Part shown: positions 1 to 64,000 of the stretch, piece after piece
Position numbering within the stretch: position 1 is the stretch's first letter
Layout of the letters: each line of letters opens with the position of its first letter
Assembly (NCBI GenBank): GCA_021820665.1
Contig: JAKADK010000007.1
Span: 1 to 64,000 of the forward strand
Length of the DNA: 64,000 nucleotides
From: Actinomycetes bacterium
Lineage (GTDB): Bacteria; Actinomycetota; Acidimicrobiia; Acidimicrobiales; RAAP-2
Reading direction: 5' to 3'
Made by a program: the position numbers and the translations under genes
The notes under the pieces: generated by a model
What the model saw: the letters and a program-made list of their open reading frames with translations, nothing else
The model's database searches: none
What the model was told of the DNA's origin: nothing

Positions 1-615
1 GGCTGCCTCGGGCCGTCCGTGCACTCGGTGGTGGCGTCCGGACCGGGACGTCGAGGTCGCCTGAGAGCCGACGCCGGGCACACCGATCGGGTCGGCCCAG
101 CCGGTACCAGGTCCGGACGTCGAGTCGGCGAAGGCCGCCGCCGGGTCCGGACCGGCGGCCGCCGGTCCTGGCGGTGCCAGCGTGGAGGCCCCGCGCCCGG
201 GCAGCGCTGCGGTCCCGTAGGCCTCGCCGGCCGCCGCTGTCCGGCCATCCCCGCCCCGCAGCGCCGCCCGGTCCTGGAGATCGTCGAGGAGTTGGCCGAG
301 TCCCACCGTCCGCACCGGCGGCGGAGGCGCCGGGATGGGAGGCGGTAGCCGCGTGTCGGTCCCGGTGGTGTACGCCGACTCCGCCGTACCGGTCGAGAAG
401 GCCGTTCCCGCCGAGAAGAAGCTCCCGCCGTCTCCGTCCTGGCCCCGTGTCGACCAGGCGCGCGCCGTGGCCGAAGCGAGAGGTGACGGCACCGGCACCT
501 CGTCCGACCAGAGCGGACCGGCTGGACCCGCGCCGGGGCCGGCTGATCCGCTGGCCGCCGCGGCTTGGGCCTCACGCTTCTTGTGCAACTGCTTTCGGGT
601 CAGAGCGAACTCCAT
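1..615 (-). CDS. Unknown low-complexity protein, 3' end cut by window edge
   Basis: The minus-strand frame is open for 205 codons from ATG at 615 to the window edge without a stop, so the C-terminus lies outside. The ATG shares a base with the TGA of the transporter gene (TGATG) and stands six bases after AGGAGG, so this is a real, coupled last gene of the liv operon. The first 17 residues (MEFALTRKQLHKKREAQ) are charged and helical. The rest is rich in Ala, Gly, Pro, Ser and Thr, looks disordered, and has no membrane segment in the visible part. I do not recognise a family. The position suggests a partner of the transporter or simply a co-transcribed gene. Confidence 0.7.
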   Translation of the reverse strand, partial: MEFALTRKQLHKKREAQAAAASGSAGPGAGPAGPLWSDEVPVPSPLASATARAWSTRGQDGDGGSFFSAGTAFSTGTAESAYTTGTDTRLPPPIPAPPPPVRTVGLGQLLDDLQDRAALRGGDGRTAAAGEAYGTAALPGRGASTLAPPGPAAAGPDPAAAFADSTSGPGTGWADPIGVPGVGSQATSTSRSGRHHRVHGRPEAA

Positions 616-3600
616 CACGCACCTCCTCGCGGGGCAGGCGGAACCGGCGGCAGGGCGTCGGTCGGCTCCCCGTCCGACCAGGGCGGCTGCCCTCCGTCAC
701 CGGACAAGGGCTCGAGCAACGGCAGCAGTGGTGGTGGTGGCGGCGGAGGCGGGGTCTGGCGCTCGAACCCGGCGGGCGGTGGTGGCGGAGGCGGGGTCTG
801 GCGCTCGAACCCGGCGGGCGGTGGTGGCGGAGGCGGCACCGACGACCGGCTCCGCGTGAACCCGGGAGGAGGGGACGGGGGCGCCGGGACGAAGGGACCG
901 GCGGCAGGAGCCCCACCGGTGAACCCCGGGGGGGGCGACGGTGGCGACGGGACGAAGGGGACGCCGGGGACGCCGGGAGTGCCCGGGTGCCCGGCGCCCA
1001 CGCCGACCATCTCGGCTCCGACCATCGCCGTCTCGCGCTCGGGTGGAGCGGGCGGAGTTGGCGTGCGTCCTTCCATCGGGACCGACGCCGGCCGGACAGC
1101 GCTCGGGTCGCCCGAGCGCCGGGCGCCCACGTCGTCCGTTCCCAGATAGGCGGCGACCACGACGGGGTCGTTCAGCACCTCGGCCGTCTCCCCTTCGGCG
1201 ATGATCTCACCGACGTGCATGCACAAGAGGCGGTCGGCGATCGAGGACACCAAGGGAACGTCGTGCTCGATGACGACGAAGGCGGCACCGGTCTGCTCGC
1301 GGAGCCCGAGGAGCAACTCGCCCAGCGCCTCGCTCTCCCGCTGGGCGATCCCGGCCGTCGGTTCGTCGAGGAGGAGAACCGAGGGCTCGTGGGCCACGGC
1401 GCACGCCAGCTCGACCACGCGCCGGGTCCCCGTCGAGAGCTCGGACACGAAGCGGTCACGGAATCGCCCGAGGCCCATCTCCATGACGAGCTCGTCGACC
1501 CGCGCTCGGATCGACGCCTCCGAATGGGCCGTGGCCGCCAGGCCGAGTGCGTCGGCGAGCGGGTCGCGGACCGGGATCGACCGCTCCATCGCCACTGCGA
1601 GTGCGTCTTCCACCGAGAGCGACGGGAAGAGCCGGACGTTCTGGAAGACCCGCCCGAGGCCCAGCCCGGCCCGCTCCGCCGGGGAGAGGCCGGTGATGTC
1701 CCGGCCGGCCAGCATGACCGACCCGGTGTCCGGGGCGGTGAAGCCGGAGCAGACGTCGAACAGGGTTGTCTTTCCTGCGCCGTTGGCGCCGATCACGCCG
1801 AGGATCTCCCCGGGGGCGACCTGGAGGCTGACATTGCGGAGGGCACTGACCCCGCCGAACTGCTTCGAGAGCCCCGCGGCAGCGAAGGCCGGGGTGCTCC
1901 CCCCGACGCCCCCGCCGACCGGTGCCGCCTGTTCCTGGCCGGGTACGTAGCGCTTCCGTGCCCGTTTTGCCGCGTGCAGGAAGACGGAACGGAGCAGCTT
2001 GGGCTGCTGGGACAGGTCGGGGGTGGGGCCGGAGAAGCGGACACGACCGCGCTCGATGAAGATGGCGCGGCTCGAGATGGCGGTGGCCACGTTCACCGAC
2101 TGCTCGACGATCACCACGGTCACGCCGCTCGCCGCCAGTGCCCGGAGGACGTCCAACAGCTGGGAGACCACGGTCGGCGAAAGACCGAGCGACAGCTCGT
2201 CGATCAAGAGGACCTTGGGCCGGCACAGGAGCGCCTGGGCCAGCGCCAGCATCTGCTGCTCGCCACCGGAAAGGAGGTCACCGCGCTGGCCGAGGCGATC
2301 GCGGAGGACGGGGAACATCGTCAGTACCCGTTCGGTGGCTGCCGCCGCGAACTCCGGGTCCTTCTGATGGCGCCTGGCCGTCCACGTCGCCATCCGCAGG
2401 TTCTCCGCCACCGTGAGGGAGGGGAAGATCCCGCGCCCGCCGAGCACGGTCACCAGGCCGGCGCGGACCCGGTCCGAGGCATCCAGCCGGGCCAGGTCGT
2501 CTCCGATGAAAGACAGGTGGCCCTTCGACGGCTCCAGCAGGCCGGCAATCGCCCGAAGGACCGTGGTCTTGCCGGCACCGTTGGTGCCGAGCAGAGCCAC
2601 GATCTCGCTCTGGGCCACGCCCATCGAGACGTCGAAGAGCACCTTGGAGCGGGCCGTGTACCCCGCCTCGACCTGGGTCAGGGTGAACAGCGGGCGCTGG
2701 CGCCCGGCGGGGCCGGCGTCGGGGGACACGAGCTCGGCGTTGGCACCACCCTGGCTCTCGAGCTCCTCGAGCGCACCCAGGCGGAGGGCGGCGTCGTGCG
2801 CCAGCGGGTTCACGCCGGTGCCGACGACCTCACCGGGGCCGTCGGGGCCGGCCGTCCCCGGCGAGCCGATCGAGGAACGGGGCTCACCGGCGTACGTCGG
2901 TGCCAGCTCGTGGCCACCGCGCCGTTCGAGTACGGCGAGCAGCGCGTCCCGGGCGCGGAACACCAGGCCACCAAGACCCTCGGGAAGGATCAGGAGCAGG
3001 ATCAGCAACCCGGCGCCGGTGGCCAGGAGCTGGAGGCTCTCGGGGAGGAAGTACGAGACCATCTGCACGTAGACGGCGCCGATGACCGCACCGGTGATGG
3101 ACCCGAGCCCGCCGATCACCACCATGACGAACACCGTGATGGAGAGGTCCGGTGAGAGCCCACCGGACTTGATCCCTCCGATGCTCACCTCGAAGAGGCT
3201 CCCGGCCACGCCGGCCATGGCACCCGAGATCACGAAGGCCAGAAGCTTCGTCTTGAGCGGGCTGACGCCGTAGGCCGCAGCGTTCTGGGCGTTGTCTCGG
3301 ACGGCGACGATCGACCGGCCCGTCCGGGAGCGGCGCAGGTTGTGGGCCACCACGATGGCGAGCACGAGGACGACCAGGCAGACCTCGTAGAAGGATGACT
3401 GGGTCCCGAGGCTGATGCGTCCCAAGATGACCGGTGCGGGCACCTGGTTGGGGTTGAGCCAGGGAACGAACTGGGACGACAGCAGGTACGACGAGACGGG
3501 CACGGCGAAGGCCAGCGTCGCCACCGCCAGGTAGAGACCCGGGATCCGGAGCGCGGGGAGGCCGATGACCACGGCGACGACCGCTCCCACCGCGGCTGAT

Positions 3601-4910
3601 GCCACGATGGCCAGGAGGAAGTCCACGTGCTGGCTCACCATGAGGGCGCCGGACGTGGCCGCCCCGACGCCGACGAACGCGAACTGCCCGAGGCTGATCT
3701 GCCCCGCCCACCCGGTCAGCACCACGATCGACACGCCGACGATGGCGTAGATCGCCACGTCGGCCATGAGCAGCTGCTTCGAGTCGGGAAGGGCCAGGGG
3801 AACCAGCACGGCGGCGGCAAGGACGGCGGCGAGGAGCACGACCCGGCCGACCACGACCTCGCGCAGCCTGGCCAGATGATGGGGGATGCCCGCCACCTCC
3901 CGCACCGCCACGTAGGTGCCGAGCTCGCCGAGCTCGCCCGATCCCCGCGATCTCCTCGACCGCACGATGAGCAGTCCCACGATGATGACGAGGAACTGAG
4001 CGATGTCCTGGTAGCTGGTCTGCAACCAGATCGAGAACACTGCCTCGTTCACGATCCCGAGCACGAGGGACCACAACACGGTGGCGGGCAGTGACTCCAT
4101 GCCGGCCAGCACGGCAGCGGCGAGCGGGAGGAGCAGGGTCGACGCGCTCGTCAGGCTCCCTGCCGTGAACCCGCCGATGGCGCTGGGGGCCGAGAGGATG
4201 GCACCCACACCGGAGAGCCCAGCCGCCACCATCCACGTGATGCGGCTGAGGTTCCTGGTCGGGATCCCGAGGAGCACCGCCCGCTCGTTCGAGTCGGACG
4301 CACCCCTGATCGCCACCCCGTAGTCCGTCTTGACGAAGAACCAGTACAGCCCGAGAAGGGCGATGGGCACGACCACGATGGCCACGACGTCGTCGCCGGT
4401 GAAGATGAACGGGCTGAGGAAGAAGTGGAACGTGAACGGGGTGGTCAGATTGGTCGAACCCTTGCCCAGGGGGAAGAGGTTGGGCAGGCCGAGCTCGGCC
4501 GCGCCGAGCAGCTGGTAGACCCCGATCGTCGCCACGGTGAGGATGAGCCGCGGGGCCTTCACGAACCGCTGGATCACCACCGAGTCGATCACGAAGCCGG
4601 TCGCCACGGCCACCGCCAGTCCGATGGGAACGGCGATCCAGTAGGACAATCCCTCTCCGGAGATCATGAGCACGCTGACGGTGGCGGCGAGCCCACCGAT
4701 GACCTGCTGGGAGAAGTTGATGATCCGTGCCGAGCGGTAGACGAGGACGAGGCCCATGGCGACGAGGGACGACAGGCCGCCGACCACCACCCCCTTCAAC
4801 AGGACACCGAGGCCCAACGGGTGCAGGGCGTCGACGACGACGTACAGCGCCACGAACGCGGCGGCGATGGCCACGTTGCTCGTGATCTTGGAGCGGCGGG
4901 CCCGGATCAT
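615..4910 (-). CDS. Single-chain branched-chain amino acid type ABC transporter (LivH-LivM-LivF-LivG fusion)
   Basis: One uninterrupted 1431-residue frame holds all four transporter parts. Residues about 1-330 are a LivH-type permease and 340-670 a LivM-type permease (motif GWAGQISLGQ). About 735-975 is a LivF-type ATPase (Walker A GTNGAGKTT near 773, signature LSGGEQQ, Walker B LLIDE). About 1000-1255 is a LivG-type ATPase (GANGAGKTT near 1040; FQNVRLFPSLSV). The LivG signature reads LSTGTRR, not LSGGQ. A Pro-rich tail of about 175 residues follows, with a repeated PPPPPPPAGFERQT unit. The start ATG at 4910 overlaps the binding-protein TGA (ATGA). The family imports branched-chain amino acids, amides or urea; the substrate is unknown. 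Such proteins are normally two to four separate chains. Confidence 0.93.
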   Translation of the reverse strand: MIRARRSKITSNVAIAAAFVALYVVVDALHPLGLGVLLKGVVVGGLSSLVAMGLVLVYRSARIINFSQQVIGGLAATVSVLMISGEGLSYWIAVPIGLAVAVATGFVIDSVVIQRFVKAPRLILTVATIGVYQLLGAAELGLPNLFPLGKGSTNLTTPFTFHFFLSPFIFTGDDVVAIVVVPIALLGLYWFFVKTDYGVAIRGASDSNERAVLLGIPTRNLSRITWMVAAGLSGVGAILSAPSAIGGFTAGSLTSASTLLLPLAAAVLAGMESLPATVLWSLVLGIVNEAVFSIWLQTSYQDIAQFLVIIVGLLIVRSRRSRGSGELGELGTYVAVREVAGIPHHLARLREVVVGRVVLLAAVLAAAVLVPLALPDSKQLLMADVAIYAIVGVSIVVLTGWAGQISLGQFAFVGVGAATSGALMVSQHVDFLLAIVASAAVGAVVAVVIGLPALRIPGLYLAVATLAFAVPVSSYLLSSQFVPWLNPNQVPAPVILGRISLGTQSSFYEVCLVVLVLAIVVAHNLRRSRTGRSIVAVRDNAQNAAAYGVSPLKTKLLAFVISGAMAGVAGSLFEVSIGGIKSGGLSPDLSITVFVMVVIGGLGSITGAVIGAVYVQMVSYFLPESLQLLATGAGLLILLLILPEGLGGLVFRARDALLAVLERRGGHELAPTYAGEPRSSIGSPGTAGPDGPGEVVGTGVNPLAHDAALRLGALEELESQGGANAELVSPDAGPAGRQRPLFTLTQVEAGYTARSKVLFDVSMGVAQSEIVALLGTNGAGKTTVLRAIAGLLEPSKGHLSFIGDDLARLDASDRVRAGLVTVLGGRGIFPSLTVAENLRMATWTARRHQKDPEFAAAATERVLTMFPVLRDRLGQRGDLLSGGEQQMLALAQALLCRPKVLLIDELSLGLSPTVVSQLLDVLRALAASGVTVVIVEQSVNVATAISSRAIFIERGRVRFSGPTPDLSQQPKLLRSVFLHAAKRARKRYVPGQEQAAPVGGGVGGSTPAFAAAGLSKQFGGVSALRNVSLQVAPGEILGVIGANGAGKTTLFDVCSGFTAPDTGSVMLAGRDITGLSPAERAGLGLGRVFQNVRLFPSLSVEDALAVAMERSIPVRDPLADALGLAATAHSEASIRARVDELVMEMGLGRFRDRFVSELSTGTRRVVELACAVAHEPSVLLLDEPTAGIAQRESEALGELLLGLREQTGAAFVVIEHDVPLVSSIADRLLCMHVGEIIAEGETAEVLNDPVVVAAYLGTDDVGARRSGDPSAVRPASVPMEGRTPTPPAPPERETAMVGAEMVGVGAGHPGTPGVPGVPFVPSPPSPPPGFTGGAPAAGPFVPAPPSPPPGFTRSRSSVPPPPPPPAGFERQTPPPPPPPAGFERQTPPPPPPPPLLPLLEPLSGDGGQPPWSDGEPTDALPPVPPAPRGGA
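742..840. repeat. 42-bp tandem repeat in the transporter tail
   Basis: Two identical 42-bp units (742-783 and 784-825) and a third partial unit (826-837) lie in the 3' end of the transporter gene. On the minus strand each encodes 14 residues of the form PPPPPPAGFERQTP. The exact identity of the units suggests recent in-frame slippage or duplication, so copy number may vary between strains. Confidence 0.9.
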
Positions 4911-6604
4911 GACGCGCTCCGCACGGCGCCGGCGGTGGCCGTCTTCGTCCCCGGAGCGGTGGTGGTCGGCAACGAGCACTTCAGCTGGGTCTCACTGGGG
5001 ATGCTGGTGATGGTCGGGGCGAACGTGAAGGTCTGTCCGTTGTCGCACACCTCGTACGTGCCCAACTTCCCGTCCTGGGGATCGACCGCGCTGTTGGTCC
5101 ACTTCAGGATCTGGAAGTCGGAGGCAGGGTCGTACGGTCCCGCCGAGCCGTTCCAGCCGCCGAAGATGCCGCCGGGAGTCGATTTGGGGATGTCGCGCAT
5201 GGCGGCCTCCAGGTTCCGAGGGGTGAGATTGGGACCGGCCAGCTGGAGGCCGTCGAAGAACTGCATCAGCGACTCGTAGATGAACACGTACCCGGGGTTC
5301 AGCTGGGCGCTGGGGTCGGTGTTCCCCAACCGGTAGGCCTGCAGCGCTTCGTTGGCGACCTGAGCCGTGGGTGCCTTCCCGATGGTGAGGATCTGGTCGC
5401 GCTGAGCGGCCGGCAGGAGCCGGGTGTAGGCGGGGGTAGAGAGGGAGTTGGCGGCGAAGTACGACTGGAGGAACCACTCCGGGTGGTAGTTGGCCTGCTG
5501 GGCCGCCTTCATGTAGTACTGCGGGGTCACCGGGTCGCAGCTGGAGCAGATGATGGTGGTCACCCCCGCTTTCTTCATGGCGGCGATGGCGTTGGCGGCC
5601 TCGTTGGGCAACTCCGAGAGGTTGAACGTGATGTCCGCCGTTGCCGCCGGCGTCACCCCGTAGTGTGCGAGCGAGGCGGCGATCGACTGCTCGCAGTCGT
5701 ACGAGGTGGGCACGTTCTGGTAGAAGATGCCGACCTTCTCCGGCTTGCCCTTGAGGGAACCTCCGGCGAACTCCGTCGGCAGGCCACCGAGCTGCCTGCC
5801 GAGGATGGCGCCGATGGCCTGGGCCTGCTGTGAACAGTTGGGACCCGGGCTGTACTGGTACGGAGCGCCGGCCGCGTACCACTGGCGGTTCTGGACGTAG
5901 AGCCCGAAGGCCACGACCTTGTTCGCCGCCAGGTCATCGGTGTAGACGACGCTCGAGTCGACGAGCGACATGTCGGCGAACGCGTGGAGGGAGGTGGCGA
6001 CGTTGACAGCGTCCGCCTCGGCCTGGGGAGCGCCGGCCCCGGTGTCCTCGGCGATGAAGTTCCCCTCCCCGGCGAAGGGCTTCAGGACGACGTGGCGCCC
6101 ATAGAGCTCGTAGTACTTGTTGAAGAAGTTGATGTACGCCTGCATCGTCGTGATGGCATCGGCGTTGGTGCCCACGACCGACTCAGGGACGATGGTGTAG
6201 AGGGCGGCGAGGATGTCGGTCGCCGCCTTGCGGTAGGCGAGGTTGATGGTGGTGGCCGTCACCCCCGGCGACGTTGCCCCGCCGTTGTTGCCGTGCCATG
6301 CCGGCTCACAGGGAGGGGCATAGTGCGAGAACGGGACCTGGCGCACGCCGGGTCCACAGGTGACACCGGCGACGGTCACCCCCTTCCCGTAGGCGGGGTT
6401 CATCTTCGTCTGGCCAGGAAGGTAGGTGATCCCCGTACCCGACGCGGACGTCTCGACGGGCTGGGCTTTGGGGAGGTAGGCCAGCACGGCGGCGAGGACG
6501 GCGAGCACCAGCACGGCGACGATGGCGCGCCGGGATCTCGGTCCACCCGTGGTGCGGTGGGCAGATCCCCTCGGCGCTGCCTCTGACCATTGCGTTGTGA
6601 CCAC
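4907..6604 (-). CDS. ABC transporter periplasmic-type substrate-binding protein (Peripla_BP_6/LivJ type)
   Basis: A 565-residue extracytoplasmic binding protein that should deliver substrate to the fused transporter encoded next. GTG at 6604 is chosen because AAGGGGGAG lies immediately upstream; the frame runs further upstream but there has no signal sequence in the right place. Residues 24-26 are basic (SRR), and 27-43 form a hydrophobic segment without a lipobox cysteine, so it is an uncleaved anchor or a signal peptide. The mature part has the ligand-binding layout of large actinobacterial solute-binding proteins (for example GKGVTVAGVTCGPG and the CDNGQ C-terminal region). It has several cysteines. 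Its TGA overlaps the transporter ATG by four bases. Ligand unknown. Confidence 0.88.
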   Translation of the reverse strand: MVTTQWSEAAPRGSAHRTTGGPRSRRAIVAVLVLAVLAAVLAYLPKAQPVETSASGTGITYLPGQTKMNPAYGKGVTVAGVTCGPGVRQVPFSHYAPPCEPAWHGNNGGATSPGVTATTINLAYRKAATDILAALYTIVPESVVGTNADAITTMQAYINFFNKYYELYGRHVVLKPFAGEGNFIAEDTGAGAPQAEADAVNVATSLHAFADMSLVDSSVVYTDDLAANKVVAFGLYVQNRQWYAAGAPYQYSPGPNCSQQAQAIGAILGRQLGGLPTEFAGGSLKGKPEKVGIFYQNVPTSYDCEQSIAASLAHYGVTPAATADITFNLSELPNEAANAIAAMKKAGVTTIICSSCDPVTPQYYMKAAQQANYHPEWFLQSYFAANSLSTPAYTRLLPAAQRDQILTIGKAPTAQVANEALQAYRLGNTDPSAQLNPGYVFIYESLMQFFDGLQLAGPNLTPRNLEAAMRDIPKSTPGGIFGGWNGSAGPYDPASDFQILKWTNSAVDPQDGKLGTYEVCDNGQTFTFAPTITSIPSETQLKCSLPTTTAPGTKTATAGAVRSAS

Positions 6605-6713
6605 GGCTCCCCCTTCGAGTGGCCGCACCCTGCGACCACCGGAGTCCCGTCGGGGCCCGCTGGCCCCGACCCCTGCGCTTCCCGGCACCTGCCCTGGCTG
6701 CCGCTCCTGCGTA

Positions 6714-6761
6714 CCCTTCCCGACAGCTCTCCTACGCGCCCTTCCCGACAGCTCTCCTACG
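6714..6761. repeat. 23-bp direct repeat, two perfect copies, 25-bp period
   Basis: Positions 6714-6736 and 6739-6761 are identical over 23 bases (CCCTTCCCGACAGCTCTCC followed by TACG). They lie 110-157 bases upstream of the binding-protein start, probably in its leader or promoter. Regularly spaced repeats of this size often bind a regulator. Nothing here identifies which. Confidence 0.85.
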
Positions 6762-6805
6762 TCGCGCGTCGCTCGTGCCGTACCTATCGGCAGAACCCAC
6801 CAAAA

Positions 6806-6825
6806 ACACAACACACCTTTTGTGT
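6806..6825. promoter_or_regulatory. Inverted repeat ACACAA-N8-TTGTGT, candidate operator
   Basis: A perfect six-base inverted repeat with an eight-base spacer lies in the AT-rich core of the divergent region between the transporter operon and the thiolase-like gene. Its size fits a TetR- or GntR-type operator, but no regulator gene is adjacent. The half-site orientation is opposite to the Rex consensus (TTGTGA outward), so Rex is not a good candidate. Confidence 0.4.
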
Positions 6826-7088
6826 CGACGGGGGTTCTTTCGGCAAAAGAGCCCGGAAACCTAACCGCTCGGTGTCGACCGCCAGTGCCCGAGGCGGTCA
6901 TTGTGGCGTCCACCAGGGAGTATGGCTGGATCCCGGGCTCGTCACGTCGAGGTGGACTGGCATCGCTGCGACCGGCACGAGATGATTCGGCCCGATGCCG
7001 CCCACGATGCCGCTCCCGCTGTCAGGCCCCGTCACACCCCTTCCGCTCCTCCCACTGCCCGTGCTGCCGGGCTGCCGATGACAGGCCG

Positions 7089-8639
7089 ATGACAGGAGGA
7101 ACCGCCGGTCCGGCGCCAGCCGACGACCGAACCCCGGTGATCGTCGCATCGGGCCAATGCCTGGAACGCGACGAGCTGGTGACCCCGATCGGTCTCATGA
7201 CCCGGGCGAGCGAGGAGGCGCTCTCTGCCGCACCACGGCTCCGTGCGCACGTGCAGCAGGTCTCGGTGGTGGGGATCATGTCGGCCACCGGACCCGCCCC
7301 GGCCAGCGAGCTCGCCACCCGTCTGGGCATCGCGCCGGCACGTCGCGAGGTGACCACCATCGGGGGGAACTCGCCGCAGTGGCTGGTGGGCAGGGCGGCG
7401 CAGGCGATCGCGGCCGGCGACCTCGACGTGGCGCTGATCGCCGGGGTGGAGACGATCAGATCGCAACGAGCACGCCGCCGGGCAGGTGCGCCCCTTCCCG
7501 ACGACGCCGATCTCCCCCCCGATCCCGTGGTCGGCGACGCCACCCCGGGGGTGACCGCCGCCGAGGCGGCTATCGGGCTGCTCCTCCCGGTCCATGTCTA
7601 CCCGCTCTTCGAGAACACCCTGGCCGCCCGGGCCGGACGGGACCTGGACGGGCAGCGGCGCGTCATCGGCCGGGTGTTCGCCCCGTTCACCGAGGTCGCA
7701 GCCACCCATCCGGCCGCCTGGTTCCCGATCCGGCGCACCCCCGAGGAGATCGCCAATCCGTCGTCGGGGAACCGGGTGGTGGCCGAGCCCTACACGAAGC
7801 TGATGAGCGCCTTCCTGGGGTCGGACCAGGCCGCCGCTCTCCTCGTCTGCTCGCTGGCGGCCGCACGCCGGGCCGGAGTCGCCGACCGGGCCGTTTTCGT
7901 CTGGGCCGCCACCGAGACGACCGAGGTCTGGGCGCCGACGGCGCGACCCGACCCCGGTCGGTCGCCGGCCATCGCGGCGGCCGGACGAGCCCTGTTCGAC
8001 GCCGCCTCGCAGACAGCCGGGACGGCGGTCACGGTCGACGACGTGGAGCTGGTCGACCTCTACTCCTGCTTCCCCTCCGCCGTGGAGCTGGCGGCGGCGG
8101 CCCTGGGTCTCTCCCTGGACGACAGCCGGCACCTCACCGTCACCGGGGGCCTCCCCTACTTCGGGGGACCCGGGAACAACTACGCGACGCACGGGATCGC
8201 CACGCTCACCGACCGGCTCCGCGGCGCCGGTCGGCACCACCCCACCCGCCCGGTCCTCGGGCTGGCCACCGGGCTGGGATGGTTCGCCACCAAGCACGCC
8301 CTCGGCCTCTACGGCACGGTGCCGCCCCCGAAGGGGTTCGTCCACGGGGACACCGTCGAGGACCAACGCGTCATCGACACCTCGGCGGTCCCCGTCGTGC
8401 CCGAACTACCCCGGCCGGCCACAGCCACCGTGGTCACCGCCACGGTCGTGCGCGACCGCGAGGGCATCCCCACCGCCGCACCGCTCATCGCCCGGCTGGC
8501 GGACGGCGCCCAGATGGCGGCGTCCCCGGCCGACGACGTCACCCTCACGGAGATGGGGGCTCGGGACGTACCCTCGCTCGTGGGATCCCCAGTGAGGATC
8601 GAGGCCGGCCCGGCGCGCTACCGTCTGGTCGACCACTGA
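7089..8639 (+). CDS. Thiolase-fold (SCP2-thiolase-like) acyl-CoA protein lacking the nucleophilic Cys
   Basis: A 516-residue protein of the group usually annotated as acetyl-CoA acetyltransferase. Thiolase landmarks are present: LIAGVE after the nucleophile loop and GGLPYFGGPGNNYATHG near the C-terminal active-site region. Where thiolases have the acyl-accepting Cys, this protein reads GGNSPQ (Asn94-Ser95), and the C-terminal Cys-containing loop is also absent. It may therefore bind acyl-CoA or act with Ser rather than perform classical thiolysis. The next gene is an enoyl-CoA hydratase, which suggests fatty acid or sterol side-chain metabolism. ATG at 7089 is the first Met in the conserved frame; a strong Shine-Dalgarno sequence is lacking before it. 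Confidence 0.82.
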   Translation: MTGGTAGPAPADDRTPVIVASGQCLERDELVTPIGLMTRASEEALSAAPRLRAHVQQVSVVGIMSATGPAPASELATRLGIAPARREVTTIGGNSPQWLVGRAAQAIAAGDLDVALIAGVETIRSQRARRRAGAPLPDDADLPPDPVVGDATPGVTAAEAAIGLLLPVHVYPLFENTLAARAGRDLDGQRRVIGRVFAPFTEVAATHPAAWFPIRRTPEEIANPSSGNRVVAEPYTKLMSAFLGSDQAAALLVCSLAAARRAGVADRAVFVWAATETTEVWAPTARPDPGRSPAIAAAGRALFDAASQTAGTAVTVDDVELVDLYSCFPSAVELAAAALGLSLDDSRHLTVTGGLPYFGGPGNNYATHGIATLTDRLRGAGRHHPTRPVLGLATGLGWFATKHALGLYGTVPPPKGFVHGDTVEDQRVIDTSAVPVVPELPRPATATVVTATVVRDREGIPTAAPLIARLADGAQMAASPADDVTLTEMGARDVPSLVGSPVRIEAGPARYRLVDH

Positions 8640-8697
8640 CGGTCGGCCGCAGGGTGCGCAGACACGCACCCACGGGCCGTCGAGGAAGGGACGCACC

Positions 8698-9468
8698 ATG
8701 CCAGAGCTGCTGCGGGAGAGACGGGGCCACGTCGAGATCCTGACCATCAACCGGCCCGAGGCGCGCAACGCGATCAACGGAGCCGTGTCGAGGGCCCTCG
8801 CCGCCGCGTTCGACGAGTTGGAGGTCGACGACGAGTGCTGGGTGGTGATCGTCACCGGCAGTGGGGACAAGGCCTTCAGCGCCGGGATGGACCTCAAGGC
8901 CTTCGCGTCGGGCGAGGGCGCCGACATCATGGGTGCGAGCGGAGGCTTTGCCGGCATCGCCCAGCGGGACTTCCCCAAACCGATCATCGCCGCCGTGAAC
9001 GGCTCGGCTCTGGCCGGCGGATGCGAGATCATGCTCGCCTGTGACCTCGTCGTCGCAGTGGACACCGCCCTGTTCGGGATCCCCGAGGTGAAGCGCGGCC
9101 TCATCGCCGGGGGCGGGGCGCTCATCCGGCTCCCCAAGCGCATCCCTCCGACCATCGCGCTGGAGCTGGCCCTCACCGGTGAGCCCGTCGACGCCAACCG
9201 CGCGCTCGGCCTCGGGCTGGTCAACCGGGTGGTGCCGCCGGAACGCCTGCTCGACGAGGCCATGGCTCTGGCCGAGACGATCGCCGAGAACGCCCCGCTG
9301 GCAGTGCGGGCGTCGAAACGGGTCATGAAGCTGGCGGGGGAGGTTCCCGACGCGCAGGGATGGGAGATCAACAACGCCGCCATCCCCGAGGTCTTCGGGT
9401 CCGCCGACGCCATGGAGGGTCCCGTCGCCTTCGCCGAGAAGCGGAAGCCCAATTGGTCGGGACGCTGA
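8698..9468 (+). CDS. Enoyl-CoA hydratase/isomerase (crotonase family)
   Basis: A 256-residue, single-domain crotonase of standard length. It adds water across 2-enoyl-CoA in beta-oxidation or related acyl-CoA routes. The oxyanion-hole segments FSAGMDLKAF and GSALAGGC are visible. Both acid-base glutamates of rat hydratase have counterparts: Glu in GIPEV and Glu in ALELALTG. This favours a true hydratase. ATG at 8698 follows GAGGAAGGG with good spacing. It lies 58 bp after the thiolase-like gene on the same strand and is probably co-transcribed. Exact chain-length specificity cannot be read from sequence. Confidence 0.92.
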   Translation: MPELLRERRGHVEILTINRPEARNAINGAVSRALAAAFDELEVDDECWVVIVTGSGDKAFSAGMDLKAFASGEGADIMGASGGFAGIAQRDFPKPIIAAVNGSALAGGCEIMLACDLVVAVDTALFGIPEVKRGLIAGGGALIRLPKRIPPTIALELALTGEPVDANRALGLGLVNRVVPPERLLDEAMALAETIAENAPLAVRASKRVMKLAGEVPDAQGWEINNAAIPEVFGSADAMEGPVAFAEKRKPNWSGR

Positions 9469-9523
9469 CCCGGCATCCTTCGAGAGCACCGGCTCCGAAG
9501 ACAGGAGCGACGCCCCCAGGGAC

Positions 9524-9529
9524 TACCCT
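9524..9529 (+). promoter_or_regulatory. Candidate -10 box (TACCCT) for tatA
   Basis: TACCCT fits the actinobacterial TANNNT -10 pattern and lies 30 bases before the tatA start. A predicted transcription start near 9536 would leave a short leader that contains the AAAGGAGA Shine-Dalgarno sequence. No clear -35 hexamer is visible. Confidence 0.4.
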
Positions 9530-9559
9530 GGGAGGAGGACGTCGACAAAGGAGACGGTA

Positions 9560-9781
9560 ATGGTGTTCGGCATGCCAGCAGATATCTTCGGAGTGGACGG
9601 CGTCATCGTTCTCGTGGTCGTGGTCGTCGTGTTGTTCGGTGGCACCCAGATCCCGAAGCTGGCCCGCTCCCTCGGCTCGGCCCAGAAGGAGTTCAAGAAG
9701 GGGCTCGAAGAGGGGGCGAAGGACGGCCCGGCGGCGAGCGGCGGCACGGCGACGAAGCCGTCGGACAGCTCGACCGACTGA
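9560..9781 (+). CDS. tatA: Sec-independent protein translocase subunit TatA
   Basis: A 73-residue protein with the TatA plan: a short N-terminal stretch, one hydrophobic helix (about 14-26), then LFGGTQIPKLARSLGSAQKEFKKG. That amphipathic helix carries the conserved Phe-Gly hinge and is followed by an acidic, disordered tail. TatA forms the oligomeric pore element for folded twin-arginine substrates at the membrane. AAAGGAGACGGTA directly precedes the ATG. No tatB or tatC is nearby. Within this window the Rieske protein carries a twin-arginine motif (RRKFLGG), so it is a plausible client. TatB or TatE is possible but less likely given the short tail. Confidence 0.93.
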   Translation: MVFGMPADIFGVDGVIVLVVVVVVLFGGTQIPKLARSLGSAQKEFKKGLEEGAKDGPAASGGTATKPSDSSTD

Positions 9782-9786
9782 CCCCG

Positions 9787-10509
9787 GTGATCGCCGGGGC
9801 CGGGGGCTCCGGCGGGGAGGATGGCGGTGCCGGGAAGAGCGGTGGCGCGGGCAGCAGCGTGAGCGGAGGTCGGGGGAGACCATCGCCCCGGGGCCGGCTG
9901 CATTTCTGGGTGATCCAGGTCACGGAGCTGGCCGTGGCCGTCGCGCTGGTCGACCTGTCCCTCCACGTCACCAGGGCTGCAGTCCTACTCGGTGCCGCCG
10001 CCATCCTGGCCGCCATCAGCCTGACGGCCAAGGGCCCCCTCGGCATCGTCAGGCTCGTCGGCCGTCCAGCCCACCGGGCGCTGGCCGTGGTGGTGGCGGC
10101 CGGGATGGCACTCGCGCCCCTTGTCCCCGTCCTGCGGCCGAGCGTCGCCGGGATTGCCATCCTCGAGCTCGGAGCCATCGGTCTGGTGCGGGTGGCCACG
10201 CTGGTCCGGGTCGCACCCGGGGCACCGCTCCCCACCGAGCCCGAACCGTCCGGGCGAAGGGCTGGTCGCCGAGATCGTCCCGGGGCGTTACCGGGCCCGC
10301 ACGATGGGGGCGGCCCGACTCCGGCGGACCGGGCCGCGCGGTGGGCCGGCCGGGCGGCGTCGCAGACCAGCGCGGCCGTGAACCGGGCGGCGGACGCGCG
10401 CGGTCCGGCGGCCAAGGCGCACGTCCTGCGAGCGGCCCGCACCAGCGGACGCGTGACCGGGCGGCTCGCGGCACGACGTCGTCGATCCGCCGGTGGTCCG
10501 GGGCACTGA
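9787..10509 (+). CDS. Hypothetical polytopic membrane protein
   Basis: A 240-residue protein starting at GTG 9787, five bases after the tatA stop, so probably co-expressed with it. After a Gly/Ser-rich N-terminus it has about four hydrophobic segments (near 45-65, 70-88, 98-118 and 120-135). A basic Ala/Arg-rich C-terminal half follows and should face the cytoplasm. I recognise no family and no catalytic motif. Codon use resembles its neighbours, which supports coding. Confidence 0.6.
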   Translation: MIAGAGGSGGEDGGAGKSGGAGSSVSGGRGRPSPRGRLHFWVIQVTELAVAVALVDLSLHVTRAAVLLGAAAILAAISLTAKGPLGIVRLVGRPAHRALAVVVAAGMALAPLVPVLRPSVAGIAILELGAIGLVRVATLVRVAPGAPLPTEPEPSGRRAGRRDRPGALPGPHDGGGPTPADRAARWAGRAASQTSAAVNRAADARGPAAKAHVLRAARTSGRVTGRLAARRRRSAGGPGH

Positions 10510-10550
10510 ACGGGCTGCCCCGATCGTGGCGGCGTGTCTGGGTGACCACC

Positions 10551-10586
10551 CCCGAGAACCCCCGAGAACCCCCGGGGGCCCCCGGG
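10551..10586. terminator. Tandem 10-mers and a 16-bp perfect palindrome, possible terminator
   Basis: Two CCCGAGAACC units (10551-10570) run into CCCGGGGGCCCCCGGG (10571-10586), a perfect palindrome. It lies between the stop of the membrane protein and the ctaC promoter. A GC-only stem without a U-tract is compatible with actinobacterial termination or with an RNA/DNA structural element. Function is inferred from position. Confidence 0.4.
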
Positions 10587-10698
10587 AGACGGTCCCATCG
10601 GCTTCCCGGAGCACCCATCGGACCAGGGACTTTCCCCGGCCTCGCCGGGGGCGGTCCTGGCGCGCGCCCTCAACTTCTAATTCCGCCAGCGGCCCCGC

Positions 10699-10704
10699 TA
10701 GTGT
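10699..10704 (+). promoter_or_regulatory. -10 box TAGTGT for leaderless ctaC
   Basis: TAGTGT ends seven bases before GTG 10712, with no Shine-Dalgarno sequence between. This is the spacing expected when transcription begins at the start codon. It decides the ctaC start over the shorter alternative at GTG 10850. Confidence 0.5.
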
Positions 10705-10711
10705 CATCGCC

Positions 10712-11719
10712 GTGACCGCCTTCACGACCGGATCGTCAGACCCGTTGCCGGCCAGCCGCCCCTGGGCGCGACGCCTCCAAGGCCCCGCCGCCCGCCAGCG
10801 GTACACCGCTTCCCCGACGGCCACGCCCGGAGCGCACGCTGCCCCCGAGGTGTCCATCACACCGGTGGCGAAGCGGTCCCGGTGGACTGCCCTCGCCGTC
10901 GCCATCGGCGCCCCGCTCGTCCTTGCCGGGTGCAACGCCCCCAGCTACTTCGCCAGCTCGGGGGCGACCACCCAGGGTCACGACACGTTCAAGCTCTGGT
11001 CGGGCATGATGACCACTGGTCTCATCATCGGCGGCATCGTCGTCCTCCTGATCCTGTGGGCCGCCTTCCGCTACCGGCGGAAGTCCGACGCGATGCCCCG
11101 CCAGTTCCACGAGCACCTGGGTATCGAGCTCGTGTACACGGTCGTGCCCATCATCATCGTGATCGTCCTGTTCGTCTTCACCGTCCTCACCGAGAACGAG
11201 GTGGACGCCACCGTGCCCCTGGCGGCCACCACCACGGCCAGCGGCCGGCCGGTCGTCGACATCACCGTCACCGCCTTCCAGTGGGGGTGGCGCTTCGACT
11301 ACCCGCATCTCGACGTCGGGGTGGTGGGCGAGCTGAAGAACGGTCCTGACCACCACGGGCCCCAGATGGTGGTGCCGGTGGGAGAGACCGTGCAGATCAC
11401 CCTGCTCTCCGCCGACGTGGTCCACGGGTTCTACGTCCGGGACTTCAACTTCAGCCGCTACGCGCTGCCGGGGGTCACCAACATCTTCGACCTGCACGTG
11501 AAGCACGCCGGCACCTATCTCGGCCAGTGCACCCAGTTCTGCGGCCTCTACCACTCCGAGATGTTCTTCTCGGTGAAGGCCGTGAGCCCAGCCGCCTTCC
11601 GGAGCTGGGCGGCCGCCGAGGTCCGTGACGGCCATGTCCTGGGGCCGAGCGGGAACCCGGCGACCAACATCCCGCCGAAGTCCTCCCCGCTCCAGCCTTC
11701 CACCAACGCCACGCCGTGA
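10712..11719 (+). CDS. ctaC: Cytochrome c oxidase subunit II (CtaC), lipoprotein
   Basis: A 335-residue subunit II of the aa3 oxidase. It takes electrons from the bc1 complex through CuA and passes them to subunit I. A basic stretch and hydrophobic segment end in the lipobox LVLAGC (Cys74). Two transmembrane helices follow, then a cupredoxin domain with the CuA ligands Cys273 and Cys277 ([12 protein letters not shown]) and an upstream His in DVVHGF. There is no fused cytochrome c domain. GTG at 10712 is chosen for its leaderless promoter; a start at GTG 10850 would give a more normal 27-residue lipoprotein signal and cannot be excluded. Confidence 0.93.
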
Positions 11720-11771
11720 CCGTGCCGTCCACCGTTCCCGCCCGCCCGCCGACGTCCCCCAAGGTGGTCCC

Positions 11772-13553
11772 ATGACGACACTCGTCGAACGCCCCGACCT
11801 CGTCTCCCCGGACGGTCCTCGCCGTCCCGGCGAGCCGGTGGAGATCGGGCAGCACCCCGCTCACCACGAGGGCCCGACCGGCCTGCTCAAATGGCTCACC
11901 AGTACCGATCACAAGGTGATCGGCCTCAGCTACATGATCACGTCCCTGGTGCTGTTCTTCATTGCCGGGATCATGGCCCTCGTCATCCGCAGCCAGCTCA
12001 TGGACCCTCACGGCACCCTGGTCTCCTTCCAGACCTACAACGAGCTGTTCACGATGCACGGCAGCATCATGATGTACCTGTTCGCCGGGCCCTTCGCCTT
12101 CGGCGGGCTGGCCAACTACGTCGTACCGCTCCAGGTCGGCGCCCCGGACATGGCGTTCCCCCGCCTGAACGCCCTGTCGTACTGGCTCTACCTGAGCGGC
12201 TCGATCACCATGCTCCTCGGGTTCTTCGTGGCCGGCGGGGCGGCCGACTTCGGGTGGGTCGCCTACGCTCCCCTGTCCGAAGCGGTCAACTCCCCGGGGG
12301 CCGGAGCCGACCTGTGGATCGTGGCCCTGGCCCTGACCGGCTTCTCGGCCATCTTCACCGGGGTGAACCTGGTGGCCACCATCTTCTACCTGCGTGCCCC
12401 GGGCATGACCATGTTCCGGATGCCCATCTTCACGTGGAACATGCTGGTCACGGCCATCCTCATCCTGATCGCCTTCCCGGTCCTGTTCGCCGCCCTCCTC
12501 TTGTTGTTCTGTGACCGGCACTTCGGCACCCACATCTTCACGGTCCAAGGCGGCGGCGTCCCGGTGCTGTGGCAGAACCTCTTCTGGTTCTTCGGCCATC
12601 CGGAGGTCTACATCCTGGCCTTGCCTTTCTTCGGGATCGTCACCGACGTGATCCCCGTGTTCTCCCGCAAGCCGGTCTTCGGGTACCGCGGCATGGTCTT
12701 CGCCACCATGACGATCGCCGCCCTGTCCACCGGGGTGTGGGCCCACCACATGTTCACGACCGGCGTCGTCCTCCTGCCGTTCTTCTCGGCCATGTCCTAC
12801 GCCATTGCCGTGCCCACCGGGATCAAGTTCTTCAACTGGATCGGCACCATGTGGCGCGGGCAGATCACCTACCGGACGCCGATGCTGTTCTCGGTGGGCT
12901 TCCTCCTGTGCTTCATCTTCGGCGGGGTGACCGGCGTGCTGCTTGCCTCTCCGCCGATCGACTTCATGGTCCACGACACGTACTTCGTGGTGGCCCACTT
13001 CCACCAGGTCCTGGTGGCCACGGCCGTGTTCGCCGGGTTCGCCGGGTTCTACTTCTGGTACCCGAAGATGTTCGGGCGGATGCTCAGGGAGGGGCTGGGC
13101 AAGCTCCACTTCTGGTTCTTGTTCATTGGCTTCTGGGTGACCTACACACCCCAGTACGTGCTCGGGTTGTGGGGAATGCCGCGCCGGGTGGCCAGCTACC
13201 CGGTCGACGCCGGATGGACCACGCTCAACATCGTGTCGTCCATCGGAGCATTCATCCTCGGCTTCTCCTTCCTCTTCTTCCTCATCAACGTGTTCGTCTC
13301 CTGGCGCAAGCCGGTCCCGGCGGGATCGAACCCGTGGGACGGCCACGGCCTGGAGTGGTTCACCACCTCACCGCCACCCCACCACAACTACACTCACCTG
13401 CCTCCGATCCGCTCGGAGCGGCCCACCTGGGACTACAACCACCCCGAGCACCGGACGTTGCTCACCCACAAGGGGCCCACGGGGCCGGGTGGTGGTGCCG
13501 GTAGCCCCGGAGGGGGGGCACCGACCGAGCCCGATCCGGTCGGAGCACGCTGA
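11772..13553 (+). CDS. ctaD: Cytochrome c oxidase subunit I (CtaD)
   Basis: A 593-residue catalytic subunit with about 12 transmembrane helices; it reduces O2 to water and pumps protons. CuB ligands are His276 in HPEVY, which also contains the Tyr280 that crosslinks to the His, and His325-His326. Heme a3 and heme a ligands are His409 and His411 in AHFHQV. HPEVY marks an A-type heme-copper oxidase. ATG at 11772 follows AAGGTGGTCCC. The C-terminal 60 residues are a Gly/Pro-rich cytoplasmic tail. Its TGA shares a base with the ctaF ATG (TGATG). Confidence 0.98.
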
Positions 13554-13945
13554 TGCGGATCGAAGCCAGGCTCCTCATCGTCATCGGCGTCTTCTTCGCC
13601 ATCATCGGGGTCATCTACTGGTACACCAGCTACGAGGACTCGGGTACGGTCATGCTGGCTGCCGCCGCCATCCTCGGCCTGCTGCCCGGCGGCTACTACC
13701 TGTGGTGGTCGAACCGTATGCGGCCCCGCCCTTCCGACGACCCGGAGGCTTCCATCGGCGAGGGGTCGGGCACCATCGGCACGTTCCCCGGGTCGAGCAT
13801 CTGGCCGTTCGTCATGGGGATGGGGGCGTTCTTCGTCGGTCTCAGCTTCGTGTTCGGCATCTGGTTCGTGCCGGTGGCGGCGGGGCTCCTCGTCAGCGCG
13901 GCGATCGGGGCCACGGTGGAGAGCCGGCGGGGCGGGATGGTCTGA
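13553..13945 (+). CDS. ctaF: Cytochrome c oxidase subunit IV (actinobacterial CtaF)
   Basis: A 130-residue protein with four hydrophobic helices in two pairs separated by a polar loop, the layout of the actinobacterial oxidase subunit IV. It is coupled to ctaD by a TGATG overlap. This small subunit has no cofactor and stabilises the oxidase in the bc1-aa3 supercomplex. The final residues are basic and cytoplasmic. Identification rests on size, topology and gene order more than on motifs. Confidence 0.85.
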   Translation: MRIEARLLIVIGVFFAIIGVIYWYTSYEDSGTVMLAAAAILGLLPGGYYLWWSNRMRPRPSDDPEASIGEGSGTIGTFPGSSIWPFVMGMGAFFVGLSFVFGIWFVPVAAGLLVSAAIGATVESRRGGMV

Positions 13946-14021
13946 CCGGCGGGTGGAGGAGCCGGTCCGCCTGGAGGGCATTGGTGTCGCGTTGTTGCCG
14001 CGTGGGTGACCATGCGGCCGG

Positions 14022-14027
14022 TAAGGT
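14022..14027 (+). promoter_or_regulatory. -10 box TAAGGT before the polytopic membrane gene
   Basis: TAAGGT lies nine bases before the ATG at 14037, and no Shine-Dalgarno sequence intervenes. The mRNA is probably leaderless or has one to three untranslated bases. A promoter of its own separates this gene from the ctaCDF unit. Confidence 0.45.
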
Positions 14028-14036
14028 GACGCCCGC

Positions 14037-15968
14037 ATGGTCGAGACCCACGCCAGCCCAGGCCCCGCCGGTCCACCGCTCGACCGACCGCCGCCGACAC
14101 GCCACGACGTCGTCGAGGGCCTGGCCCGCCTGACGGGGAACGCATCGGCACCGGATGCCCGACGGCGCGACCGGACGGCGGGCCGCTCGTGGCTGGCGAC
14201 CGGGATCGTCGTGGCCGTGTACCTGGCGCTGGCAGTCGCCGTCTACTGGAACGTGTGGACCACGCACCCGGCCACGATCACCGAACCGGGCGGCGACCAG
14301 TACGCCACCATCTGGTTCCTGGAGTGGGTCCCCTTCGCCGTCCGCCATGGGTTCAACCCGCTGTTCACCAACTTCGCCAACTACCCGTTCGGCGTGAACC
14401 TCCTCACCAACACCAGCGTGTTGTTGCTGGGGGCGCTGGCGGCGCCCGTCACCCTCGTCTTCGGACCCGTCGCGTCGTTCAACCTGCTCCTCACGCTCTC
14501 CCTCGCCGGTTCGGCCAGCGCCGGGTACGCCCTGGCACGCCGGTTCGTCCATTGGCGCCCGGCGGCCTTCGTTGCCGGCCTGCTGTACGGCTTCTCCCCC
14601 TACCAGATCGCCCAGTCGGCCGGTGGGCACCTGAACCTCGTCTTCGTGGTCCTCCCGCCGCTCGCCTTCCTCGTCCTCCACGAGATCGCCGTCCGCCAGC
14701 GCGGACCAGCACGGCGCTGGGGCATCGTGCTCGGTGTGCTGGTCGCCGCCCAGTACCTGATCTCCAGCGAGATCATGGCGTCGACCATCATCATCGGGGG
14801 CCTCGGTGTGCTTGTCGCCGGCCTCTGCGCTCCCCGTTCGATCCGTGCCCATCTCCGGTACGCTGTCCACGGCCTGGCATGGGCAGCCGGCGTCGGGATG
14901 GTGCTCCTCGCCTATCCGCTGTGGGCGACCCTCCGGGGGCCGGGGCACATCACCGGACCGATCCAGCTCGTCCCCCAGGGGTACCGGGCTGACCTGCTCG
15001 GTCCGGTGATCCCGGACTCCCTGATGCGGATCGCCCCTGCACACCTGGCGCTCATTGCCTCGCACTTCGCCAACAGCGTCACCGAGAACGGGTCCTACCT
15101 CGGCATCACGCTGCTGGCGGTCCTGGCCGCCGGCACGATCGTGCTCTGGCGAGAGAAGGCCGTCCAGGTGCTGGCAGTTGTCGGGACGCTGGCGTTCGTC
15201 CTCTCCCTCGGCGCCGGCCTGGTGGTGAAGTCAAACCCACCAGGCGCCCCGAGCGGGTTCCCGCTGCCCGAACGGCTCTTCGCCAAGATCCCGTTGCTGT
15301 CGAACACGATCCCCGCCCGCTACTCACTCTACGTGGCCCTCTGTGCCGCGCTGCTGCTCGCTGTCATCCTCGACCACGTACGGGACGCCCTGGCCACCCG
15401 CACCACAGGCGACGGCCCCGGGCGGCGGATCACGGCCGCTGTGCTGGCACCGGTGGCAATCGCCGTCGTCGCGCTCATCCCCCTCATCCCGGCGGCGCCG
15501 TTCACGGCCCTGCTGCCGGTCGGGACGCCGGCGTACTTCACCACCGGAGGCGTCGCCCACCTGACCCCGGGCAGCGTGGCTGTGATCTACCCGTACCCGT
15601 CGTCGGCGATTCCCAATGCGGAAGCATGGCAGGCGGTCGCCCACCTGCGCTTCCGGTCACCCGGCGGGTACTACCTGGTACCTGCCGCCGACGGCGCCAT
15701 CGCCTTCTCGCCGGCGGTGTCCTACGCCCGGGACACGGTCACGGCCGCGACGCTCGTGCAACTGGCCGCCGGCGCTCCCCCCGAAGAGACGCCCGCCCTC
15801 CGTGCCGCGATCCTGGCCCAGTGGCGGTCCTGGCACGTCCAGAGCCTGGTGGCCTTCCCGTCGCTGGCGGCCGATCCGGCGGGTGCGACGGCGTTCCTCA
15901 CCTGGCTGACCGGCCGTCCACCGAGCCCGGACGACGGCGCATCTGTCTGGTACCACCTCCGGCCCTAG
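14037..15968 (+). CDS. Large polytopic membrane protein, GT-C glycosyltransferase-like
   Basis: A 643-residue protein: a 55-residue polar N-terminus, then roughly ten hydrophobic helices (to about residue 500), then a soluble C-terminal region of about 140 residues. After the first helix comes ITEPGGDQYATIWFLEW, a loop with acidic residues like the first extracytoplasmic loop of GT-C enzymes that use polyprenyl-phosphate sugars. Another conserved-looking segment is NYPFGVNLLTNTS. I infer a cell-envelope glycan role only from this topology; no biochemical function is shown. It sits convergently beside the qcr operon and appears unrelated to respiration. Confidence 0.7.
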   Translation: MVETHASPGPAGPPLDRPPPTRHDVVEGLARLTGNASAPDARRRDRTAGRSWLATGIVVAVYLALAVAVYWNVWTTHPATITEPGGDQYATIWFLEWVPFAVRHGFNPLFTNFANYPFGVNLLTNTSVLLLGALAAPVTLVFGPVASFNLLLTLSLAGSASAGYALARRFVHWRPAAFVAGLLYGFSPYQIAQSAGGHLNLVFVVLPPLAFLVLHEIAVRQRGPARRWGIVLGVLVAAQYLISSEIMASTIIIGGLGVLVAGLCAPRSIRAHLRYAVHGLAWAAGVGMVLLAYPLWATLRGPGHITGPIQLVPQGYRADLLGPVIPDSLMRIAPAHLALIASHFANSVTENGSYLGITLLAVLAAGTIVLWREKAVQVLAVVGTLAFVLSLGAGLVVKSNPPGAPSGFPLPERLFAKIPLLSNTIPARYSLYVALCAALLLAVILDHVRDALATRTTGDGPGRRITAAVLAPVAIAVVALIPLIPAAPFTALLPVGTPAYFTTGGVAHLTPGSVAVIYPYPSSAIPNAEAWQAVAHLRFRSPGGYYLVPAADGAIAFSPAVSYARDTVTAATLVQLAAGAPPEETPALRAAILAQWRSWHVQSLVAFPSLAADPAGATAFLTWLTGRPPSPDDGASVWYHLRP

Positions 15969-16128
15969 GAGACCGGCACCGTCAGAGCCGGGGAAGGCAG
16001 GGGGGTGTGGACCGTGGCGGGCGGCCCGGGCGTGAGCGGGACCGGCGTGACCGGCACCAGCGGTCCGCCGGACCCGCACCCCGCCCGGCGGCGGAGCCCC
16101 GTGGCCGGGCGCTCAGCCTCCCGGTGGG
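15969..16128. other. Convergent spacer, possible bidirectional termination
   Basis: 160 bp between two convergent stop codons. It contains a short GGTCC-GCC-GGACC stem and other GC-rich inverted segments but no U-tract. No open frame here has a start signal. Termination of both mRNAs is expected from position only. Confidence 0.35.
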
Positions 16129-17613
16129 TCAGCGCATCACCCTCCGGACGCCGGGGTCCGTCGCCAGCTCCGCCGGTGTCAGGTCGATAAACGTCGGCAC
16201 GGGAACAGGCTCGACCTCTTCGTGGCCGTCCCCCGGCCGGGGCTCGGCGACATGGGTGACGTACTCTCCCGTCTCCGACAGGGTCACGACCAGCGCTCGC
16301 TTCCGTTTGCCCACGTCTTCGGCCGCCCGCATCTCGTTGCAGATGTAGTAGGTGACCACGTAGGCCACCACCGGCAAGACGAAGACGATGATCCGGAACG
16401 TCCAGAGGACGATGTTCAGCTCCACCTGGAAGAAGTTGGCGATCACGTCGGTGGAGGAGGCCGAGAACAGCATGAAGTAGAACGTCACCATGGCGGCACC
16501 GAACGCCGTACGCTTCGGCCGGTCCCTCGGCCGGTCCAAGAGGTTGTGGTACGCGAGGTCCTTCGTGTACTTCGCCTCGATGAACGGCCACGCCAGGAAC
16601 AGGTTGAAGGTCAGGCCGGGGAACAGCACGGCGGGAAGGAACACCTCGAGCGGCCAGGTGTGGCCGAAGCCGACGAACTCCCAGCTCGGCATGATCCGCA
16701 GTGCGCCGTCCAGCCACCCCATGTACCAGTCGGGTTGGACGGCGTAGGAGATCAGGTAGGGGTGGTACTGGCCGAACTGCCAGATGGGGTTGATCTGGGC
16801 GAACCCGCCGAGGAGGAAGAGCACGGCGGTCGTGATGAAGAGGAAGCCGGTCGTCTTGGCCATGAACGTCGGGAACATGGGGGAGCCCACCACGTTGTGC
16901 TCGGTCCTCCCCGGCCCCTTGAACTGGGTGTGCTTCTGCTTCACGAGCAGCCCGAGGTGGCCGGCCAGGAGGGCGACGATGATGGCCGGGATGATGAGCA
17001 CGTGGAGGATGAACAGCCGGGGGATGATGATCCCGTTGCCTGGATAGTTCCCGCCGAACAGGAAGACGGCGAGGTAGCTCCCGACGAGGGGGATGGACTC
17101 CACGATCGAGAACATGATCCGGAGGCCGGTGCCCGACACGAGGTCGTCGGGGAGCGAGTAGCCGAGGAAGCCGTTCACGATGCCCAGGATGAGAAGGGAG
17201 ACGCCGATGATCCAGTTGAACTCGCGGGGCTTGCGGAAGGCGCCGGTGAAGAACACCCGGGCCATGTGGACCACGATTGCCCCGAGGAACACGTCGGCCG
17301 CCCAGTGGTGGGCCTGGCGCATGAGGAGGCCCGACCGCACGTCGAAGGACAGCCCCACGGTCGAGGCGTACGCCTCGGAGACCTTCTGGCCCCGCAACGG
17401 CAGGTAGGAACCGTGGTAGACGATCTCGTGGGCCGACGGCACGTAATAGAGGGTGAGGAAGACGCCCGTGCCGAGGAGGACCACGAAGGAGTAGAGGGCG
17501 ATCTCCCCCAGCATGAACGACCAGTGGTCGGGGAAGATCTTGTCGAGGAAGGTGCGGCCGCCCTTGGCGATGCCGAGGCGGTCGTCGACCCAGCGGAGGG
17601 ACTCGTCGATCAC
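16129..17613 (-). CDS. qcrB: Cytochrome bc1 complex cytochrome b subunit (QcrB)
   Basis: A 494-residue cytochrome b that oxidises menaquinol and carries the two b hemes in the membrane. QAHHWAADVFLGAIVVHMAR holds histidines of the heme-binding four-helix bundle, and a second His-rich helix follows (ILHVLIIPAIIVALLAGH). The quinol-site region around FALAQINP-like GGFAQINP is present. Unlike canonical mitochondrial cytochrome b, it has a cytoplasmic C-terminal tail of about 90 residues, as in other actinobacteria. ATG at 17613 overlaps the qcrA TGA (ATGA). Confidence 0.97.
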   Translation of the reverse strand: MIDESLRWVDDRLGIAKGGRTFLDKIFPDHWSFMLGEIALYSFVVLLGTGVFLTLYYVPSAHEIVYHGSYLPLRGQKVSEAYASTVGLSFDVRSGLLMRQAHHWAADVFLGAIVVHMARVFFTGAFRKPREFNWIIGVSLLILGIVNGFLGYSLPDDLVSGTGLRIMFSIVESIPLVGSYLAVFLFGGNYPGNGIIIPRLFILHVLIIPAIIVALLAGHLGLLVKQKHTQFKGPGRTEHNVVGSPMFPTFMAKTTGFLFITTAVLFLLGGFAQINPIWQFGQYHPYLISYAVQPDWYMGWLDGALRIMPSWEFVGFGHTWPLEVFLPAVLFPGLTFNLFLAWPFIEAKYTKDLAYHNLLDRPRDRPKRTAFGAAMVTFYFMLFSASSTDVIANFFQVELNIVLWTFRIIVFVLPVVAYVVTYYICNEMRAAEDVGKRKRALVVTLSETGEYVTHVAEPRPGDGHEEVEPVPVPTFIDLTPAELATDPGVRRVMR

Positions 17614-18554
17614 GGGCGCTCCCAGAATCCAGGGCCGACCGGCTGGTCATAGCCGGCCTGCGAGCGGAGGTAGCCGTCCAGGCCCACCTTCAGGGGCAAC
17701 TGGGGCAGCGGTCGGGGTGCCGGCCCGAACTCGGGGACCGCACCGGCGAGGACGTTGAACATCGACTGGTGGCACGGGCACACCAGCAGCGCGTCTTGCT
17801 CCTGGTACAGGCCGACCGGACAGCCGAGGTGGGTGCACAGCTTGGAGTAGGCGACGTAGCCCTGCGCCGTCCAGTCGGTCCGCCCTGGCGGGCTCAGCGG
17901 GAACGGGGGGTCGGAGGGACCGAGATCGGCCAGCCGGATGAGGATCGTCTGGTCGTTGGACACGCCCGCGAACCCCTGGGGGAAGACCGTGAGCACACCG
18001 CCGACCTCCAGGTCGTCGACCGTGACCGGCCGGTTGTCCACCGTCACCAGCAGCGAGTTCTTCTTCCAGTTCGTCGTCATGAGCGATCTCCCCGGACGCG
18101 GGCCGAGGGACCGGATGAGCGGGAAGGCCAGGACGACGGCCATGGCCGACGCGCCGAGGGCGAACAGGCCGCCTAGGAACTTCCGTCGCTCGACGACCAT
18201 GCCCCCGCGCTGGAGGACGGCCGCCGACATGGCGTCCCGCTCTGCCTCCGTCGACTGGAAGTCGTGGCGCTCCTCGACGAAGGGCCCCTGCGGCATGAGG
18301 TACTTCCCCCACGCCGTGATCCCGAAACCGATCCCGAGGAGCCCGACACCGAGGGTGGCTGCCTGCCACTGGGTCTGGTCGCTGATCCAGAACGTGATCC
18401 CGAAGCCGAGGAAGCCGAGGAAGCCGAGGATCATGGCGATGGCGATGACGGTCTGCGCCCGCTCGGGATGCTTGGCATAGGGCTGCAGGTGCGGGTCGTC
18501 CAGTGCCGCCACCGGCAGGGGGCCGGAATGCTCGTGCACCATCTCGTCGCTCAC
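17610..18554 (-). CDS. qcrA: Cytochrome bc1 complex Rieske iron-sulfur subunit (QcrA)
   Basis: A 314-residue Rieske protein. Three hydrophobic helices (about 34-57, 65-83 and 127-147) precede the soluble domain, the actinobacterial arrangement. The [2Fe-2S] motifs are C240-THLG-C245 and C259-P-C261-H262, with the usual His next to the first Cys. RRKFLGG (123-129) lies just before helix 3. In Streptomyces this helix is inserted by the Tat system after Sec inserts the first two, so the same is inferred here. The start overlaps the qcrC stop and the stop overlaps the qcrB start. Confidence 0.97.
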   Translation of the reverse strand: MSDEMVHEHSGPLPVAALDDPHLQPYAKHPERAQTVIAIAMILGFLGFLGFGITFWISDQTQWQAATLGVGLLGIGFGITAWGKYLMPQGPFVEERHDFQSTEAERDAMSAAVLQRGGMVVERRKFLGGLFALGASAMAVVLAFPLIRSLGPRPGRSLMTTNWKKNSLLVTVDNRPVTVDDLEVGGVLTVFPQGFAGVSNDQTILIRLADLGPSDPPFPLSPPGRTDWTAQGYVAYSKLCTHLGCPVGLYQEQDALLVCPCHQSMFNVLAGAVPEFGPAPRPLPQLPLKVGLDGYLRSQAGYDQPVGPGFWERP

Positions 18555-19414
18555 GCCCGATCTCCAATCCAGTAGCCGACCAGCATCAGCGTGCCCACGC
18601 CCAGGAGCAGGGCGACGAACCCCTCACCCACCGGGCCGATCCCGCCGAGGCCGAACCCGCCCCTGTTCACCGGATGCTGGATGTAGTCGTGGACGTAGAG
18701 GGCGATGTCCCGGGCCTCGGCGTTGGTGATGTTCCCGGGCCCGAAGTGGGGCATGTCGCCGGGCCCGGTGCGCAACGCCTCGACGATCTGCTGGACGGTG
18801 GCGATGTGCAGGCTCGGCGCGTAGGCCCCGAAGGCCAGCTCGTCGCCAGCCCCGGTGATGGTGTGGCAGGCCGCGCAGTTGAGGGTGAAGAGCACCTGCC
18901 CGCTGGAGACCGACGCGCCGGCGAAGTTGACGGTGGGGATGCCGACCCCGCCGGGCGCCAGGGACTGGACGTAGGCGGCGATCTCCAGGGTCTGGAGCCG
19001 GTTGAACTTCGGCGGCTTCTCGGTGGCCTGGGCGCTGGCGTCCTCCAGCGGCATGCGGCCGGTCGACACCCAGAAGTCGACGGTGCCCGATCCCAGCCCG
19101 AGCAGGTTCGGTCCCAGGGCGGTCCCGGCGGCGTCGTTACCGTGGCAGCTGGCGCAGTTGGCGGCGAAGAGGGCCTCGCCCGGGGCGATGTAGCTCTTCG
19201 GAAGCGTCTTGTAGCTGATGATCGGCGCACCGGGTTTGTCGATGCCCTGGGACGTGTTGGACACCTGGGACACCAGGGCGCCCGAGGACGCCCGGGCGCC
19301 GTTCGGTGCCGATGCCTGGGCGGCGCTGGGCGCGAATGCCAGCATCCCCGCCACGCCGGCACCGACCAGGAGCGCGAACGGTACGAGGTATCGACGTCTG
19401 AGCACGTTGCGCAT
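18551..19414 (-). CDS. qcrC: Cytochrome bc1 complex diheme cytochrome c subunit (QcrC)
   Basis: A 287-residue protein: an N-terminal signal/anchor (about 10-30), two cytochrome c domains with CASCH (87-91) and CAACH (180-184), and a C-terminal helix (about 266-284). The diheme cytochrome passes electrons directly from Rieske to CuA of the oxidase, which replaces a soluble cytochrome c in actinobacteria. ATG at 19414 follows AGGAG and is 12 bases after ctaE. Its TGA overlaps the qcrA ATG. Confidence 0.97.
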   Translation of the reverse strand: MRNVLRRRYLVPFALLVGAGVAGMLAFAPSAAQASAPNGARASSGALVSQVSNTSQGIDKPGAPIISYKTLPKSYIAPGEALFAANCASCHGNDAAGTALGPNLLGLGSGTVDFWVSTGRMPLEDASAQATEKPPKFNRLQTLEIAAYVQSLAPGGVGIPTVNFAGASVSSGQVLFTLNCAACHTITGAGDELAFGAYAPSLHIATVQQIVEALRTGPGDMPHFGPGNITNAEARDIALYVHDYIQHPVNRGGFGLGGIGPVGEGFVALLLGVGTLMLVGYWIGDRA

Positions 19415-19426
19415 TCGGCGTGACTC

Positions 19427-20044
19427 CTACTTCAGAAGGAACAGGCAGCTGAACAGACCGATCCACACGATGTCCACGAAGTGCCAGTAGTAGCTGACGG
19501 CTTGGAACGCGGCGGTCTCCCCCGGGTCACCCTTGGGTCCCTTCAACCGCCCGAGGAGGAACACCATTGCCACCAGGCCCAGGAACACGTGGATCCCGTG
19601 CACCCCGGTCATGATGAAGAACAGAGAGCCATAGGCGTTGGTGTCGGGGCGGGTGGTGAGGGTGATCCACTCGTCGAACTGGTTGCCGATGAACATGGCT
19701 CCCATGATCAGGGTGATCGTCACGAAGATCTTGGCGCTGCGGCGGTTGCCCCGCTCCTGGTCCCAGACGGCCTTTTGCATGGTGAAGCTGGACGCCAGCA
19801 GGATGGCCGTGAACACCCCGGCCTGGATGGTGTCGAGCTTCGTCCCCGCCGGTGGCCACACCGTGGCGTGGGCCCGGATCGTGAAGAAGGCGGCGAAGAG
19901 GCCGCTGAAGAACATCACCTCGGACCCGAGCCAGATCATGACCCCGACGGCCAGCATCGGAGGGCGGTCGGGACGGTGGCGGTCGGAGGCGTCGTGGGCG
20001 GGGGCACGTTCGACGGCGAGGGCCTCGGTCACGGCATATTTCAT
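19427..20044 (-). CDS. ctaE: Cytochrome c oxidase subunit III (CtaE)
   Basis: A 205-residue subunit III with five transmembrane helices: the compact form that lacks the two N-terminal helices of the mitochondrial protein. Conserved segments WLGSEVMFFSGLFAAFF and HGIHVFLGL are visible. It stabilises subunit I and proton uptake. The start is placed at ATG 20044 (MKYAVTEA), because the 16 codons upstream in the same frame lack family character. It heads ctaE-qcrC-qcrA-qcrB, the usual actinobacterial order. The promoter and ribosome-binding site are not obvious. Confidence 0.95.
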   Translation of the reverse strand: MKYAVTEALAVERAPAHDASDRHRPDRPPMLAVGVMIWLGSEVMFFSGLFAAFFTIRAHATVWPPAGTKLDTIQAGVFTAILLASSFTMQKAVWDQERGNRRSAKIFVTITLIMGAMFIGNQFDEWITLTTRPDTNAYGSLFFIMTGVHGIHVFLGLVAMVFLLGRLKGPKGDPGETAAFQAVSYYWHFVDIVWIGLFSCLFLLK

Positions 20045-20148
20045 AGTCGATCTGCGACCCCGGGGGCCAAACAGGGAGCGACACGCCTGCACACGGCCAC
20101 GATCCCCGACCGGGGACCGGGAACCCAGCGCCGGAGCGGGCGCGCACG

Positions 20149-22473
20149 TCAGCCCAGCGCGGCCGGCAGCGCTTCGGCGTGGACGACGGCGAGCCGCTGT
20201 GTGGGGCGGGTGAGGGCGACGTAGAGCGTCCGGAGCCCTCGGGCCCCGCCGCCGGCGATCTCGGCCGGCTCGACCACCACCACGGCGTCGAACTCGAGGC
20301 CGTTGGCCTGGTCGGCGGCCAGCAGCACGAGCGGCTCGAGCAGGCCGCCCCGGTGCGTGTCCCGGGGGTCGACCGCTCGCAGCCCCACATCGTCACAGGC
20401 GGTTGCGATCGAGGCGAGCCGAGCCGGCGGGGCGAGAATGGCCACTCGACCGGGAGCGACGGCCTCCAGTTCCTCTCCGGCCACCGCCGCCACGCACGCC
20501 GCCAGCCGGGCGTTACGGTCGTCACCATCCGGGCTCCGGGGAACGCCGCCGCCGTCCCCGGGAACGCGCACGATCCGGGGGTCGACCCCCGTGCGGCGGA
20601 CGGGGCGGGGCGGACGGACGTCGGGAGCCGCCACCGCCAGCACCCGTGACGCCACCTGGACGACCTCGGCCGGCGTGCGGTAGCTGACCGTCAGCTCGAC
20701 CGTCCGGGCCGGGCGACGGCTCGGCAGGTGGGCAGTGATCTCCGACCAGTCGGCAGGCGCCCAGGGCGCCGTGGCCTGGGCGATGTCGCCCACCACGGTC
20801 ATCGATCCCGACAACGACCGGCGGGCCAGCATCCGTAGCTGCATCGGCGAGAGATCCTGGACCTCGTCGACCACGATGTGACCGTACGTGCGGGTCGGGG
20901 CGTCGGACGAGCCGTTCCTCGGACCGAGGAGGTGACGGGCCTCGTCGACGAGCGCGGCGTCGGCCACGGTCCATCCGACCGACTCGAGCGACGCTGCGCG
21001 CTCCCGGTGGAGAGCTCGTTGCTCCTCGGGCGAGAGGATGTCCCGGGCGGCGGCGGCGATGAGCGGCGGCGCCCCGAAGAGGTCGTGGAGGAGCTCGTGG
21101 GGCGACAGCCGCGGCCACATCCGGTCCATCGCGGCCATGAACTCCGGCGTGCGGCGGAGGCGGCGGGCGAAGTCCTCGAGGTCGAACGTCTCCCCGTCGG
21201 CCTCCACCCCCGCCTCCGTCTGGGGGACAGGGTCGGGCACCTCGAAGCCCGGGAGCGGCGTCATGCCCATCGGGGCCGGGGCCGGGGCCGGGTGGGGCCG
21301 GCGGACCCTGTCGGCCAGGATCTTCACCAGGCTCGACTCCACCACCCGCCGGCGGGCGTTGTGGGTGCCGGGCCGGCGGCGGGCAGCGTCGACGAGCCGC
21401 CGGGACTCGGCTGCCGTCAACCGGATCACCGACGCCCCGAACGGGATCGCCAGGTCGGTGGTGAGCGGACGCTGCCGGGTGCGGACGGCGCGGGCGATGA
21501 CCCGGGCCATCCGGGGATCGCCTTTCAACCGCGCCGTCGCAGCGGGCTCCTCGGCGCCGACTCGGATCTCGCTCACCAGACCGGCGACGGTGGAGAGAGC
21601 GCACCCGGTCTCTCCGAGCGACGGGAGCACCTGTTCGATGTACCGGAGGAAGAGCGGGTTCGGGCCCACGACGAGGACCCCCTGGCGTTCCAGGGGGAAC
21701 CTGTGGGTGTAGAGCAGGTAGGCGGCCCGGTGCAGCGCCACCGCCGTCTTGCCGGTGCCCGGGCCGCCCTGGACGACCAGGACCCCGGGCAGCGGCGCCC
21801 GGATGATCTCGTCCTGCTCGCGCTGGATGGTCGAGACGATGTCCTGCATCCGTCCCGAACGGGTCCGGTCGAGCGCGGCCAGCAGCGCCCCGGGACCGCC
21901 GAGCGCGAGGTTGCCGACAACCAGGTCTGCCTCCGCACTTCCCGGGCCGGGGGCCGCACCGCGTCCGTCCTCCGGGCCGGAGGCCTGCCGGTCGGCGTCC
22001 CCGTCACTGCCGACGTCGAAGCGCTCGTCTTCGACACCGATCACCTTCCGACCGTCGAGCGCCAGGTGTCGTCGGAGGCGGAGCCCCTGAGGGTCGCGCC
22101 CGGTCGCCCGGTAGAACGGCTCGGCCACTGGCGCCCGCCAGTCGACGACCAAGGGCTCGTGGTCGGCTCCGTGGACGGCCAGGCGCCCGATGTGGAACGT
22201 CTCGACGGGGCCTGCCGACACCTGGCCGGTTGAAAGCACGCGGTCGATACGACCGAAGGTGAGGGTCTGGTCTCCGATATCGAGCTGCTCCAGCCGCGCC
22301 AGGCTGGTCCGGACGACGACGTCGCGCTCCGTCCGTGACTGGAAGGTGCCGCCCCTTCCGAGGTCCAGGACCCCTTCGAGCATCCGACTGGCGTCCGCCC
22401 GCATCGCGTCGAGCCGCTCGTAGGCGAGATCGACGAACTCCTGTTCGACCTGCAGCTCTGTCTCGACCCCCAC
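20149..22473 (-). CDS. helD: HelD-type UvrD/Rep superfamily ATPase, RNA polymerase recycling factor
   Basis: A 774-residue superfamily 1 helicase-like ATPase. GTG 22473 follows AGAAGGAGG. The N-terminus (VETELQVEQEFVDLAYERL) predicts the coiled arm that enters the RNA polymerase secondary channel in HelD proteins. Walker A GGPGTGKTAVALHRAAYLL lies near residue 233 and Walker B VVDEVQDLSPMQ near 533, with GDIAQAT and LYVALTRPTQ motifs after it. HelD uses ATP to remove RNA polymerase from stalled or terminated complexes. I prefer it over UvrD/PcrA because of the arm and the non-canonical helicase spacing. It lies 104 bp upstream of ctaE on the same strand, and divergent from hemE. Confidence 0.85.
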   Translation of the reverse strand: MGVETELQVEQEFVDLAYERLDAMRADASRMLEGVLDLGRGGTFQSRTERDVVVRTSLARLEQLDIGDQTLTFGRIDRVLSTGQVSAGPVETFHIGRLAVHGADHEPLVVDWRAPVAEPFYRATGRDPQGLRLRRHLALDGRKVIGVEDERFDVGSDGDADRQASGPEDGRGAAPGPGSAEADLVVGNLALGGPGALLAALDRTRSGRMQDIVSTIQREQDEIIRAPLPGVLVVQGGPGTGKTAVALHRAAYLLYTHRFPLERQGVLVVGPNPLFLRYIEQVLPSLGETGCALSTVAGLVSEIRVGAEEPAATARLKGDPRMARVIARAVRTRQRPLTTDLAIPFGASVIRLTAAESRRLVDAARRRPGTHNARRRVVESSLVKILADRVRRPHPAPAPAPMGMTPLPGFEVPDPVPQTEAGVEADGETFDLEDFARRLRRTPEFMAAMDRMWPRLSPHELLHDLFGAPPLIAAAARDILSPEEQRALHRERAASLESVGWTVADAALVDEARHLLGPRNGSSDAPTRTYGHIVVDEVQDLSPMQLRMLARRSLSGSMTVVGDIAQATAPWAPADWSEITAHLPSRRPARTVELTVSYRTPAEVVQVASRVLAVAAPDVRPPRPVRRTGVDPRIVRVPGDGGGVPRSPDGDDRNARLAACVAAVAGEELEAVAPGRVAILAPPARLASIATACDDVGLRAVDPRDTHRGGLLEPLVLLAADQANGLEFDAVVVVEPAEIAGGGARGLRTLYVALTRPTQRLAVVHAEALPAALG

Positions 22474-22595
22474 GGGACCTCCTTCTGCCCCTCTCCCGGC
22501 TCCAGGGGAACCTCTGATTCTAGGGGGGCCCAGCCGACCGTGCGCCAGACGGCGGGTGGTCCCGGCCCGCACACGAGTCCCCCTGCGGAGAACGG

Positions 22596-22601
22596 TAGCG
22601 T
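22596..22601 (+). promoter_or_regulatory. -10 box TAGCGT for leaderless hemE
   Basis: TAGCGT lies six bases before GTG 22608, without a Shine-Dalgarno sequence. The spacing predicts transcription starting at, or one base from, the start codon. The helD-hemE spacer is 134 bp and must also carry the helD promoter on the other strand. Confidence 0.5.
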
Positions 22602-22607
22602 CGTGGC

Positions 22608-23678
22608 GTGCCGCCCGGTCCCCCCGATCCCCTCGACGCCTCACCATTCCTCCGGGCGTGCCGGAGCGAGCCGGTCGACCGGACGCCGGTGTGGTTCATG
22701 CGCCAGGCCGGGAGGTCGCTCCCGGAGTACCGTGCCGCCCGGGGATCGGGCACCATCCTCGAGGCGATCGCCCGACCCGAGGTGGTCACCGAGGTGACCC
22801 TCCAACCGGTGCGCCGCTACGGCACCGACGCCGCCATCTTCTTCTCCGACATCGTCGTCCCCGTCGCGGCTGTCGGGTTCGGCGTGGACGTCGCCCCGGG
22901 CACCGGGCCCGTCGTCCCCTCCCCGTTCTCGAGCGCCGCCGACCTCCGGCGGCTCCGGCCCCTCGATCCCGACCGTGACACCCCCTACGTCCTCGAGGCC
23001 GTCAGGATGCTCCGCCGCGAGCTCCACGTCCCGCTGATCGGGTTCGCCGGAGGCCCGTTCACCGTCGCCAGCTACCTCGTGGAGGGCGGGCCGTCCCGGA
23101 ACTTCACCCGCATCAAGGCCCTCATGCATACCGACCCAGTGCTCTGGCACGATCTCGCCGAGCGTCTCACCGACCTCGCCCTCGCCTCGCTGCGGTCCCA
23201 GCTCGACGCCGGGGCATCGGCCGTCCAGGTGTTCGACAGCTGGGCCGGGATCCTGACGCCGCGGGACTACGCCACCCTGGTGCTCCCCAGCACGCGACGG
23301 CTCTTCGCCGAGCTGGCCCGGTCGCACCCGGCGGCCCCCCGCATCCTCTTCGGCGTCGGCACCGGTGAGCTGCTGGCATCCATGGCCGCGTCGGGCGCGA
23401 CGGTGATCGGTGTCGACTGGCGGGTCCCGTTGGACGAGGCGCGGCACCGGGTCGGACCGGCGATCGCCGTCCAGGGGAACCTAGACCCCGCGCTGTGCCT
23501 CGCCCCCTGGGACGTCGTCGCCGACGAGGTCGCCGACGTGGTCGAGCGGGCCGGCGACGCCCCGGGGCACATCTTCAACCTGGGCCACGGCGTGCTCCCC
23601 GAGACCGACCCGGGCATCCTGGCCCAGGTGGTCGACCTCGTCCATCGAACCGGCCGGGCCGGGGTCGGCCGGCTGTGA
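22608..23678 (+). CDS. hemE: Uroporphyrinogen decarboxylase (HemE)
   Basis: A 356-residue cytosolic TIM-barrel enzyme that converts uroporphyrinogen III to coproporphyrinogen III. The signature WFMRQAGRSLPEYR (substrate-binding Arg), FFSDIVVP and GFAGGPFTVASYLVEGG are intact, and length is normal. The start GTG 22608 is set by the leaderless promoter. The TGA overlaps the GTG of hemY, so the two are coupled. The other early heme genes are 33 kb away in this window, so the pathway is split into two loci. Confidence 0.97.
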   Translation: MPPGPPDPLDASPFLRACRSEPVDRTPVWFMRQAGRSLPEYRAARGSGTILEAIARPEVVTEVTLQPVRRYGTDAAIFFSDIVVPVAAVGFGVDVAPGTGPVVPSPFSSAADLRRLRPLDPDRDTPYVLEAVRMLRRELHVPLIGFAGGPFTVASYLVEGGPSRNFTRIKALMHTDPVLWHDLAERLTDLALASLRSQLDAGASAVQVFDSWAGILTPRDYATLVLPSTRRLFAELARSHPAAPRILFGVGTGELLASMAASGATVIGVDWRVPLDEARHRVGPAIAVQGNLDPALCLAPWDVVADEVADVVERAGDAPGHIFNLGHGVLPETDPGILAQVVDLVHRTGRAGVGRL

Positions 23679-25228
23679 CCCCGGCGACGCGCCCGCTCGT
23701 GGCCGTCGTGGGGGGCGGGATCGCCGGGCTGGCCGCGGCCTGGGAGCTGGTGGGTGCGTCGGGAGGAGCGGGCGAGGGTGCCGGCGACCGGCTCACCCCG
23801 GACGTGGTCGTCATCGAGGCGGAGGGCCGGCTCGGAGGCAAGCTCCAGTCCATGCCGTTCGCCGGGCGGACCGTCGACCTCGGGGCCGACGCCTTCCTCG
23901 CCCGTAGACCAGAGGCGACCCGGCTGGTGGACGAGCTCGGTGCTTCCGACGACCTGGTCGGCGTGGGGACCTCGGGCACGTCCCTCCTCGCCGGAGGAGC
24001 GCTGCGGCCGCTCCCCGACGGCCTGGTCCTGGGGATCCCCACCCGGTGGTGGGCGCTCGCCCGCTCGGGTGTCCTTTCCCGGCGCGAATGGCTCCGGATG
24101 GGCTACGACCTGGTCGCTCCCCGAGCTGCCGGCCCCCGCACCACCACGGACCGCGCCGTGGGCGACCTCGTCGCCGGCCGCCTGGGCCGGGGCGTGGTCG
24201 ATCGCCTGGTCGACCCCCTGGTCGGGGGCATCCACGCCGGCGGCGTCGATACCCTGAGCGCGGCGGCGACCTTCCCGGCGCTCCTGGAGGCATGGCACCA
24301 ACCCGGCAGCCTGGTCCGCCGACTGGACCCGCGCCGTACGGCTGCGGTGAGCCCTCCCTCCCCGCCGGCCGGAGCCGGCTCGGATCGGCCGGCTCCGGTC
24401 TTCTGGTCGCTCGCCGGGGGGACGGCGTCGCTGGTGGGCCGGCTCGAGCAGGGGTTGCGCGCTGCGGGAGCCACTTTCCGGCTCGGCACCCGGGTGCGCG
24501 CCCTGTCCCGCACCGCCTCCGGGTGGACGATCGAGCTCGATCCGGCGGAAGACGACGAGCGGTACCTGCCGGCCGACGGGGTCGTCCTGGCCACCCCGGC
24601 ACGGACCACCGCCGCGCTCCTCGGCCGCCACGCCCCCCGGTCGGCCCGGATCCTGGCTGCCGTCGAGCACGCCTCGGTGGCGGTCGTCACCGTCAGCCTG
24701 CCGTCGTCGGCCTGGCTCGCCCCCCGTACGGGAACGGGGTTCCTCGTCCCGCGGCGAGAGGCCATCAGGGGGCGCCCGTACCTCGTGACGGGCTGCACCT
24801 ACCTGTCCGACAAATGGCCGCTCCTGGCCCGGGACGGCGACGTGCTCGTGCGCCTGTCGGTGGGCCGGCTCGGGGACCGGCGTCACGAGGAGCTGGACGA
24901 CGACGAGCTGACGACTGCCGTCCTGGCCGAACTGGGCACGATCGTCCCGCTCTCGTCCGGTGCCATCGCCACGTCGGTCACCCGTTGGGCCGGAGCGTTC
25001 CCCCAGTACGCCGTGGGCCATCTCGAACGCATGGCAACGATCGACGGCGAGATCGCCGACCTCCCTGGCCTGGCGCTCGCCGGTGCCACCTACCGGGGCG
25101 TGGGCATCCCGGCGTGCATCGGCACCGGCCGGGAGGCCGCCGCCGCCGTCCGCCGGGACCTCGCCCGCTCCCACCCGGGCCTGCCCCGCTCCGACCGTTC
25201 CCGACAGTCCGAGGTTGGCCGCCCATGA
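23675..25228 (+). CDS. hemY: Protoporphyrinogen/coproporphyrinogen III oxidase (HemY/CgoX)
   Basis: A 517-residue FAD enzyme. The dinucleotide-binding motif VVGGGIAGLAAAWEL is at the N-terminus, followed by the typical GGKLQSMPFAG. The C-terminal ATYRGVGIPACIGTGREAA closes the FAD site. In monoderm actinobacteria this family oxidises coproporphyrinogen III to coproporphyrin III in the coproporphyrin-dependent heme route, which I infer here. No cpfC or hemQ gene is in the window to confirm it. GTG at 23675 overlaps the hemE stop by four bases. Confidence 0.93.
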   Translation: MTPATRPLVAVVGGGIAGLAAAWELVGASGGAGEGAGDRLTPDVVVIEAEGRLGGKLQSMPFAGRTVDLGADAFLARRPEATRLVDELGASDDLVGVGTSGTSLLAGGALRPLPDGLVLGIPTRWWALARSGVLSRREWLRMGYDLVAPRAAGPRTTTDRAVGDLVAGRLGRGVVDRLVDPLVGGIHAGGVDTLSAAATFPALLEAWHQPGSLVRRLDPRRTAAVSPPSPPAGAGSDRPAPVFWSLAGGTASLVGRLEQGLRAAGATFRLGTRVRALSRTASGWTIELDPAEDDERYLPADGVVLATPARTTAALLGRHAPRSARILAAVEHASVAVVTVSLPSSAWLAPRTGTGFLVPRREAIRGRPYLVTGCTYLSDKWPLLARDGDVLVRLSVGRLGDRRHEELDDDELTTAVLAELGTIVPLSSGAIATSVTRWAGAFPQYAVGHLERMATIDGEIADLPGLALAGATYRGVGIPACIGTGREAAAAVRRDLARSHPGLPRSDRSRQSEVGRP

Positions 25229-27048
25229 GCCGGCAGTCCCGGGAACGTCGGGAGCCTCGGCGGACCGGCGTCCGGCGGCGGGGCGAAGGGGGCCGTCCCG
25301 TCCGGCGCCGCGGGGCGGTCGCGCTCCCGTCGGTCGTCGCCGGGGTCGGCATGGCCTTGTCCCTGCCCCCGTGGGGGTTCTGGGTCCTGGCCTTCCCGGC
25401 CGCCGGGCTGCTCTTCTGGCGGCTGGACGGGCTGCCGGCCCGGACGCGGTTGTGGGCCGGCTGGTGCGCAGGACTGGGCCTCTTCGCCCTCGGGCTCATG
25501 TGGGCCCAGGCGTTCACGCTCGTCGGAGCCATCGTGCTCATCGCCGTCGAGGCGCTCTTCCCGGCGCTCGGTTGCCTGTTCACACCCCGTAACGGTCCCG
25601 TGCGTCGGGCGCTCGCCTTCCCGGCCGCCATGACCTTGTCGGCAGCAGGTCGGATGCGCTGGCCCTTCGGTGGCCTCCCACTCGGGGGGGTGTTCCTGGG
25701 CCAGGCGGACGGACCGGTGCTCAACGTGGCCCGCCTCGGTGGACCGCTGCTCCTCACCGCCGTGGTGTTCGTCGGCGGGGTTGCCGTCGCCGCTCTGGTG
25801 GAGGTCATGGTCTACGGGGGACGGCTGCGACGGGTGCGTGCCGGTGCCGGTGCCGGTGCTGCCTCGGCCGCCGACGGGGCGGAGTCCTCTCCGCCCGCAC
25901 CGGAGCAGCCGGGCAGTGCTCCGCGGGGTTCTCCTGCCGGAGCGCGGACGCGGCTCCTGGTCGGTGGCGTCGCCCTGGCGGTCGTGATCGCGGCGACGGT
26001 CGGCGGCGCCGTCGGTCCGGACGGGGGTCCGGCGCGCGGCGTCCTCACGGCGGCGGCAATCCAGGGGGGCGGCAAGCGGGGCCTTTCAAAGGAGCAGGTC
26101 AACCCGGCCACGGTGTACGCGGCCCAGCTGGCGGCCACCGCCGAGATGCAGCGGTTGGACCACGGTCACGCTCCCCAGATGGTGCTGTGGCCAGAAGACG
26201 TCGTCTCGCTCTCCCACCCACTGGCCGGGTCCCATGCCGAGCGAGCGCTGGGCGCGCTGGCCAGGCGACTGCACACCACCCTCATCGCCGGCGTCACCGC
26301 CACGGTGTCGTCCACACACTTCCGCAACGAGGCTGTGGCGTGGGGACCGAACGGCGCCGAGGTGGCGCACTACGAGAAGGTCCACCGTGTCCCCTTCGGC
26401 GAGTACATCCCCTACCGGGGGTTCTTCAAGCACATCGCCAACCTCTCGAAAGTGCCCCTCAACGCCATCCCCGGGCACAAGAGCGGCCTCCTGCGGACGC
26501 CGGCCGGCCCGATCGGCACCATGATCTCCTTCGAGGTGTTCTTCGCCGACCGGGGACGCTCCGCGGTACGCGCCGGGGCCGATGTCCTCATCCTGCCGAC
26601 GAACACGTCGTCCTACGCGAACGCCCAGGTCCCCACCCAGGAGGTTGCCGCCTCGGAGATCCAGGCGGTGGAGGAGGGCCGGAACCTGCTCCAGGCCGCC
26701 CCCACCGGCTACAGCGCCGTCATCTCGAACCGCGGCGCGCTGCTCCAGCGATCGGTGCTCGGCCGGCGCCAGGTCCTCTTCGCCGACCTTCCCCGCCGCA
26801 CCGGTCTGACCCTCTACGTGCGCTACGGCGACGTTCCGGTCTTCGCCCTGGCCGTCCTCGCCCTCCTTCTCGGGTGGGCGGCGGGCCTCGGCCGGCGGCA
26901 GGGGCGGCGACGTCACGGCAGACGGCAGCAGCTGCGGCAGGAGCCGGGTGCCGACAAGGCCCGGGAGGCGCCGACGGAGACGGCGGGCGAGCGGCACCCG
27001 CTCCCGGTCGCCGGCGGGCAGGTCGGTCAGACCCGTGCTCAGCCGTAG
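25225..27048 (+). CDS. lnt: Apolipoprotein N-acyltransferase homologue with Ser in place of the catalytic Cys
   Basis: A 607-residue membrane enzyme: about six N-terminal helices, a low-complexity insert (near 205-250), a nitrilase domain (about 275-525) and a final helix. Lnt N-acylates the lipobox cysteine of lipoproteins. The Glu324 (LWPEDVV) and Lys385 (YEKVHRVPFGEY) counterparts of E. coli Glu267 and Lys335 are present, as is the following Glu in PFGEY. The nucleophile Cys387 position, normally ICYE, reads ISFE (Ser435). Activity may be altered or lost. ATG at 25225 overlaps the hemY TGA. The 3' end overlaps the convergent HAD gene by ten bases. Confidence 0.88.
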   Translation: MSRQSRERREPRRTGVRRRGEGGRPVRRRGAVALPSVVAGVGMALSLPPWGFWVLAFPAAGLLFWRLDGLPARTRLWAGWCAGLGLFALGLMWAQAFTLVGAIVLIAVEALFPALGCLFTPRNGPVRRALAFPAAMTLSAAGRMRWPFGGLPLGGVFLGQADGPVLNVARLGGPLLLTAVVFVGGVAVAALVEVMVYGGRLRRVRAGAGAGAASAADGAESSPPAPEQPGSAPRGSPAGARTRLLVGGVALAVVIAATVGGAVGPDGGPARGVLTAAAIQGGGKRGLSKEQVNPATVYAAQLAATAEMQRLDHGHAPQMVLWPEDVVSLSHPLAGSHAERALGALARRLHTTLIAGVTATVSSTHFRNEAVAWGPNGAEVAHYEKVHRVPFGEYIPYRGFFKHIANLSKVPLNAIPGHKSGLLRTPAGPIGTMISFEVFFADRGRSAVRAGADVLILPTNTSSYANAQVPTQEVAASEIQAVEEGRNLLQAAPTGYSAVISNRGALLQRSVLGRRQVLFADLPRRTGLTLYVRYGDVPVFALAVLALLLGWAAGLGRRQGRRRHGRRQQLRQEPGADKAREAPTETAGERHPLPVAGGQVGQTRAQP

Positions 27049-27536
27049 TAGCCGGAGTGGATATAGACACAGGGGATCCCCTCCCGCCGGAACATCTCGG
27101 CGTTGTCCGGGTCGTCCTCGAATGCCAGGCGAAGGTCGAAGCCCCAGGCCCGCAGGTCGTCGACCACGTCCCGCTTGAACGACGTCACCTGGGCGTAGTC
27201 CCCGCGGGACCGCATGACGAGCAGATCCCAGCGCAGGCCGTAGCGCTCCAGCCAAGCATGGGTCTGGGACTGCACCCGGATCGGGCGGCCGGTGAGCAGC
27301 ACGATCTGGAGGTCACGGTCGAGGAAGTGCAGGAGATGGACGACCTCCTCGATCACCGGGTCCTCACCGCACGACTCGAAGAACCGGTCCCAGTCCCTCC
27401 GCCCCCGCTCGATGTAGTGCTGGCGTCCGGCCGCGTCCGAGAGGACCCCGTCCACGTCGAAGACGACCGCCTCACCGGGGACGTCGAGGGGGCCGGCTCG
27501 CCACAGCCAGTTCAGGGGCGAGGAGAGGGCAGTCAC
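27039..27536 (-). CDS. HAD-family phosphatase-like protein (polynucleotide 3'-phosphatase-like)
   Basis: A 165-residue single-domain HAD protein. Motif I is VVFDVDGVL (Asp nucleophile and acid/base Asp). Motif II is LLTGRP, the Lys region is TSFKRDVV, and motif IV is [11 protein letters not shown]. The short cap and overall length resemble the phosphatase half of polynucleotide kinase-phosphatase, and the similarly built stand-alone domains found in actinobacteria and phages. The substrate is unknown. GTG 27536 overlaps the acs stop (GTGA), so it is translated with acetyl-CoA synthetase. Confidence 0.8.
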
Positions 27537-29596
27537 TCCTCGGCCGGCGAGGCGGCAGCCTTGCGCCGGATCTCGTCCACCACGGCGGGGTCGGCCAGCG
27601 TCGTCGTGTCTCCCAGCACACGGCCTTCGGCCACGTCACGCAGCAGCCGCCGCATGATCTTCCCGCTGCGGGTCTTCGGGAGCTCGTCGGTGAACACGAT
27701 CGTGCGGGGCCGCGCGATCCCGCCGATCTTCGCCGCCACGTGGGCGCGCAGCTCCTCGCCGCGGGCCTCGTCCGGCGGACCCGCATCGGCGCGGAGGGTC
27801 ACGAAGGCAACGATGGCCTGGCTCGTGGTCTCGTCAGCCGCCCCCACGACGGCGGCCTCGGCCACCGAGGGGTGGTCGACCAGGGCGGACTCCACCTCCG
27901 TCGTGGAGATCCGGTGCCCCGACACGTTCATCACGTCGTCCACCCGGCCGAGCAGCCACAGGTAGCCGTCGTCGTCCACCTTCGCCCCGTCCCCGGCGAA
28001 GTACCGGCCCTCGAACCGGCTCCAGTAGGCCTCGGCGTACCGCTCGGGGTCCTTGTAGATGCCACGCAGCATGGAGGGCCACGGATGCGTCAACGTCAGG
28101 TAGCCGCCGCCCTTCTCCACCGGCTTCCCATCCTCGTCGACCACCTCGGCGCCGACGCCCGGCAGCGGGAACGTGGCCGATCCCGGTTTCGTCGGCGTGA
28201 TGCCCGGGAGGGGCGAGATCATGATCGCTCCCGTCTCCGTCTGCCACCACGTGTCCACCACCGGGCACCGGCCACCGCCGATGTGCGTGGCGTACCACAT
28301 CCACGCCTCGGGGTTGATCGGCTCACCAACCGACCCGAGCACCCGCAACGACCCCAGATCATGGCGCTCGGGATAGGCAACCCCCCACTTCATGCACGTC
28401 CGAATGGCGGTAGGAGCGCAGTAGAGGATGGTCACCCCGTAGCGCTCGACGATGGACCACCACCGGTCCCGGTCCGGCACGTCGGGCGCCCCCTCGTAGA
28501 GGACCGAAGTGGCCCCGTTCGCCAGCGGTCCGTAGACGATGTAGCTGTGACCCGTGACCCAGCCGATGTCGGCGGCGCACCAGTACACGTCGGTGTCGGG
28601 ATGGAGATCGAACACGACCCGGTGCGTGTAGGCCACCTGCGTCAGGTAGCCGCCTGTCGTGTGCATGATGCCCTTGGGCTTCGCCGTCGTCCCCGACGTG
28701 TAGAGGAGGAACAACAGGTCCTCGGAGCCCATGGGCTCGGGCTCGCACACCGGAGAGGGTACCCCCCCGCCGGCCGGATCGGTCCCCGACAGGAGGTCGT
28801 GCCACCAGTGGTCCCGTCCTGCCGTCATCGGTGTCGGCACGGCGGCCTCTCGGGTGCCGCCGGCCCCCCCGTCCCCCTGGCTCCCGGCCTCGTCGGCGCC
28901 GACGCGCCGGACGACGACCACGTGCTCGACGCACGCCACCCCGGCGACCGCCAGGTCGACCTGCTCCTTCAGACGGACGACCGAGCCCCGGCGCCATCCG
29001 CCGTCCGCCGTGACGACCACCGCCGCGTCGGCGTCGATCACCCGGTCGCGCAAGGCGTCGGACGAGAACCCCCCGAACACGACCGAGTGGGCGGCGCCGA
29101 TACGGGCGCAGGCCAGCATGGCCACGGGGAGCTCGGGGATCATCGGCATGTAGATGGCGACCCGGTCGCCGCGGGAGACGCCCAGGGCCTTGAGGACGTT
29201 GGCGAACCGGCACACCTCGGCAAGCAGCTCGGCGTAGGAGATGGTCCGGGTGTCCCCCGGCTCACCCTCCCAGTGGAAGGCCGTCTTCCCGCCCCGACCG
29301 GCGGCAACGTGGCGGTCGAGGCAGTTCACCGAGGCGTTGAGCGTCCCGCCGTCGAACCACCGGGCGAACGGGAGCTTCCAGTCGAGCACCGTGTCCCACG
29401 GACGCGACCACTCCAGCGCACCCGCCTGCTCGGCCCAGAAGGCCTCGTAGTCCCGGGACTGCTCGTAGACCGCCGGATCGGAGACGACCGCGGACGCCGA
29501 GAACGCCGCGTCCGGTGGGAACACCCGTTCCTCGCTCAAGTAGTCCTCGATGGTGGCGCGTCCCGCCGAGCTCTCGGCGTCGTTCCGGTCTGTCAT
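27533..29596 (-). CDS. acs: Acetyl-CoA synthetase (AMP-forming)
   Basis: A 687-residue acyl-adenylate enzyme that makes acetyl-CoA from acetate, ATP and CoA via acetyl-AMP. The P-loop-like [11 protein letters not shown], the substrate-pocket DTWWQTETG, the hinge region ([20 protein letters not shown]) and [11 protein letters not shown] are all present. The last motif holds the catalytic Lys that is acetylated for control in other bacteria. A low-complexity insert lies near 235-275. ATG at 29596 follows AGGAGGGGATCCC; upstream codons in frame are not family-like. It is transcribed divergently from the MprF-like fusion and coupled to a HAD protein downstream. Confidence 0.96.
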
Positions 29597-29704
29597 GGGA
29601 TCCCCTCCTCGCTCGCGTGGTCCTCGGTGCCGGGCAGCCGCCCCGTGCGACCCTTTCTCCACCGGCATGACACCAGCGAGGCGAGCCTAACCGTCGATCC
29701 GCTC

Positions 29705-29710
29705 TACGAT
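29705..29710 (+). promoter_or_regulatory. -10 box TACGAT for the MprF-like fusion gene
   Basis: TACGAT lies eight bases before GTG 29719, and no Shine-Dalgarno sequence intervenes. A leaderless mRNA is predicted. Confidence 0.5.
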
Positions 29711-29718
29711 GGGACCGC

Positions 29719-32700
29719 GTGACGACACCCCAGCCGACGGCGGACGAGGCCAGTGGAGACCGGTCCGAGCCGAGGCGGGACCTGCGGCAGGACGCCGGCC
29801 CGGGCCGACCGGGTGCCTGCGCCCAGGAGCCCGGGGTGCCGACCATCGAAGTCCCCATCGGCCGGAGGGTCATGGCGGTCTGCGACCTGCTCCTCACTCC
29901 CGAGGCGACACCTTCCTCGACGGCGCTCACCAACCGGCTCGCCGAGGTGCTGGAGGCATGGGACGGCCCCGGCCTCCTCGTCGTGGCCGGGAACCTGTTC
30001 GACCTGACCGGAACCGACGACCCGGGCTCGGCCGCCCGCGGAGCCCTCCGGGCCCATCCCCGGCTGGAGCGAGCCCTCCTCCATTTCCTCGAGGACCGGG
30101 ACCGCCGGGTGGTCCACCAGGCCGGGACCCACGAGCCCAGCGAGGACTCGCCCGCAGGCCCGTCCTGCGTCCTGGCCGAGCTGGGGATCGAGTGCACCGG
30201 ACCGATCGACCTGGCCCTGTCGACACCGACGGGTACCCGCGTGGTGCGGATCGAACCGGGGCCGGACGCCTACGGCTCCGGGCGACCCTGCAGCGCGGCC
30301 GAGACCGACCTCGACCCGGCGGCGGACTCGAAGCCAGGGGCGGTCACCGAGGCCCGGGCGGCGCGCTCGTGGCACTCCCTCGCGGCGCGCTCGTCAACCG
30401 ACGCGCCGTGGCTCGCCGGCATCGACCGCCTGACCGACCCGTCGGCGCTGTCCCGCTTCGTCACCTCCAGGACGCTCTACCGGCGCATCGGTCGGCACGC
30501 CTGGTGGCTCCTCGTGCCGTTCGCCGTCGCCGCTCTCGCTCACGTGGCGATCACCCCGACGATCCTCCACCACGTCGCCCACGGCCGCCTGAGGCGGACC
30601 TTGCGCACCGTCTCCACCGCCGACTGGGAGGACCGGCTCAACGTGGCCGCCATCGTGGCCGTGGCCGTCCTGGCCACGATGGCCGTCGTCCTCGGCCTGT
30701 TGAGCCGGCGCCTGTGGGCGGTCCTTGGCGGCGGCACCCTCACCACGGTGACGGAGGCTGGGACGGCCAACGACGCGGCCCGGGACCGGGCCAGGACGCT
30801 CCTCGGCAAGGGCTACTCGGGGCTGATCACGGCGGCGACCTTCCAGCCCGAGCTGACCAACCTCGGGGCCGGGTTCTTCGCCAACATCGGGCCCACCGCC
30901 GAGGTGGTCGAAGAGCACCGGGGGCGGCTCGGGCTCCCTCCGGTGTTCCTCCACAGCCGGCGCCTGAGCTGGATCGAGCTGGAGACCGGCGCCGACCTCC
31001 ACGCCCGGCTTCTCCTCGCCTGGAGAGATCTCCGCTCGCCCAGCATCGCCGAGCGGGTAGTGGCCCGACGGCGCCCGGTGCGGGACCTCCATCCCACGGT
31101 GGTGGCGTCGTACCCGATGGGCGACTCGTGGCCACCGGCGCCCGACCTGCGGCGTGCCCATCGCCACACCCGGCGGGTCCGCCGGGTGGCGGCGGCAGCC
31201 ATCCTCGCCGCCGGGCTCCTCGACCTCCTCGACGCCGTGATCCCTCCGCTGCGGAACCAGCTCAACCTGGTGCTCCAGCTCTTGCCGCTCCGTGCCACCG
31301 AGGCAGCCGGTGCCCTCGTCGCCGTCGGCGGGCTCGCCCTCGTCGCCCTCGGGCGCGGCATCCTGCGCGGCCAGCGCCGCGCCTGGCGTGTCTCGGTGGC
31401 CCTCCTCGTCGCCACCGTCGCCCTCCACCTGGTAGCGGGCGCCGACGTGGACGAGTCGGTCCTCGCCCTCGTGGTCCTCACCATCCTGGTGGTCAACCGC
31501 CGGGAGTTCCAGGCCGCCTCCGACTGGGCGTCGGTCCGCTCCGCCGTGGTGTTCATGGTAAGCGGCGTGGTCGGGATCACGCTCCTCGCCAGCTCCTCGA
31601 TCGAGCTCGTCACGCATCTCCGGTATCCCCATACCCACCTCGCGTGGGGCACCGCCGTGTGGGCGTCGGCCGAGCGACTGGTCGGTGTGGACACCATCGC
31701 CCTCCCCGTCAGGCTCGACCGGTTCCTCTCCCCTGCCCTCCTCGCGCTCGGCCTGGCCCTCGTGGGCCTGGCCCTCTTCCTCCTGTCGAGACCGGTCGTG
31801 GACCGGCGGCTGACATCCGGACGGGCCGCCGAGTACCGGGCTCGGGACATCGTCCGGCGGCACGGCGCGTCCACCCTCGACTACTTCGCGCTGCGCTCGG
31901 ACAAGCGCTGGTTCTTCCACCGGGACAGCCTCGTCGCCTACGCGATCTACGGGGGGATCTGCCTCATCTCGCCCGACCCCATCGGACCCGTGAACGAGCG
32001 GGAGCAGGTGTGGGGAGCGTTCCGCCGCTTCGCCGACGGCCACGGGTGGATCCCTGCCGTGATGGGGGCCGGCGAGGACTGGCAGCCCATCTACCGGGCC
32101 TCGGGCATGCACAACATCTACATCGGCGACGAGGCGGTGGTCGACGTCCAGGGCTTCTCGCTGGCCGGTGGGGATCGCAAGAGCCTCCGCCAGGCCCACA
32201 ACCGGATCCAGAAGAAGGGGTACACGGCGGAGTTCCTCGACCCGGCCCGTCTCGACCCCGACCTTGCCCGCCAGCTCACCGACCTCATGGGCCTCAGCCG
32301 ACGCGGTGAGCACGAGCGCGGCTTCTCCATGATGCTCGGCCGGGTGTTCGACCCGCGGGACACCGGCCTGCTGCTCACCGTGGTGCGCGACGCCGACGGG
32401 AAGCCGGCGGCGATGTGCCAGTTCGTGCCGGCGCCCGGGATCGCCGGCTACTCCCTCGACCTCATGCGCCGTGACCCCGGAGAGCATCCCAACGGCCTGC
32501 TCGACTTCGCCCTGTGCTCCACCATCGAGCACCTCCGGGAGAACGGCTTCCGTGGGCTCAGCCTCAACTTCGCGGCGTTGCGCTCCACCCTGGACGGCGA
32601 GAAGGGCGACGGCCCCGTCCAACGAGCCGAGCGGTGGCTCCTCAAGCGGATGTCGAGCTTCGTGCAGATCGAGACGCTGTGGCGGTTCAATGCCAAGTAC

Positions 32701-32973
32701 GACCCCGACTGGCTGCCGCGCTATGTCGTCTTCGACACGGCCGAACATCTGGTGCCGGTGCTGGTGGCGATCGTCCGGGCCGAGTCCCTCTGGGAGGTCC
32801 CCGGGATCGGCAGGCTCCTAGCCGCCGGAGCCGAACGCCGCATGGAGGCCGCCCGCCTCGAGACCGAGCTGGCTCGGACCGAGCTGGGCACCGCCGGAGA
32901 TCCGATCGCCGGGCCGGCTGGCGCCGACACGTCCGGCGTCGAAGAGGACGGGACCGTGCCGACTGCCCGCTGA
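29719..32973 (+). CDS. Degenerate membrane metallophosphoesterase fused to an MprF-type lipid aminoacyltransferase
   Basis: 1084 residues. Residues about 45-460 follow the order of an actinobacterial membrane metallophosphoesterase interrupted by two helices (about 259-277 and 310-335). Its metal motifs are lost: DxH is DLL (56-58), GDxxE is GNLFD (91-95), GNHD is GTHE (136-139) and GHTH is AATF (372-375). About six helices follow (490-690). Residues about 705-1040 are a DUF2156 domain (DYFALRSDKRWFF, YIGDEAVVDVQGFSLAGGDRKSLRQAHNR) like the MprF/LysX catalytic part. MprF moves Lys or Ala from aminoacyl-tRNA to phosphatidylglycerol, giving cationic lipid and resistance to antimicrobial peptides. 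No tRNA synthetase domain is attached. The aminoacyl specificity and the role of the front domain are unknown. Confidence 0.85.
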   Translation: MTTPQPTADEASGDRSEPRRDLRQDAGPGRPGACAQEPGVPTIEVPIGRRVMAVCDLLLTPEATPSSTALTNRLAEVLEAWDGPGLLVVAGNLFDLTGTDDPGSAARGALRAHPRLERALLHFLEDRDRRVVHQAGTHEPSEDSPAGPSCVLAELGIECTGPIDLALSTPTGTRVVRIEPGPDAYGSGRPCSAAETDLDPAADSKPGAVTEARAARSWHSLAARSSTDAPWLAGIDRLTDPSALSRFVTSRTLYRRIGRHAWWLLVPFAVAALAHVAITPTILHHVAHGRLRRTLRTVSTADWEDRLNVAAIVAVAVLATMAVVLGLLSRRLWAVLGGGTLTTVTEAGTANDAARDRARTLLGKGYSGLITAATFQPELTNLGAGFFANIGPTAEVVEEHRGRLGLPPVFLHSRRLSWIELETGADLHARLLLAWRDLRSPSIAERVVARRRPVRDLHPTVVASYPMGDSWPPAPDLRRAHRHTRRVRRVAAAAILAAGLLDLLDAVIPPLRNQLNLVLQLLPLRATEAAGALVAVGGLALVALGRGILRGQRRAWRVSVALLVATVALHLVAGADVDESVLALVVLTILVVNRREFQAASDWASVRSAVVFMVSGVVGITLLASSSIELVTHLRYPHTHLAWGTAVWASAERLVGVDTIALPVRLDRFLSPALLALGLALVGLALFLLSRPVVDRRLTSGRAAEYRARDIVRRHGASTLDYFALRSDKRWFFHRDSLVAYAIYGGICLISPDPIGPVNEREQVWGAFRRFADGHGWIPAVMGAGEDWQPIYRASGMHNIYIGDEAVVDVQGFSLAGGDRKSLRQAHNRIQKKGYTAEFLDPARLDPDLARQLTDLMGLSRRGEHERGFSMMLGRVFDPRDTGLLLTVVRDADGKPAAMCQFVPAPGIAGYSLDLMRRDPGEHPNGLLDFALCSTIEHLRENGFRGLSLNFAALRSTLDGEKGDGPVQRAERWLLKRMSSFVQIETLWRFNAKYDPDWLPRYVVFDTAEHLVPVLVAIVRAESLWEVPGIGRLLAAGAERRMEAARLETELARTELGTAGDPIAGPAGADTSGVEEDGTVPTAR

Positions 32974-33065
32974 CGGCCGACCCGGCGGGACCGGGTGGTC
33001 GGGAGCCGGATCCCGGACCGGGTGACGCGACGACCGGGCAGGGGATCGGCCCGGGGGCCCGGTCC

Positions 33066-33401
33066 TCAGCCCCCGAGGTGCCGGGATGAGCGATGCCGAC
33101 GGGCGCCGGAGGCGTCCCCGCCCAGGCCGCTCCGATGCCGGCTCCACCACAGGACCAGGCGGTCGAGGACCCCGCCGACGATCGCCGTCACGAGGAGCAC
33201 CCAGATCAACCGCACGTGGGCGTCGAAGAGCACGAAGCTCACCGCCACCGCTTCGCTGTTCTTCAGGACGAACGCCACCAGTGCCGCCAGGAGGACCAGC
33301 GCCACCACTGCCCGGAGGACGTCACGCCGCTCCCGGGATCCCCGGCCCGGCCCCGGCGCCGGGGGCGGCGAGGAGGGGACCGTGTTGTGGAGCTCCGTCA
33401 T
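33066..33401 (-). CDS. Small LapA-domain membrane protein
   Basis: 111 residues: a Pro-rich cytoplasmic N-terminus, a first helix (about 29-45), the NSEAVAVSFVLFDAHVRL segment, a second helix (about 64-85), then a basic tail. The two-helix hairpin with FVLKNSEAVAVSFVLF is typical of LapA/DUF1049 proteins, which help assemble or anchor envelope complexes in other bacteria. ATG at 33401 follows AGAGGTGAGG. It lies 68 bp downstream of nuoN on the same strand and could be the last gene of that transcript. Confidence 0.75.
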   Translation of the reverse strand: MTELHNTVPSSPPPAPGPGRGSRERRDVLRAVVALVLLAALVAFVLKNSEAVAVSFVLFDAHVRLIWVLLVTAIVGGVLDRLVLWWSRHRSGLGGDASGARRHRSSRHLGG

Positions 33402-33469
33402 CGCCTCACCTCTGGTCCACCGCTCCTCCCCTTGCCGTCACACCCTACCGCCGGTCGGCGCAGAGGAGG

Positions 33470-35194
33470 TCAGAGGAAGAGCAACGTCGCCCGGTGGGCG
33501 AAGTCGACGATCGGCGCCGGCACGATCCCGAAGACCACGGTGAACGCCACGGCCAGCCCGAGAGCCGTGGCCGCCAACGCCGGGACGGGAACGGTCCGAC
33601 CGGCGACCTCCGGCGAGGGCGCCTCGTCGGTCAGCACCTGCAGGCTGAGCATGGCGACGCCCGGCGCCGCGACCCCAACGGCGCCACCTCTCCCACCGGC
33701 GGCGCCAACGGGATCGGCCATGCCGCTCCCGGCTGGGGAACCGCTGCCCGCCGAGCCGGCCTCTCCGCCCACCCCGGCACCGGCCGCTCCTGCCGGCTCG
33801 TGGCTGGCATCGTCTCCCGACGCTCCCGCCGGGGAGTACATGGCGATGGCCACCCGGAGGTAGAAGAACGCGGCGATCGCTCCTGATGCCATGGCCACGG
33901 CCGCCAGCGCGTAGGAGTGGGCGTCCACGGCGGCCGCGACCACCTGGAACTTCGCCAGGAACCCGGTCGTGAAGGGCACGCCGGCCTGGGCCAGGAGCAG
34001 GATGGCGAGCGCGCCGGCGAGCAGCGGCTGGCGCTTCGCCAGTCCCCGGTACTCCGAGAGGTCGTGACCCCGGTCCCCGGTGCGGGCCAGCACCGTCACC
34101 ACGGCGAAGGTCCCGATGATCATGAAGGTGTAGACGAAGACGTAGTACAAGGAGGCGGCGACCCCCCTCCCGTCGGCCGCCTGCACGCCGAGGAGGATGA
34201 ACCCGGCCTGGTTGATCGAGGAGTAGGCGAGCATGCGCTTCACGTCGCGCTGGCTCAGCGCGAGCACCGCCCCCACGACCAGCGACAGGATGGCGAGTGC
34301 CCACACGATGGGTTGCCAGTCGGCCCGCTCGGCGCCGAACGACGAGACGAACACCCGAAGCAGGGCAGCGAAGGCTCCTGCCTTCGCCACGGCCGCCATG
34401 AACCCGGTCACGGGTGACGGGGCTCCCTGGTAGACGTCGGGGGACCACATATGGAACGGGACGGCGGCGATCTTGAACCCGAAGCCCACGAGGAGCAACG
34501 CCAGGCCGGCCAGCAGGACCCCGTTCGACGCCACCACGTTCTTCGAGAGGTAGTCGGCGATCTCCGGGAGGTTCGTGCTGCCGGTGGCCCCGTAGACGAG
34601 GGCGATCCCGTAGACGAAGATGGCGGAGGAAAAGCTGCCCAGGATGAAGTACTTGAGCGCCGCCTCGCCGGACTCCGTCCGGCGGTGGTTGAAGGCGGCG
34701 AGGACGTAGAGCGCGATCGACATGATCTCGAGGCCGAGGAAAATGACGATGAGGTCGTTTGCCGAGCCCATGACCATCGCCCCCGAGGCCGAGAGCAGGG
34801 CGAGCACGTAGAGCTCCGGACCGCCGACGTCTTCCCGACGGAGGTACCCGTCGCCCACCAAGACGGTGAGGAGCATGGCGATCGACACGGTGACCTGGAT
34901 GAACACGCTGAACCCGTCGTAGGCCACCGCCCCGGCGATCGTGACCTTGGCACCGTGGTCGGCGACGTCGGCCCACTGGGTCAACGAGGCGCCGAGGGCT
35001 GCCAGCGAGGTGACGATGGCGAGCAGGGTGCCCACACCTGTCCGGAGCTGACGCCGGACCAGAGAGGAGACGACCACGATGGCGACAGCGCCGCCCATCA
35101 TGATGAGGATGGGAAGGATGCTCAGGTAGTCGATGTGCGGTGTACGGAACCGGGGGGTGGCCGCAGCGACACCGAGCAGCAGGGACGGGGACAT
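33470..35194 (-). CDS. nuoN: NADH-quinone oxidoreductase subunit N (NuoN)
   Basis: A 574-residue antiporter-like membrane subunit of complex I that takes part in proton pumping. It has about 14 helices with the family segments LEIMSIALYVLAAF, PFHMWSPDVYQGAPSPVTGFMAAVAKAG and RMLAYSSINQAGF, including the Lys of the proton channel. An Ala/Gly-rich insert of about 60 residues (near 440-505) separates the last helices; this is longer than usual. ATG at 35194 shares a base with the nuoM TGA. Confidence 0.97.
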   Translation of the reverse strand: MSPSLLLGVAAATPRFRTPHIDYLSILPILIMMGGAVAIVVVSSLVRRQLRTGVGTLLAIVTSLAALGASLTQWADVADHGAKVTIAGAVAYDGFSVFIQVTVSIAMLLTVLVGDGYLRREDVGGPELYVLALLSASGAMVMGSANDLIVIFLGLEIMSIALYVLAAFNHRRTESGEAALKYFILGSFSSAIFVYGIALVYGATGSTNLPEIADYLSKNVVASNGVLLAGLALLLVGFGFKIAAVPFHMWSPDVYQGAPSPVTGFMAAVAKAGAFAALLRVFVSSFGAERADWQPIVWALAILSLVVGAVLALSQRDVKRMLAYSSINQAGFILLGVQAADGRGVAASLYYVFVYTFMIIGTFAVVTVLARTGDRGHDLSEYRGLAKRQPLLAGALAILLLAQAGVPFTTGFLAKFQVVAAAVDAHSYALAAVAMASGAIAAFFYLRVAIAMYSPAGASGDDASHEPAGAAGAGVGGEAGSAGSGSPAGSGMADPVGAAGGRGGAVGVAAPGVAMLSLQVLTDEAPSPEVAGRTVPVPALAATALGLAVAFTVVFGIVPAPIVDFAHRATLLFL

Positions 35195-36906
35195 CAGCGC
35201 GTGCCTCCTCCGGAGAAGGTGCCGGTGGGGGTGGTCCCGGCCGTGACCCCGTCAGCGGGGGCGAAGGCGAACATGACGGCGGTGACCCCCGTGTAGGTGC
35301 CCCCGGCCCGTGTGGTCGCAGCGTTGGTGCTGGTGGCAGCCGTGGTGCGGGTGGCGGCGTTGCCGGCGCCCGGGCGGGAATGGTGGCTGAGGGCGACGGC
35401 GGGCTGGCGCGTCCCGTCGGCCCGGTCGACGCGAGCGACGAGCCGGTCCACCGACGGGGTGATCCGGTCCAGCACCGGCTTGGGGTAGACACCGAGGAAC
35501 ACGATGAAGATGACGAGCGGGGCGATGACCAACCGCTCGTGCCACACCAGGTCGCGAGTCTTCGTGTCCTCCTCGGTCGGCGTGCCGTGGAACACCTGCT
35601 GGTAGGCCCAGAGCAGGTAGATAGCGGCGATCACCACGCCGCCGGTCGCCACCACGGCCCACCACCGGTGGGTGAGGAACGTTCCCGACAGCACCAGGAA
35701 CTCCCCGATGAAGCCGTTGAGCCCCGGCACGCCGATGGAGGCCAGCATCACCAGGGTGAACACGCCGGCCAGGATGGGCGCTGGCGCCTGGAGGCCCTTG
35801 AGCCCCGAGACCTTGTCGGTCTTCCGCCGCTCGACGATCCACCCGATGAGGAGGAACAGCGCAGCGATGATCAACCCGTGGTTCAGCATCATGATCACGC
35901 CACCGGTCAGGCCCTGGGTGGTGAGGGCGAACGTGCCGAGCAGGATGAAGCCCATCTGGGCCAGCGACGAGTACGCCACCACCCGTTTGAGGTCACGCTG
36001 GGCGCACGCCACCACCGCGCCGTAGAGGATGCCGATCACCCCCAGGGTGAGCATCAGGGGGGCCAGCGTATGGGTGGCCTGCGGGAAGAGGTTGAGGTCG
36101 AAGCGGATGATCCCGTAGGTCCCGAGCTTGGCCATCACCCCGGCGATCAACGCCGACCCTCCGGCGGGCGCCTCGGCGTAGGCATCGGGCGACCACGTGT
36201 GGAAGGGGAAGATCGGGGCCTTGACGGCGAACGCCGACGTGAAGGCCAGGAAGAGGACCACCCCGGCGGTCCCCGAGAGGTGGGTGTGCATGAGCGCGGG
36301 GAGCTCGAAGGTGAGCACCCCGGTCTGGGCCTGGTGGATGAAGGCCACGGCGATGATCCCAACGAGAAGGAACGCCGACCCGGCGAAGGTGTAGACGAAG
36401 AACTTGATGGCGGCGTACCCCCGCCGGGCGGATCCCCAGCCACCGATGACGAAGTAGGCCGGGACCAGGGTCAGCTCGAAGAAGAGGAAGAACAGCACCA
36501 GGTCCAGGGAGACGAAGCTGCCCAGGCAGGCCGCCTCGAGCAGCAGCACCCAGGCCACGAACGAGCGCGGGTCGCGCCGGGCCCGGGCGCCCAGCAAGGC
36601 GATCGGGAAGAGCACCGCCGCCATGAGGACGAGGAACAGCGAGATGCCGTCGATCCCGAGGAACCAGTGGATGCCGAGCACCTTCGCCCACACGTGGTTG
36701 GAGGTCATCTGGTAGCCGGCGTCGGCCACCTTGAAGCGCACGGCGATCGTGACGGCGAGCGCCAGGGTGGCCATCGCCACCGTCACGCCGAGCGCCTCGT
36801 GGAACCACCGGGCCACCCGCTCCCGGGGGACGGCAGCGACCACCACCGCACCGGCGGCGGGCAGCAGGACCAGGACGGTGAGGAAAGGGAACGGGGTGTG
36901 CGACAT
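35194..36906 (-). CDS. nuoM: NADH-quinone oxidoreductase subunit M (NuoM)
   Basis: A 570-residue antiporter-like subunit of complex I. PFHTWSPDAYAEAPAGGSALIAGVMAKLGTYG and RVVAYSSLAQMGF are characteristic, and the conserved Glu (LFFELTLVPAYFVIGGWG) and Lys residues of the proton path are present. The C-terminal 70 residues (Thr/Ala/Gly-rich) extend past the last typical helix and end in FSGGGTR. ATG 36906 shares one base with the nuoL stop (TGATG). Confidence 0.97.
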   Translation of the reverse strand: MSHTPFPFLTVLVLLPAAGAVVVAAVPRERVARWFHEALGVTVAMATLALAVTIAVRFKVADAGYQMTSNHVWAKVLGIHWFLGIDGISLFLVLMAAVLFPIALLGARARRDPRSFVAWVLLLEAACLGSFVSLDLVLFFLFFELTLVPAYFVIGGWGSARRGYAAIKFFVYTFAGSAFLLVGIIAVAFIHQAQTGVLTFELPALMHTHLSGTAGVVLFLAFTSAFAVKAPIFPFHTWSPDAYAEAPAGGSALIAGVMAKLGTYGIIRFDLNLFPQATHTLAPLMLTLGVIGILYGAVVACAQRDLKRVVAYSSLAQMGFILLGTFALTTQGLTGGVIMMLNHGLIIAALFLLIGWIVERRKTDKVSGLKGLQAPAPILAGVFTLVMLASIGVPGLNGFIGEFLVLSGTFLTHRWWAVVATGGVVIAAIYLLWAYQQVFHGTPTEEDTKTRDLVWHERLVIAPLVIFIVFLGVYPKPVLDRITPSVDRLVARVDRADGTRQPAVALSHHSRPGAGNAATRTTAATSTNAATTRAGGTYTGVTAVMFAFAPADGVTAGTTPTGTFSGGGTR

Positions 36907-38831
36907 CACGACCACCACAGTCTGGTCACCATGAACCCGAGGAGCGCCACGATGCCCACGGTGATGGCGAGCGCGTAGTTGCGCACGTAGCCGCTCTGCA
37001 CCCGGCGGAGGGCGCCGCCCGTGCCCCGCACCAGGGCGGCGACCCCGTTCACGGCGCCGTCGATCACCCGGTTGTCGACGACCGTGGCCGTGAACGCCGC
37101 CAGCCGGGTTCCCGGCCGGCCGATGGCGAAGTCGAACGCCTCGTTGATGTACCAGGCCTTCTGGAGGAAGGCCGGCTCCAGTTGCGGGTGCTCGGACCGG
37201 GTCGCCCAGATCCGGTAGGCGACGGTCACGCCGATCACCGCGACCACGGCGTCGACGACCCCGAGGGTCCAGAGCATGCCCGCCGACTGGTGGGCGTTGT
37301 AGAGGTTGGCACCGAAGACCGGGTCGACCCACTGCAGCAGCGTCCCCTTCGCGTACCACGGGAGGCTCAGCACTCCTCCGAAGAAGGCGCACGCCGCCAG
37401 GACGACGAGCGGCACCGTCATCGGCCACGGGGACTCGTGGGGCGGCCCGGCCGCGGCATCGTGCCCGCCGGCGACGTCACTGCCCACCCCGTGGGGTCGG
37501 TGGTCCCGCCAGCGGTCCTCGCCGAAGAAGGCCAGGGCGGTGAGCCGGGTGATGTAGTAGGCGGTGAACAGGGCGGCGATGATCCCCACCACCCAGAGCA
37601 CCGGGTAGCGGGCGTAGGCGGCGTCGAGGACGTCGCCCTTCGCCCAGAACCCGACGAGCGGCGGCACGGCGGCGATGGCCAACGTGGCCACGAGGAACGT
37701 CCAGAAGGTGAGCTTCATGTAGCGGCGCAGGTTGCCCATGCGCTTCAGGTCCTGGTTGTCGTGGAGGCCGTGGATCACCGAACCGGCGCCGAGGAAGAGC
37801 AGGCCCTTGTAGAAGGCGTGGGCGATCATGAGGAAGATGGCCGCCTCGTAGGCTCCCGTCCCCACCGCCAGCATCATGTAGCCCAGCTGGGACACGGTGG
37901 AGAAGGCCAGCACCTTCTTGATGTCCTGCTGGGTGGCGGCGATGGTCCCGGCGACGAGCGCGGTGGCGGCGCCCACCGAGGCCACGGTCAACGACGCGTC
38001 GGGAGCGGCATGCAAGAGGGGGTTGATCCGGCACATGAGGTAGACCCCGGCCGTGACCATGGTGGCAGCGTGGATGAGGGCGGAGACCGGCGTCGGGCCC
38101 TCCATGGCGTCGGCCAGCCACGGGAACAGGGGGATCTGGGCCGACTTGCCCACAGCCCCGACGAACAGGAGCAGGGCGATGGCGGTGATGTTCCCCGACC
38201 CGATCTCGTGGAGGTGGCTGAAGATCACCGAGTAGTTGAGCGAGCCGACCTTCTCGAAGGTGAGGAACATGGCGACGAGGAAGCCGGCGTCGCCGATGCG
38301 GTTGTAGACGAAGGCCTTCTTCCCGGCCGAGGCAGCCGAGTCGCGGGTGAACCAGAACGAGATGAGCCAGTAGGAGCAGGTGCCCACCCCCTCCCATCCC
38401 ACGAAGGTGAGGAGCAGGTTGTCCGCCAGGACCAGGATGAGCATCGAAGCGACGAAGAGGTTGAGATAGAGGAAGAACTTCGGGAAGTCCTTGTCGCCCC
38501 GCATGTAGGAGATCGAGTACAGGTGGATCAGAGCGCTGATCCCGGTCACGAAGAGCACCATGGTCATCGACAGCGGGTCCACGGTGAACCCGATGTCGAC
38601 GTGGAGGCCCCCGACCGGCAGCCACGTCCACAGCACTTGGGTGAAGGAGCGCACCGCCGCGTGCACTCCGAGCAGGTCGACGAACACTCCCACCGCCACG
38701 ACGAAGGACGCCGCCACGAAGATCGTGGCCACGGCGCCGGCGAGCGGATCGGCGAGGCGACGGCCGAAGAAGAGCTGGACGGCGAACCCGACGAGGGGCA
38801 GCAAGATGATCAGGGCGGTCACGTGGAGCAT
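36906..38831 (-). CDS. nuoL: NADH-quinone oxidoreductase subunit L (NuoL)
   Basis: A 641-residue distal antiporter-like subunit of complex I, with the long lateral helix expected near its C-terminus. Key segments are LTFVGWEGVGTCSYWLISFW, LFPWLADAMEGPTPVSALIHAATMVTAGVYL and KKVLAFSTVSQLGYM, which hold the channel Glu, His and Lys residues. ATG 38831 is seven bases downstream of the nuoK stop. Confidence 0.98.
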   Translation of the reverse strand: MLHVTALIILLPLVGFAVQLFFGRRLADPLAGAVATIFVAASFVVAVGVFVDLLGVHAAVRSFTQVLWTWLPVGGLHVDIGFTVDPLSMTMVLFVTGISALIHLYSISYMRGDKDFPKFFLYLNLFVASMLILVLADNLLLTFVGWEGVGTCSYWLISFWFTRDSAASAGKKAFVYNRIGDAGFLVAMFLTFEKVGSLNYSVIFSHLHEIGSGNITAIALLLFVGAVGKSAQIPLFPWLADAMEGPTPVSALIHAATMVTAGVYLMCRINPLLHAAPDASLTVASVGAATALVAGTIAATQQDIKKVLAFSTVSQLGYMMLAVGTGAYEAAIFLMIAHAFYKGLLFLGAGSVIHGLHDNQDLKRMGNLRRYMKLTFWTFLVATLAIAAVPPLVGFWAKGDVLDAAYARYPVLWVVGIIAALFTAYYITRLTALAFFGEDRWRDHRPHGVGSDVAGGHDAAAGPPHESPWPMTVPLVVLAACAFFGGVLSLPWYAKGTLLQWVDPVFGANLYNAHQSAGMLWTLGVVDAVVAVIGVTVAYRIWATRSEHPQLEPAFLQKAWYINEAFDFAIGRPGTRLAAFTATVVDNRVIDGAVNGVAALVRGTGGALRRVQSGYVRNYALAITVGIVALLGFMVTRLWWS

Positions 38832-38838
38832 CGTCGGA

Positions 38839-39144
38839 TCAGCCCTTCATCAGGTGGAGGTCGTCGGCGACGGCGCTGTTGCGCCGCCGGAAGATGGCCA
38901 CCACGATGCCCAGGCCCACTACGACCTCGGCCGCCGCCACCACGAGGACGAAGAAGACGAGGACCTGACCCCCGATGTCGCTCAGCATACGGGCGAACGT
39001 GACGAACGTCAGGTTGGCGGCGTTCAACATGAGCTCGACGCACATGAACATCACGAGGATGTTGCGCCGCACGAGAAGCCCAAGCGCGCCGATGGCGAAG
39101 AGCACGGCCGCCAGCCCCAGGTACCACCCACCGGCAATGGTCAC
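38839..39144 (-). CDS. nuoK: NADH-quinone oxidoreductase subunit K (NuoK)
   Basis: A 101-residue, three-helix subunit of complex [20 protein letters not shown] carries the conserved membrane Glu, and a second conserved Glu lies in [20 protein letters not shown] 39144 follows AGGAGG at eight bases and overlaps the nuoJ stop (GTGA). The frame extends upstream, but that part is antisense-like sequence over nuoJ, so the short start is preferred. Confidence 0.97.
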
Positions 39145-39818
39145 CCCACGACCTCCTGTTCTTCGCCTATGACGTTCCCGTCGCCGGACGCAGCGTCCGG
39201 GTCGTCGGGGTCGGGGGTGGCCGGCGGGCGACGGGCGAGGACCACGGCGGCGACGACGGCGATGACGAGGAGCGCGGAGGTGACCTCGAAGGGGAAGAGG
39301 TAGGTGGTGAAGACCGACTTCCCGAGCTTGGCCACGTTGCTGCCGGGGCCGTTCGCCGCCCCCGCCACCTCGGGAGCCCCGGTGGCCCAGTGCGAGACGA
39401 GCCCCAGGACGAGGACGCCAGCCGTCCCCAGCGCGATCAGGAGGACGGCGAGCGGCCGCTGGCCCCGGAGTGGCTCGAACCGGATGTTCTCCTCCCGGTC
39501 CACGCCGAGGAACATGATCACGAAGAGGAACAGCACCACGACGGCGCCGGCGTAGACGATGACCTGGATGGCCGCGAGGAAGTCGTCTCGCTGGAGCAGG
39601 AACAGGACGGCGATGCCGAACAACGTCATCACCAGCATCAACGCCGCGTGGACGGGGTGCCGGGCCAGCACGACGCCGACCGCCCCGATGAGAACGGCGG
39701 CGGCGGCGATGACGAAGGTGACCACGTCGACCGTCGAGGCACGGGTCACGGTCACGCCGGTGGCGCTCACTGCGGCCAGCGTCGAGTGGACCATCAGGGT
39801 GGTGGCGGCCAGCTTCAC
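39141..39818 (-). CDS. nuoJ: NADH-quinone oxidoreductase subunit J (NuoJ)
   Basis: A 225-residue, five-helix subunit of complex [53 protein letters not shown] is an intact NuoJ core, including the pi-bulge helix that gates quinone-coupled proton transfer. The C-terminus is an acidic cytoplasmic tail. It starts at GTG 39818, overlapping the nuoI TGA. Confidence 0.97.
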
Positions 39819-40669
39819 GACGCGTGCTCCTCGGGCTCCCCGCCCCGGGCGCGCTCCAGCGCACCGGCGTGGTCCCGGGCGGCGGTCACCCGGTGCTTGC
39901 GCCCGGCGCCCGGGGCGAACCGCTCCGCCTTCTCCCGCATCCGACCCAACGCCCCACGGGGACCCCGCTTGGACGCCGGCAGCTCGGCGGGGACGAGGTG
40001 GCGCTCCAGGGTGACCCGGAGCTGCTTGGAGCCGGTGGCGGCGTCGTCCCGCCGCCCGCTCTGCCCCCCTTCGGGGGTGCGCGTCCCGTAGCCCAGCTCA
40101 CCGGACCACTGGACCTCACCCTCGAAGCTGGCGTCTCCCGACGGCGACGTGGCTCGCATCCACCCCGAGGTGTAGAGATCGTCGCCTTCCCGCCAGTCCT
40201 CCCACGGCTGGTGGCGGGGCCGGCCGTCGTCATCGACGAGGAGCTCGCGCTTGGTGTAGATGGCGTCGTTGCGGTTGGTGAAGGAGAACTCGAAGAGCTT
40301 CGACTCGGTGATGGCCTCGGTCGGGCACGCCTCGACGCACAGGTCGCAGTGGATGCACCTGAGGAAGTTGATCTCGTAGACGTAGCCGTAGCGCTCGCCG
40401 GGAGAGACCGGGTGGTCGGGCGGGTTGTCGAGGCCGCGCACGTAGATGCAGTCCGCCGGGCACACCCCGGCGCACAGCTCGCAGCCGATGCACTTCTCCA
40501 TCCCGTCCTCGTAGCGGTTGAGCACGTGGCGCCCGTGCTGGCGCGGCTGCTTCGGCCGTTTCTCCTCGGGGTACTGCCGGGTCACGGGGAGCCGGCCGAG
40601 GTGCTCGAGGGTGAGCTTGAAACCGCCGAGGAAGTGCTGTCGCTGGCGGGGGGGTCCTTCGTCGGGCAT
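39815..40669 (-). CDS. nuoI: NADH-quinone oxidoreductase subunit I (NuoI), long C-terminal tail
   Basis: A 284-residue ferredoxin-like subunit of complex I that holds clusters N6a and N6b. The ligands are in [15 protein letters not shown] and [12 protein letters not shown]. The core ends near residue 190. The last 90 residues, basic and with no motif, exceed the normal 160-220 residue length and may contact neighbouring subunits. ATG 40669 shares one base with the nuoH TGA. Confidence 0.97.
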
Positions 40670-41919
40670 CAGGCCTCGCTCTCCTCGTGCCCCGGGGCCA
40701 CCGTGGCCGGCGGGCGCTGCCAGAGCCGGACGCCCACCGGAGGGATGATGGCCCGCTCGGACTCGCGCGCCGCCCCGATCGAGAACGCCCGCATCATGAG
40801 GGCACCGGCCACCACCACGCCTCCGGTGATGGCCAGTCCCCACCAGGCATCGATGACGAACCCGGCGACCATCATGAGCCAGCCGAGCGAGATCGGGATG
40901 AGCCGCTTCCAGCCCAGATCCATCAGCTGGTCGTAGCGCATCCGGGGAAGGGCGGCCCGGAGCCACACGAACACGAAGAGGAACACGATGGTCTTCCCCA
41001 GGAACCAGAGGATGGGCCAGAGCCACTGGGTATGGGGGATGTGCGGAGCGGGGCCGTCCGGGCCGCCCAGGAACAACGTGACCACGATGGCCGACATCGT
41101 GATGGTGTTCATGAACTCGGCCAGGAAGAAGAGGGCGAAGCGGATCGACGAGTACTCCGTGTGGAACCCCCCGACCAGCTCGGACTCCGCCTCGGTGAGG
41201 TCGAAGGGCGGCCGGTGGGTCTCGGCCACCATCGCCACGAAGAAGATGAGGAAGGGCACGACGCCGAGCCGCACGGCGTTCCACTGCCAGGCGTGGAGCG
41301 CCTGGGCGTCCACGATGGCCCGGGTGCTGAGCGAGCCCGTGACGAGGACGACCATGACCACGCTGAGCCCGAGGGCGGCCTCGTAGGAGATCATCTGGGC
41401 CGACGCCCGGACCGAGCCGAGCAGCGGGTACTTCGACCCCGACGACCACCCGGCCAGCATCACGCCGTAGACGCCGATCGCCGACATGGCGAGCAGGAAG
41501 AGAATGCCCATGGGCGGGTCGGCCAGCTGGAGCTCGAAGGTGTGACCGGCCACCGTCACCACCCCACCGACAGGCACGATGGCGAAGGCGAGGAAGGCGG
41601 GAAGGATCGTGAGGTAGGGCGCCAGCTTGAAGACGACCCGATCCGAGCGCTCGGGGATGAGATCTTCCTTGAAGAAGAGCTTGATCCCGTCGGCCAGGGT
41701 CTGCATGATCCCGAACGGACCGGCCCGGTTGGGCCCGATCCGGCTCTGCATGTCCGAGATGACCTTGCGCTCGAACCAGATCATGAGCATGACCGAGACC
41801 ATCAGGGCGGCGAAGACCACCACGACCTTGATCAGGACGATGACGAAGACAGCCAGGTCGACCCCGTGGGCGAAGAGCGGATCGCCGGCGGCGAGCAGGG
41901 GAAGCGCGGTGCCGGTCAC
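40669..41919 (-). CDS. nuoH: NADH-quinone oxidoreductase subunit H (NuoH)
   Basis: A 416-residue, eight-helix subunit of complex I that forms much of the quinone chamber. WFERKVISDMQSRIGPNRAGPFG, the Glu-rich AETHRPPFDLTEAESELVGGFHTEY loop and RYDQLMDLGWKRLIP are conserved quinone and coupling elements. GTG 41919 overlaps the nuoG TGA (GTGA). Confidence 0.98.
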   Translation of the reverse strand: MTGTALPLLAAGDPLFAHGVDLAVFVIVLIKVVVVFAALMVSVMLMIWFERKVISDMQSRIGPNRAGPFGIMQTLADGIKLFFKEDLIPERSDRVVFKLAPYLTILPAFLAFAIVPVGGVVTVAGHTFELQLADPPMGILFLLAMSAIGVYGVMLAGWSSGSKYPLLGSVRASAQMISYEAALGLSVVMVVLVTGSLSTRAIVDAQALHAWQWNAVRLGVVPFLIFFVAMVAETHRPPFDLTEAESELVGGFHTEYSSIRFALFFLAEFMNTITMSAIVVTLFLGGPDGPAPHIPHTQWLWPILWFLGKTIVFLFVFVWLRAALPRMRYDQLMDLGWKRLIPISLGWLMMVAGFVIDAWWGLAITGGVVVAGALMMRAFSIGAARESERAIIPPVGVRLWQRPPATVAPGHEESEA

Positions 41920-44726
41920 GGGATCGACTCCAGCCTGACCTCGACGACGGGATGGCGTCCGTCGACCAGCACGCCGGCGGTCACCTCGCCCAGCGGCACG
42001 TTCCAGTCGGCGGCGACGACCTTGCGGGGAAGCATCGGGTCCACGTCGACCTCGACGTCGATGCTCGTCGTCGCCGTCCGGAGGCGGATCCGATCACCGG
42101 GTCCGACACCGAGATCGTCGAGATCGTGGGGGCTCACCCGGAGAGCGGTGGCCTCCACCAGGCGAGCCAGGGACGGGGACGACGACACGGCGTCACCGAG
42201 ATCGTAGAGCCGGCGGCCCACGGTCAGGCGGTGCGTGTAGGCATCGGTCGGGGCCACGTGGGGCGCGTCGACCCCAGCGGGAAGGGCCAGGATCGGCGGT
42301 CGGGCCGTACCCTCCGGCTCGGTCTCGGCGCCGGTGCCGGGGGTGGCGCCGGTGGCAGGAGCAGGAGCGGGAGCGGGCGGCTCGGCCAGCCCTGCCCGTG
42401 GCGGTGCGCCCTGACGCTCCACGGACTCGATGCCCGGGAAGGCGATCGGATCGAGGAGTGCCGGTGCCGGGCGCCGCGCCGGTCCCGGGCCGAGGGGCAC
42501 GACCACGCCGTCCTCCGCCCCTCGGGCGTCGAGCATGGCGTGGGTCAGACCGCGGTGGGCGGGTGCGACACGCTCGATCTCGTCCCACGCCGCCGCCACC
42601 GACTCGGGGGCGAGCTCGGTCCCGATGTGGGCGGCGAGCTCCACGGCGATCATCCAGTCGGCCCATGCCTGGCCGGGAGGGACCAGCTTCTGGGCGACCC
42701 GGCTCACCCTGCCCTCGACGTTCGTCGTCGTGCCGGCGCGCTCGTGGGCGGCGGCGGCGGGCAGCACCACGTCGGCCCGGTCCACGACCGGACCCGGGGT
42801 CGAGGCCACGGCGACCAGGAAGCCAGCGGCGTCGAGCGCCCGTTCGGCCATGGCCCGGTCGGGGAAGTCGGAGAGCGGGTCGGCGCCCAGCACCACGAGG
42901 GCCTCCGGCTTCCCCGGATCGTCACCGGCCAGGGCCGCCAGCATGGCCCGGGCATCGAGGCCCCGCTCCGAGGGCACCGATCCCCATGCCTCGGCGAACC
43001 ACGCCCGCCCCTCTTCCAGGCCCACCCGGCCGGGAAGCAGGCCGGGGGCCATCCCCATGTCGATCGCCCCGTGGACGTTCCCCCGACGGAGCGCCGGCAG
43101 GAAGCGGACACCGGGGAGCGCTGCCGTCAGGGTCAGGGCCGCGTCGGCGACCAGACCCTCGTGCTCGGCGATCGTCGGCCGTCCCAGCACCACGACCACC
43201 CGCGGCGCACCGGCCAGCTCCCGGGCCCGACCGAGGGCCGTCGGGTCGATCCCGTCGGGCACCGGCGCACCGTCGTCGACGAGGGCCCGCGCCACCGCCG
43301 CCACGTCGCCGGGTCGGTAGCGCAGCGACACGGCCGCGCTCGGAGTGATCGCCGAGCGCTGCGGGGCCAGCTCGATCACCGAGACCTTGCCGGCCCGCGC
43401 CGCACCGAGCAGCCGGAGGAACAGCACCGGGAGCTCCTCGCGGAGGTCGCCCGAGATCACCACCACCGTGTCGGCCGCCACCATCTCGTCAATCGTCGCC
43501 CGGGGCAGGCCGGCCACCAGGTCTCCCGGCAGCCCGTCGGCCATCTGGGCGTCGACGGAGTCGGTGCCGAGCACGCCCTTGGCCAGCCGGGTCCACAGGT
43601 AGGCGGCCTCGTTGGTGAGCCGCGCCCCGCCGAGCACGCCCACCGACCGGGCGCGCCGGGCGTCACCGGCCCGCGCCGCCGCCGCCTTCAGACCGGCGGC
43701 CGCCGCCGCCAGCGCCTCGTGCCAGGACACGGCCACGAGGCGCCCGTCCTTGCGCACCAGGGGCTCGGTGAGCCGCTGGTCGCCGTTGACCGTCTCGTAG
43801 GCGAAGCGGCCCTTGTCGCACAGCCACCCGTGGTTGACGGGATCGGCGTCGATCCCGAGGAGCCGGGTCACCCGGTTGGCCGAAGACTGGACGGCCACGC
43901 GGCAGCCCACGGCGCAGGTCGTGCAGGTGGACTCCACCTGGTCGAGGTCCCACGGGCGCGCCGAGAACCGGTACGGCGCCGCCGTGAGGGCACCCACCGG
44001 GCAGATCTGCACGGTGTTGCCCGAGAAGTAGGAGGTGAACGGGTGGTCGGGGAAGGTGGCGACCTCCAGGAGCTCGCCCCGCCCGGCGAAGTCGATCTGG
44101 GCCTCTCCGGCGACCTCGGCGGCGAACCGCGTGCAGCGGCTGCACTGGATGCAGCGCTCGCGGTCGAGCAGCACGAGCTCGGAGATCGGGATCGGCTTCT
44201 CGAAGTGGCGCTTCTCCTCGACGAACCGGCTCTCCCCCGGCCCGTAGGCGAGCGTCTGGTCCTGGAGCGGGCACTCGCCACCCTTGTCGCACACCGGGCA
44301 GTCCAGCGGATGGTTGACGAGGAGGAATTCGAGAACGCCGTCCTGGGCCTTTTTCACCTTCGGCGAGTCGGTGGTGACCTCGGCGCCTTCGGCGACCTCC
44401 ACGAAGCACGACGGCTGGAGCGTGGCACCCCGCGGGCCGCTCACCTCGACCAGGCACATCCGGCACACGCCGACCGACGCCATCCTCGGGTGGTAGCAGA
44501 ACCGGGGGATGAACGTGCCGGCGCGCTCGGCCGCGGCGATCAGCATCTCGCCCTTCGGGGCCGTGACCGTGCGTCCGTCGAGCGTGAACGTGACGACGTC
44601 CTCGGGCGGTGAGCTGGCGGCACCGCCGTCGGTGGCGGCGGCCCCGTCGTCCCCGCCGGCGGCGGCGGTCGCTCCCGGGGAGCCGGCGGCGGTGACGCGG
44701 GTGGTGGAGGCGGTGGGATCAGCCAA
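41916..44726 (-). CDS. nuoG: NADH-quinone oxidoreductase subunit G (NuoG)
   Basis: A 936-residue peripheral subunit of complex I. Ligands are visible for the [2Fe-2S] cluster N1b (FCYHPRMASVGVCRMC..C) and N5 (HPLDCPVCDKGGECPLQ). N4 (CIQCSRC..CPVG) and the optional N7 (CTTCAVGC..C) are also visible. A molybdopterin-oxidoreductase-like domain follows. An Ala/Gly-rich N-terminal extension (about 1-42) and a Pro/Ala insert near 790-830 are present. The start is TTG 44726, supported by AAGGAGG eight bases upstream; it overlaps the nuoF stop by eight bases. Confidence 0.96.
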   Translation of the reverse strand: MADPTASTTRVTAAGSPGATAAAGGDDGAAATDGGAASSPPEDVVTFTLDGRTVTAPKGEMLIAAAERAGTFIPRFCYHPRMASVGVCRMCLVEVSGPRGATLQPSCFVEVAEGAEVTTDSPKVKKAQDGVLEFLLVNHPLDCPVCDKGGECPLQDQTLAYGPGESRFVEEKRHFEKPIPISELVLLDRERCIQCSRCTRFAAEVAGEAQIDFAGRGELLEVATFPDHPFTSYFSGNTVQICPVGALTAAPYRFSARPWDLDQVESTCTTCAVGCRVAVQSSANRVTRLLGIDADPVNHGWLCDKGRFAYETVNGDQRLTEPLVRKDGRLVAVSWHEALAAAAAGLKAAAARAGDARRARSVGVLGGARLTNEAAYLWTRLAKGVLGTDSVDAQMADGLPGDLVAGLPRATIDEMVAADTVVVISGDLREELPVLFLRLLGAARAGKVSVIELAPQRSAITPSAAVSLRYRPGDVAAVARALVDDGAPVPDGIDPTALGRARELAGAPRVVVVLGRPTIAEHEGLVADAALTLTAALPGVRFLPALRRGNVHGAIDMGMAPGLLPGRVGLEEGRAWFAEAWGSVPSERGLDARAMLAALAGDDPGKPEALVVLGADPLSDFPDRAMAERALDAAGFLVAVASTPGPVVDRADVVLPAAAAHERAGTTTNVEGRVSRVAQKLVPPGQAWADWMIAVELAAHIGTELAPESVAAAWDEIERVAPAHRGLTHAMLDARGAEDGVVVPLGPGPARRPAPALLDPIAFPGIESVERQGAPPRAGLAEPPAPAPAPATGATPGTGAETEPEGTARPPILALPAGVDAPHVAPTDAYTHRLTVGRRLYDLGDAVSSSPSLARLVEATALRVSPHDLDDLGVGPGDRIRLRTATTSIDVEVDVDPMLPRKVVAADWNVPLGEVTAGVLVDGRHPVVEVRLESIP

Positions 44727-46023
44727 AGGGACAGCCTCCTTCCTTGATGTGGACGAGGAACTCGTCGCGGAACATCTTGATAGCCGAGCCGATGGAGGAC
44801 GGGATGGACGGTCCGAGCACGCAGATGGTGGTCTGCTGGGGTGGCCAGGTCAGTCCCGGCGCGATGTTGTCGCAGGCGTCGAGCAGCAGGTCCAGGTCCT
44901 CCTCCCGGCCGTGACCGGACTCGATCCGGGCCATGATCCGCTCCAACCATCCCGATCCTTCCCGGCATGGCGTGCACTGCCCGCACGACTCGCGGGCGAA
45001 GAACCGGGTGATGCGCCACGCCGCCCGTACGGCGCAGGTGTCCTCGTCCATGACGACGACCGACCCGGAGCCGAGCATCGAGCCGGCCCCAGCCACCTCG
45101 TCCTGGCCCAGGGGGAGGTCCACCTGTTCCGGACCGAACCACGGCGCCGAGACCCCGCCGGGGATGAACGCCTTCAGCTGCCGGTCGCCCGGGATCCCGC
45201 CACCGAGGACCGGGGCGAAGATGAGGTCGGCGAAGGTGGTCTTCACCATCTCGATCTCGAAGACGCCCGGGTGCCGCACGTGCCCGGCCAGCGCGAACAG
45301 CCGCGTCCCGGTCGACTTTCCCTCGCCCAGGGCGGCGAAGGCGGCGCCGCCGTGGAGCATGATCCACGGCAGGTTCGACATGGTCTCGACGTTGTTGACG
45401 ACGGTCGGCTCGCCGTAGAGCCCGATCGCCGCTGGGAAGAACGGCGGCTTGATCCGGGGGAACCCGCGCTTGCCCTCCAGGGACTCGATGAGGGCGGTCT
45501 CCTCGCCGCAGATGTAGGCACCGGCGCCGGGATGGACGACGAGGTCGATCGAGAACCCGGAGCCGAAGATGTCCTCGCCGACCGCCCCGTGGTCGTAGGC
45601 GTCGTTCAACGCCGCCTGGACCCGCTCGAGGCCGAGCGCGAACTCCCCCCGCAGGTAGATGAAGGCCTGCGAGACCTGGAGGGCGTAGGCGGCGATCAGC
45701 ACCCCTTCGATCAGCTGGTGGGGGTCACGCTCGACGAGCAGATGGTCCTTGAACGTCGCCGGCTCGCTCTCATCGCCGTTCACCACCAGGTAGGACACAG
45801 GGTTCTTGCGGAGCATCGACCACTTCCGGCCGGCCGGGAACCCGGCGCCGCCCCGCCCGAGCAGGCTGGCGGCGTCGACCTCGGCGGCGACGGCCTCGGG
45901 GGTCATGGTGAGCGCCTTGCGCAGGCCCTCGTACCCCCCGGTGGCGAGGTAGCGCTCCAACGTGTGGGAGTCGGGATGGCCCATCCGGGCCGTCACGATC
46001 TTCGGCGCCTCGGTGATGGCCAT
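44719..46023 (-). CDS. nuoF: NADH-quinone oxidoreductase subunit F (NuoF)
   Basis: A 434-residue subunit that binds FMN and NADH and carries cluster N3. GRGGAGFPAGRKW and GAGAYICGEETALIESLEG form the nucleotide and flavin sites. ESCGQCTPCREG and a later Cys bind [4Fe-4S]. It is the electron entry point of complex I, which shows that this Nuo complex uses NADH and is not the F420H2 or ferredoxin form. ATG 46023 shares a base with the nuoE stop. Confidence 0.98.
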   Translation of the reverse strand: MAITEAPKIVTARMGHPDSHTLERYLATGGYEGLRKALTMTPEAVAAEVDAASLLGRGGAGFPAGRKWSMLRKNPVSYLVVNGDESEPATFKDHLLVERDPHQLIEGVLIAAYALQVSQAFIYLRGEFALGLERVQAALNDAYDHGAVGEDIFGSGFSIDLVVHPGAGAYICGEETALIESLEGKRGFPRIKPPFFPAAIGLYGEPTVVNNVETMSNLPWIMLHGGAAFAALGEGKSTGTRLFALAGHVRHPGVFEIEMVKTTFADLIFAPVLGGGIPGDRQLKAFIPGGVSAPWFGPEQVDLPLGQDEVAGAGSMLGSGSVVVMDEDTCAVRAAWRITRFFARESCGQCTPCREGSGWLERIMARIESGHGREEDLDLLLDACDNIAPGLTWPPQQTTICVLGPSIPSSIGSAIKMFRDEFLVHIKEGGCPFG

Positions 46024-46724
46024 CAGTGATCGCCCTTCTCCGCCTCGGCCGCCCGGCGCGCCTTCGCCTCGGCCATCGCCGCCCGCTCGGCGGCGATGCG
46101 GTCCCGCCCGACACGGAGGCCGCCACTGCGGCGCACCCGGATCAGGGTCCCGTGACGGGGGACCTCACCGTCGCGGGCGCCGGCGCGCAGGTCGGCGACC
46201 AGCCGGTCGAACGACTCGGGGGTCTGGGCGCCCACGTAGCGGTGGTTGACCTGGACGCAGGGCGCTCGGTCGCAGTCGGCCAGGCACTCGGCCTCCTCCA
46301 GGGTGATCGTCCCGTCGGTCGTGGTCCCGCCCACCCCGATCCCGAGCGACGCGCCGGCATGCTCGAGGAGCTCCTCGGCCCCCCGGAGCAGGCACGCGAT
46401 GTTCGTGCAGACCGACACCACGTAGGTCCCGACCGGTTCGGTGTGGAGCATGTCGTAGAACGACGCCGTCCCGCGTACCTCGGCCGGCGTGAGGCCCACC
46501 AGGTCGGCGATCTCGACGATGGCGTCCGGGCACAGCCAGCCGTCCTGCCCCTGGGCCAGGTGGCACAGGGGGATCAGGGCCGAACGCGGCTCGGGATAGA
46601 GGGCGATCAGCTGGCGGGCCTGGTCGAGCACCTCGGGCGTCAGGTGGCCGCCGGCCTTCCGGGTCCGCACCGCCGGGGCCGGGACCGGAGCGGCGGCCGG
46701 GGTCGGAGGGGGCTCGCCCGTCAC
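46023..46724 (-). CDS. nuoE: NADH-quinone oxidoreductase subunit E (NuoE)
   Basis: A 233-residue thioredoxin-fold subunit of complex I holding [2Fe-2S] N1a. Ligands are CTNIAC and CLADC. A Pro/Ala-rich N-terminus (about 1-20) and a basic, helical C-terminal tail (RAAMAEAKARRAAEAEK) flank the core. GTG 46724 overlaps the nuoD TGA (GTGA); the frame upstream of it is shadow sequence. Confidence 0.96.
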   Translation of the reverse strand: MTGEPPPTPAAAPVPAPAVRTRKAGGHLTPEVLDQARQLIALYPEPRSALIPLCHLAQGQDGWLCPDAIVEIADLVGLTPAEVRGTASFYDMLHTEPVGTYVVSVCTNIACLLRGAEELLEHAGASLGIGVGGTTTDGTITLEEAECLADCDRAPCVQVNHRYVGAQTPESFDRLVADLRAGARDGEVPRHGTLIRVRRSGGLRVGRDRIAAERAAMAEAKARRAAEAEKGDH

Positions 46725-48184
46725 CGGTCCACCTCCCCCATGACCGGGTCCACCGAGGAGCACACGGCCACGGCGTCGGCGATCAATCCCCCCCGCATCA
46801 TCACGGGGAGCGACTGGAGGTTGACGAAGCTGGGCCCGCGGATGTGCATCCGGTACGGCTTGGAGGAGCCGTCGGAGACCAGGTAGCACCCGAGCTCACC
46901 CCGGGGCGACTCGATGGCCACGTACACCTCACCTTCGGGCACCTTGAACCCCTCCGTGAACACCTTGAAGTGGTGGATCAGCGCCTCCATCGACTCGTCG
47001 ATCCGGGCCCGGGGCGGAGGGGTCACCTTCTTGTCCTGGAGGCGGTAGTCGCCGGGCGGCATGCGCTCGACGACCTGGCGGATGATCCGGATCGACTCGC
47101 GGAGCTCGTTCAGGCGGACGGAGTACCGGTCGAAGTTGTCCCCGTAGGTGCCGACGATCACGTCGAAGTCGACCTGGTCGTAGTGGAGATAGGGCATGGC
47201 GCGCCGGAGATCCCAGGGGATCCCGGTGGAGCGCAAGATGGGGCCGGTCACCGACAGGGCCAGGGCCTCCTCGGCCGAGATCGTCCCGATCGACTCGGTG
47301 CGCTGCCGGAACAGCGGCTGGCCCGTCAGGAGCTCGTCGTACTCGTCGAGGCGCGGCATCACCGTGTCGCAGATCACCGTCACGTCGTCCTCCCACCCGT
47401 CGGGGAGGTCGGCGGCCACGCCACCGGGGCGGATGTAGTTGTGGTTCATCCGCAGGCCCGTCGTCTTCTCGAAGAAGGCGAGGACCATCTCCCGCTCCCG
47501 GAACCCGTAGATCATCATCGAGGTGGACCCGAGGTCCATCCCGTTCGTCGCCATCCACATGAGGTGGGAGGACACCCGGTTCAGCTCGGACATGAGCATC
47601 CGGATCCACACCGCACGGTCGGGGACCTCCACCCCGAGCAGCGCCTCGGTGGCGAGGGAGAACACCAGCTCGTTGTGGAGCGGGGACAGGTAGTCCATCC
47701 GGGTGACGTTGGTGGCGCCCTGGACGTAGGTGAGCTCCTCGCCGGTCTTCTCCATCCCGGTGTGCAGGTAGCCGATCACCGGCTTGGTACGGAGCACCGT
47801 CTCCCCGTCGAGCTCCAGCATGAGACGCAGCACCCCGTGGGTCGACGGGTGCTGGGGACCCATGTTGATGATCATGGTCTCGTCGTCGGACAGCTCGACG
47901 TCGATGTCCGCCGAGTCCACCACGTGGCCTTCGGGCAGACGGAGCACGGCGCCCGCCTCACGCCGAAGCTCACCGGGGCCCGTGGCCTTCCGGCGCCGCA
48001 GCTCCTGGTCCCCTTCGGACGTCTCGGCCACGAGGCCGGCTGGCTCGCCCCCCGTTTCGGGCCCGCGGGCGAAGAACTCGTCGTCGGGCCGGGCGGGTCG
48101 CGGTGAACCGGTCGGCCCGGAGGTCGGCTTGGGTGGAGGCGGCGCGCTCATGCCGGGGTCATCTTGCGGTGATCTCTCGCTCAC
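46721..48184 (-). CDS. nuoD: NADH-quinone oxidoreductase subunit D (NuoD)
   Basis: A 487-residue 49-kDa-type subunit that lines the quinone site of complex I. INMGPQHPSTHGVLRLMLELDGE carries the quinone-near His. RMDYLSPLHNELVF and the closing SVDPVMGEVDR are conserved. A disordered N-terminal extension of about 90 residues precedes the core. GTG 48184 is chosen because it overlaps the nuoC TGA; ATG 48151 is an internal alternative. Confidence 0.96.
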   Translation of the reverse strand: MSERSPQDDPGMSAPPPPKPTSGPTGSPRPARPDDEFFARGPETGGEPAGLVAETSEGDQELRRRKATGPGELRREAGAVLRLPEGHVVDSADIDVELSDDETMIINMGPQHPSTHGVLRLMLELDGETVLRTKPVIGYLHTGMEKTGEELTYVQGATNVTRMDYLSPLHNELVFSLATEALLGVEVPDRAVWIRMLMSELNRVSSHLMWMATNGMDLGSTSMMIYGFREREMVLAFFEKTTGLRMNHNYIRPGGVAADLPDGWEDDVTVICDTVMPRLDEYDELLTGQPLFRQRTESIGTISAEEALALSVTGPILRSTGIPWDLRRAMPYLHYDQVDFDVIVGTYGDNFDRYSVRLNELRESIRIIRQVVERMPPGDYRLQDKKVTPPPRARIDESMEALIHHFKVFTEGFKVPEGEVYVAIESPRGELGCYLVSDGSSKPYRMHIRGPSFVNLQSLPVMMRGGLIADAVAVCSSVDPVMGEVDR

Positions 48185-48678
48185 CGGGGTCCCGGGGCTT
48201 CTTTGAACTGGACGGGGACGCGCCCGACGCCGTAGTCCTTCCGGAGCGGGTGCCCCTCCCAGTCCTCGGGCATCAGGATCCTGGTGAGATCGGGGTGGCC
48301 TTCGAAGACGATGCCGAAGAGGTCGAAGACCTCCCGCTCCATCGCCTCCACGCCGGGGTAGACGTCGAAGAGGGTGGGGACGGACGGATCGGACTCGGGC
48401 ACCTGCACCCGGACCCGGACCCGGCGACGTTGGCTCAAGGAAAGCAGGTTGACCACCACTTCGAACCGCTCGGGATCCACGCCCTCGGCGACCTGCCGAT
48501 CGCCGAGGAGCAGGTAGTCGACGGCACATAGGTCGGCACACATCTCGAACCCGGCGTCGCGGTAAGCCTGGACGGCCCCGACGTAGGCGCCCCTGGCGAC
48601 GAACGCCACCTCCTGGTGCGGACGACCGGGCACGCGGGAGGACGACCCGCCCGCCGTGTTGACCTCGCCTGTCGTCAT
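48181..48678 (-). CDS. nuoC: NADH-quinone oxidoreductase subunit C (NuoC)
   Basis: A 165-residue 30-kDa-type subunit of complex I. The diagnostic segment [36 protein letters not shown] is intact. It is separate from NuoD, not fused as in E. coli. ATG 48678 overlaps the nuoB TGA (ATGA), and its own TGA overlaps nuoD. Confidence 0.97.
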
Positions 48679-49343
48679 GACAGCGGCTCTCCGACACTGC
48701 GGGCGATGACCGGGTTCCGCTTCGGGGTGCCGACATGCAGCGCGTCGGGTCGGTCCGGAGTCCACCCCTCGGTCCGTTCGTCGGCGTGCGTCCGCCCGTC
48801 GTCGGTGTCGGCCCCCTGCTCGTCGGCCAGACCCCGGTCCGACCCCGAGGGGCGCGCCGTCGCCAGCCGAGCATGGCGGGTGATGTCGCCCGTCCGCACC
48901 TTCTCGTGGAGGGTGAGGATGGCGTGCATGAGGGTCTCCGGGTTGGGCGGGCACCCCGGGGCGTAGACGTCGACCGGGACCACCTGGTCCACGCCCTGGA
49001 CGATGGCGTAGTTGTTGAACATGCCCCCGGTCGAGGCACACACGCCCATCGAGAGGACCCACTTCGGCTCCATCATCTGGTCGTAGACCTGGCGGAGCAC
49101 CGGGGCCATCTTCTGGGACACCCGGCCGGCCACGATCATGAGGTCGGCCTGCCGGGGCGAGGAGCGGAACACCTCCATCCCGAACCGGGCCAGGTCGAAG
49201 TCCGACGCTCCTGCCGACATCATCTCGATGGCACAGCAGGCCAGACCGAAGGTGGCCGGCCACATCGAGTAGCGCCGCGCCCATCGGACCAGGTCCTCCA
49301 ACCGGCCGGTCATGAAGTTGTGCTGCAGGTCCTCGAGTCCCAC
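48675..49343 (-). CDS. nuoB: NADH-quinone oxidoreductase subunit B (NuoB), extended tail
   Basis: A 222-residue subunit binding N2, the final cluster before quinone. [13 protein letters not shown] has the adjacent Cys pair, with further ligands in GVCAS and YAPGCPP. The core ends near residue 165; about 55 hydrophilic residues follow and are not part of the family. GTG 49343 follows GGAGAGG and is 14 bases downstream of the nuoA stop. Confidence 0.97.
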
Positions 49344-49357
49344 GTTCCTCTCCGCCC

Positions 49358-49873
49358 CTACGCGGCCTGGCCCGGGCCCGAGGCGGCGGCCGCCGCGGGC
49401 TCGACGTCGGGGGAGGCGACCGGGGGTCCGGAGGCGAGGGGGTCCGGGTTCCCACTGATCCGGGCGATCGTCGAGTCCGAGGTCCGCGACGGCATCGCCC
49501 GCTCCAGATGCTTCGCCGGCGCCCAGCTGAGCGCGCCGTTGCTGACCAGGTAGAGGAACGACACGAACACGATCCCGGCGAACACGAGGATCTCCACGAG
49601 ACCGAAGGTCCCGAGCTGGTGGAAAACGACCGCCCACGGGTAGAGGAAGACGATCTCGATGTCAAAGATGATGAAGATCATCGCCACCAGGTAGAAGCGG
49701 ACCGGGAACCGGCTCGGCGGCTCGATGTCGGGGACGATCCCGCACTCGTAGGGGGCCACCTTCGCCGCCGTCGGCCGCTTCTTCGGGGCCAGCATCGACG
49801 AGCCCACGAACGACAGCGCGGCGAACAGCAGGCCGAGCACGATCAGCACGAGGATGGGCAGGTATTGATCCAC
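49358..49873 (-). CDS. nuoA: NADH-quinone oxidoreductase subunit A (NuoA)
   Basis: A 171-residue, three-helix subunit of complex I and first gene of the operon. [40 protein letters not shown] is the NuoA core, with the flexible loop Cys and the conserved Asp/Glu. About 50 Ala/Pro/Ser-rich residues extend the C-terminus. It starts at GTG 49873, nine bases from the near-consensus -10 TAAAAC, with no Shine-Dalgarno sequence. Confidence 0.97.
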
Positions 49874-49882
49874 GGTGGAATC

Positions 49883-49888
49883 GTTTTA
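49883..49888 (-). promoter_or_regulatory. -10-like TAAAAC for leaderless nuoA operon
   Basis: On the minus strand TAAAAC lies nine bases before GTG 49873, in the only AT-rich patch of the 132-bp nuoA-menJ spacer. It misses the final T of TANNNT. The adjacent GTGG-N10-CCAC is a weak inverted repeat that could bind a regulator, but it does not match the Rex consensus. Confidence 0.4.
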
Positions 49889-49991
49889 CCACGCTCGATC
49901 CGCCGGGGCACATCGAGCCAGGGCACAACCAGGGCGGGCACGGGCCGCGGAGCACGCGGCCGCGGCGTGCCAGGCACGCGGCCCGACCGCG

Positions 49992-49997
49992 TACGCT
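49992..49997 (+). promoter_or_regulatory. -10 box TACGCT for leaderless menaquinone reductase gene
   Basis: TACGCT lies eight bases before GTG 50006, with no Shine-Dalgarno sequence. It is back to back with the nuoA promoter, so both transcripts could share control. Confidence 0.5.
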
Positions 49998-50005
49998 GAG
50001 GGACC

Positions 50006-51466
50006 GTGCCGACCCCCGCCGAACCCGCCGTGCCGCCGTCCGCCGATCCGGGGATGGCAACCCTCGCCACCGCGGAGGTTCCGGCCACCCTGCCCTCCGA
50101 AGCGACCGTGGCCCGGAGATCAGGCGTCGATCGCGTCCACGACGTCCTCGTCATCGGCGGTGGGCCCTCGGGGTCGGCGTGCGCCTACTGGCTGGCCGAG
50201 GCCGGCTGGGACGTCGTCCTCGTGGAGCGGAAGCGGTTCCCCCGGGTAAAGACGTGCGGAGACGGCCTCACCCCCCGCTCGGTACGACAGCTCGCCGACA
50301 TGGGCCTGGAGGACGCGCTCGCCGGCGCGCACCGGTATGACGGGCTCCGCACGCACGCCTTCGGGCGCGTGCTGGAACTTCCCTGGCCGTCCCATCCCGA
50401 CTTCCCCTCCCATGGCTACGTCATCACCCGCTACGACCTGGACCATATCGTCAACGACCGCGCGGAGAAGGCAGGCGCGACGGTGTGGCAGGGGACCGAA
50501 GCGGTGGCCCCCCTGGTCGATCCCCGCGGCCCGACGGACACCGGTCCGACGGGCAGGCAGGATCCCCCCGCCCTACGGCGTGGGAGCGACGCGAGGGGGG
50601 ATGGCGGGACCCGGCTCCCGGCCTGTACCGGCGCCGTCGTGAGAGACACGAAGACCGGGCGCACCCGTGAGGTCCACGCCCGCTACGTCGTCGTGGCCGA
50701 CGGGGCGAACTCCCGGTTCGGCCGAGCCCTCGGGACCTCCAGGAACCGGGCCCAACCGATGGGCATGGCCCTGCGCGGCTACTACCGCTCCCCCCGGCAC
50801 GACGACACGTTCATCGAGTCCCATCTGGACATCAGGGATGCCAACGGCGCCACCGTCCCCGGCTACGGCTGGATCTTCCCTGTCGGCGACGGACGGGTGA
50901 ACGTGGGCGTCGGGCTGCTCTCCACGGACCAGCGGTGGAAAGGCGTGAACACCTCGACCCTCATGGACGCCTTCGTCCGCTACGCACCGGCGTCGTGGGG
51001 TCTCTCCCCGGAAAGCTGCCTGGGACCGCCGACCGGTGGAAAGCTCCCGATGGGGCTGTCGGTATCGCCCCGCATTGGGCCGACCACCCTCGTCGTGGGG
51101 GATGCCGCCGGGGCGATCAACCCGTTCAACGGAGAGGGGATCGCCTACGGCTACGAGACCGGCCGCCTCGCTGCGGCTGCGCTGGGCGAGGCGCTGAGCG
51201 GCGACGGCGCCGCGGCCCTCGATCGCTACGAGCAACGGCTGGACGACACGTACCGCCTCTATTTCCGGGTGGCCCGGGCGTTCGTCCGCATGATCAGCCG
51301 GCCGGAGCTCATGAAGGTGTGCGTCGGGACGGGTATGCACTCCGAGACGCTGATGGCCTGGATCCTGAGGATCATGGCCAACCTCCTCCGACCCGACGAG
51401 CTGGGCCCGGCGGAGGCCGCCTACCGGGCCTTCGCCGCGGTGGCCGCCCGCTACCCGCCGGCCTGA
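50006..51466 (+). CDS. Geranylgeranyl reductase family FAD enzyme, probable menaquinone side-chain reductase (MenJ-like)
   Basis: A 486-residue flavoprotein. After about 45 polar residues comes the FAD motif DVLVIGGGPSGSACAYWL. KTCGDGLTPRSV, a second FAD motif GDAAGAINPFNGEGIAYGYETG and a C-terminal helical region follow. The family hydrogenates polyprenyl chains; MenJ of mycobacteria saturates one isoprene unit of menaquinone-9. Adjacency to nuoA, also seen in Streptomyces, supports a menaquinone role. A Gly/Asp/Arg-rich insert of about 45 residues (near 168-213) is unusual and has no motif. Chlorophyll or archaeal lipid substrates are unlikely in this context. Confidence 0.85.
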   Translation: MPTPAEPAVPPSADPGMATLATAEVPATLPSEATVARRSGVDRVHDVLVIGGGPSGSACAYWLAEAGWDVVLVERKRFPRVKTCGDGLTPRSVRQLADMGLEDALAGAHRYDGLRTHAFGRVLELPWPSHPDFPSHGYVITRYDLDHIVNDRAEKAGATVWQGTEAVAPLVDPRGPTDTGPTGRQDPPALRRGSDARGDGGTRLPACTGAVVRDTKTGRTREVHARYVVVADGANSRFGRALGTSRNRAQPMGMALRGYYRSPRHDDTFIESHLDIRDANGATVPGYGWIFPVGDGRVNVGVGLLSTDQRWKGVNTSTLMDAFVRYAPASWGLSPESCLGPPTGGKLPMGLSVSPRIGPTTLVVGDAAGAINPFNGEGIAYGYETGRLAAAALGEALSGDGAAALDRYEQRLDDTYRLYFRVARAFVRMISRPELMKVCVGTGMHSETLMAWILRIMANLLRPDELGPAEAAYRAFAAVAARYPPA

Positions 51467-51596
51467 CGCGCACCGGCGGACAACCAGCGGGGCACCCCGT
51501 CATCGCATCGCCGCCTCAGCCGGCGCACACCCTCAGCCGGCGCGGTGCGTCCGTGCCCGGTGCCACCGACAGCCCGCAGCGAGCACGCCGGCCTGG
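51467..51596. other. Convergent spacer with a 12-bp direct repeat
   Basis: 130 bp between convergent genes. CTCAGCCGGCGC occurs twice (51515-51526 and 51532-51543), and the surrounding sequence is rich in short GC stems. No gene signal is seen. Termination in both directions is expected but no classic hairpin plus U-tract is present. Confidence 0.4.
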
Positions 51597-53084
51597 TCAT
51601 CCGGCGGCATCCGCCGCCAACCGCTTGGTCATCGCGTCGTAGGGGGGCGTGACCGTCGTTCCCGGGATGGGCGTGCCGATGCCAACAGGTTGCAGCACTG
51701 CTTCGACCCGGCCGCCGAACAAGTAGGCGTCCCCCTGCGTGATGGTTCCCGGACGACCCGGAACGGTGAAGGTCGTGACGTAGGAGTACACCTGGACGCC
51801 CGCGGCCGGGGCAAGCGTGACCGGCGTCACCTGGGCCGACGCTCCGGCAACACCCGCCGCGGCAATGACCTTGGTCTGGAAGGTGGTGTAGCAGCTCAAG
51901 AAGTTGGGCTTCTGGAACGCCGCTTCCGCTGCCGTCGCCTCGGCTGCCGTGTCGAGGACCGTGGTACGCGAGCTCATCTGGAGGTTGGAGCCGGCGGGAC
52001 CGACGAACACCGGCGAGGCGACGTCGGCCTGCTGGTCGGGTGCGCTCACGCCGGCGAACACCCCGTCGACCTGGTCCAGGGGGAGCCCGAGGCAGGTGGC
52101 CAAGGGGGCCATCGCCTGGCTGGCCGCCAGCTTCTCCGCCGGCGTGGGGAAGACACCCGTTCCCGTTCCCGTCGCCCACCCCGAAGGCAGGTCGGTGAGG
52201 TGGAGGTTGACCGACTCGGCCAGCGTGACGGCAGGCGAGGCCGCGGTGGTCGGAGGCGGTACGGCCTCCGGGGTCACCGACGTGGACGAGCTCTCGTAGT
52301 GCTTGGCGAGGAGGTACCCCCCGGCCGCGACCACCACCACGAGGAGGACCACGAGGAGGACCAGCGTGCGCCGGTGGTGCGCTGCCTCACCCTGCTCCGC
52401 GCCGGCGTCATCAGCTCCCGCGGGGATCGCGGCATCTGCCCCTGCGGCCAGCGGATCTGGCCACACGGCTGCACCGGTACGCGGGTCGATGATCGGCTGC
52501 TGGTCGCCCGGGAAGGGCCCAGCGCCACCGGCGCCGGAGGCGGCCGCCCCCACCGGTGGTGGGCTCGGCGCGCCGGCATCGACCCCCGGACCAGGAGCGG
52601 GAGGATGCGGGCTCGGGACCCCAGCAACGACGCCGGGAGGAGGGGGGGCGGGTGTTGGCGGCGCCTGGGAAGGGGCGGGTGTTGGCGGCGGGGAGACCGG
52701 AGGCCCGGCGGCGACCGGTGACGGCGCTTTGTACCGCCTGATCCACGCCGGGAGCGCCTGGTCGAGGTACGCCGCCTGCCCGGGAGAGACGTTGTCGGCG
52801 GGGAGGAGGAAACGCACCTGCTGTGCCCCGGCCGTAAGCGTCATCACCATGGCGATGCGGCCATCGGGAAGGTTGGTCTGCTCACGGCACGAACCGGTAT
52901 CGATCGCGGCCCACGGAAGCAGCCGCTCGGTGCCGGGTTGCGGACCGCGAACGCCGATACCCGCCTCGGTGAACAGCAGGCTCAGACCTTCGGTCGGTGC
53001 GGCCCCCTGCGCGGGGTCGCCCGCCAGCGCGACCCCGTCGAGCAGCATGCCCTCGGGCGGGAGATCGGATGCTGCGACCGTCAT
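51597..53084 (-). CDS. Unknown single-pass membrane protein with Pro-rich linker
   Basis: A 495-residue protein. Residues 1-120 form a compact N-terminal domain of beta character that could be PH-like. About 120-200 is a Pro/Ala/Gly linker containing a 19-bp DNA direct repeat (52645-52663 and 52672-52690). One helix (about 239-262) follows, then an exported domain (290-495) with two Cys (CLGLP and SCYTTF). N-terminus inside, C-terminus outside. I do not recognise a family or catalytic site. ATG 53084 follows AAGGAG. It is divergent from the ctaG leader. An envelope sensor or structural role is a guess. Confidence 0.7.
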   Translation of the reverse strand: MTVAASDLPPEGMLLDGVALAGDPAQGAAPTEGLSLLFTEAGIGVRGPQPGTERLLPWAAIDTGSCREQTNLPDGRIAMVMTLTAGAQQVRFLLPADNVSPGQAAYLDQALPAWIRRYKAPSPVAAGPPVSPPPTPAPSQAPPTPAPPPPGVVAGVPSPHPPAPGPGVDAGAPSPPPVGAAASGAGGAGPFPGDQQPIIDPRTGAAVWPDPLAAGADAAIPAGADDAGAEQGEAAHHRRTLVLLVVLLVVVVAAGGYLLAKHYESSSTSVTPEAVPPPTTAASPAVTLAESVNLHLTDLPSGWATGTGTGVFPTPAEKLAASQAMAPLATCLGLPLDQVDGVFAGVSAPDQQADVASPVFVGPAGSNLQMSSRTTVLDTAAEATAAEAAFQKPNFLSCYTTFQTKVIAAAGVAGASAQVTPVTLAPAAGVQVYSYVTTFTVPGRPGTITQGDAYLFGGRVEAVLQPVGIGTPIPGTTVTPPYDAMTKRLAADAAG

Positions 53085-53271
53085 CTGGCGCTCCTTCTCG
53101 TGTCGTGGGACCTCGTCGTCCCGCCGGCCGACCGCGCCGAGGGTGCCTCGGCGGGAGGTCGGACCCTGACCACTGTCCGCGGCATGATCGCTACATTATG
53201 GCTGGCCCGGGACCCGAGCGCTGCCAACGACCGGGCAGCCTCCCGACTGTCCCACCCTCCTCGCCATCCCG

Positions 53272-53277
53272 TAGGAT
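53272..53277 (+). promoter_or_regulatory. -10 box TAGGAT before the ctaG leader ORF
   Basis: TAGGAT ends nine bases before ATG 53287. Transcription should begin at or within three bases of that ATG, which makes the 15-codon ORF the first coding segment of a leaderless message and not an untranslated leader. Confidence 0.45.
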
Positions 53278-53286
53278 GCGAGACGC

Positions 53287-53334
53287 ATGACGAAGGTCGT
53301 ACCCAGGGTGCACGACGGGATGGCCGCCCTATGA
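53287..53334 (+). CDS. 15-codon leader ORF coupled to ctaG
   Basis: ATG 53287 opens a 15-codon frame (MTKVVPRVHDGMAAL) whose TGA overlaps the ctaG ATG (ATGA at 53331-53334). No Shine-Dalgarno sequence precedes it, but a TAGGAT -10 box is placed as for the leaderless genes of this window. Ribosomes would therefore reach ctaG by termination-reinitiation. No run of a single amino acid suggests classical attenuation. It may have only a coupling role or may be chance. Copper-dependent control is an idea from context only. Confidence 0.45.
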   Translation: MTKVVPRVHDGMAAL

Positions 53335-54302
53335 CCCACCTGTCCCTCCCGCCGTTCGGGTTGACCGCCGTCTGGCGCGTGCTGACCACCTTCACCTCCG
53401 GTCCGTGGGCGCTCGCCACCCTCATCGGAGAGATGGTGCTCCTCGGGTGGTACCTCCGCGGTGTCCACATCCTGGCACTGCGCGGCCGCCGGTGGCCCGT
53501 GCGCCGGACACTGGCGTTCACCGGCGGCGTCGTCTCGCTGGCGCTGGCCTGGCAGTCGGGGATCCCCGTCTTCGCCGAGTCCATCTTCACGGTGCACATC
53601 CTCCAGCACCTGCTGTTGATGTCGGTGGCGCCGATCCTGTTCGCCATCTCCTCACCGGTGACCCTGGCGATGCAGACGATCGAGCGGCATCGGAAGGTCG
53701 CGCTCCTGAAGGTCTTCAACTCTCGGGGCATGCGGTTGGTGACGAACCAGATCTTCGGGGGGGTCGGCAACTACGGGATCATGTTCTGGTTCTTCCTCGA
53801 CCACGGGATCGCCGTCGCGATGCCCCGTCCCGCGCTCATGGACCTGGTCAACGTCCTGTTCCTCGTGTTCGGTGCCCTGGTGTGGTGGCCGGTTCTCTCG
53901 ATCGACTACCTCGGCCGGCGCCGGTACCCCGACTCCATCCGTGTCCTGCTGGCCGCGGCGGGCATGCCGTTCGACACCATCGTGGCGATCAGCCTGCTGA
54001 TGGGCGGCGCAACGGCGTCGATCGCGCCGAAGATGTACACGATCGCCAACGTCCAGGAAGGCGCCCAGGCGTTCTGGATCCTGGTCATGTTCATCTCCGG
54101 GGTGGGCGCCGCCTTCCCCGCGTGGCAGTGGCTGAAGAGCGAGCAGCACAAGAGCGCCCGCAACGACGCGCTCCTCGAGCGGGCCGTGGTGCGGACCGAC
54201 TCCCGCTACGGCTGGTGGGCGAACGGAGGGGAGGTGTCCATCGAGGCGGACGGGACGATGCGCGTGCCATGGGCGACCGACGCGAGCCCTGACGGAGACT
54301 GA
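53331..54302 (+). CDS. ctaG: Cytochrome c oxidase assembly protein, CtaG (Caa3_CtaG) family
   Basis: A 323-residue protein with seven or more helices. The family segments SIFTVHILQHLLLMSVAPILFA (His pair in the membrane), FNSRGMRLV and PFDTIVAISLLMGG are visible. This is the Gram-positive CtaG type, linked to CuB or oxidase assembly, and unrelated to the CtaG/Cox11 of proteobacteria. ATG 53331 is favoured by the overlap with the leader ORF. The reading frame is open further upstream (MIATLW..), but that part overlaps the leader and lacks family character. The next gene begins five bases after the stop. Confidence 0.9.
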   Translation: MTHLSLPPFGLTAVWRVLTTFTSGPWALATLIGEMVLLGWYLRGVHILALRGRRWPVRRTLAFTGGVVSLALAWQSGIPVFAESIFTVHILQHLLLMSVAPILFAISSPVTLAMQTIERHRKVALLKVFNSRGMRLVTNQIFGGVGNYGIMFWFFLDHGIAVAMPRPALMDLVNVLFLVFGALVWWPVLSIDYLGRRRYPDSIRVLLAAAGMPFDTIVAISLLMGGATASIAPKMYTIANVQEGAQAFWILVMFISGVGAAFPAWQWLKSEQHKSARNDALLERAVVRTDSRYGWWANGGEVSIEADGTMRVPWATDASPDGD

Positions 54303-54307
54303 GACCG

Positions 54308-55888
54308 GTGGGCCGGGGATCCAACCTGCCCGGGCAGTACCTCGACACGCTGGTCACCCACCGCGCCGAGCTGGCGCTGCTTCTCGCCGCCGCCATCGTG
54401 GGTGTCCTGCTCTGGCGGTGGGCAAGGGCCACGGTCCCCCCGCCGGCGAAGCAACGTGCCGCTCGCCGACCCGACCCGACCGCGGCGCATGGGTCTGTGG
54501 CCGGGCCGGTGCCGGCGGTCGGGACCGCGGGGAATGGCGACCTTCCGGTGCCGGCCATCCTGCGCTCCATGGTGGGCACCACCGAGCCACGGTCGAGGAA
54601 GCTCCTGCGTACGGGGACCGGCCTGCTGTGGGTGCTCGACGGCATCCTCCAGGCTCAGCCGGACATGCCGCGCCGGTTCGTCCCGATGGTGATCGAACCC
54701 GCCTTTGCCGGCCAGCCCGGGTGGCTGGCGCACCTCGACCGCTTGGGGATCAACCTCTGGACCGGCCACCCCGTCACCACCGACGCGTTCACGGTCTTCC
54801 TGCAGGTCGCCATCGGGTTGGCGATCCTGCTGGGCGGCGACGGGGTGATCGGCCGGGCCGGTCTGTCGGTGTCGGTCGGCTGGGGGCTGACCGTCTGGGT
54901 CCTGGGCGAGGGCATGGGCGGGATCCTGGCCCGGGGTGCGACCTGGCTGTCGGGCGTGCCGGGGGCGGCGCTGTTCTACGTCGCGGCCGCGGTCGTGCTC
55001 CTCGCCGTGCCCCCGGCGGCATGGAGGCGCGAGGAGAAGCGGGTCGGCGCCCGGGTCACCGCGGTCATCGGCGGGCTCTGGCTGGCGCTCGCCGTGGTCC
55101 AGGCCCTTCCCTCCGAAGGCTTCTGGACCCGCGGCCCCCTCTCGCGGGTCTTCGCCGGCGCAGCCGGGAACTCTCAGCCGGCGGCGATCTCCGCTCCGAT
55201 CACGGCCATGGCGCACCTGGCGGCCCGGGACCCGGCGGCGGTGAACGCGGGCATCGTCGGTGTCCTCGTCGTGCTGGGGCTCGGCATGATCGCCGGCCGG
55301 CATCGACGGGGGTGGCTGTGGGCCAGCCTCGTCTGGCTGGCTGTCACCTGGTGGCTGGGCATGGACTTCGGGGTCCTCGGAGGTGTCGGGACCGACCCCA
55401 ACTCGGCCGGCCCTCTGGCGCTCTTCGTCGTCGCCGCGCTCGTCGCCCTCGCCCCGGCCGGCGCCACCGCCGACGCGGCCGACGCGGCCGAGGCCCCGGC
55501 CGTACCGGCCGGTTGGCGCACGGCGCTCTCCCTCTGGCTGTGCACCGCAGCTGCGATCGCTACGGCGTGGACCGCCGTCCCCGTGCTCGGCGCCCTCCCG
55601 ACGGCGGCGGCTACCCCGGCTGTCGAGACGGCGGCCCTGCTGGCAACCAGGCGGACCGACGTGGAGGTCCTGCCCGCCCGCACCGCAGCCTCCCTGCCGG
55701 GTACAGGGAGCCGGGAGCCGATCCGGCCACCCCGCCGGGAGCCGATCCGGCCGGCTCAGCCCGGTTGGCGGACGGTGGCTTCCCGAGCCTGGGTCGCCAG
55801 CGCCTCTGCCAGCGCGTCACCGGCCACGTCGGTCACGAAGGCGAGCTCGGCTTCTCCGTGGGCCAGCGACGGGAACGCCACCTCGTAG
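54308..55888 (+). CDS. Unknown polytopic membrane protein downstream of ctaG
   Basis: 526 residues from GTG 54308, five bases after ctaG, so one operon. It has about ten hydrophobic helices. A polar stretch (about 45-90) and GTGLLWVLDGILQAQPDMPRRFVPMVIEPA form its recognisable section; I recall similar unnamed actinobacterial membrane proteins carrying this WxLDGxLQxQP pattern. Its position suggests oxidase assembly or copper handling, but there are no Cys or Met clusters to support metal binding. The last 44 codons lie antisense over the 3' end of hemL (55756-55888), and no earlier in-frame stop exists. Confidence 0.7.
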   Translation: MGRGSNLPGQYLDTLVTHRAELALLLAAAIVGVLLWRWARATVPPPAKQRAARRPDPTAAHGSVAGPVPAVGTAGNGDLPVPAILRSMVGTTEPRSRKLLRTGTGLLWVLDGILQAQPDMPRRFVPMVIEPAFAGQPGWLAHLDRLGINLWTGHPVTTDAFTVFLQVAIGLAILLGGDGVIGRAGLSVSVGWGLTVWVLGEGMGGILARGATWLSGVPGAALFYVAAAVVLLAVPPAAWRREEKRVGARVTAVIGGLWLALAVVQALPSEGFWTRGPLSRVFAGAAGNSQPAAISAPITAMAHLAARDPAAVNAGIVGVLVVLGLGMIAGRHRRGWLWASLVWLAVTWWLGMDFGVLGGVGTDPNSAGPLALFVVAALVALAPAGATADAADAAEAPAVPAGWRTALSLWLCTAAAIATAWTAVPVLGALPTAAATPAVETAALLATRRTDVEVLPARTAASLPGTGSREPIRPPRREPIRPAQPGWRTVASRAWVASASASASPATSVTKASSASPWASDGNATS

Positions 55889-57090
55889 GGCCCCGGAGCG
55901 AACGCCACCCCCCGGTCGAGCATGGCGGTGAAGAAGCGGGCGTAGAGGCCGGTCGCCGCCGACGCCTTCGCCTCCTCGTAGTCGCCGACCGGTCCGGTGC
56001 CGGTGGGGGTGAAGAACACGCCCACCAGCGGCCCGACGGCGGGAACCTGGACGGCCATGCCCGCGCCTTCCGCATCGAGCACGTCGCCGAGCACGCCCGC
56101 CAGCCGATCGGCGAACCGGCCCACCCGGTCGGCGAGCTCCGTGTACGCCGCCTGGTCGACCATCGTCAACACGGCCAACCCGGCCGCAGTGGCCAGGGGG
56201 TTCCCCGACAAGGTCCCGGCCTGGTAGACGGGTCCGTCGGGGGCAAGGACGCCGAGGACCTCGGCCCGGCCGCCAAACGCCCCGACGGGGAGGCCGCCGC
56301 CGATCACCTTGCCGAAGCACCACAGGTCCGGGGCCACGCCGCTCCACTCGCTCGCCCCTCCGGCACCGATCCGGAACCCGGTGATGACCTCGTCGAAGAC
56401 CAGCAGCGCTCCGACGGCGTCGCACGCGTCGCGCAGCCCTTCCAGGAACCCGGGTCGGGGTGGCACCAGGCCCATGTTGGCGGCGACCGGCTCGACGATG
56501 ACGCAGGCCACCCTCTCGTCGATCTCGGGTACCCGGTTGTAGGGCACGACCACGGTGTCGGCGACCGCTCCGGGGGGCACGCCGGCGGAGTCGGGCAGGC
56601 CCAGCGTGGCCACGCCGCTCCCGCCGCCGGCCAGCAGGCCGTCGGAGTGCCCGTGATAGCAGCCGGCGAACTTCACCACCCGGGACCTCCCCGTGAACCC
56701 GCGTGCCACCCGGATCGCGCTCATCGCCGCCTCGGTCCCCGAAGAGACGAGACGGACCTGCTCACACCCGGGCACCCGGGCGACGATCGCCTCGGCCAGC
56801 AGCACCTCGCCCTCGGTCGGTGCGCCAAAGGTGGTCCCGTTCCGGGCTGCCTCGGCGATGGCCTCGACCACGACCGGATGGGCGTGGCCGACGAGCGACG
56901 CGCCGTAGGACTGGACCAGGTCGACGTACCGGTTGCCGTCCACGTCGACGACGTAGGCGCCCTCGCCCCGGGCCACGAAGTACGGGTCACCACCCACCGC
57001 CCTGAACGACCGCACCGGGGAGCTCACCCCGCCGGGGGTCACCCGCCGGGCACGTGCGAACAGCGCCTCCGAACGCCCGTGGTCAGCCAC
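55756..57090 (-). CDS. hemL: Glutamate-1-semialdehyde 2,1-aminomutase (HemL)
   Basis: A 444-residue PLP enzyme that converts glutamate-1-semialdehyde to 5-aminolevulinate. VSSGTEAAMSAIRVARG, VFDEVITGFR and the PLP Lys in FGKVIGGGLPVGAFGG are present. Length is standard. GTG 57090 is chosen because it overlaps the hemB end by eight bases and starts the family sequence (DHGRSEALFARA). Together with HemA it shows the C5 pathway. The 3' end overlaps the convergent membrane protein gene by 133 bases. Confidence 0.97.
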   Translation of the reverse strand: MADHGRSEALFARARRVTPGGVSSPVRSFRAVGGDPYFVARGEGAYVVDVDGNRYVDLVQSYGASLVGHAHPVVVEAIAEAARNGTTFGAPTEGEVLLAEAIVARVPGCEQVRLVSSGTEAAMSAIRVARGFTGRSRVVKFAGCYHGHSDGLLAGGGSGVATLGLPDSAGVPPGAVADTVVVPYNRVPEIDERVACVIVEPVAANMGLVPPRPGFLEGLRDACDAVGALLVFDEVITGFRIGAGGASEWSGVAPDLWCFGKVIGGGLPVGAFGGRAEVLGVLAPDGPVYQAGTLSGNPLATAAGLAVLTMVDQAAYTELADRVGRFADRLAGVLGDVLDAEGAGMAVQVPAVGPLVGVFFTPTGTGPVGDYEEAKASAATGLYARFFTAMLDRGVAFAPGPYEVAFPSLAHGEAELAFVTDVAGDALAEALATQAREATVRQPG

Positions 57091-58120
57091 CGAGCGCCTC
57101 GGCCAGCTCGGCGGCGAAGTAGGTGGCGACCATGTCGGCACCGGCCCGCTTGATGGCGGTGATCTGCTCGAGGGCCACCGCTTGTCCGTCGATCCACCCG
57201 CGCTCGGCGGCGGCACGCACCATGGCGTACTCACCGCTCACGTGGTAGGCAGCCACGGGCACGTCGAAGGTGCGGCGCACGTCGGCGATGACGTCGAGCG
57301 AGATGAGCGCCGGTTTCACCATGACCATGTCGGCACCCTCGGCCACATCCAGGCCGACTTCGAGGAGGGCCTCTCGCCGGTTGGCCACGTCCTGCTGGTA
57401 AGTGCGGCGGTCGCCGCCGTCCCTGATGGTCACGTCGACTGCCTCCCTGAACGGACCGTAGAGGGCGGTGGCGTACTTCGCGGCGTAGGCCAGGATGGCT
57501 GTCCGCTCGTACCCGGCGCCGTCGAGCGCCGCCCGGAGGGATGCCACCTGGCCGTCCATCATCCCGCTGGGGGCCACGACATCGGCACCGGCAGCGGCCT
57601 GGGACACCGCCACCAGGTCGTAGAGGGCGACGGTGGCGTCGTTGTCCACGTCACCCGTGCGGGGATCGAGGACCCCGCAGTGCCCATGGTCGGTGAACTC
57701 GTCGAGGCAGCAGTCGGCCATCACCACCACGGAGTCGCCGACCGCGTCCCGGACGGCGGTGAGAGCCCGCTGGACGATCCCGTCGGCCCGGAACGCCGCG
57801 CTCCCCCGGCCGTCCTTCTCTTCCGGACGCGGGAGCCCGAAGAGGAGGATGCCCGGTACCCCGAGGTCGACGAGGTGACGGACCTCGGCGACGAGCGAGC
57901 CGAGCGTGTGCTGGAGGACGCCCGGCAACGCCCCGATGGGGCGGGGCGCTTCCAGCCCGTCGGCGACGAAGATCGGTGCCACCAGGTCGTCGACGCCGAG
58001 GACCGTCTCGGCCACCAGCCTGCGCAGTGCCGGGCTCTGCCGCAAGCGGCGGGGCCGGCGGACCAGGGTGCGCGACGGAGCGGCCGGGTGCGGGCCGGAG
58101 GGTTCGGTGACGGGGACCAC
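57083..58120 (-). CDS. hemB: Porphobilinogen synthase (HemB)
   Basis: A 345-residue enzyme that condenses two 5-aminolevulinates. The Schiff-base lysines are in AYAAKYATALYGPFR and VMVKPALISLD. The metal loop reads ADCCLDEFTDHGHCG. It keeps two Cys of the zinc-type site, with Asp at the third position, a hybrid pattern I recall from other actinobacteria. GTG 58120 lies 11 bases after hemD. The gene is in the rex-hem order. Confidence 0.97.
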   Translation of the reverse strand: MVPVTEPSGPHPAAPSRTLVRRPRRLRQSPALRRLVAETVLGVDDLVAPIFVADGLEAPRPIGALPGVLQHTLGSLVAEVRHLVDLGVPGILLFGLPRPEEKDGRGSAAFRADGIVQRALTAVRDAVGDSVVVMADCCLDEFTDHGHCGVLDPRTGDVDNDATVALYDLVAVSQAAAGADVVAPSGMMDGQVASLRAALDGAGYERTAILAYAAKYATALYGPFREAVDVTIRDGGDRRTYQQDVANRREALLEVGLDVAEGADMVMVKPALISLDVIADVRRTFDVPVAAYHVSGEYAMVRAAAERGWIDGQAVALEQITAIKRAGADMVATYFAAELAEALGG

Positions 58121-58131
58121 GACCGGCCAGC

Positions 58132-58914
58132 CTAGGTCTCGCCGCGGCCGGCTCGCCCCTCGCGCCGGGCCACCTCGACGATCGCTGCCGCCAGGCCCGG
58201 GATGGTGTGCTCGACGGCTTCGCCGGCGACCGAGAAACCGAGCCGGCGGGCGGTACCCGACGTGACCGGTCCGATGGAGACGACGGCGGGGGGAGCGGGC
58301 ACCACCCCCACGATCGCCGCGAACCGCTCGACCGTCGACGACGAGGTGAACGCCACGACGTCCGCGTGCCGCGCCGCCTCGACGGCCTCGTCGGGGGGGT
58401 TGCCTTCCACCGTGCAGTAGGCGACGACCTCGTCGACGACCCAGCCCCGGGCGCGCAGCTCCCTGGCCAGCACGTCGCCCACGACGGCGGCCCGGGGGAA
58501 GAGCACCCGGGCGCCCGGCTCGGGCGGATTGGGAAAGGCGTCCGCCAGCGCGGCGGCAGTCCCCGTCGACGGCACGAGGTCGGCTGGACAGCCGCCGTCC
58601 CCCAGCACCCGTGCCGTCGCCGCGCCCACGGCTGCGAACCGGGTCGGCAGCGGGACCGGCCGGCCGCCGAGAGCGCGCAGGAACCGCTCAGCCGCGTTCG
58701 CCGAGGTGCACACCACCCAGTGGTAGGCACCCTCGGACGCCCGGGCGGCCGCCTCGCCCAGGGCCACACCGAGATCCGGGGGGTCCACCACCGAGATCAC
58801 CGGCAGCTCGACGACCGACGCGCCCAGAGACTGGAGTGCTGCGGCCAGAGAGGAGGCCTGGCCGCGGCTCCGGGTGACGACCACGCTCACGCCGGAAAGC
58901 GGGAGCACGGTCAC
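58132..58914 (-). CDS. hemD: Uroporphyrinogen-III synthase (HemD)
   Basis: A 260-residue two-lobed enzyme that closes and inverts ring D of hydroxymethylbilane. Family features are VVVTRSRGQASSL at the N-terminus, VVCTSANAAERF and VVAFTSSSTVERF in the two lobes, and the final IGPVTSGTARRLG. In many actinobacteria HemD is fused to CobA; here they are separate. GTG 58914 is the first start in the conserved frame and overlaps the stop of a five-codon mini-ORF. Confidence 0.93.
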   Translation of the reverse strand: MTVLPLSGVSVVVTRSRGQASSLAAALQSLGASVVELPVISVVDPPDLGVALGEAAARASEGAYHWVVCTSANAAERFLRALGGRPVPLPTRFAAVGAATARVLGDGGCPADLVPSTGTAAALADAFPNPPEPGARVLFPRAAVVGDVLARELRARGWVVDEVVAYCTVEGNPPDEAVEAARHADVVAFTSSSTVERFAAIVGVVPAPPAVVSIGPVTSGTARRLGFSVAGEAVEHTIPGLAAAIVEVARREGRAGRGET

Positions 58915-58924
58915 GTTGCGGCGC

Positions 58925-59710
58925 TCATGCCGGGGAGCGCGTCGGCCCGGGCGGCACCGCTCCGGGCACGGGCGGCTTCGCGTCCCGGGGCTTCCGAGAA
59001 CCCGGCCGCAGGTCGAAGCCGGCCACCGAGCCGACGACGATCGCCGATGGCGCCGGAAGGTCGACCTCCGCCAGCGATGCCAGGTTCGTCCGTACGACCC
59101 GCTGACGATCCGTCGTGCCCCAGTGGACCACCGCCACCGGCGTGTCGGCCCCGCGCCCACCGGCGATCAGGGCGCCGGCAATAGTGGCACGCTCGGACAT
59201 GCCCATCAGGACCACGAGGGTCCCACCCGATCTGGCCAGCGCGGTCCAGTCGACCCCCCCGGGAGCCGACGGGTCGCCCACGTGGCCGGTGACGACCGTC
59301 ACCGACGTTGCCACCCCGCGGTGGGTGACCGGGATGCCGGCCGCGGCCGGCGCCGCGAACGCCGAGGAGACGCCGGGGACGACCTCGAAGGGGACACCGG
59401 CCTCCTGGAGGACCTCGGCCTCCTCGCCGCCCCGGCCGAACAGGAAGGGATCGCCGCCCTTCAGACGCACCACCACCCGGCCGGCGCGACCATGCTCGAC
59501 GAGGAGCAGGTTGATGTCGTGCTGGCGCGTGGAACGGCCCGGCTGCTTCCCCACGTCGATCCGGAGCGCCGACGCCGGTGCCAGGTCGAGGAGCTCGTGG
59601 GCGATCAGGCGATCGTGGACGACGACATCGGCGCGGCCGAGGAGCGCAGCCCCACGACGCGTGATCAGCTCCGGATCGCCGGGGCCGGCGCCGACCAGGT
59701 AGACCGTCAC
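58925..59710 (-). CDS. cobA: Uroporphyrinogen-III C-methyltransferase (CobA/SUMT)
   Basis: A 261-residue SAM-dependent enzyme that methylates uroporphyrinogen III at C2 and C7 toward precorrin-2, siroheme and cobalamin. YLVGAGPGDPELIT and VVRLKGGDPFLFGRGGEE are the two signatures. It competes with HemE for the same substrate, so its place inside the heme operon implies shared control. The C-terminal 30 residues are Pro/Arg-rich. GTG 59710 is 112 bases after hemC. Confidence 0.96.
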   Translation of the reverse strand: MTVYLVGAGPGDPELITRRGAALLGRADVVVHDRLIAHELLDLAPASALRIDVGKQPGRSTRQHDINLLLVEHGRAGRVVVRLKGGDPFLFGRGGEEAEVLQEAGVPFEVVPGVSSAFAAPAAAGIPVTHRGVATSVTVVTGHVGDPSAPGGVDWTALARSGGTLVVLMGMSERATIAGALIAGGRGADTPVAVVHWGTTDRQRVVRTNLASLAEVDLPAPSAIVVGSVAGFDLRPGSRKPRDAKPPVPGAVPPGPTRSPA

Positions 59711-59822
59711 CGCACGCTCATCCGCTCACCACTCATCCGGGAGGTGGGCACACGCACCGGAATGTGGGCCAGATCCGGGACGGACGCCGGCGTCTCCGTC
59801 GCGGCCGGGACCGCGGCCTTCC

Positions 59823-60911
59823 TCACGGGCGGAGCCTGGGCTCGTCGGCGACAGCCCATTCCCCTTCCCACGGCCCGAGCGAGCGCCCGCCGGCGTCGTC
59901 GAGGAGATAGCGCGCCACCGAGCGACCCAACGTCGCCGGGTCGTCCCCCTGCGCCTCGTGCCGGAGCACGACCCGCCCGTCCTCGGAGGCGATCATGCCG
60001 ACCAGTGTAAGGGCCCGGCTCCCCCTCCCGGGGAAGGCACCGGGGTCCGCCGCGCCGCCCGGGACGGTGCCGGTCCCACCGGCACCCCGGGGGACGCTCG
60101 GACCCAGGCCGTCGATCTCGTACGCCGTCGCCCCGACCGGCAGCGTGCACCCACCTCCGAGCTCCGCGAGGAACGCCCGCTCGGCCAGCACCTCACGGCG
60201 CACGGCCGGGTCGTCGATGGCGGCAAGGATGCCGACAGCCGGTTCGTCGCCCTCCCGACACTCGACGGCGAGGGCACCCTGGCCCACCTGAGGCACCATC
60301 GTCGTCACGTCGAGCACGTCGACGGGCAGGCCGGGAGGTGGCGTCCACGCCAGTCTGTCGACCGCCGCCTTCGCCACGACCACGCAGGGGGCTCCCGATC
60401 CCGTGGTCGATCCCTGCCCGGCCACCGCCAACCGGGTCGCCATGTTGCCGCGGAGCTCGTCGAAGGTGAGGTCGGGTCGGGCGTTGGCGAGCTGGACCCG
60501 GCGGCGCGCCGACCCCGTCGCCACTCGGGCACCGGGAACCAGCCCCTCCAGCGTGCTCCCGACGAGGAGGTCTCGCCGGTCCGCCCGCTCGGGGAACGAC
60601 GCCAGCGCGAGACCGGGTACCTGATCGGACGCCGGGAGGTCTTTCGCCGAGTGGACGGCCAGATCGGCCCGTCCGTCGATCACGGCACCCTGGACCTCCT
60701 TCACGAAGACACCCTGCCCACCGAGCCGGTGAAGCGGCTGGTCGCGATCACGGTCACCCATCGTCTCCACCGGGACCACAGAGATCTCGATCGCCACGCC
60801 GGCCCGGTCGGCCCAGGAGCGCATCAGGGAGGCCACCCGCCTCGCCTGGGTCATCGCCAGCGGCGACGTGCGCGTGGCGATCCTGAGCCGGACGTCCGGG
60901 ACGGCTACCAC
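59823..60911 (-). CDS. hemC: Hydroxymethylbilane synthase (HemC)
   Basis: A 362-residue enzyme that polymerises four porphobilinogens. The dipyrromethane cofactor Cys is in LGGGCTLPVGA. RIATRTSPLAMTQA and VHSAKDLP, with the catalytic Asp region, are intact. An insert of about 30 Gly/Pro residues lies in domain 3 (near 285-315). GTG 60911 is the best start, four bases after the hemA TAG. Confidence 0.96.
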   Translation of the reverse strand: MVAVPDVRLRIATRTSPLAMTQARRVASLMRSWADRAGVAIEISVVPVETMGDRDRDQPLHRLGGQGVFVKEVQGAVIDGRADLAVHSAKDLPASDQVPGLALASFPERADRRDLLVGSTLEGLVPGARVATGSARRRVQLANARPDLTFDELRGNMATRLAVAGQGSTTGSGAPCVVVAKAAVDRLAWTPPPGLPVDVLDVTTMVPQVGQGALAVECREGDEPAVGILAAIDDPAVRREVLAERAFLAELGGGCTLPVGATAYEIDGLGPSVPRGAGGTGTVPGGAADPGAFPGRGSRALTLVGMIASEDGRVVLRHEAQGDDPATLGRSVARYLLDDAGGRSLGPWEGEWAVADEPRLRP

Positions 60912-60915
60912 CGGC

Positions 60916-62202
60916 CTAGAGGTCGAACAGGATCCGGAGAGCTTCGATGAGGCGCTCCCCACGGGGCGTCCCGGTGGCGTCCTTGATCGCCACGGTCGGC
61001 TGGTGAAGGAGCTTGGCCATCACCGAACGCGTGACCACGTCGACCTGGTCCCATTGCTCGTCGGTCAGGCCGCTCTGCTTCGCCCGCTGGCGATCGAGCT
61101 CCTCCCGGCGAGCGGCCTCGGCGCGGGAACGCAGTGCCGAGATGGCCGGTGCCGCTCCCCGTTCCCGGGAGCGCACCCGGTAGCGCTCCAGCTCGTCGTC
61201 GATCAGTGCCCGGGCGCCGGCGACCTCAGCCTGGCGGCCTGACATGGCCGCTTCGACCTTACGCCGGAGGGCGTCCATGTCGAGGACGGTGACTCCCGGG
61301 ATCGTCGCTGCAGCCGGTTCGACGCTGCGGGGAACTCCGAGGTCGACGACGAGGATCCCGGCCGCTCCCGCCCCCCGCCCCTCGACGGCCGCCTCGAGCA
61401 TCTCGGCGTCCACGACGGGATGAGGCGCCCCAGTGGCGGCGAACACCACGTCGGCGCCGGCCAGCACCTCGGGGAGGTGCCCCAGGGTCACCACCCGCAC
61501 CTCTCCCGCCATCACATCGGAGAGCCCGGCGACGGCCTTGCGGGCTCGAGCTTGGGTGCGGTTGGCCACCGCCACCTCGATCACCCCGGTGCCCGGAAGG
61601 GCCCGGAGCACGCCGGTCCCCATCTCTCCGGCGCCCACCACCACGATCCGGGCCCCCCGGAGGCCGCCGGGACGGCGCTCCTCGGCGAGCGCCACCGCTC
61701 CGTGGGAGAGCGAGGTGATACCGCGGGCGATCGCCGTCTCGGCCCGAACCCGCTTCCCGGTCTGGATGGCGTGACGGAAGAGCCCGCCGAGCACGGGGCC
61801 CGACGCCTGCTCTCGCTGCGCCCGCTCCCATGCCCGCCGCACCTGGCCGAGCACCTCGGTCTCGCCCAGCACTGCCGAGTCGAGGCCGGCCGCCACGGCG
61901 AACAGGTGGCCGGCCACCTCGTCGTCGAACCGGACGGCGAGGTGGCCCTGGAGCGCCCCGACCGTGGTCCCCGCGATCTCGGCCAGGAACTCCTGGATCT
62001 CGTCGACACCGGCGTGGAACCGGTCGACAACGGCGTAGACCTCCGTTCGCAGGCACGTCGAGAGGACCACCGCCTCGGCGCAGTTCGAACGATCCCGGAG
62101 CCGGTGGAGCGCCTTTGGAAGGTCCGCGTCGCCGATCGCCACCTGCTCGAGGAGGCCGAGCGGTGCGAAACGCTGTTCGAGCCCTACGACGACGACGGAC
62201 AC
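60916..62202 (-). CDS. hemA: Glutamyl-tRNA reductase (HemA)
   Basis: A 428-residue NADPH enzyme that reduces Glu-tRNA to glutamate-1-semialdehyde. The catalytic Cys is in LSTCLRTEVYAV, where Leu replaces the usual Asn of STCNRTE. GETEVLGQVRRA and the NADPH fold VVVGAGEMGTGVLRAL are intact, and the dimerisation domain is C-terminal. GTG 62202 follows GGGAG. It is the first heme gene after rex, with a 186-bp spacer that may carry its own promoter. Confidence 0.97.
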   Translation of the reverse strand: MSVVVVGLEQRFAPLGLLEQVAIGDADLPKALHRLRDRSNCAEAVVLSTCLRTEVYAVVDRFHAGVDEIQEFLAEIAGTTVGALQGHLAVRFDDEVAGHLFAVAAGLDSAVLGETEVLGQVRRAWERAQREQASGPVLGGLFRHAIQTGKRVRAETAIARGITSLSHGAVALAEERRPGGLRGARIVVVGAGEMGTGVLRALPGTGVIEVAVANRTQARARKAVAGLSDVMAGEVRVVTLGHLPEVLAGADVVFAATGAPHPVVDAEMLEAAVEGRGAGAAGILVVDLGVPRSVEPAAATIPGVTVLDMDALRRKVEAAMSGRQAEVAGARALIDDELERYRVRSRERGAAPAISALRSRAEAARREELDRQRAKQSGLTDEQWDQVDVVTRSVMAKLLHQPTVAIKDATGTPRGERLIEALRILFDL

Positions 62203-62388
62203 TGCTCCCGATGGCTCCCTTGCGTTGGCGGTCTGTCGCGGCCCACGACATCAGCGGGCCGAACCGCCCAACCAGCATGCCGGGCCGAACCCGGGACCGC
62301 CAGTCGGGGCAGTGGCTGGGCTGTCCCCGAGGCCATGCCAGTTTACCGGCGTTCCGGCACCGGAGACCCCGCCGATTCGGGGGAAGCG

Positions 62389-63225
62389 TCAGGAGATGTC
62401 CTGGCCGGGAAGGCTGATCGACCGCAGTGCAGGGAGGGCATGGGGACGTCTGGAGGAGCGCAGCAGCCGCCGGGACTGGTAGAAGCTCATGACCTGGAGC
62501 TCGATGCTCAGGTCGACGTACCGGAGGAGCACGTCCTGAGGGACGGCGAGGACTCGGGGGGCGAAGTTGAGGATCGAGCACACGCCGCAGCGCACCAGGA
62601 GATCGGCGACGCCCTGCGCCGACGACGCCGGTGTTGTGATCACTCCGATCGTCAGGCGCTCCTCGCGGGACACCGATGCCAGCTCCTCCACGTGTCGCAC
62701 CGGGAGGTCGGCGACCCGGCTCCCGACCACCTTCGGATCGACGTCGAAGAGCGCCACCAGCTTGAACCCGTGTGAGGCGAACCCACCCGAGTTGGCAAGG
62801 GCGTGGCCCAGGTTGCCCAGGCCGACGATCGCCATGGGCCACTCCTGGTCGAGACCGAGCGCCCGGTCGATCTCCTCGACGACGACCGCCGCTTCGTACC
62901 CCGTGCCGCGGGTACCGAGCGTCCCCAGGTAGGAGAGGTCCTTGCGCACCTTGGCCGCCGTCACCCTGGCGAGGACCGCCAGTTGCTCGGAAGGCACCGT
63001 GTCGGTCCCGGAACGCAGCAGCTCGGCCAGGATCCGCTGGTAGACGGGAAGCCTGACCACGGTGGCCTCAGGTATGCGCCGAGCCACGGCACCGGTGGCG
63101 CCGTCGCCACGGCCGGCCCTGTCGCCCCGTCCGGCCGCGTCTCCAGGGCCTGCACCCGTGGCATCTCGGCCGGCCGCGCCCCACCGGCCCGCCTGCCCCC
63201 TCCGCTCATCCCACCGCTCCGGCAC
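62389..63225 (-). CDS. rex: Redox-sensing transcriptional repressor Rex
   Basis: A 278-residue repressor. A disordered N-terminus (about 1-55) precedes a winged-helix domain (VYQRILAELLRSGTDTVPSEQLAVLARVTAAKVRKDLSYLG). A Rossmann domain with GLGNLGHALANSGGF follows, and a C-terminal helix that swaps between subunits. Rex binds NADH and releases DNA when NADH/NAD+ is high, typically controlling respiratory genes and, in Streptomyces, the rex-hemACD operon. Gene order here is the same, so similar control is inferred. I see no TTGTGAA-N4-TTCACAA operator upstream. GTG 63225 is set by a TACCAT -10 box. Confidence 0.94.
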   Translation of the reverse strand: MPERWDERRGQAGRWGAAGRDATGAGPGDAAGRGDRAGRGDGATGAVARRIPEATVVRLPVYQRILAELLRSGTDTVPSEQLAVLARVTAAKVRKDLSYLGTLGTRGTGYEAAVVVEEIDRALGLDQEWPMAIVGLGNLGHALANSGGFASHGFKLVALFDVDPKVVGSRVADLPVRHVEELASVSREERLTIGVITTPASSAQGVADLLVRCGVCSILNFAPRVLAVPQDVLLRYVDLSIELQVMSFYQSRRLLRSSRRPHALPALRSISLPGQDIS

Positions 63226-63233
63226 AGTGTCGG

Positions 63234-63239
63234 ATGGTA
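63234..63239 (-). promoter_or_regulatory. -10 box TACCAT for leaderless rex
   Basis: On the minus strand TACCAT lies eight bases before GTG 63225, inside the 29-bp gap after the SAM hydrolase gene. No Shine-Dalgarno sequence is present. rex therefore probably has its own leaderless transcript. Confidence 0.5.
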
Positions 63240-63254
63240 CCGACCGGAGCGCGA

Positions 63255-64000
63255 TCAGGGAAAGACGAGCCGCAGGCGCGGGCCCGCCACCGACTCCGCC
63301 GGCGTGCGGTCCTCCGGCGGCGCCATGGGTCGCTCCGCCCCGACCGGCGGGCGACCCTCGAGGCCGAGGATCCGGGCGGCCGAGGCCCGATTGGCCACGA
63401 TCGCCAGCTGGCCGTTCCCGTCGACCAGGAGGCCGAGCTCGCCGTCGGCGAGGTCCCCGAATGCCCTGACGTGCCGGACCGTCCACCGACCGGCCGGACC
63501 CGACCCGGGGGGCCCACCCTCGTCCGCCGTGGTGAGGGTGAGCCGGGAGCCGATCCCGATGGCTCGGCCGAGCCACTCGGGCCGGCAGTCGAGCTGGACG
63601 TTGCCGAACGTGTCGATCCACGTCACGGCGACCGTTACCGCCCCGGTCGACGGATCGGGTCGGCGCCCGGCGTCTGGCGGCCTGCTGGACGGAGCGGCGA
63701 GATCCGGGGAGCGGACCAGGTGCTCAGGGTCGATCGCGTCGCCGAAGAGCTCGGGGGCGCGCCCGACGACCAGGGCGGCGGCGGCGGGAGCGAAGACGTC
63801 CCGGCCGTCGAAGGTCGAGACACCGGCGAGCCCGACGGCTCTCCGGATGCCCCCGAGGGCGGCGGCTGCCGGGAGCAGCAGGCCGTTGTCGGGCCCGACC
63901 AGCCACGTCGGACCGCCGGCGTGCGCCGGGACCGGGACGGGGGCGGTTGCCGGGCGGTCGGCGTGCGCGACGACCGGGTGCCCGGCCGCACCCGGGTCGC
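63255..64000 (-). CDS. S-adenosylmethionine hydrolase family protein (DUF62), 5' end outside window
   Basis: The frame is open from the window edge to a TGA at 63255 (about 247 residues), so the N-terminus is missing. TWLVGPDNGLLLPAA and STFDGRDVFAPAAAAL are the C-terminal parts of the catalytic domain. TWIDTFGNVQLD begins the all-beta C-terminal domain. The family splits SAM to adenosine and methionine with water; the fluorinase and chlorinase are relatives. The catalytic N-terminal Asp is not visible here. It lies directly upstream of rex on the same strand. Halogenase activity is very unlikely without other evidence. Confidence 0.88.
   Translation of the reverse strand, partial: DPGAAGHPVVAHADRPATAPVPVPAHAGGPTWLVGPDNGLLLPAAAALGGIRRAVGLAGVSTFDGRDVFAPAAAALVVGRAPELFGDAIDPEHLVRSPDLAAPSSRPPDAGRRPDPSTGAVTVAVTWIDTFGNVQLDCRPEWLGRAIGIGSRLTLTTADEGGPPGSGPAGRWTVRHVRAFGDLADGELGLLVDGNGQLAIVANRASAARILGLEGRPPVGAERPMAPPEDRTPAESVAGPRLRLVFP

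Follow-up and report, generated by a model that had tools for sequence, protein, structure and literature searches.

The window, a stretch of 64,000 nucleotides from an Acidimicrobiales contig (JAKADK010000007.1), carries a long gene predicted to encode a phosphoesterase-like front domain, interrupted by a membrane hairpin and followed by a membrane-bound lipid-modifying transferase. Its features are as follows.

29719..32973, + strand: whole gene, 1084 amino acids, with a GTG start and a stop codon ending at 32973
29842..30486, + strand: N-terminal half of the phosphoesterase-like domain, residues 42-256 (AF2 model, pLDDT 85.3; LpxH, Z 16)
29884..29892, + strand: motif I remnant DLL, D56-L58, DxH in intact relatives (alignment, conservation)
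29989..30003, + strand: motif II remnant GNLFD, residues 91-95, GDxxD/E in intact relatives (alignment, conservation)
30124..30135, + strand: motif III remnant GTHE, residues 136-139, GNHD in intact relatives (alignment, conservation)
30253..30261, + strand: motif IV remnant EPG, HG in intact relatives, with His replaced by Pro at P180 (alignments, conservation)
30487..30723, + strand: transmembrane hairpin within the domain, residues 257-335 (model helices 241-286 and 303-335; hydropathy peaks 264-282 and 309-327)
30772..31113, + strand: C-terminal half of the phosphoesterase-like domain, residues 352-465 (predicted models)
30832..30843, + strand: motif V remnant AATF, residues 372-375, GHTH in intact relatives (alignment, conservation)
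31147..31785, + strand: six transmembrane helices of the synthase, residues 477-689 (six hydropathy peaks; helices of the full-length model; phmmer matches to MprF structures from residue 490)
31849..32730, + strand: LPG_synthase_C/DUF2156, a GNAT-type aminoacyl-tRNA:lipid transferase, residues 711-1004 (Pfam, 7.5e-70; A-PGS and L-PGS in the PDB)

The preliminary description of this locus had proposed that a degenerate metallophosphoesterase and an MprF-type transferase form one chain. This was borne out by the single 1084-residue open reading frame and by orthologues that are collinear with the window protein throughout the family, including one from the same genus that is 88% identical over the full length. 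Homologues were present in 38 of 61 related genomes. The start codon of the fused gene is uncertain, as residues 1-40 are poorly conserved.

The C-terminal part was readily assigned. Pfam identified LPG_synthase_C, the DUF2156 catalytic domain named in the preliminary description, at residues 711-1004 with 235.8 bits against a cut-off of 27.5, covering profile positions 3-297 of 298; the sole other Pfam match was a weak one to the lysyl-tRNA synthetase membrane region (residues 484-644). Six hydropathy peaks between residues 490 and 688 precede the transferase domain, and these helices correspond to the final ones in the membrane part of MprF. Over about 550 columns, the full-length model (pLDDT 80.7) resembled MprF of P. 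aeruginosa and of Rhizobium, and it also matched the isolated A-PGS and L-PGS domains. A C-terminal LPG_synthase_C domain behind at least six membrane helices places the protein among the aminoacyl-lipid synthases of the PF09924 superfamily, and the six helices followed by a GNAT-type transferase are the layout with which LysX and AlaDAGS function (PMC10580965); six membrane helices are enough for synthesis in the MprF/LysX superfamily (PMC8974105). Unlike MprF, the window protein yielded no Pfam match to the flippase domain LPG_synthase_TM (PF03706), and the model for bifunctional MprF scored 247.5 bits against a cut-off of 600, aligning only from profile position 322. Unlike LysX, it has no LysRS domain, and the LysX model reached 303.9 of the required 742 bits over only positions 10-579 of 1102. 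None of these enzymes has the phosphoesterase-fold domain, with a membrane hairpin of its own, that stands at the N-terminus here. The product is most likely aminoacyl-phosphatidylglycerol or aminoacyl-diacylglycerol; in Corynebacterium, the lipid made by LysX is lysyl-diacylglycerol and not lysyl-phosphatidylglycerol (PMC10580965). Given two membrane helices in the hairpin and six in the synthase, both soluble domains would be expected to lie on the same side of the membrane, presumably the cytosolic one.

We then considered the front domain. Pfam found no phosphoesterase domain in the window protein, whereas it does find one in the intact relatives. An AF2 model of residues 36-470, built with a 61-sequence alignment of the window domain and those of related loci, reached a pLDDT of 85.3 and a pTM of 0.85. 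Its closest PDB folds by VIA-align were structures of LpxH (UDP-2,3-diacylglucosamine hydrolase; Z 15-16, rmsd 3-5 A over about 190-210 residues), which also headed the Foldseek list with a probability of 1.00, followed at Z 13-14 by YfcE, archaeal DP1, DNA polymerase B-subunits and VPS29. VPS29 and the polymerase B-subunits are known inactive members of the fold. The match covers both flanks of the hairpin. Residues ~42-465 are thus predicted to adopt the calcineurin-like phosphoesterase fold, in agreement with what the preliminary description had expected of a structure prediction. The hairpin itself, two helices at about residues 257-335 between motifs IV and V, had been overlooked there; the N-terminal half runs up to it in a conserved juxtamembrane motif, F-x2-SR-x2-YRR (residues 247-256).

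In LpxH, too, motifs IV and V are separated by an insertion, the lid. The insertion here is a membrane hairpin, however, and the window member lacks the metal site. A profile of the intact members also gave LpxH as the best solved structure (E 0.0003), with VPS29 listed as well. Even the intact relatives are nevertheless far from LpxH at the family level, the best scoring 23.8 bits against a model cut-off of 134, and the LpxH model was absent among the family-model matches listed for the window protein.

Alignment to intact relatives established the state of the active site. The preliminary description had listed four damaged motifs (DLL, GNLFD, GTHE and AATF), all of which stood as stated; it had missed a fifth, as the HGxxxD of motif IV reads PGPDAY in the window protein, so that all five motifs are broken. 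Asp56 and the motif III histidine, His138, are the only two of the eight key residues left, and the ligand set of an active metallophosphoesterase (DxH, GDxx, GNHD, H and GHxH) is lacking. The front domain is predicted to be catalytically dead, most of its metal ligands having been lost. Because the loss is common to orthologues across the family, a sequencing error is ruled out as its cause. Could the domain still be an enzyme, with altered metal use or a different chemistry? The two remaining ligands, together with the GH of motif V that partly eroded relatives retain, would be compatible with this, but both motif V histidines and the motif IV histidine are gone along with damage to every motif, and the substitutes are not conserved; we consider residual catalysis very improbable.

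To place this loss among the relatives, we aligned 137 domains, comprising 25 standalone proteins (the count after removal of five fusion fragments) and 112 fusions. The same architecture occurs beyond the window, as the preliminary description had suggested should be searched for, and it is mostly dead: at least seven of the eight key residues are kept in only 10 of the 112 fusions. All eight are kept in 25 of 25 standalone relatives, a set found with an intact query in which dead standalone proteins could be under-sampled. Some genomes (G012 and G026) encode a dead and an intact fusion together. Searched with the domain of an intact relative, 109 of 397 genomes from the order, spanning 70 genera, and 50 of 396 from the phylum had matches. 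A scan of named-species genomes gave 354 relatives; the best 80 of these came nearly all from metagenome-assembled genomes and were labeled mostly Acidimicrobiales, Acidimicrobiaceae or Actinomycetes, with one Acidiferrimicrobium sp. IK, whose fusion (L252) is partly eroded.

Standalone proteins such as L031, L077, L079-L100, L102 and L181 form a family of 450-500-residue phosphoesterases with all metal ligands intact and a membrane hairpin inserted before GHTH. The three of them scanned against NCBIfam (L077, L079 and L181) matched no model above its cut-off. Two apparent cases of separate, adjacent phosphoesterase and synthase genes, L155 (G196) and L148 (G272), were rejected as evolutionary intermediates, as each is a fused gene split by a frameshift; an assembly error or real decay is possible in both.

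A domain tree computed with the motif columns removed placed the window protein within a dead clade of 79 rows (SH-aLRT 98), with the intact fusions and standalone proteins basal. Parsimony required five changes of state on this tree, at least three of which are forced by well-supported branches. The synthase-domain tree again placed the intact fusions at the base; above them stands a dead clade, here of 93 rows (98). It is thus well supported computationally that the active site was lost in parallel in several related lineages of Acidimicrobiales. Nested within the 93-row clade are also lineages that have lost the N-terminal half of the domain (L127, L136, L141 and L177) or the whole front domain (L038, L040 and L041), so that the synthase can manage without the domain there. 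Two further fusions, L142 and L175, have a dead domain that is strongly diverged and has grown to about 516 residues; its branch is very long, at 1.46 changes per column.

The absence of the whole domain from L038, L040 and L041 also bears on an idea raised in the preliminary description, that the domain stands in for the flippase region. In such a case, the hairpin and dead domain would help the product across the membrane as the flippase half of MprF does, and the domain does precede the six synthase helices, the flippase position in MprF. But in LysX and AlaDAGS, which have no flippase, the membrane part consists of only six helices with the transferase (PMC8974105, PMC10580965), the genome has three separate LPG_synthase_TM (PF03706) genes besides its one PF09924 gene, and the domain is homologous to a standalone, LpxH-like phosphoesterase. 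We give this idea little credence.

If the domain were a relic with no present function beyond folding, on its way to being lost altogether, the nested deletions would be readily understood. We examined selection by pairwise dN/dS (NG86) in eight pairs. The dead domain gave values of 0.11-0.26, with 0.217 for the window protein and its nearest relative, and the synthase part of the same pairs gave 0.04-0.17; in most close pairs, the dead domain evolves faster, by up to about 2.5 times in dN/dS, as would also befit a relic. By comparison, the N-terminal tail is unconstrained (dN/dS 1.1 in the pair of the window protein and L002). Purifying selection still acts on the dead domain, and this, its occurrence in 70 genera of one order sample and the high conservation of particular structural and juxtamembrane residues make a mere relic a rather doubtful explanation.

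The conservation profile of 93 dead domains located these residues. Positions G91, G136, G391, R251, Y254 and R446 are conserved in at least 92% of them; the 92-100% class comprises the fold glycines (G91, G136 and G391), the juxtamembrane F-x2-SR-x2-YR motif and R446. The metal-ligand positions, by contrast, fall from the top 1-7% in intact domains to the 22nd-95th percentile in dead ones (N3 95th, H3 66th, H5a 66th and H5b 72nd), and most are conserved no better than an average position. Dead members lack the ligands by definition; what is informative is the poor conservation of most of the replacements as well. Motif II is the exception, with Asn for Asp in about 70%, by weight, of the dead domains. 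Poorly conserved ligand positions, together with conserved glycines and a conserved juxtamembrane motif, indicate that constraint has shifted from the metal pocket to the fold and the membrane contact.

The same profile bears on the possibility that the dead domain is a sensor, binding a lipid head group or nucleotide in the old pocket or beside the hairpin and thereby regulating the synthase. The ancestor-like fold is that of LpxH, in which lipid is bound at a membrane-facing lid, the hairpin likewise lies between motifs IV and V, and the fold has been kept under purifying selection. However, what stands at the metal positions varies among the dead members, as the percentiles above indicate, and the replacements differ from lineage to lineage, which makes a conserved ligand site in the old metal pocket unlikely, though a ligand could still bind elsewhere. 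We regard a sensor as improbable, although worth bearing in mind. We would put forward only tentatively, too, a history in which a membrane-embedded lipid phosphoesterase once acted in the pathway of the synthase, perhaps as a source of the synthase's lipid acceptor or in the turnover of that acceptor, and was repeatedly turned after fusion into a lipid-binding regulatory subunit. If this were true, the family would offer a natural series from active enzyme through pseudoenzyme to domain loss in one architecture.

We favor, with a probability of roughly 0.55, the explanation that the pseudo-phosphoesterase has been retained as a membrane-anchored part of the aminoacyl-lipid synthase with no catalytic activity of its own. 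The gene product would be an aminoacyl-tRNA-dependent modifier of membrane lipids, acting through six helices and a cytosolic GNAT-type transferase. An ancestral, active membrane phosphoesterase would have been joined to the synthase in Actinomycetota; its two-metal site would then have been lost repeatedly in Acidimicrobiales, with the fold and membrane contacts staying under selection. The front domain may now be a rigid membrane-anchored module without any chemistry of its own, which holds the synthase in position at the cytosolic face or stabilizes it there. Such a scaffold or anchoring role is proposed by analogy with VPS29 and the polymerase B-subunits. VPS29 of retromer is a phosphoesterase fold serving as a non-enzymatic, rigid scaffold (PMC3101248); unlike the domain described here, it is eukaryotic, soluble, still metal-binding and not fused to a lipid enzyme. 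The B-subunits, too, are phosphoesterase partners of another enzyme: archaeal DP1 is active, and its eukaryotic relatives have been inactivated (PMC7544198). They are, however, separate subunits of a DNA polymerase, not parts of a membrane lipid enzyme. That catalytic residues were lost in several lineages while the fold was kept suggests an enzyme turned structural part in soil and peat Acidimicrobiales.

A full-text literature search of open-licence papers found no report of a phosphoesterase-MprF fusion. The superfamily is known; the domain architecture, which adds to the MprF/LysX superfamily, and the pseudoenzyme appear to be new. One tree holds the domain in an intact, partly eroded, dead, half-deleted or absent state, which allows us to ask when and why a fused enzyme domain becomes a pseudoenzyme. 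The fusion also points to an unnamed family of standalone, membrane-hairpin, LpxH-like phosphoesterases in Actinomycetota, the substrate of which may give a clue to what first linked the two partners.

Near the fused genes of related loci, we found no operon partner that would name a pathway; the recurrent neighbors were housekeeping genes and one HAD phosphatase. The latter, a small protein encoded on the reverse strand at positions 27039-27536 of the window, resembles the polynucleotide-kinase phosphatase domain (PF25109, 5e-15), and its homologues, recognized by BLAST only, recur close to the fused gene in 62 of the related loci. An apolipoprotein N-acyltransferase (LNT_N plus CN_hydrolase) is encoded on the forward strand at 25252-27048; the fused gene thus lies near another cell-envelope lipid enzyme. 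On its other side, at 33066-33401 on the reverse strand and convergent with it, is a gene for a small membrane protein that weakly resembles the LapA domain (25.1 bits, the cut-off being 28).
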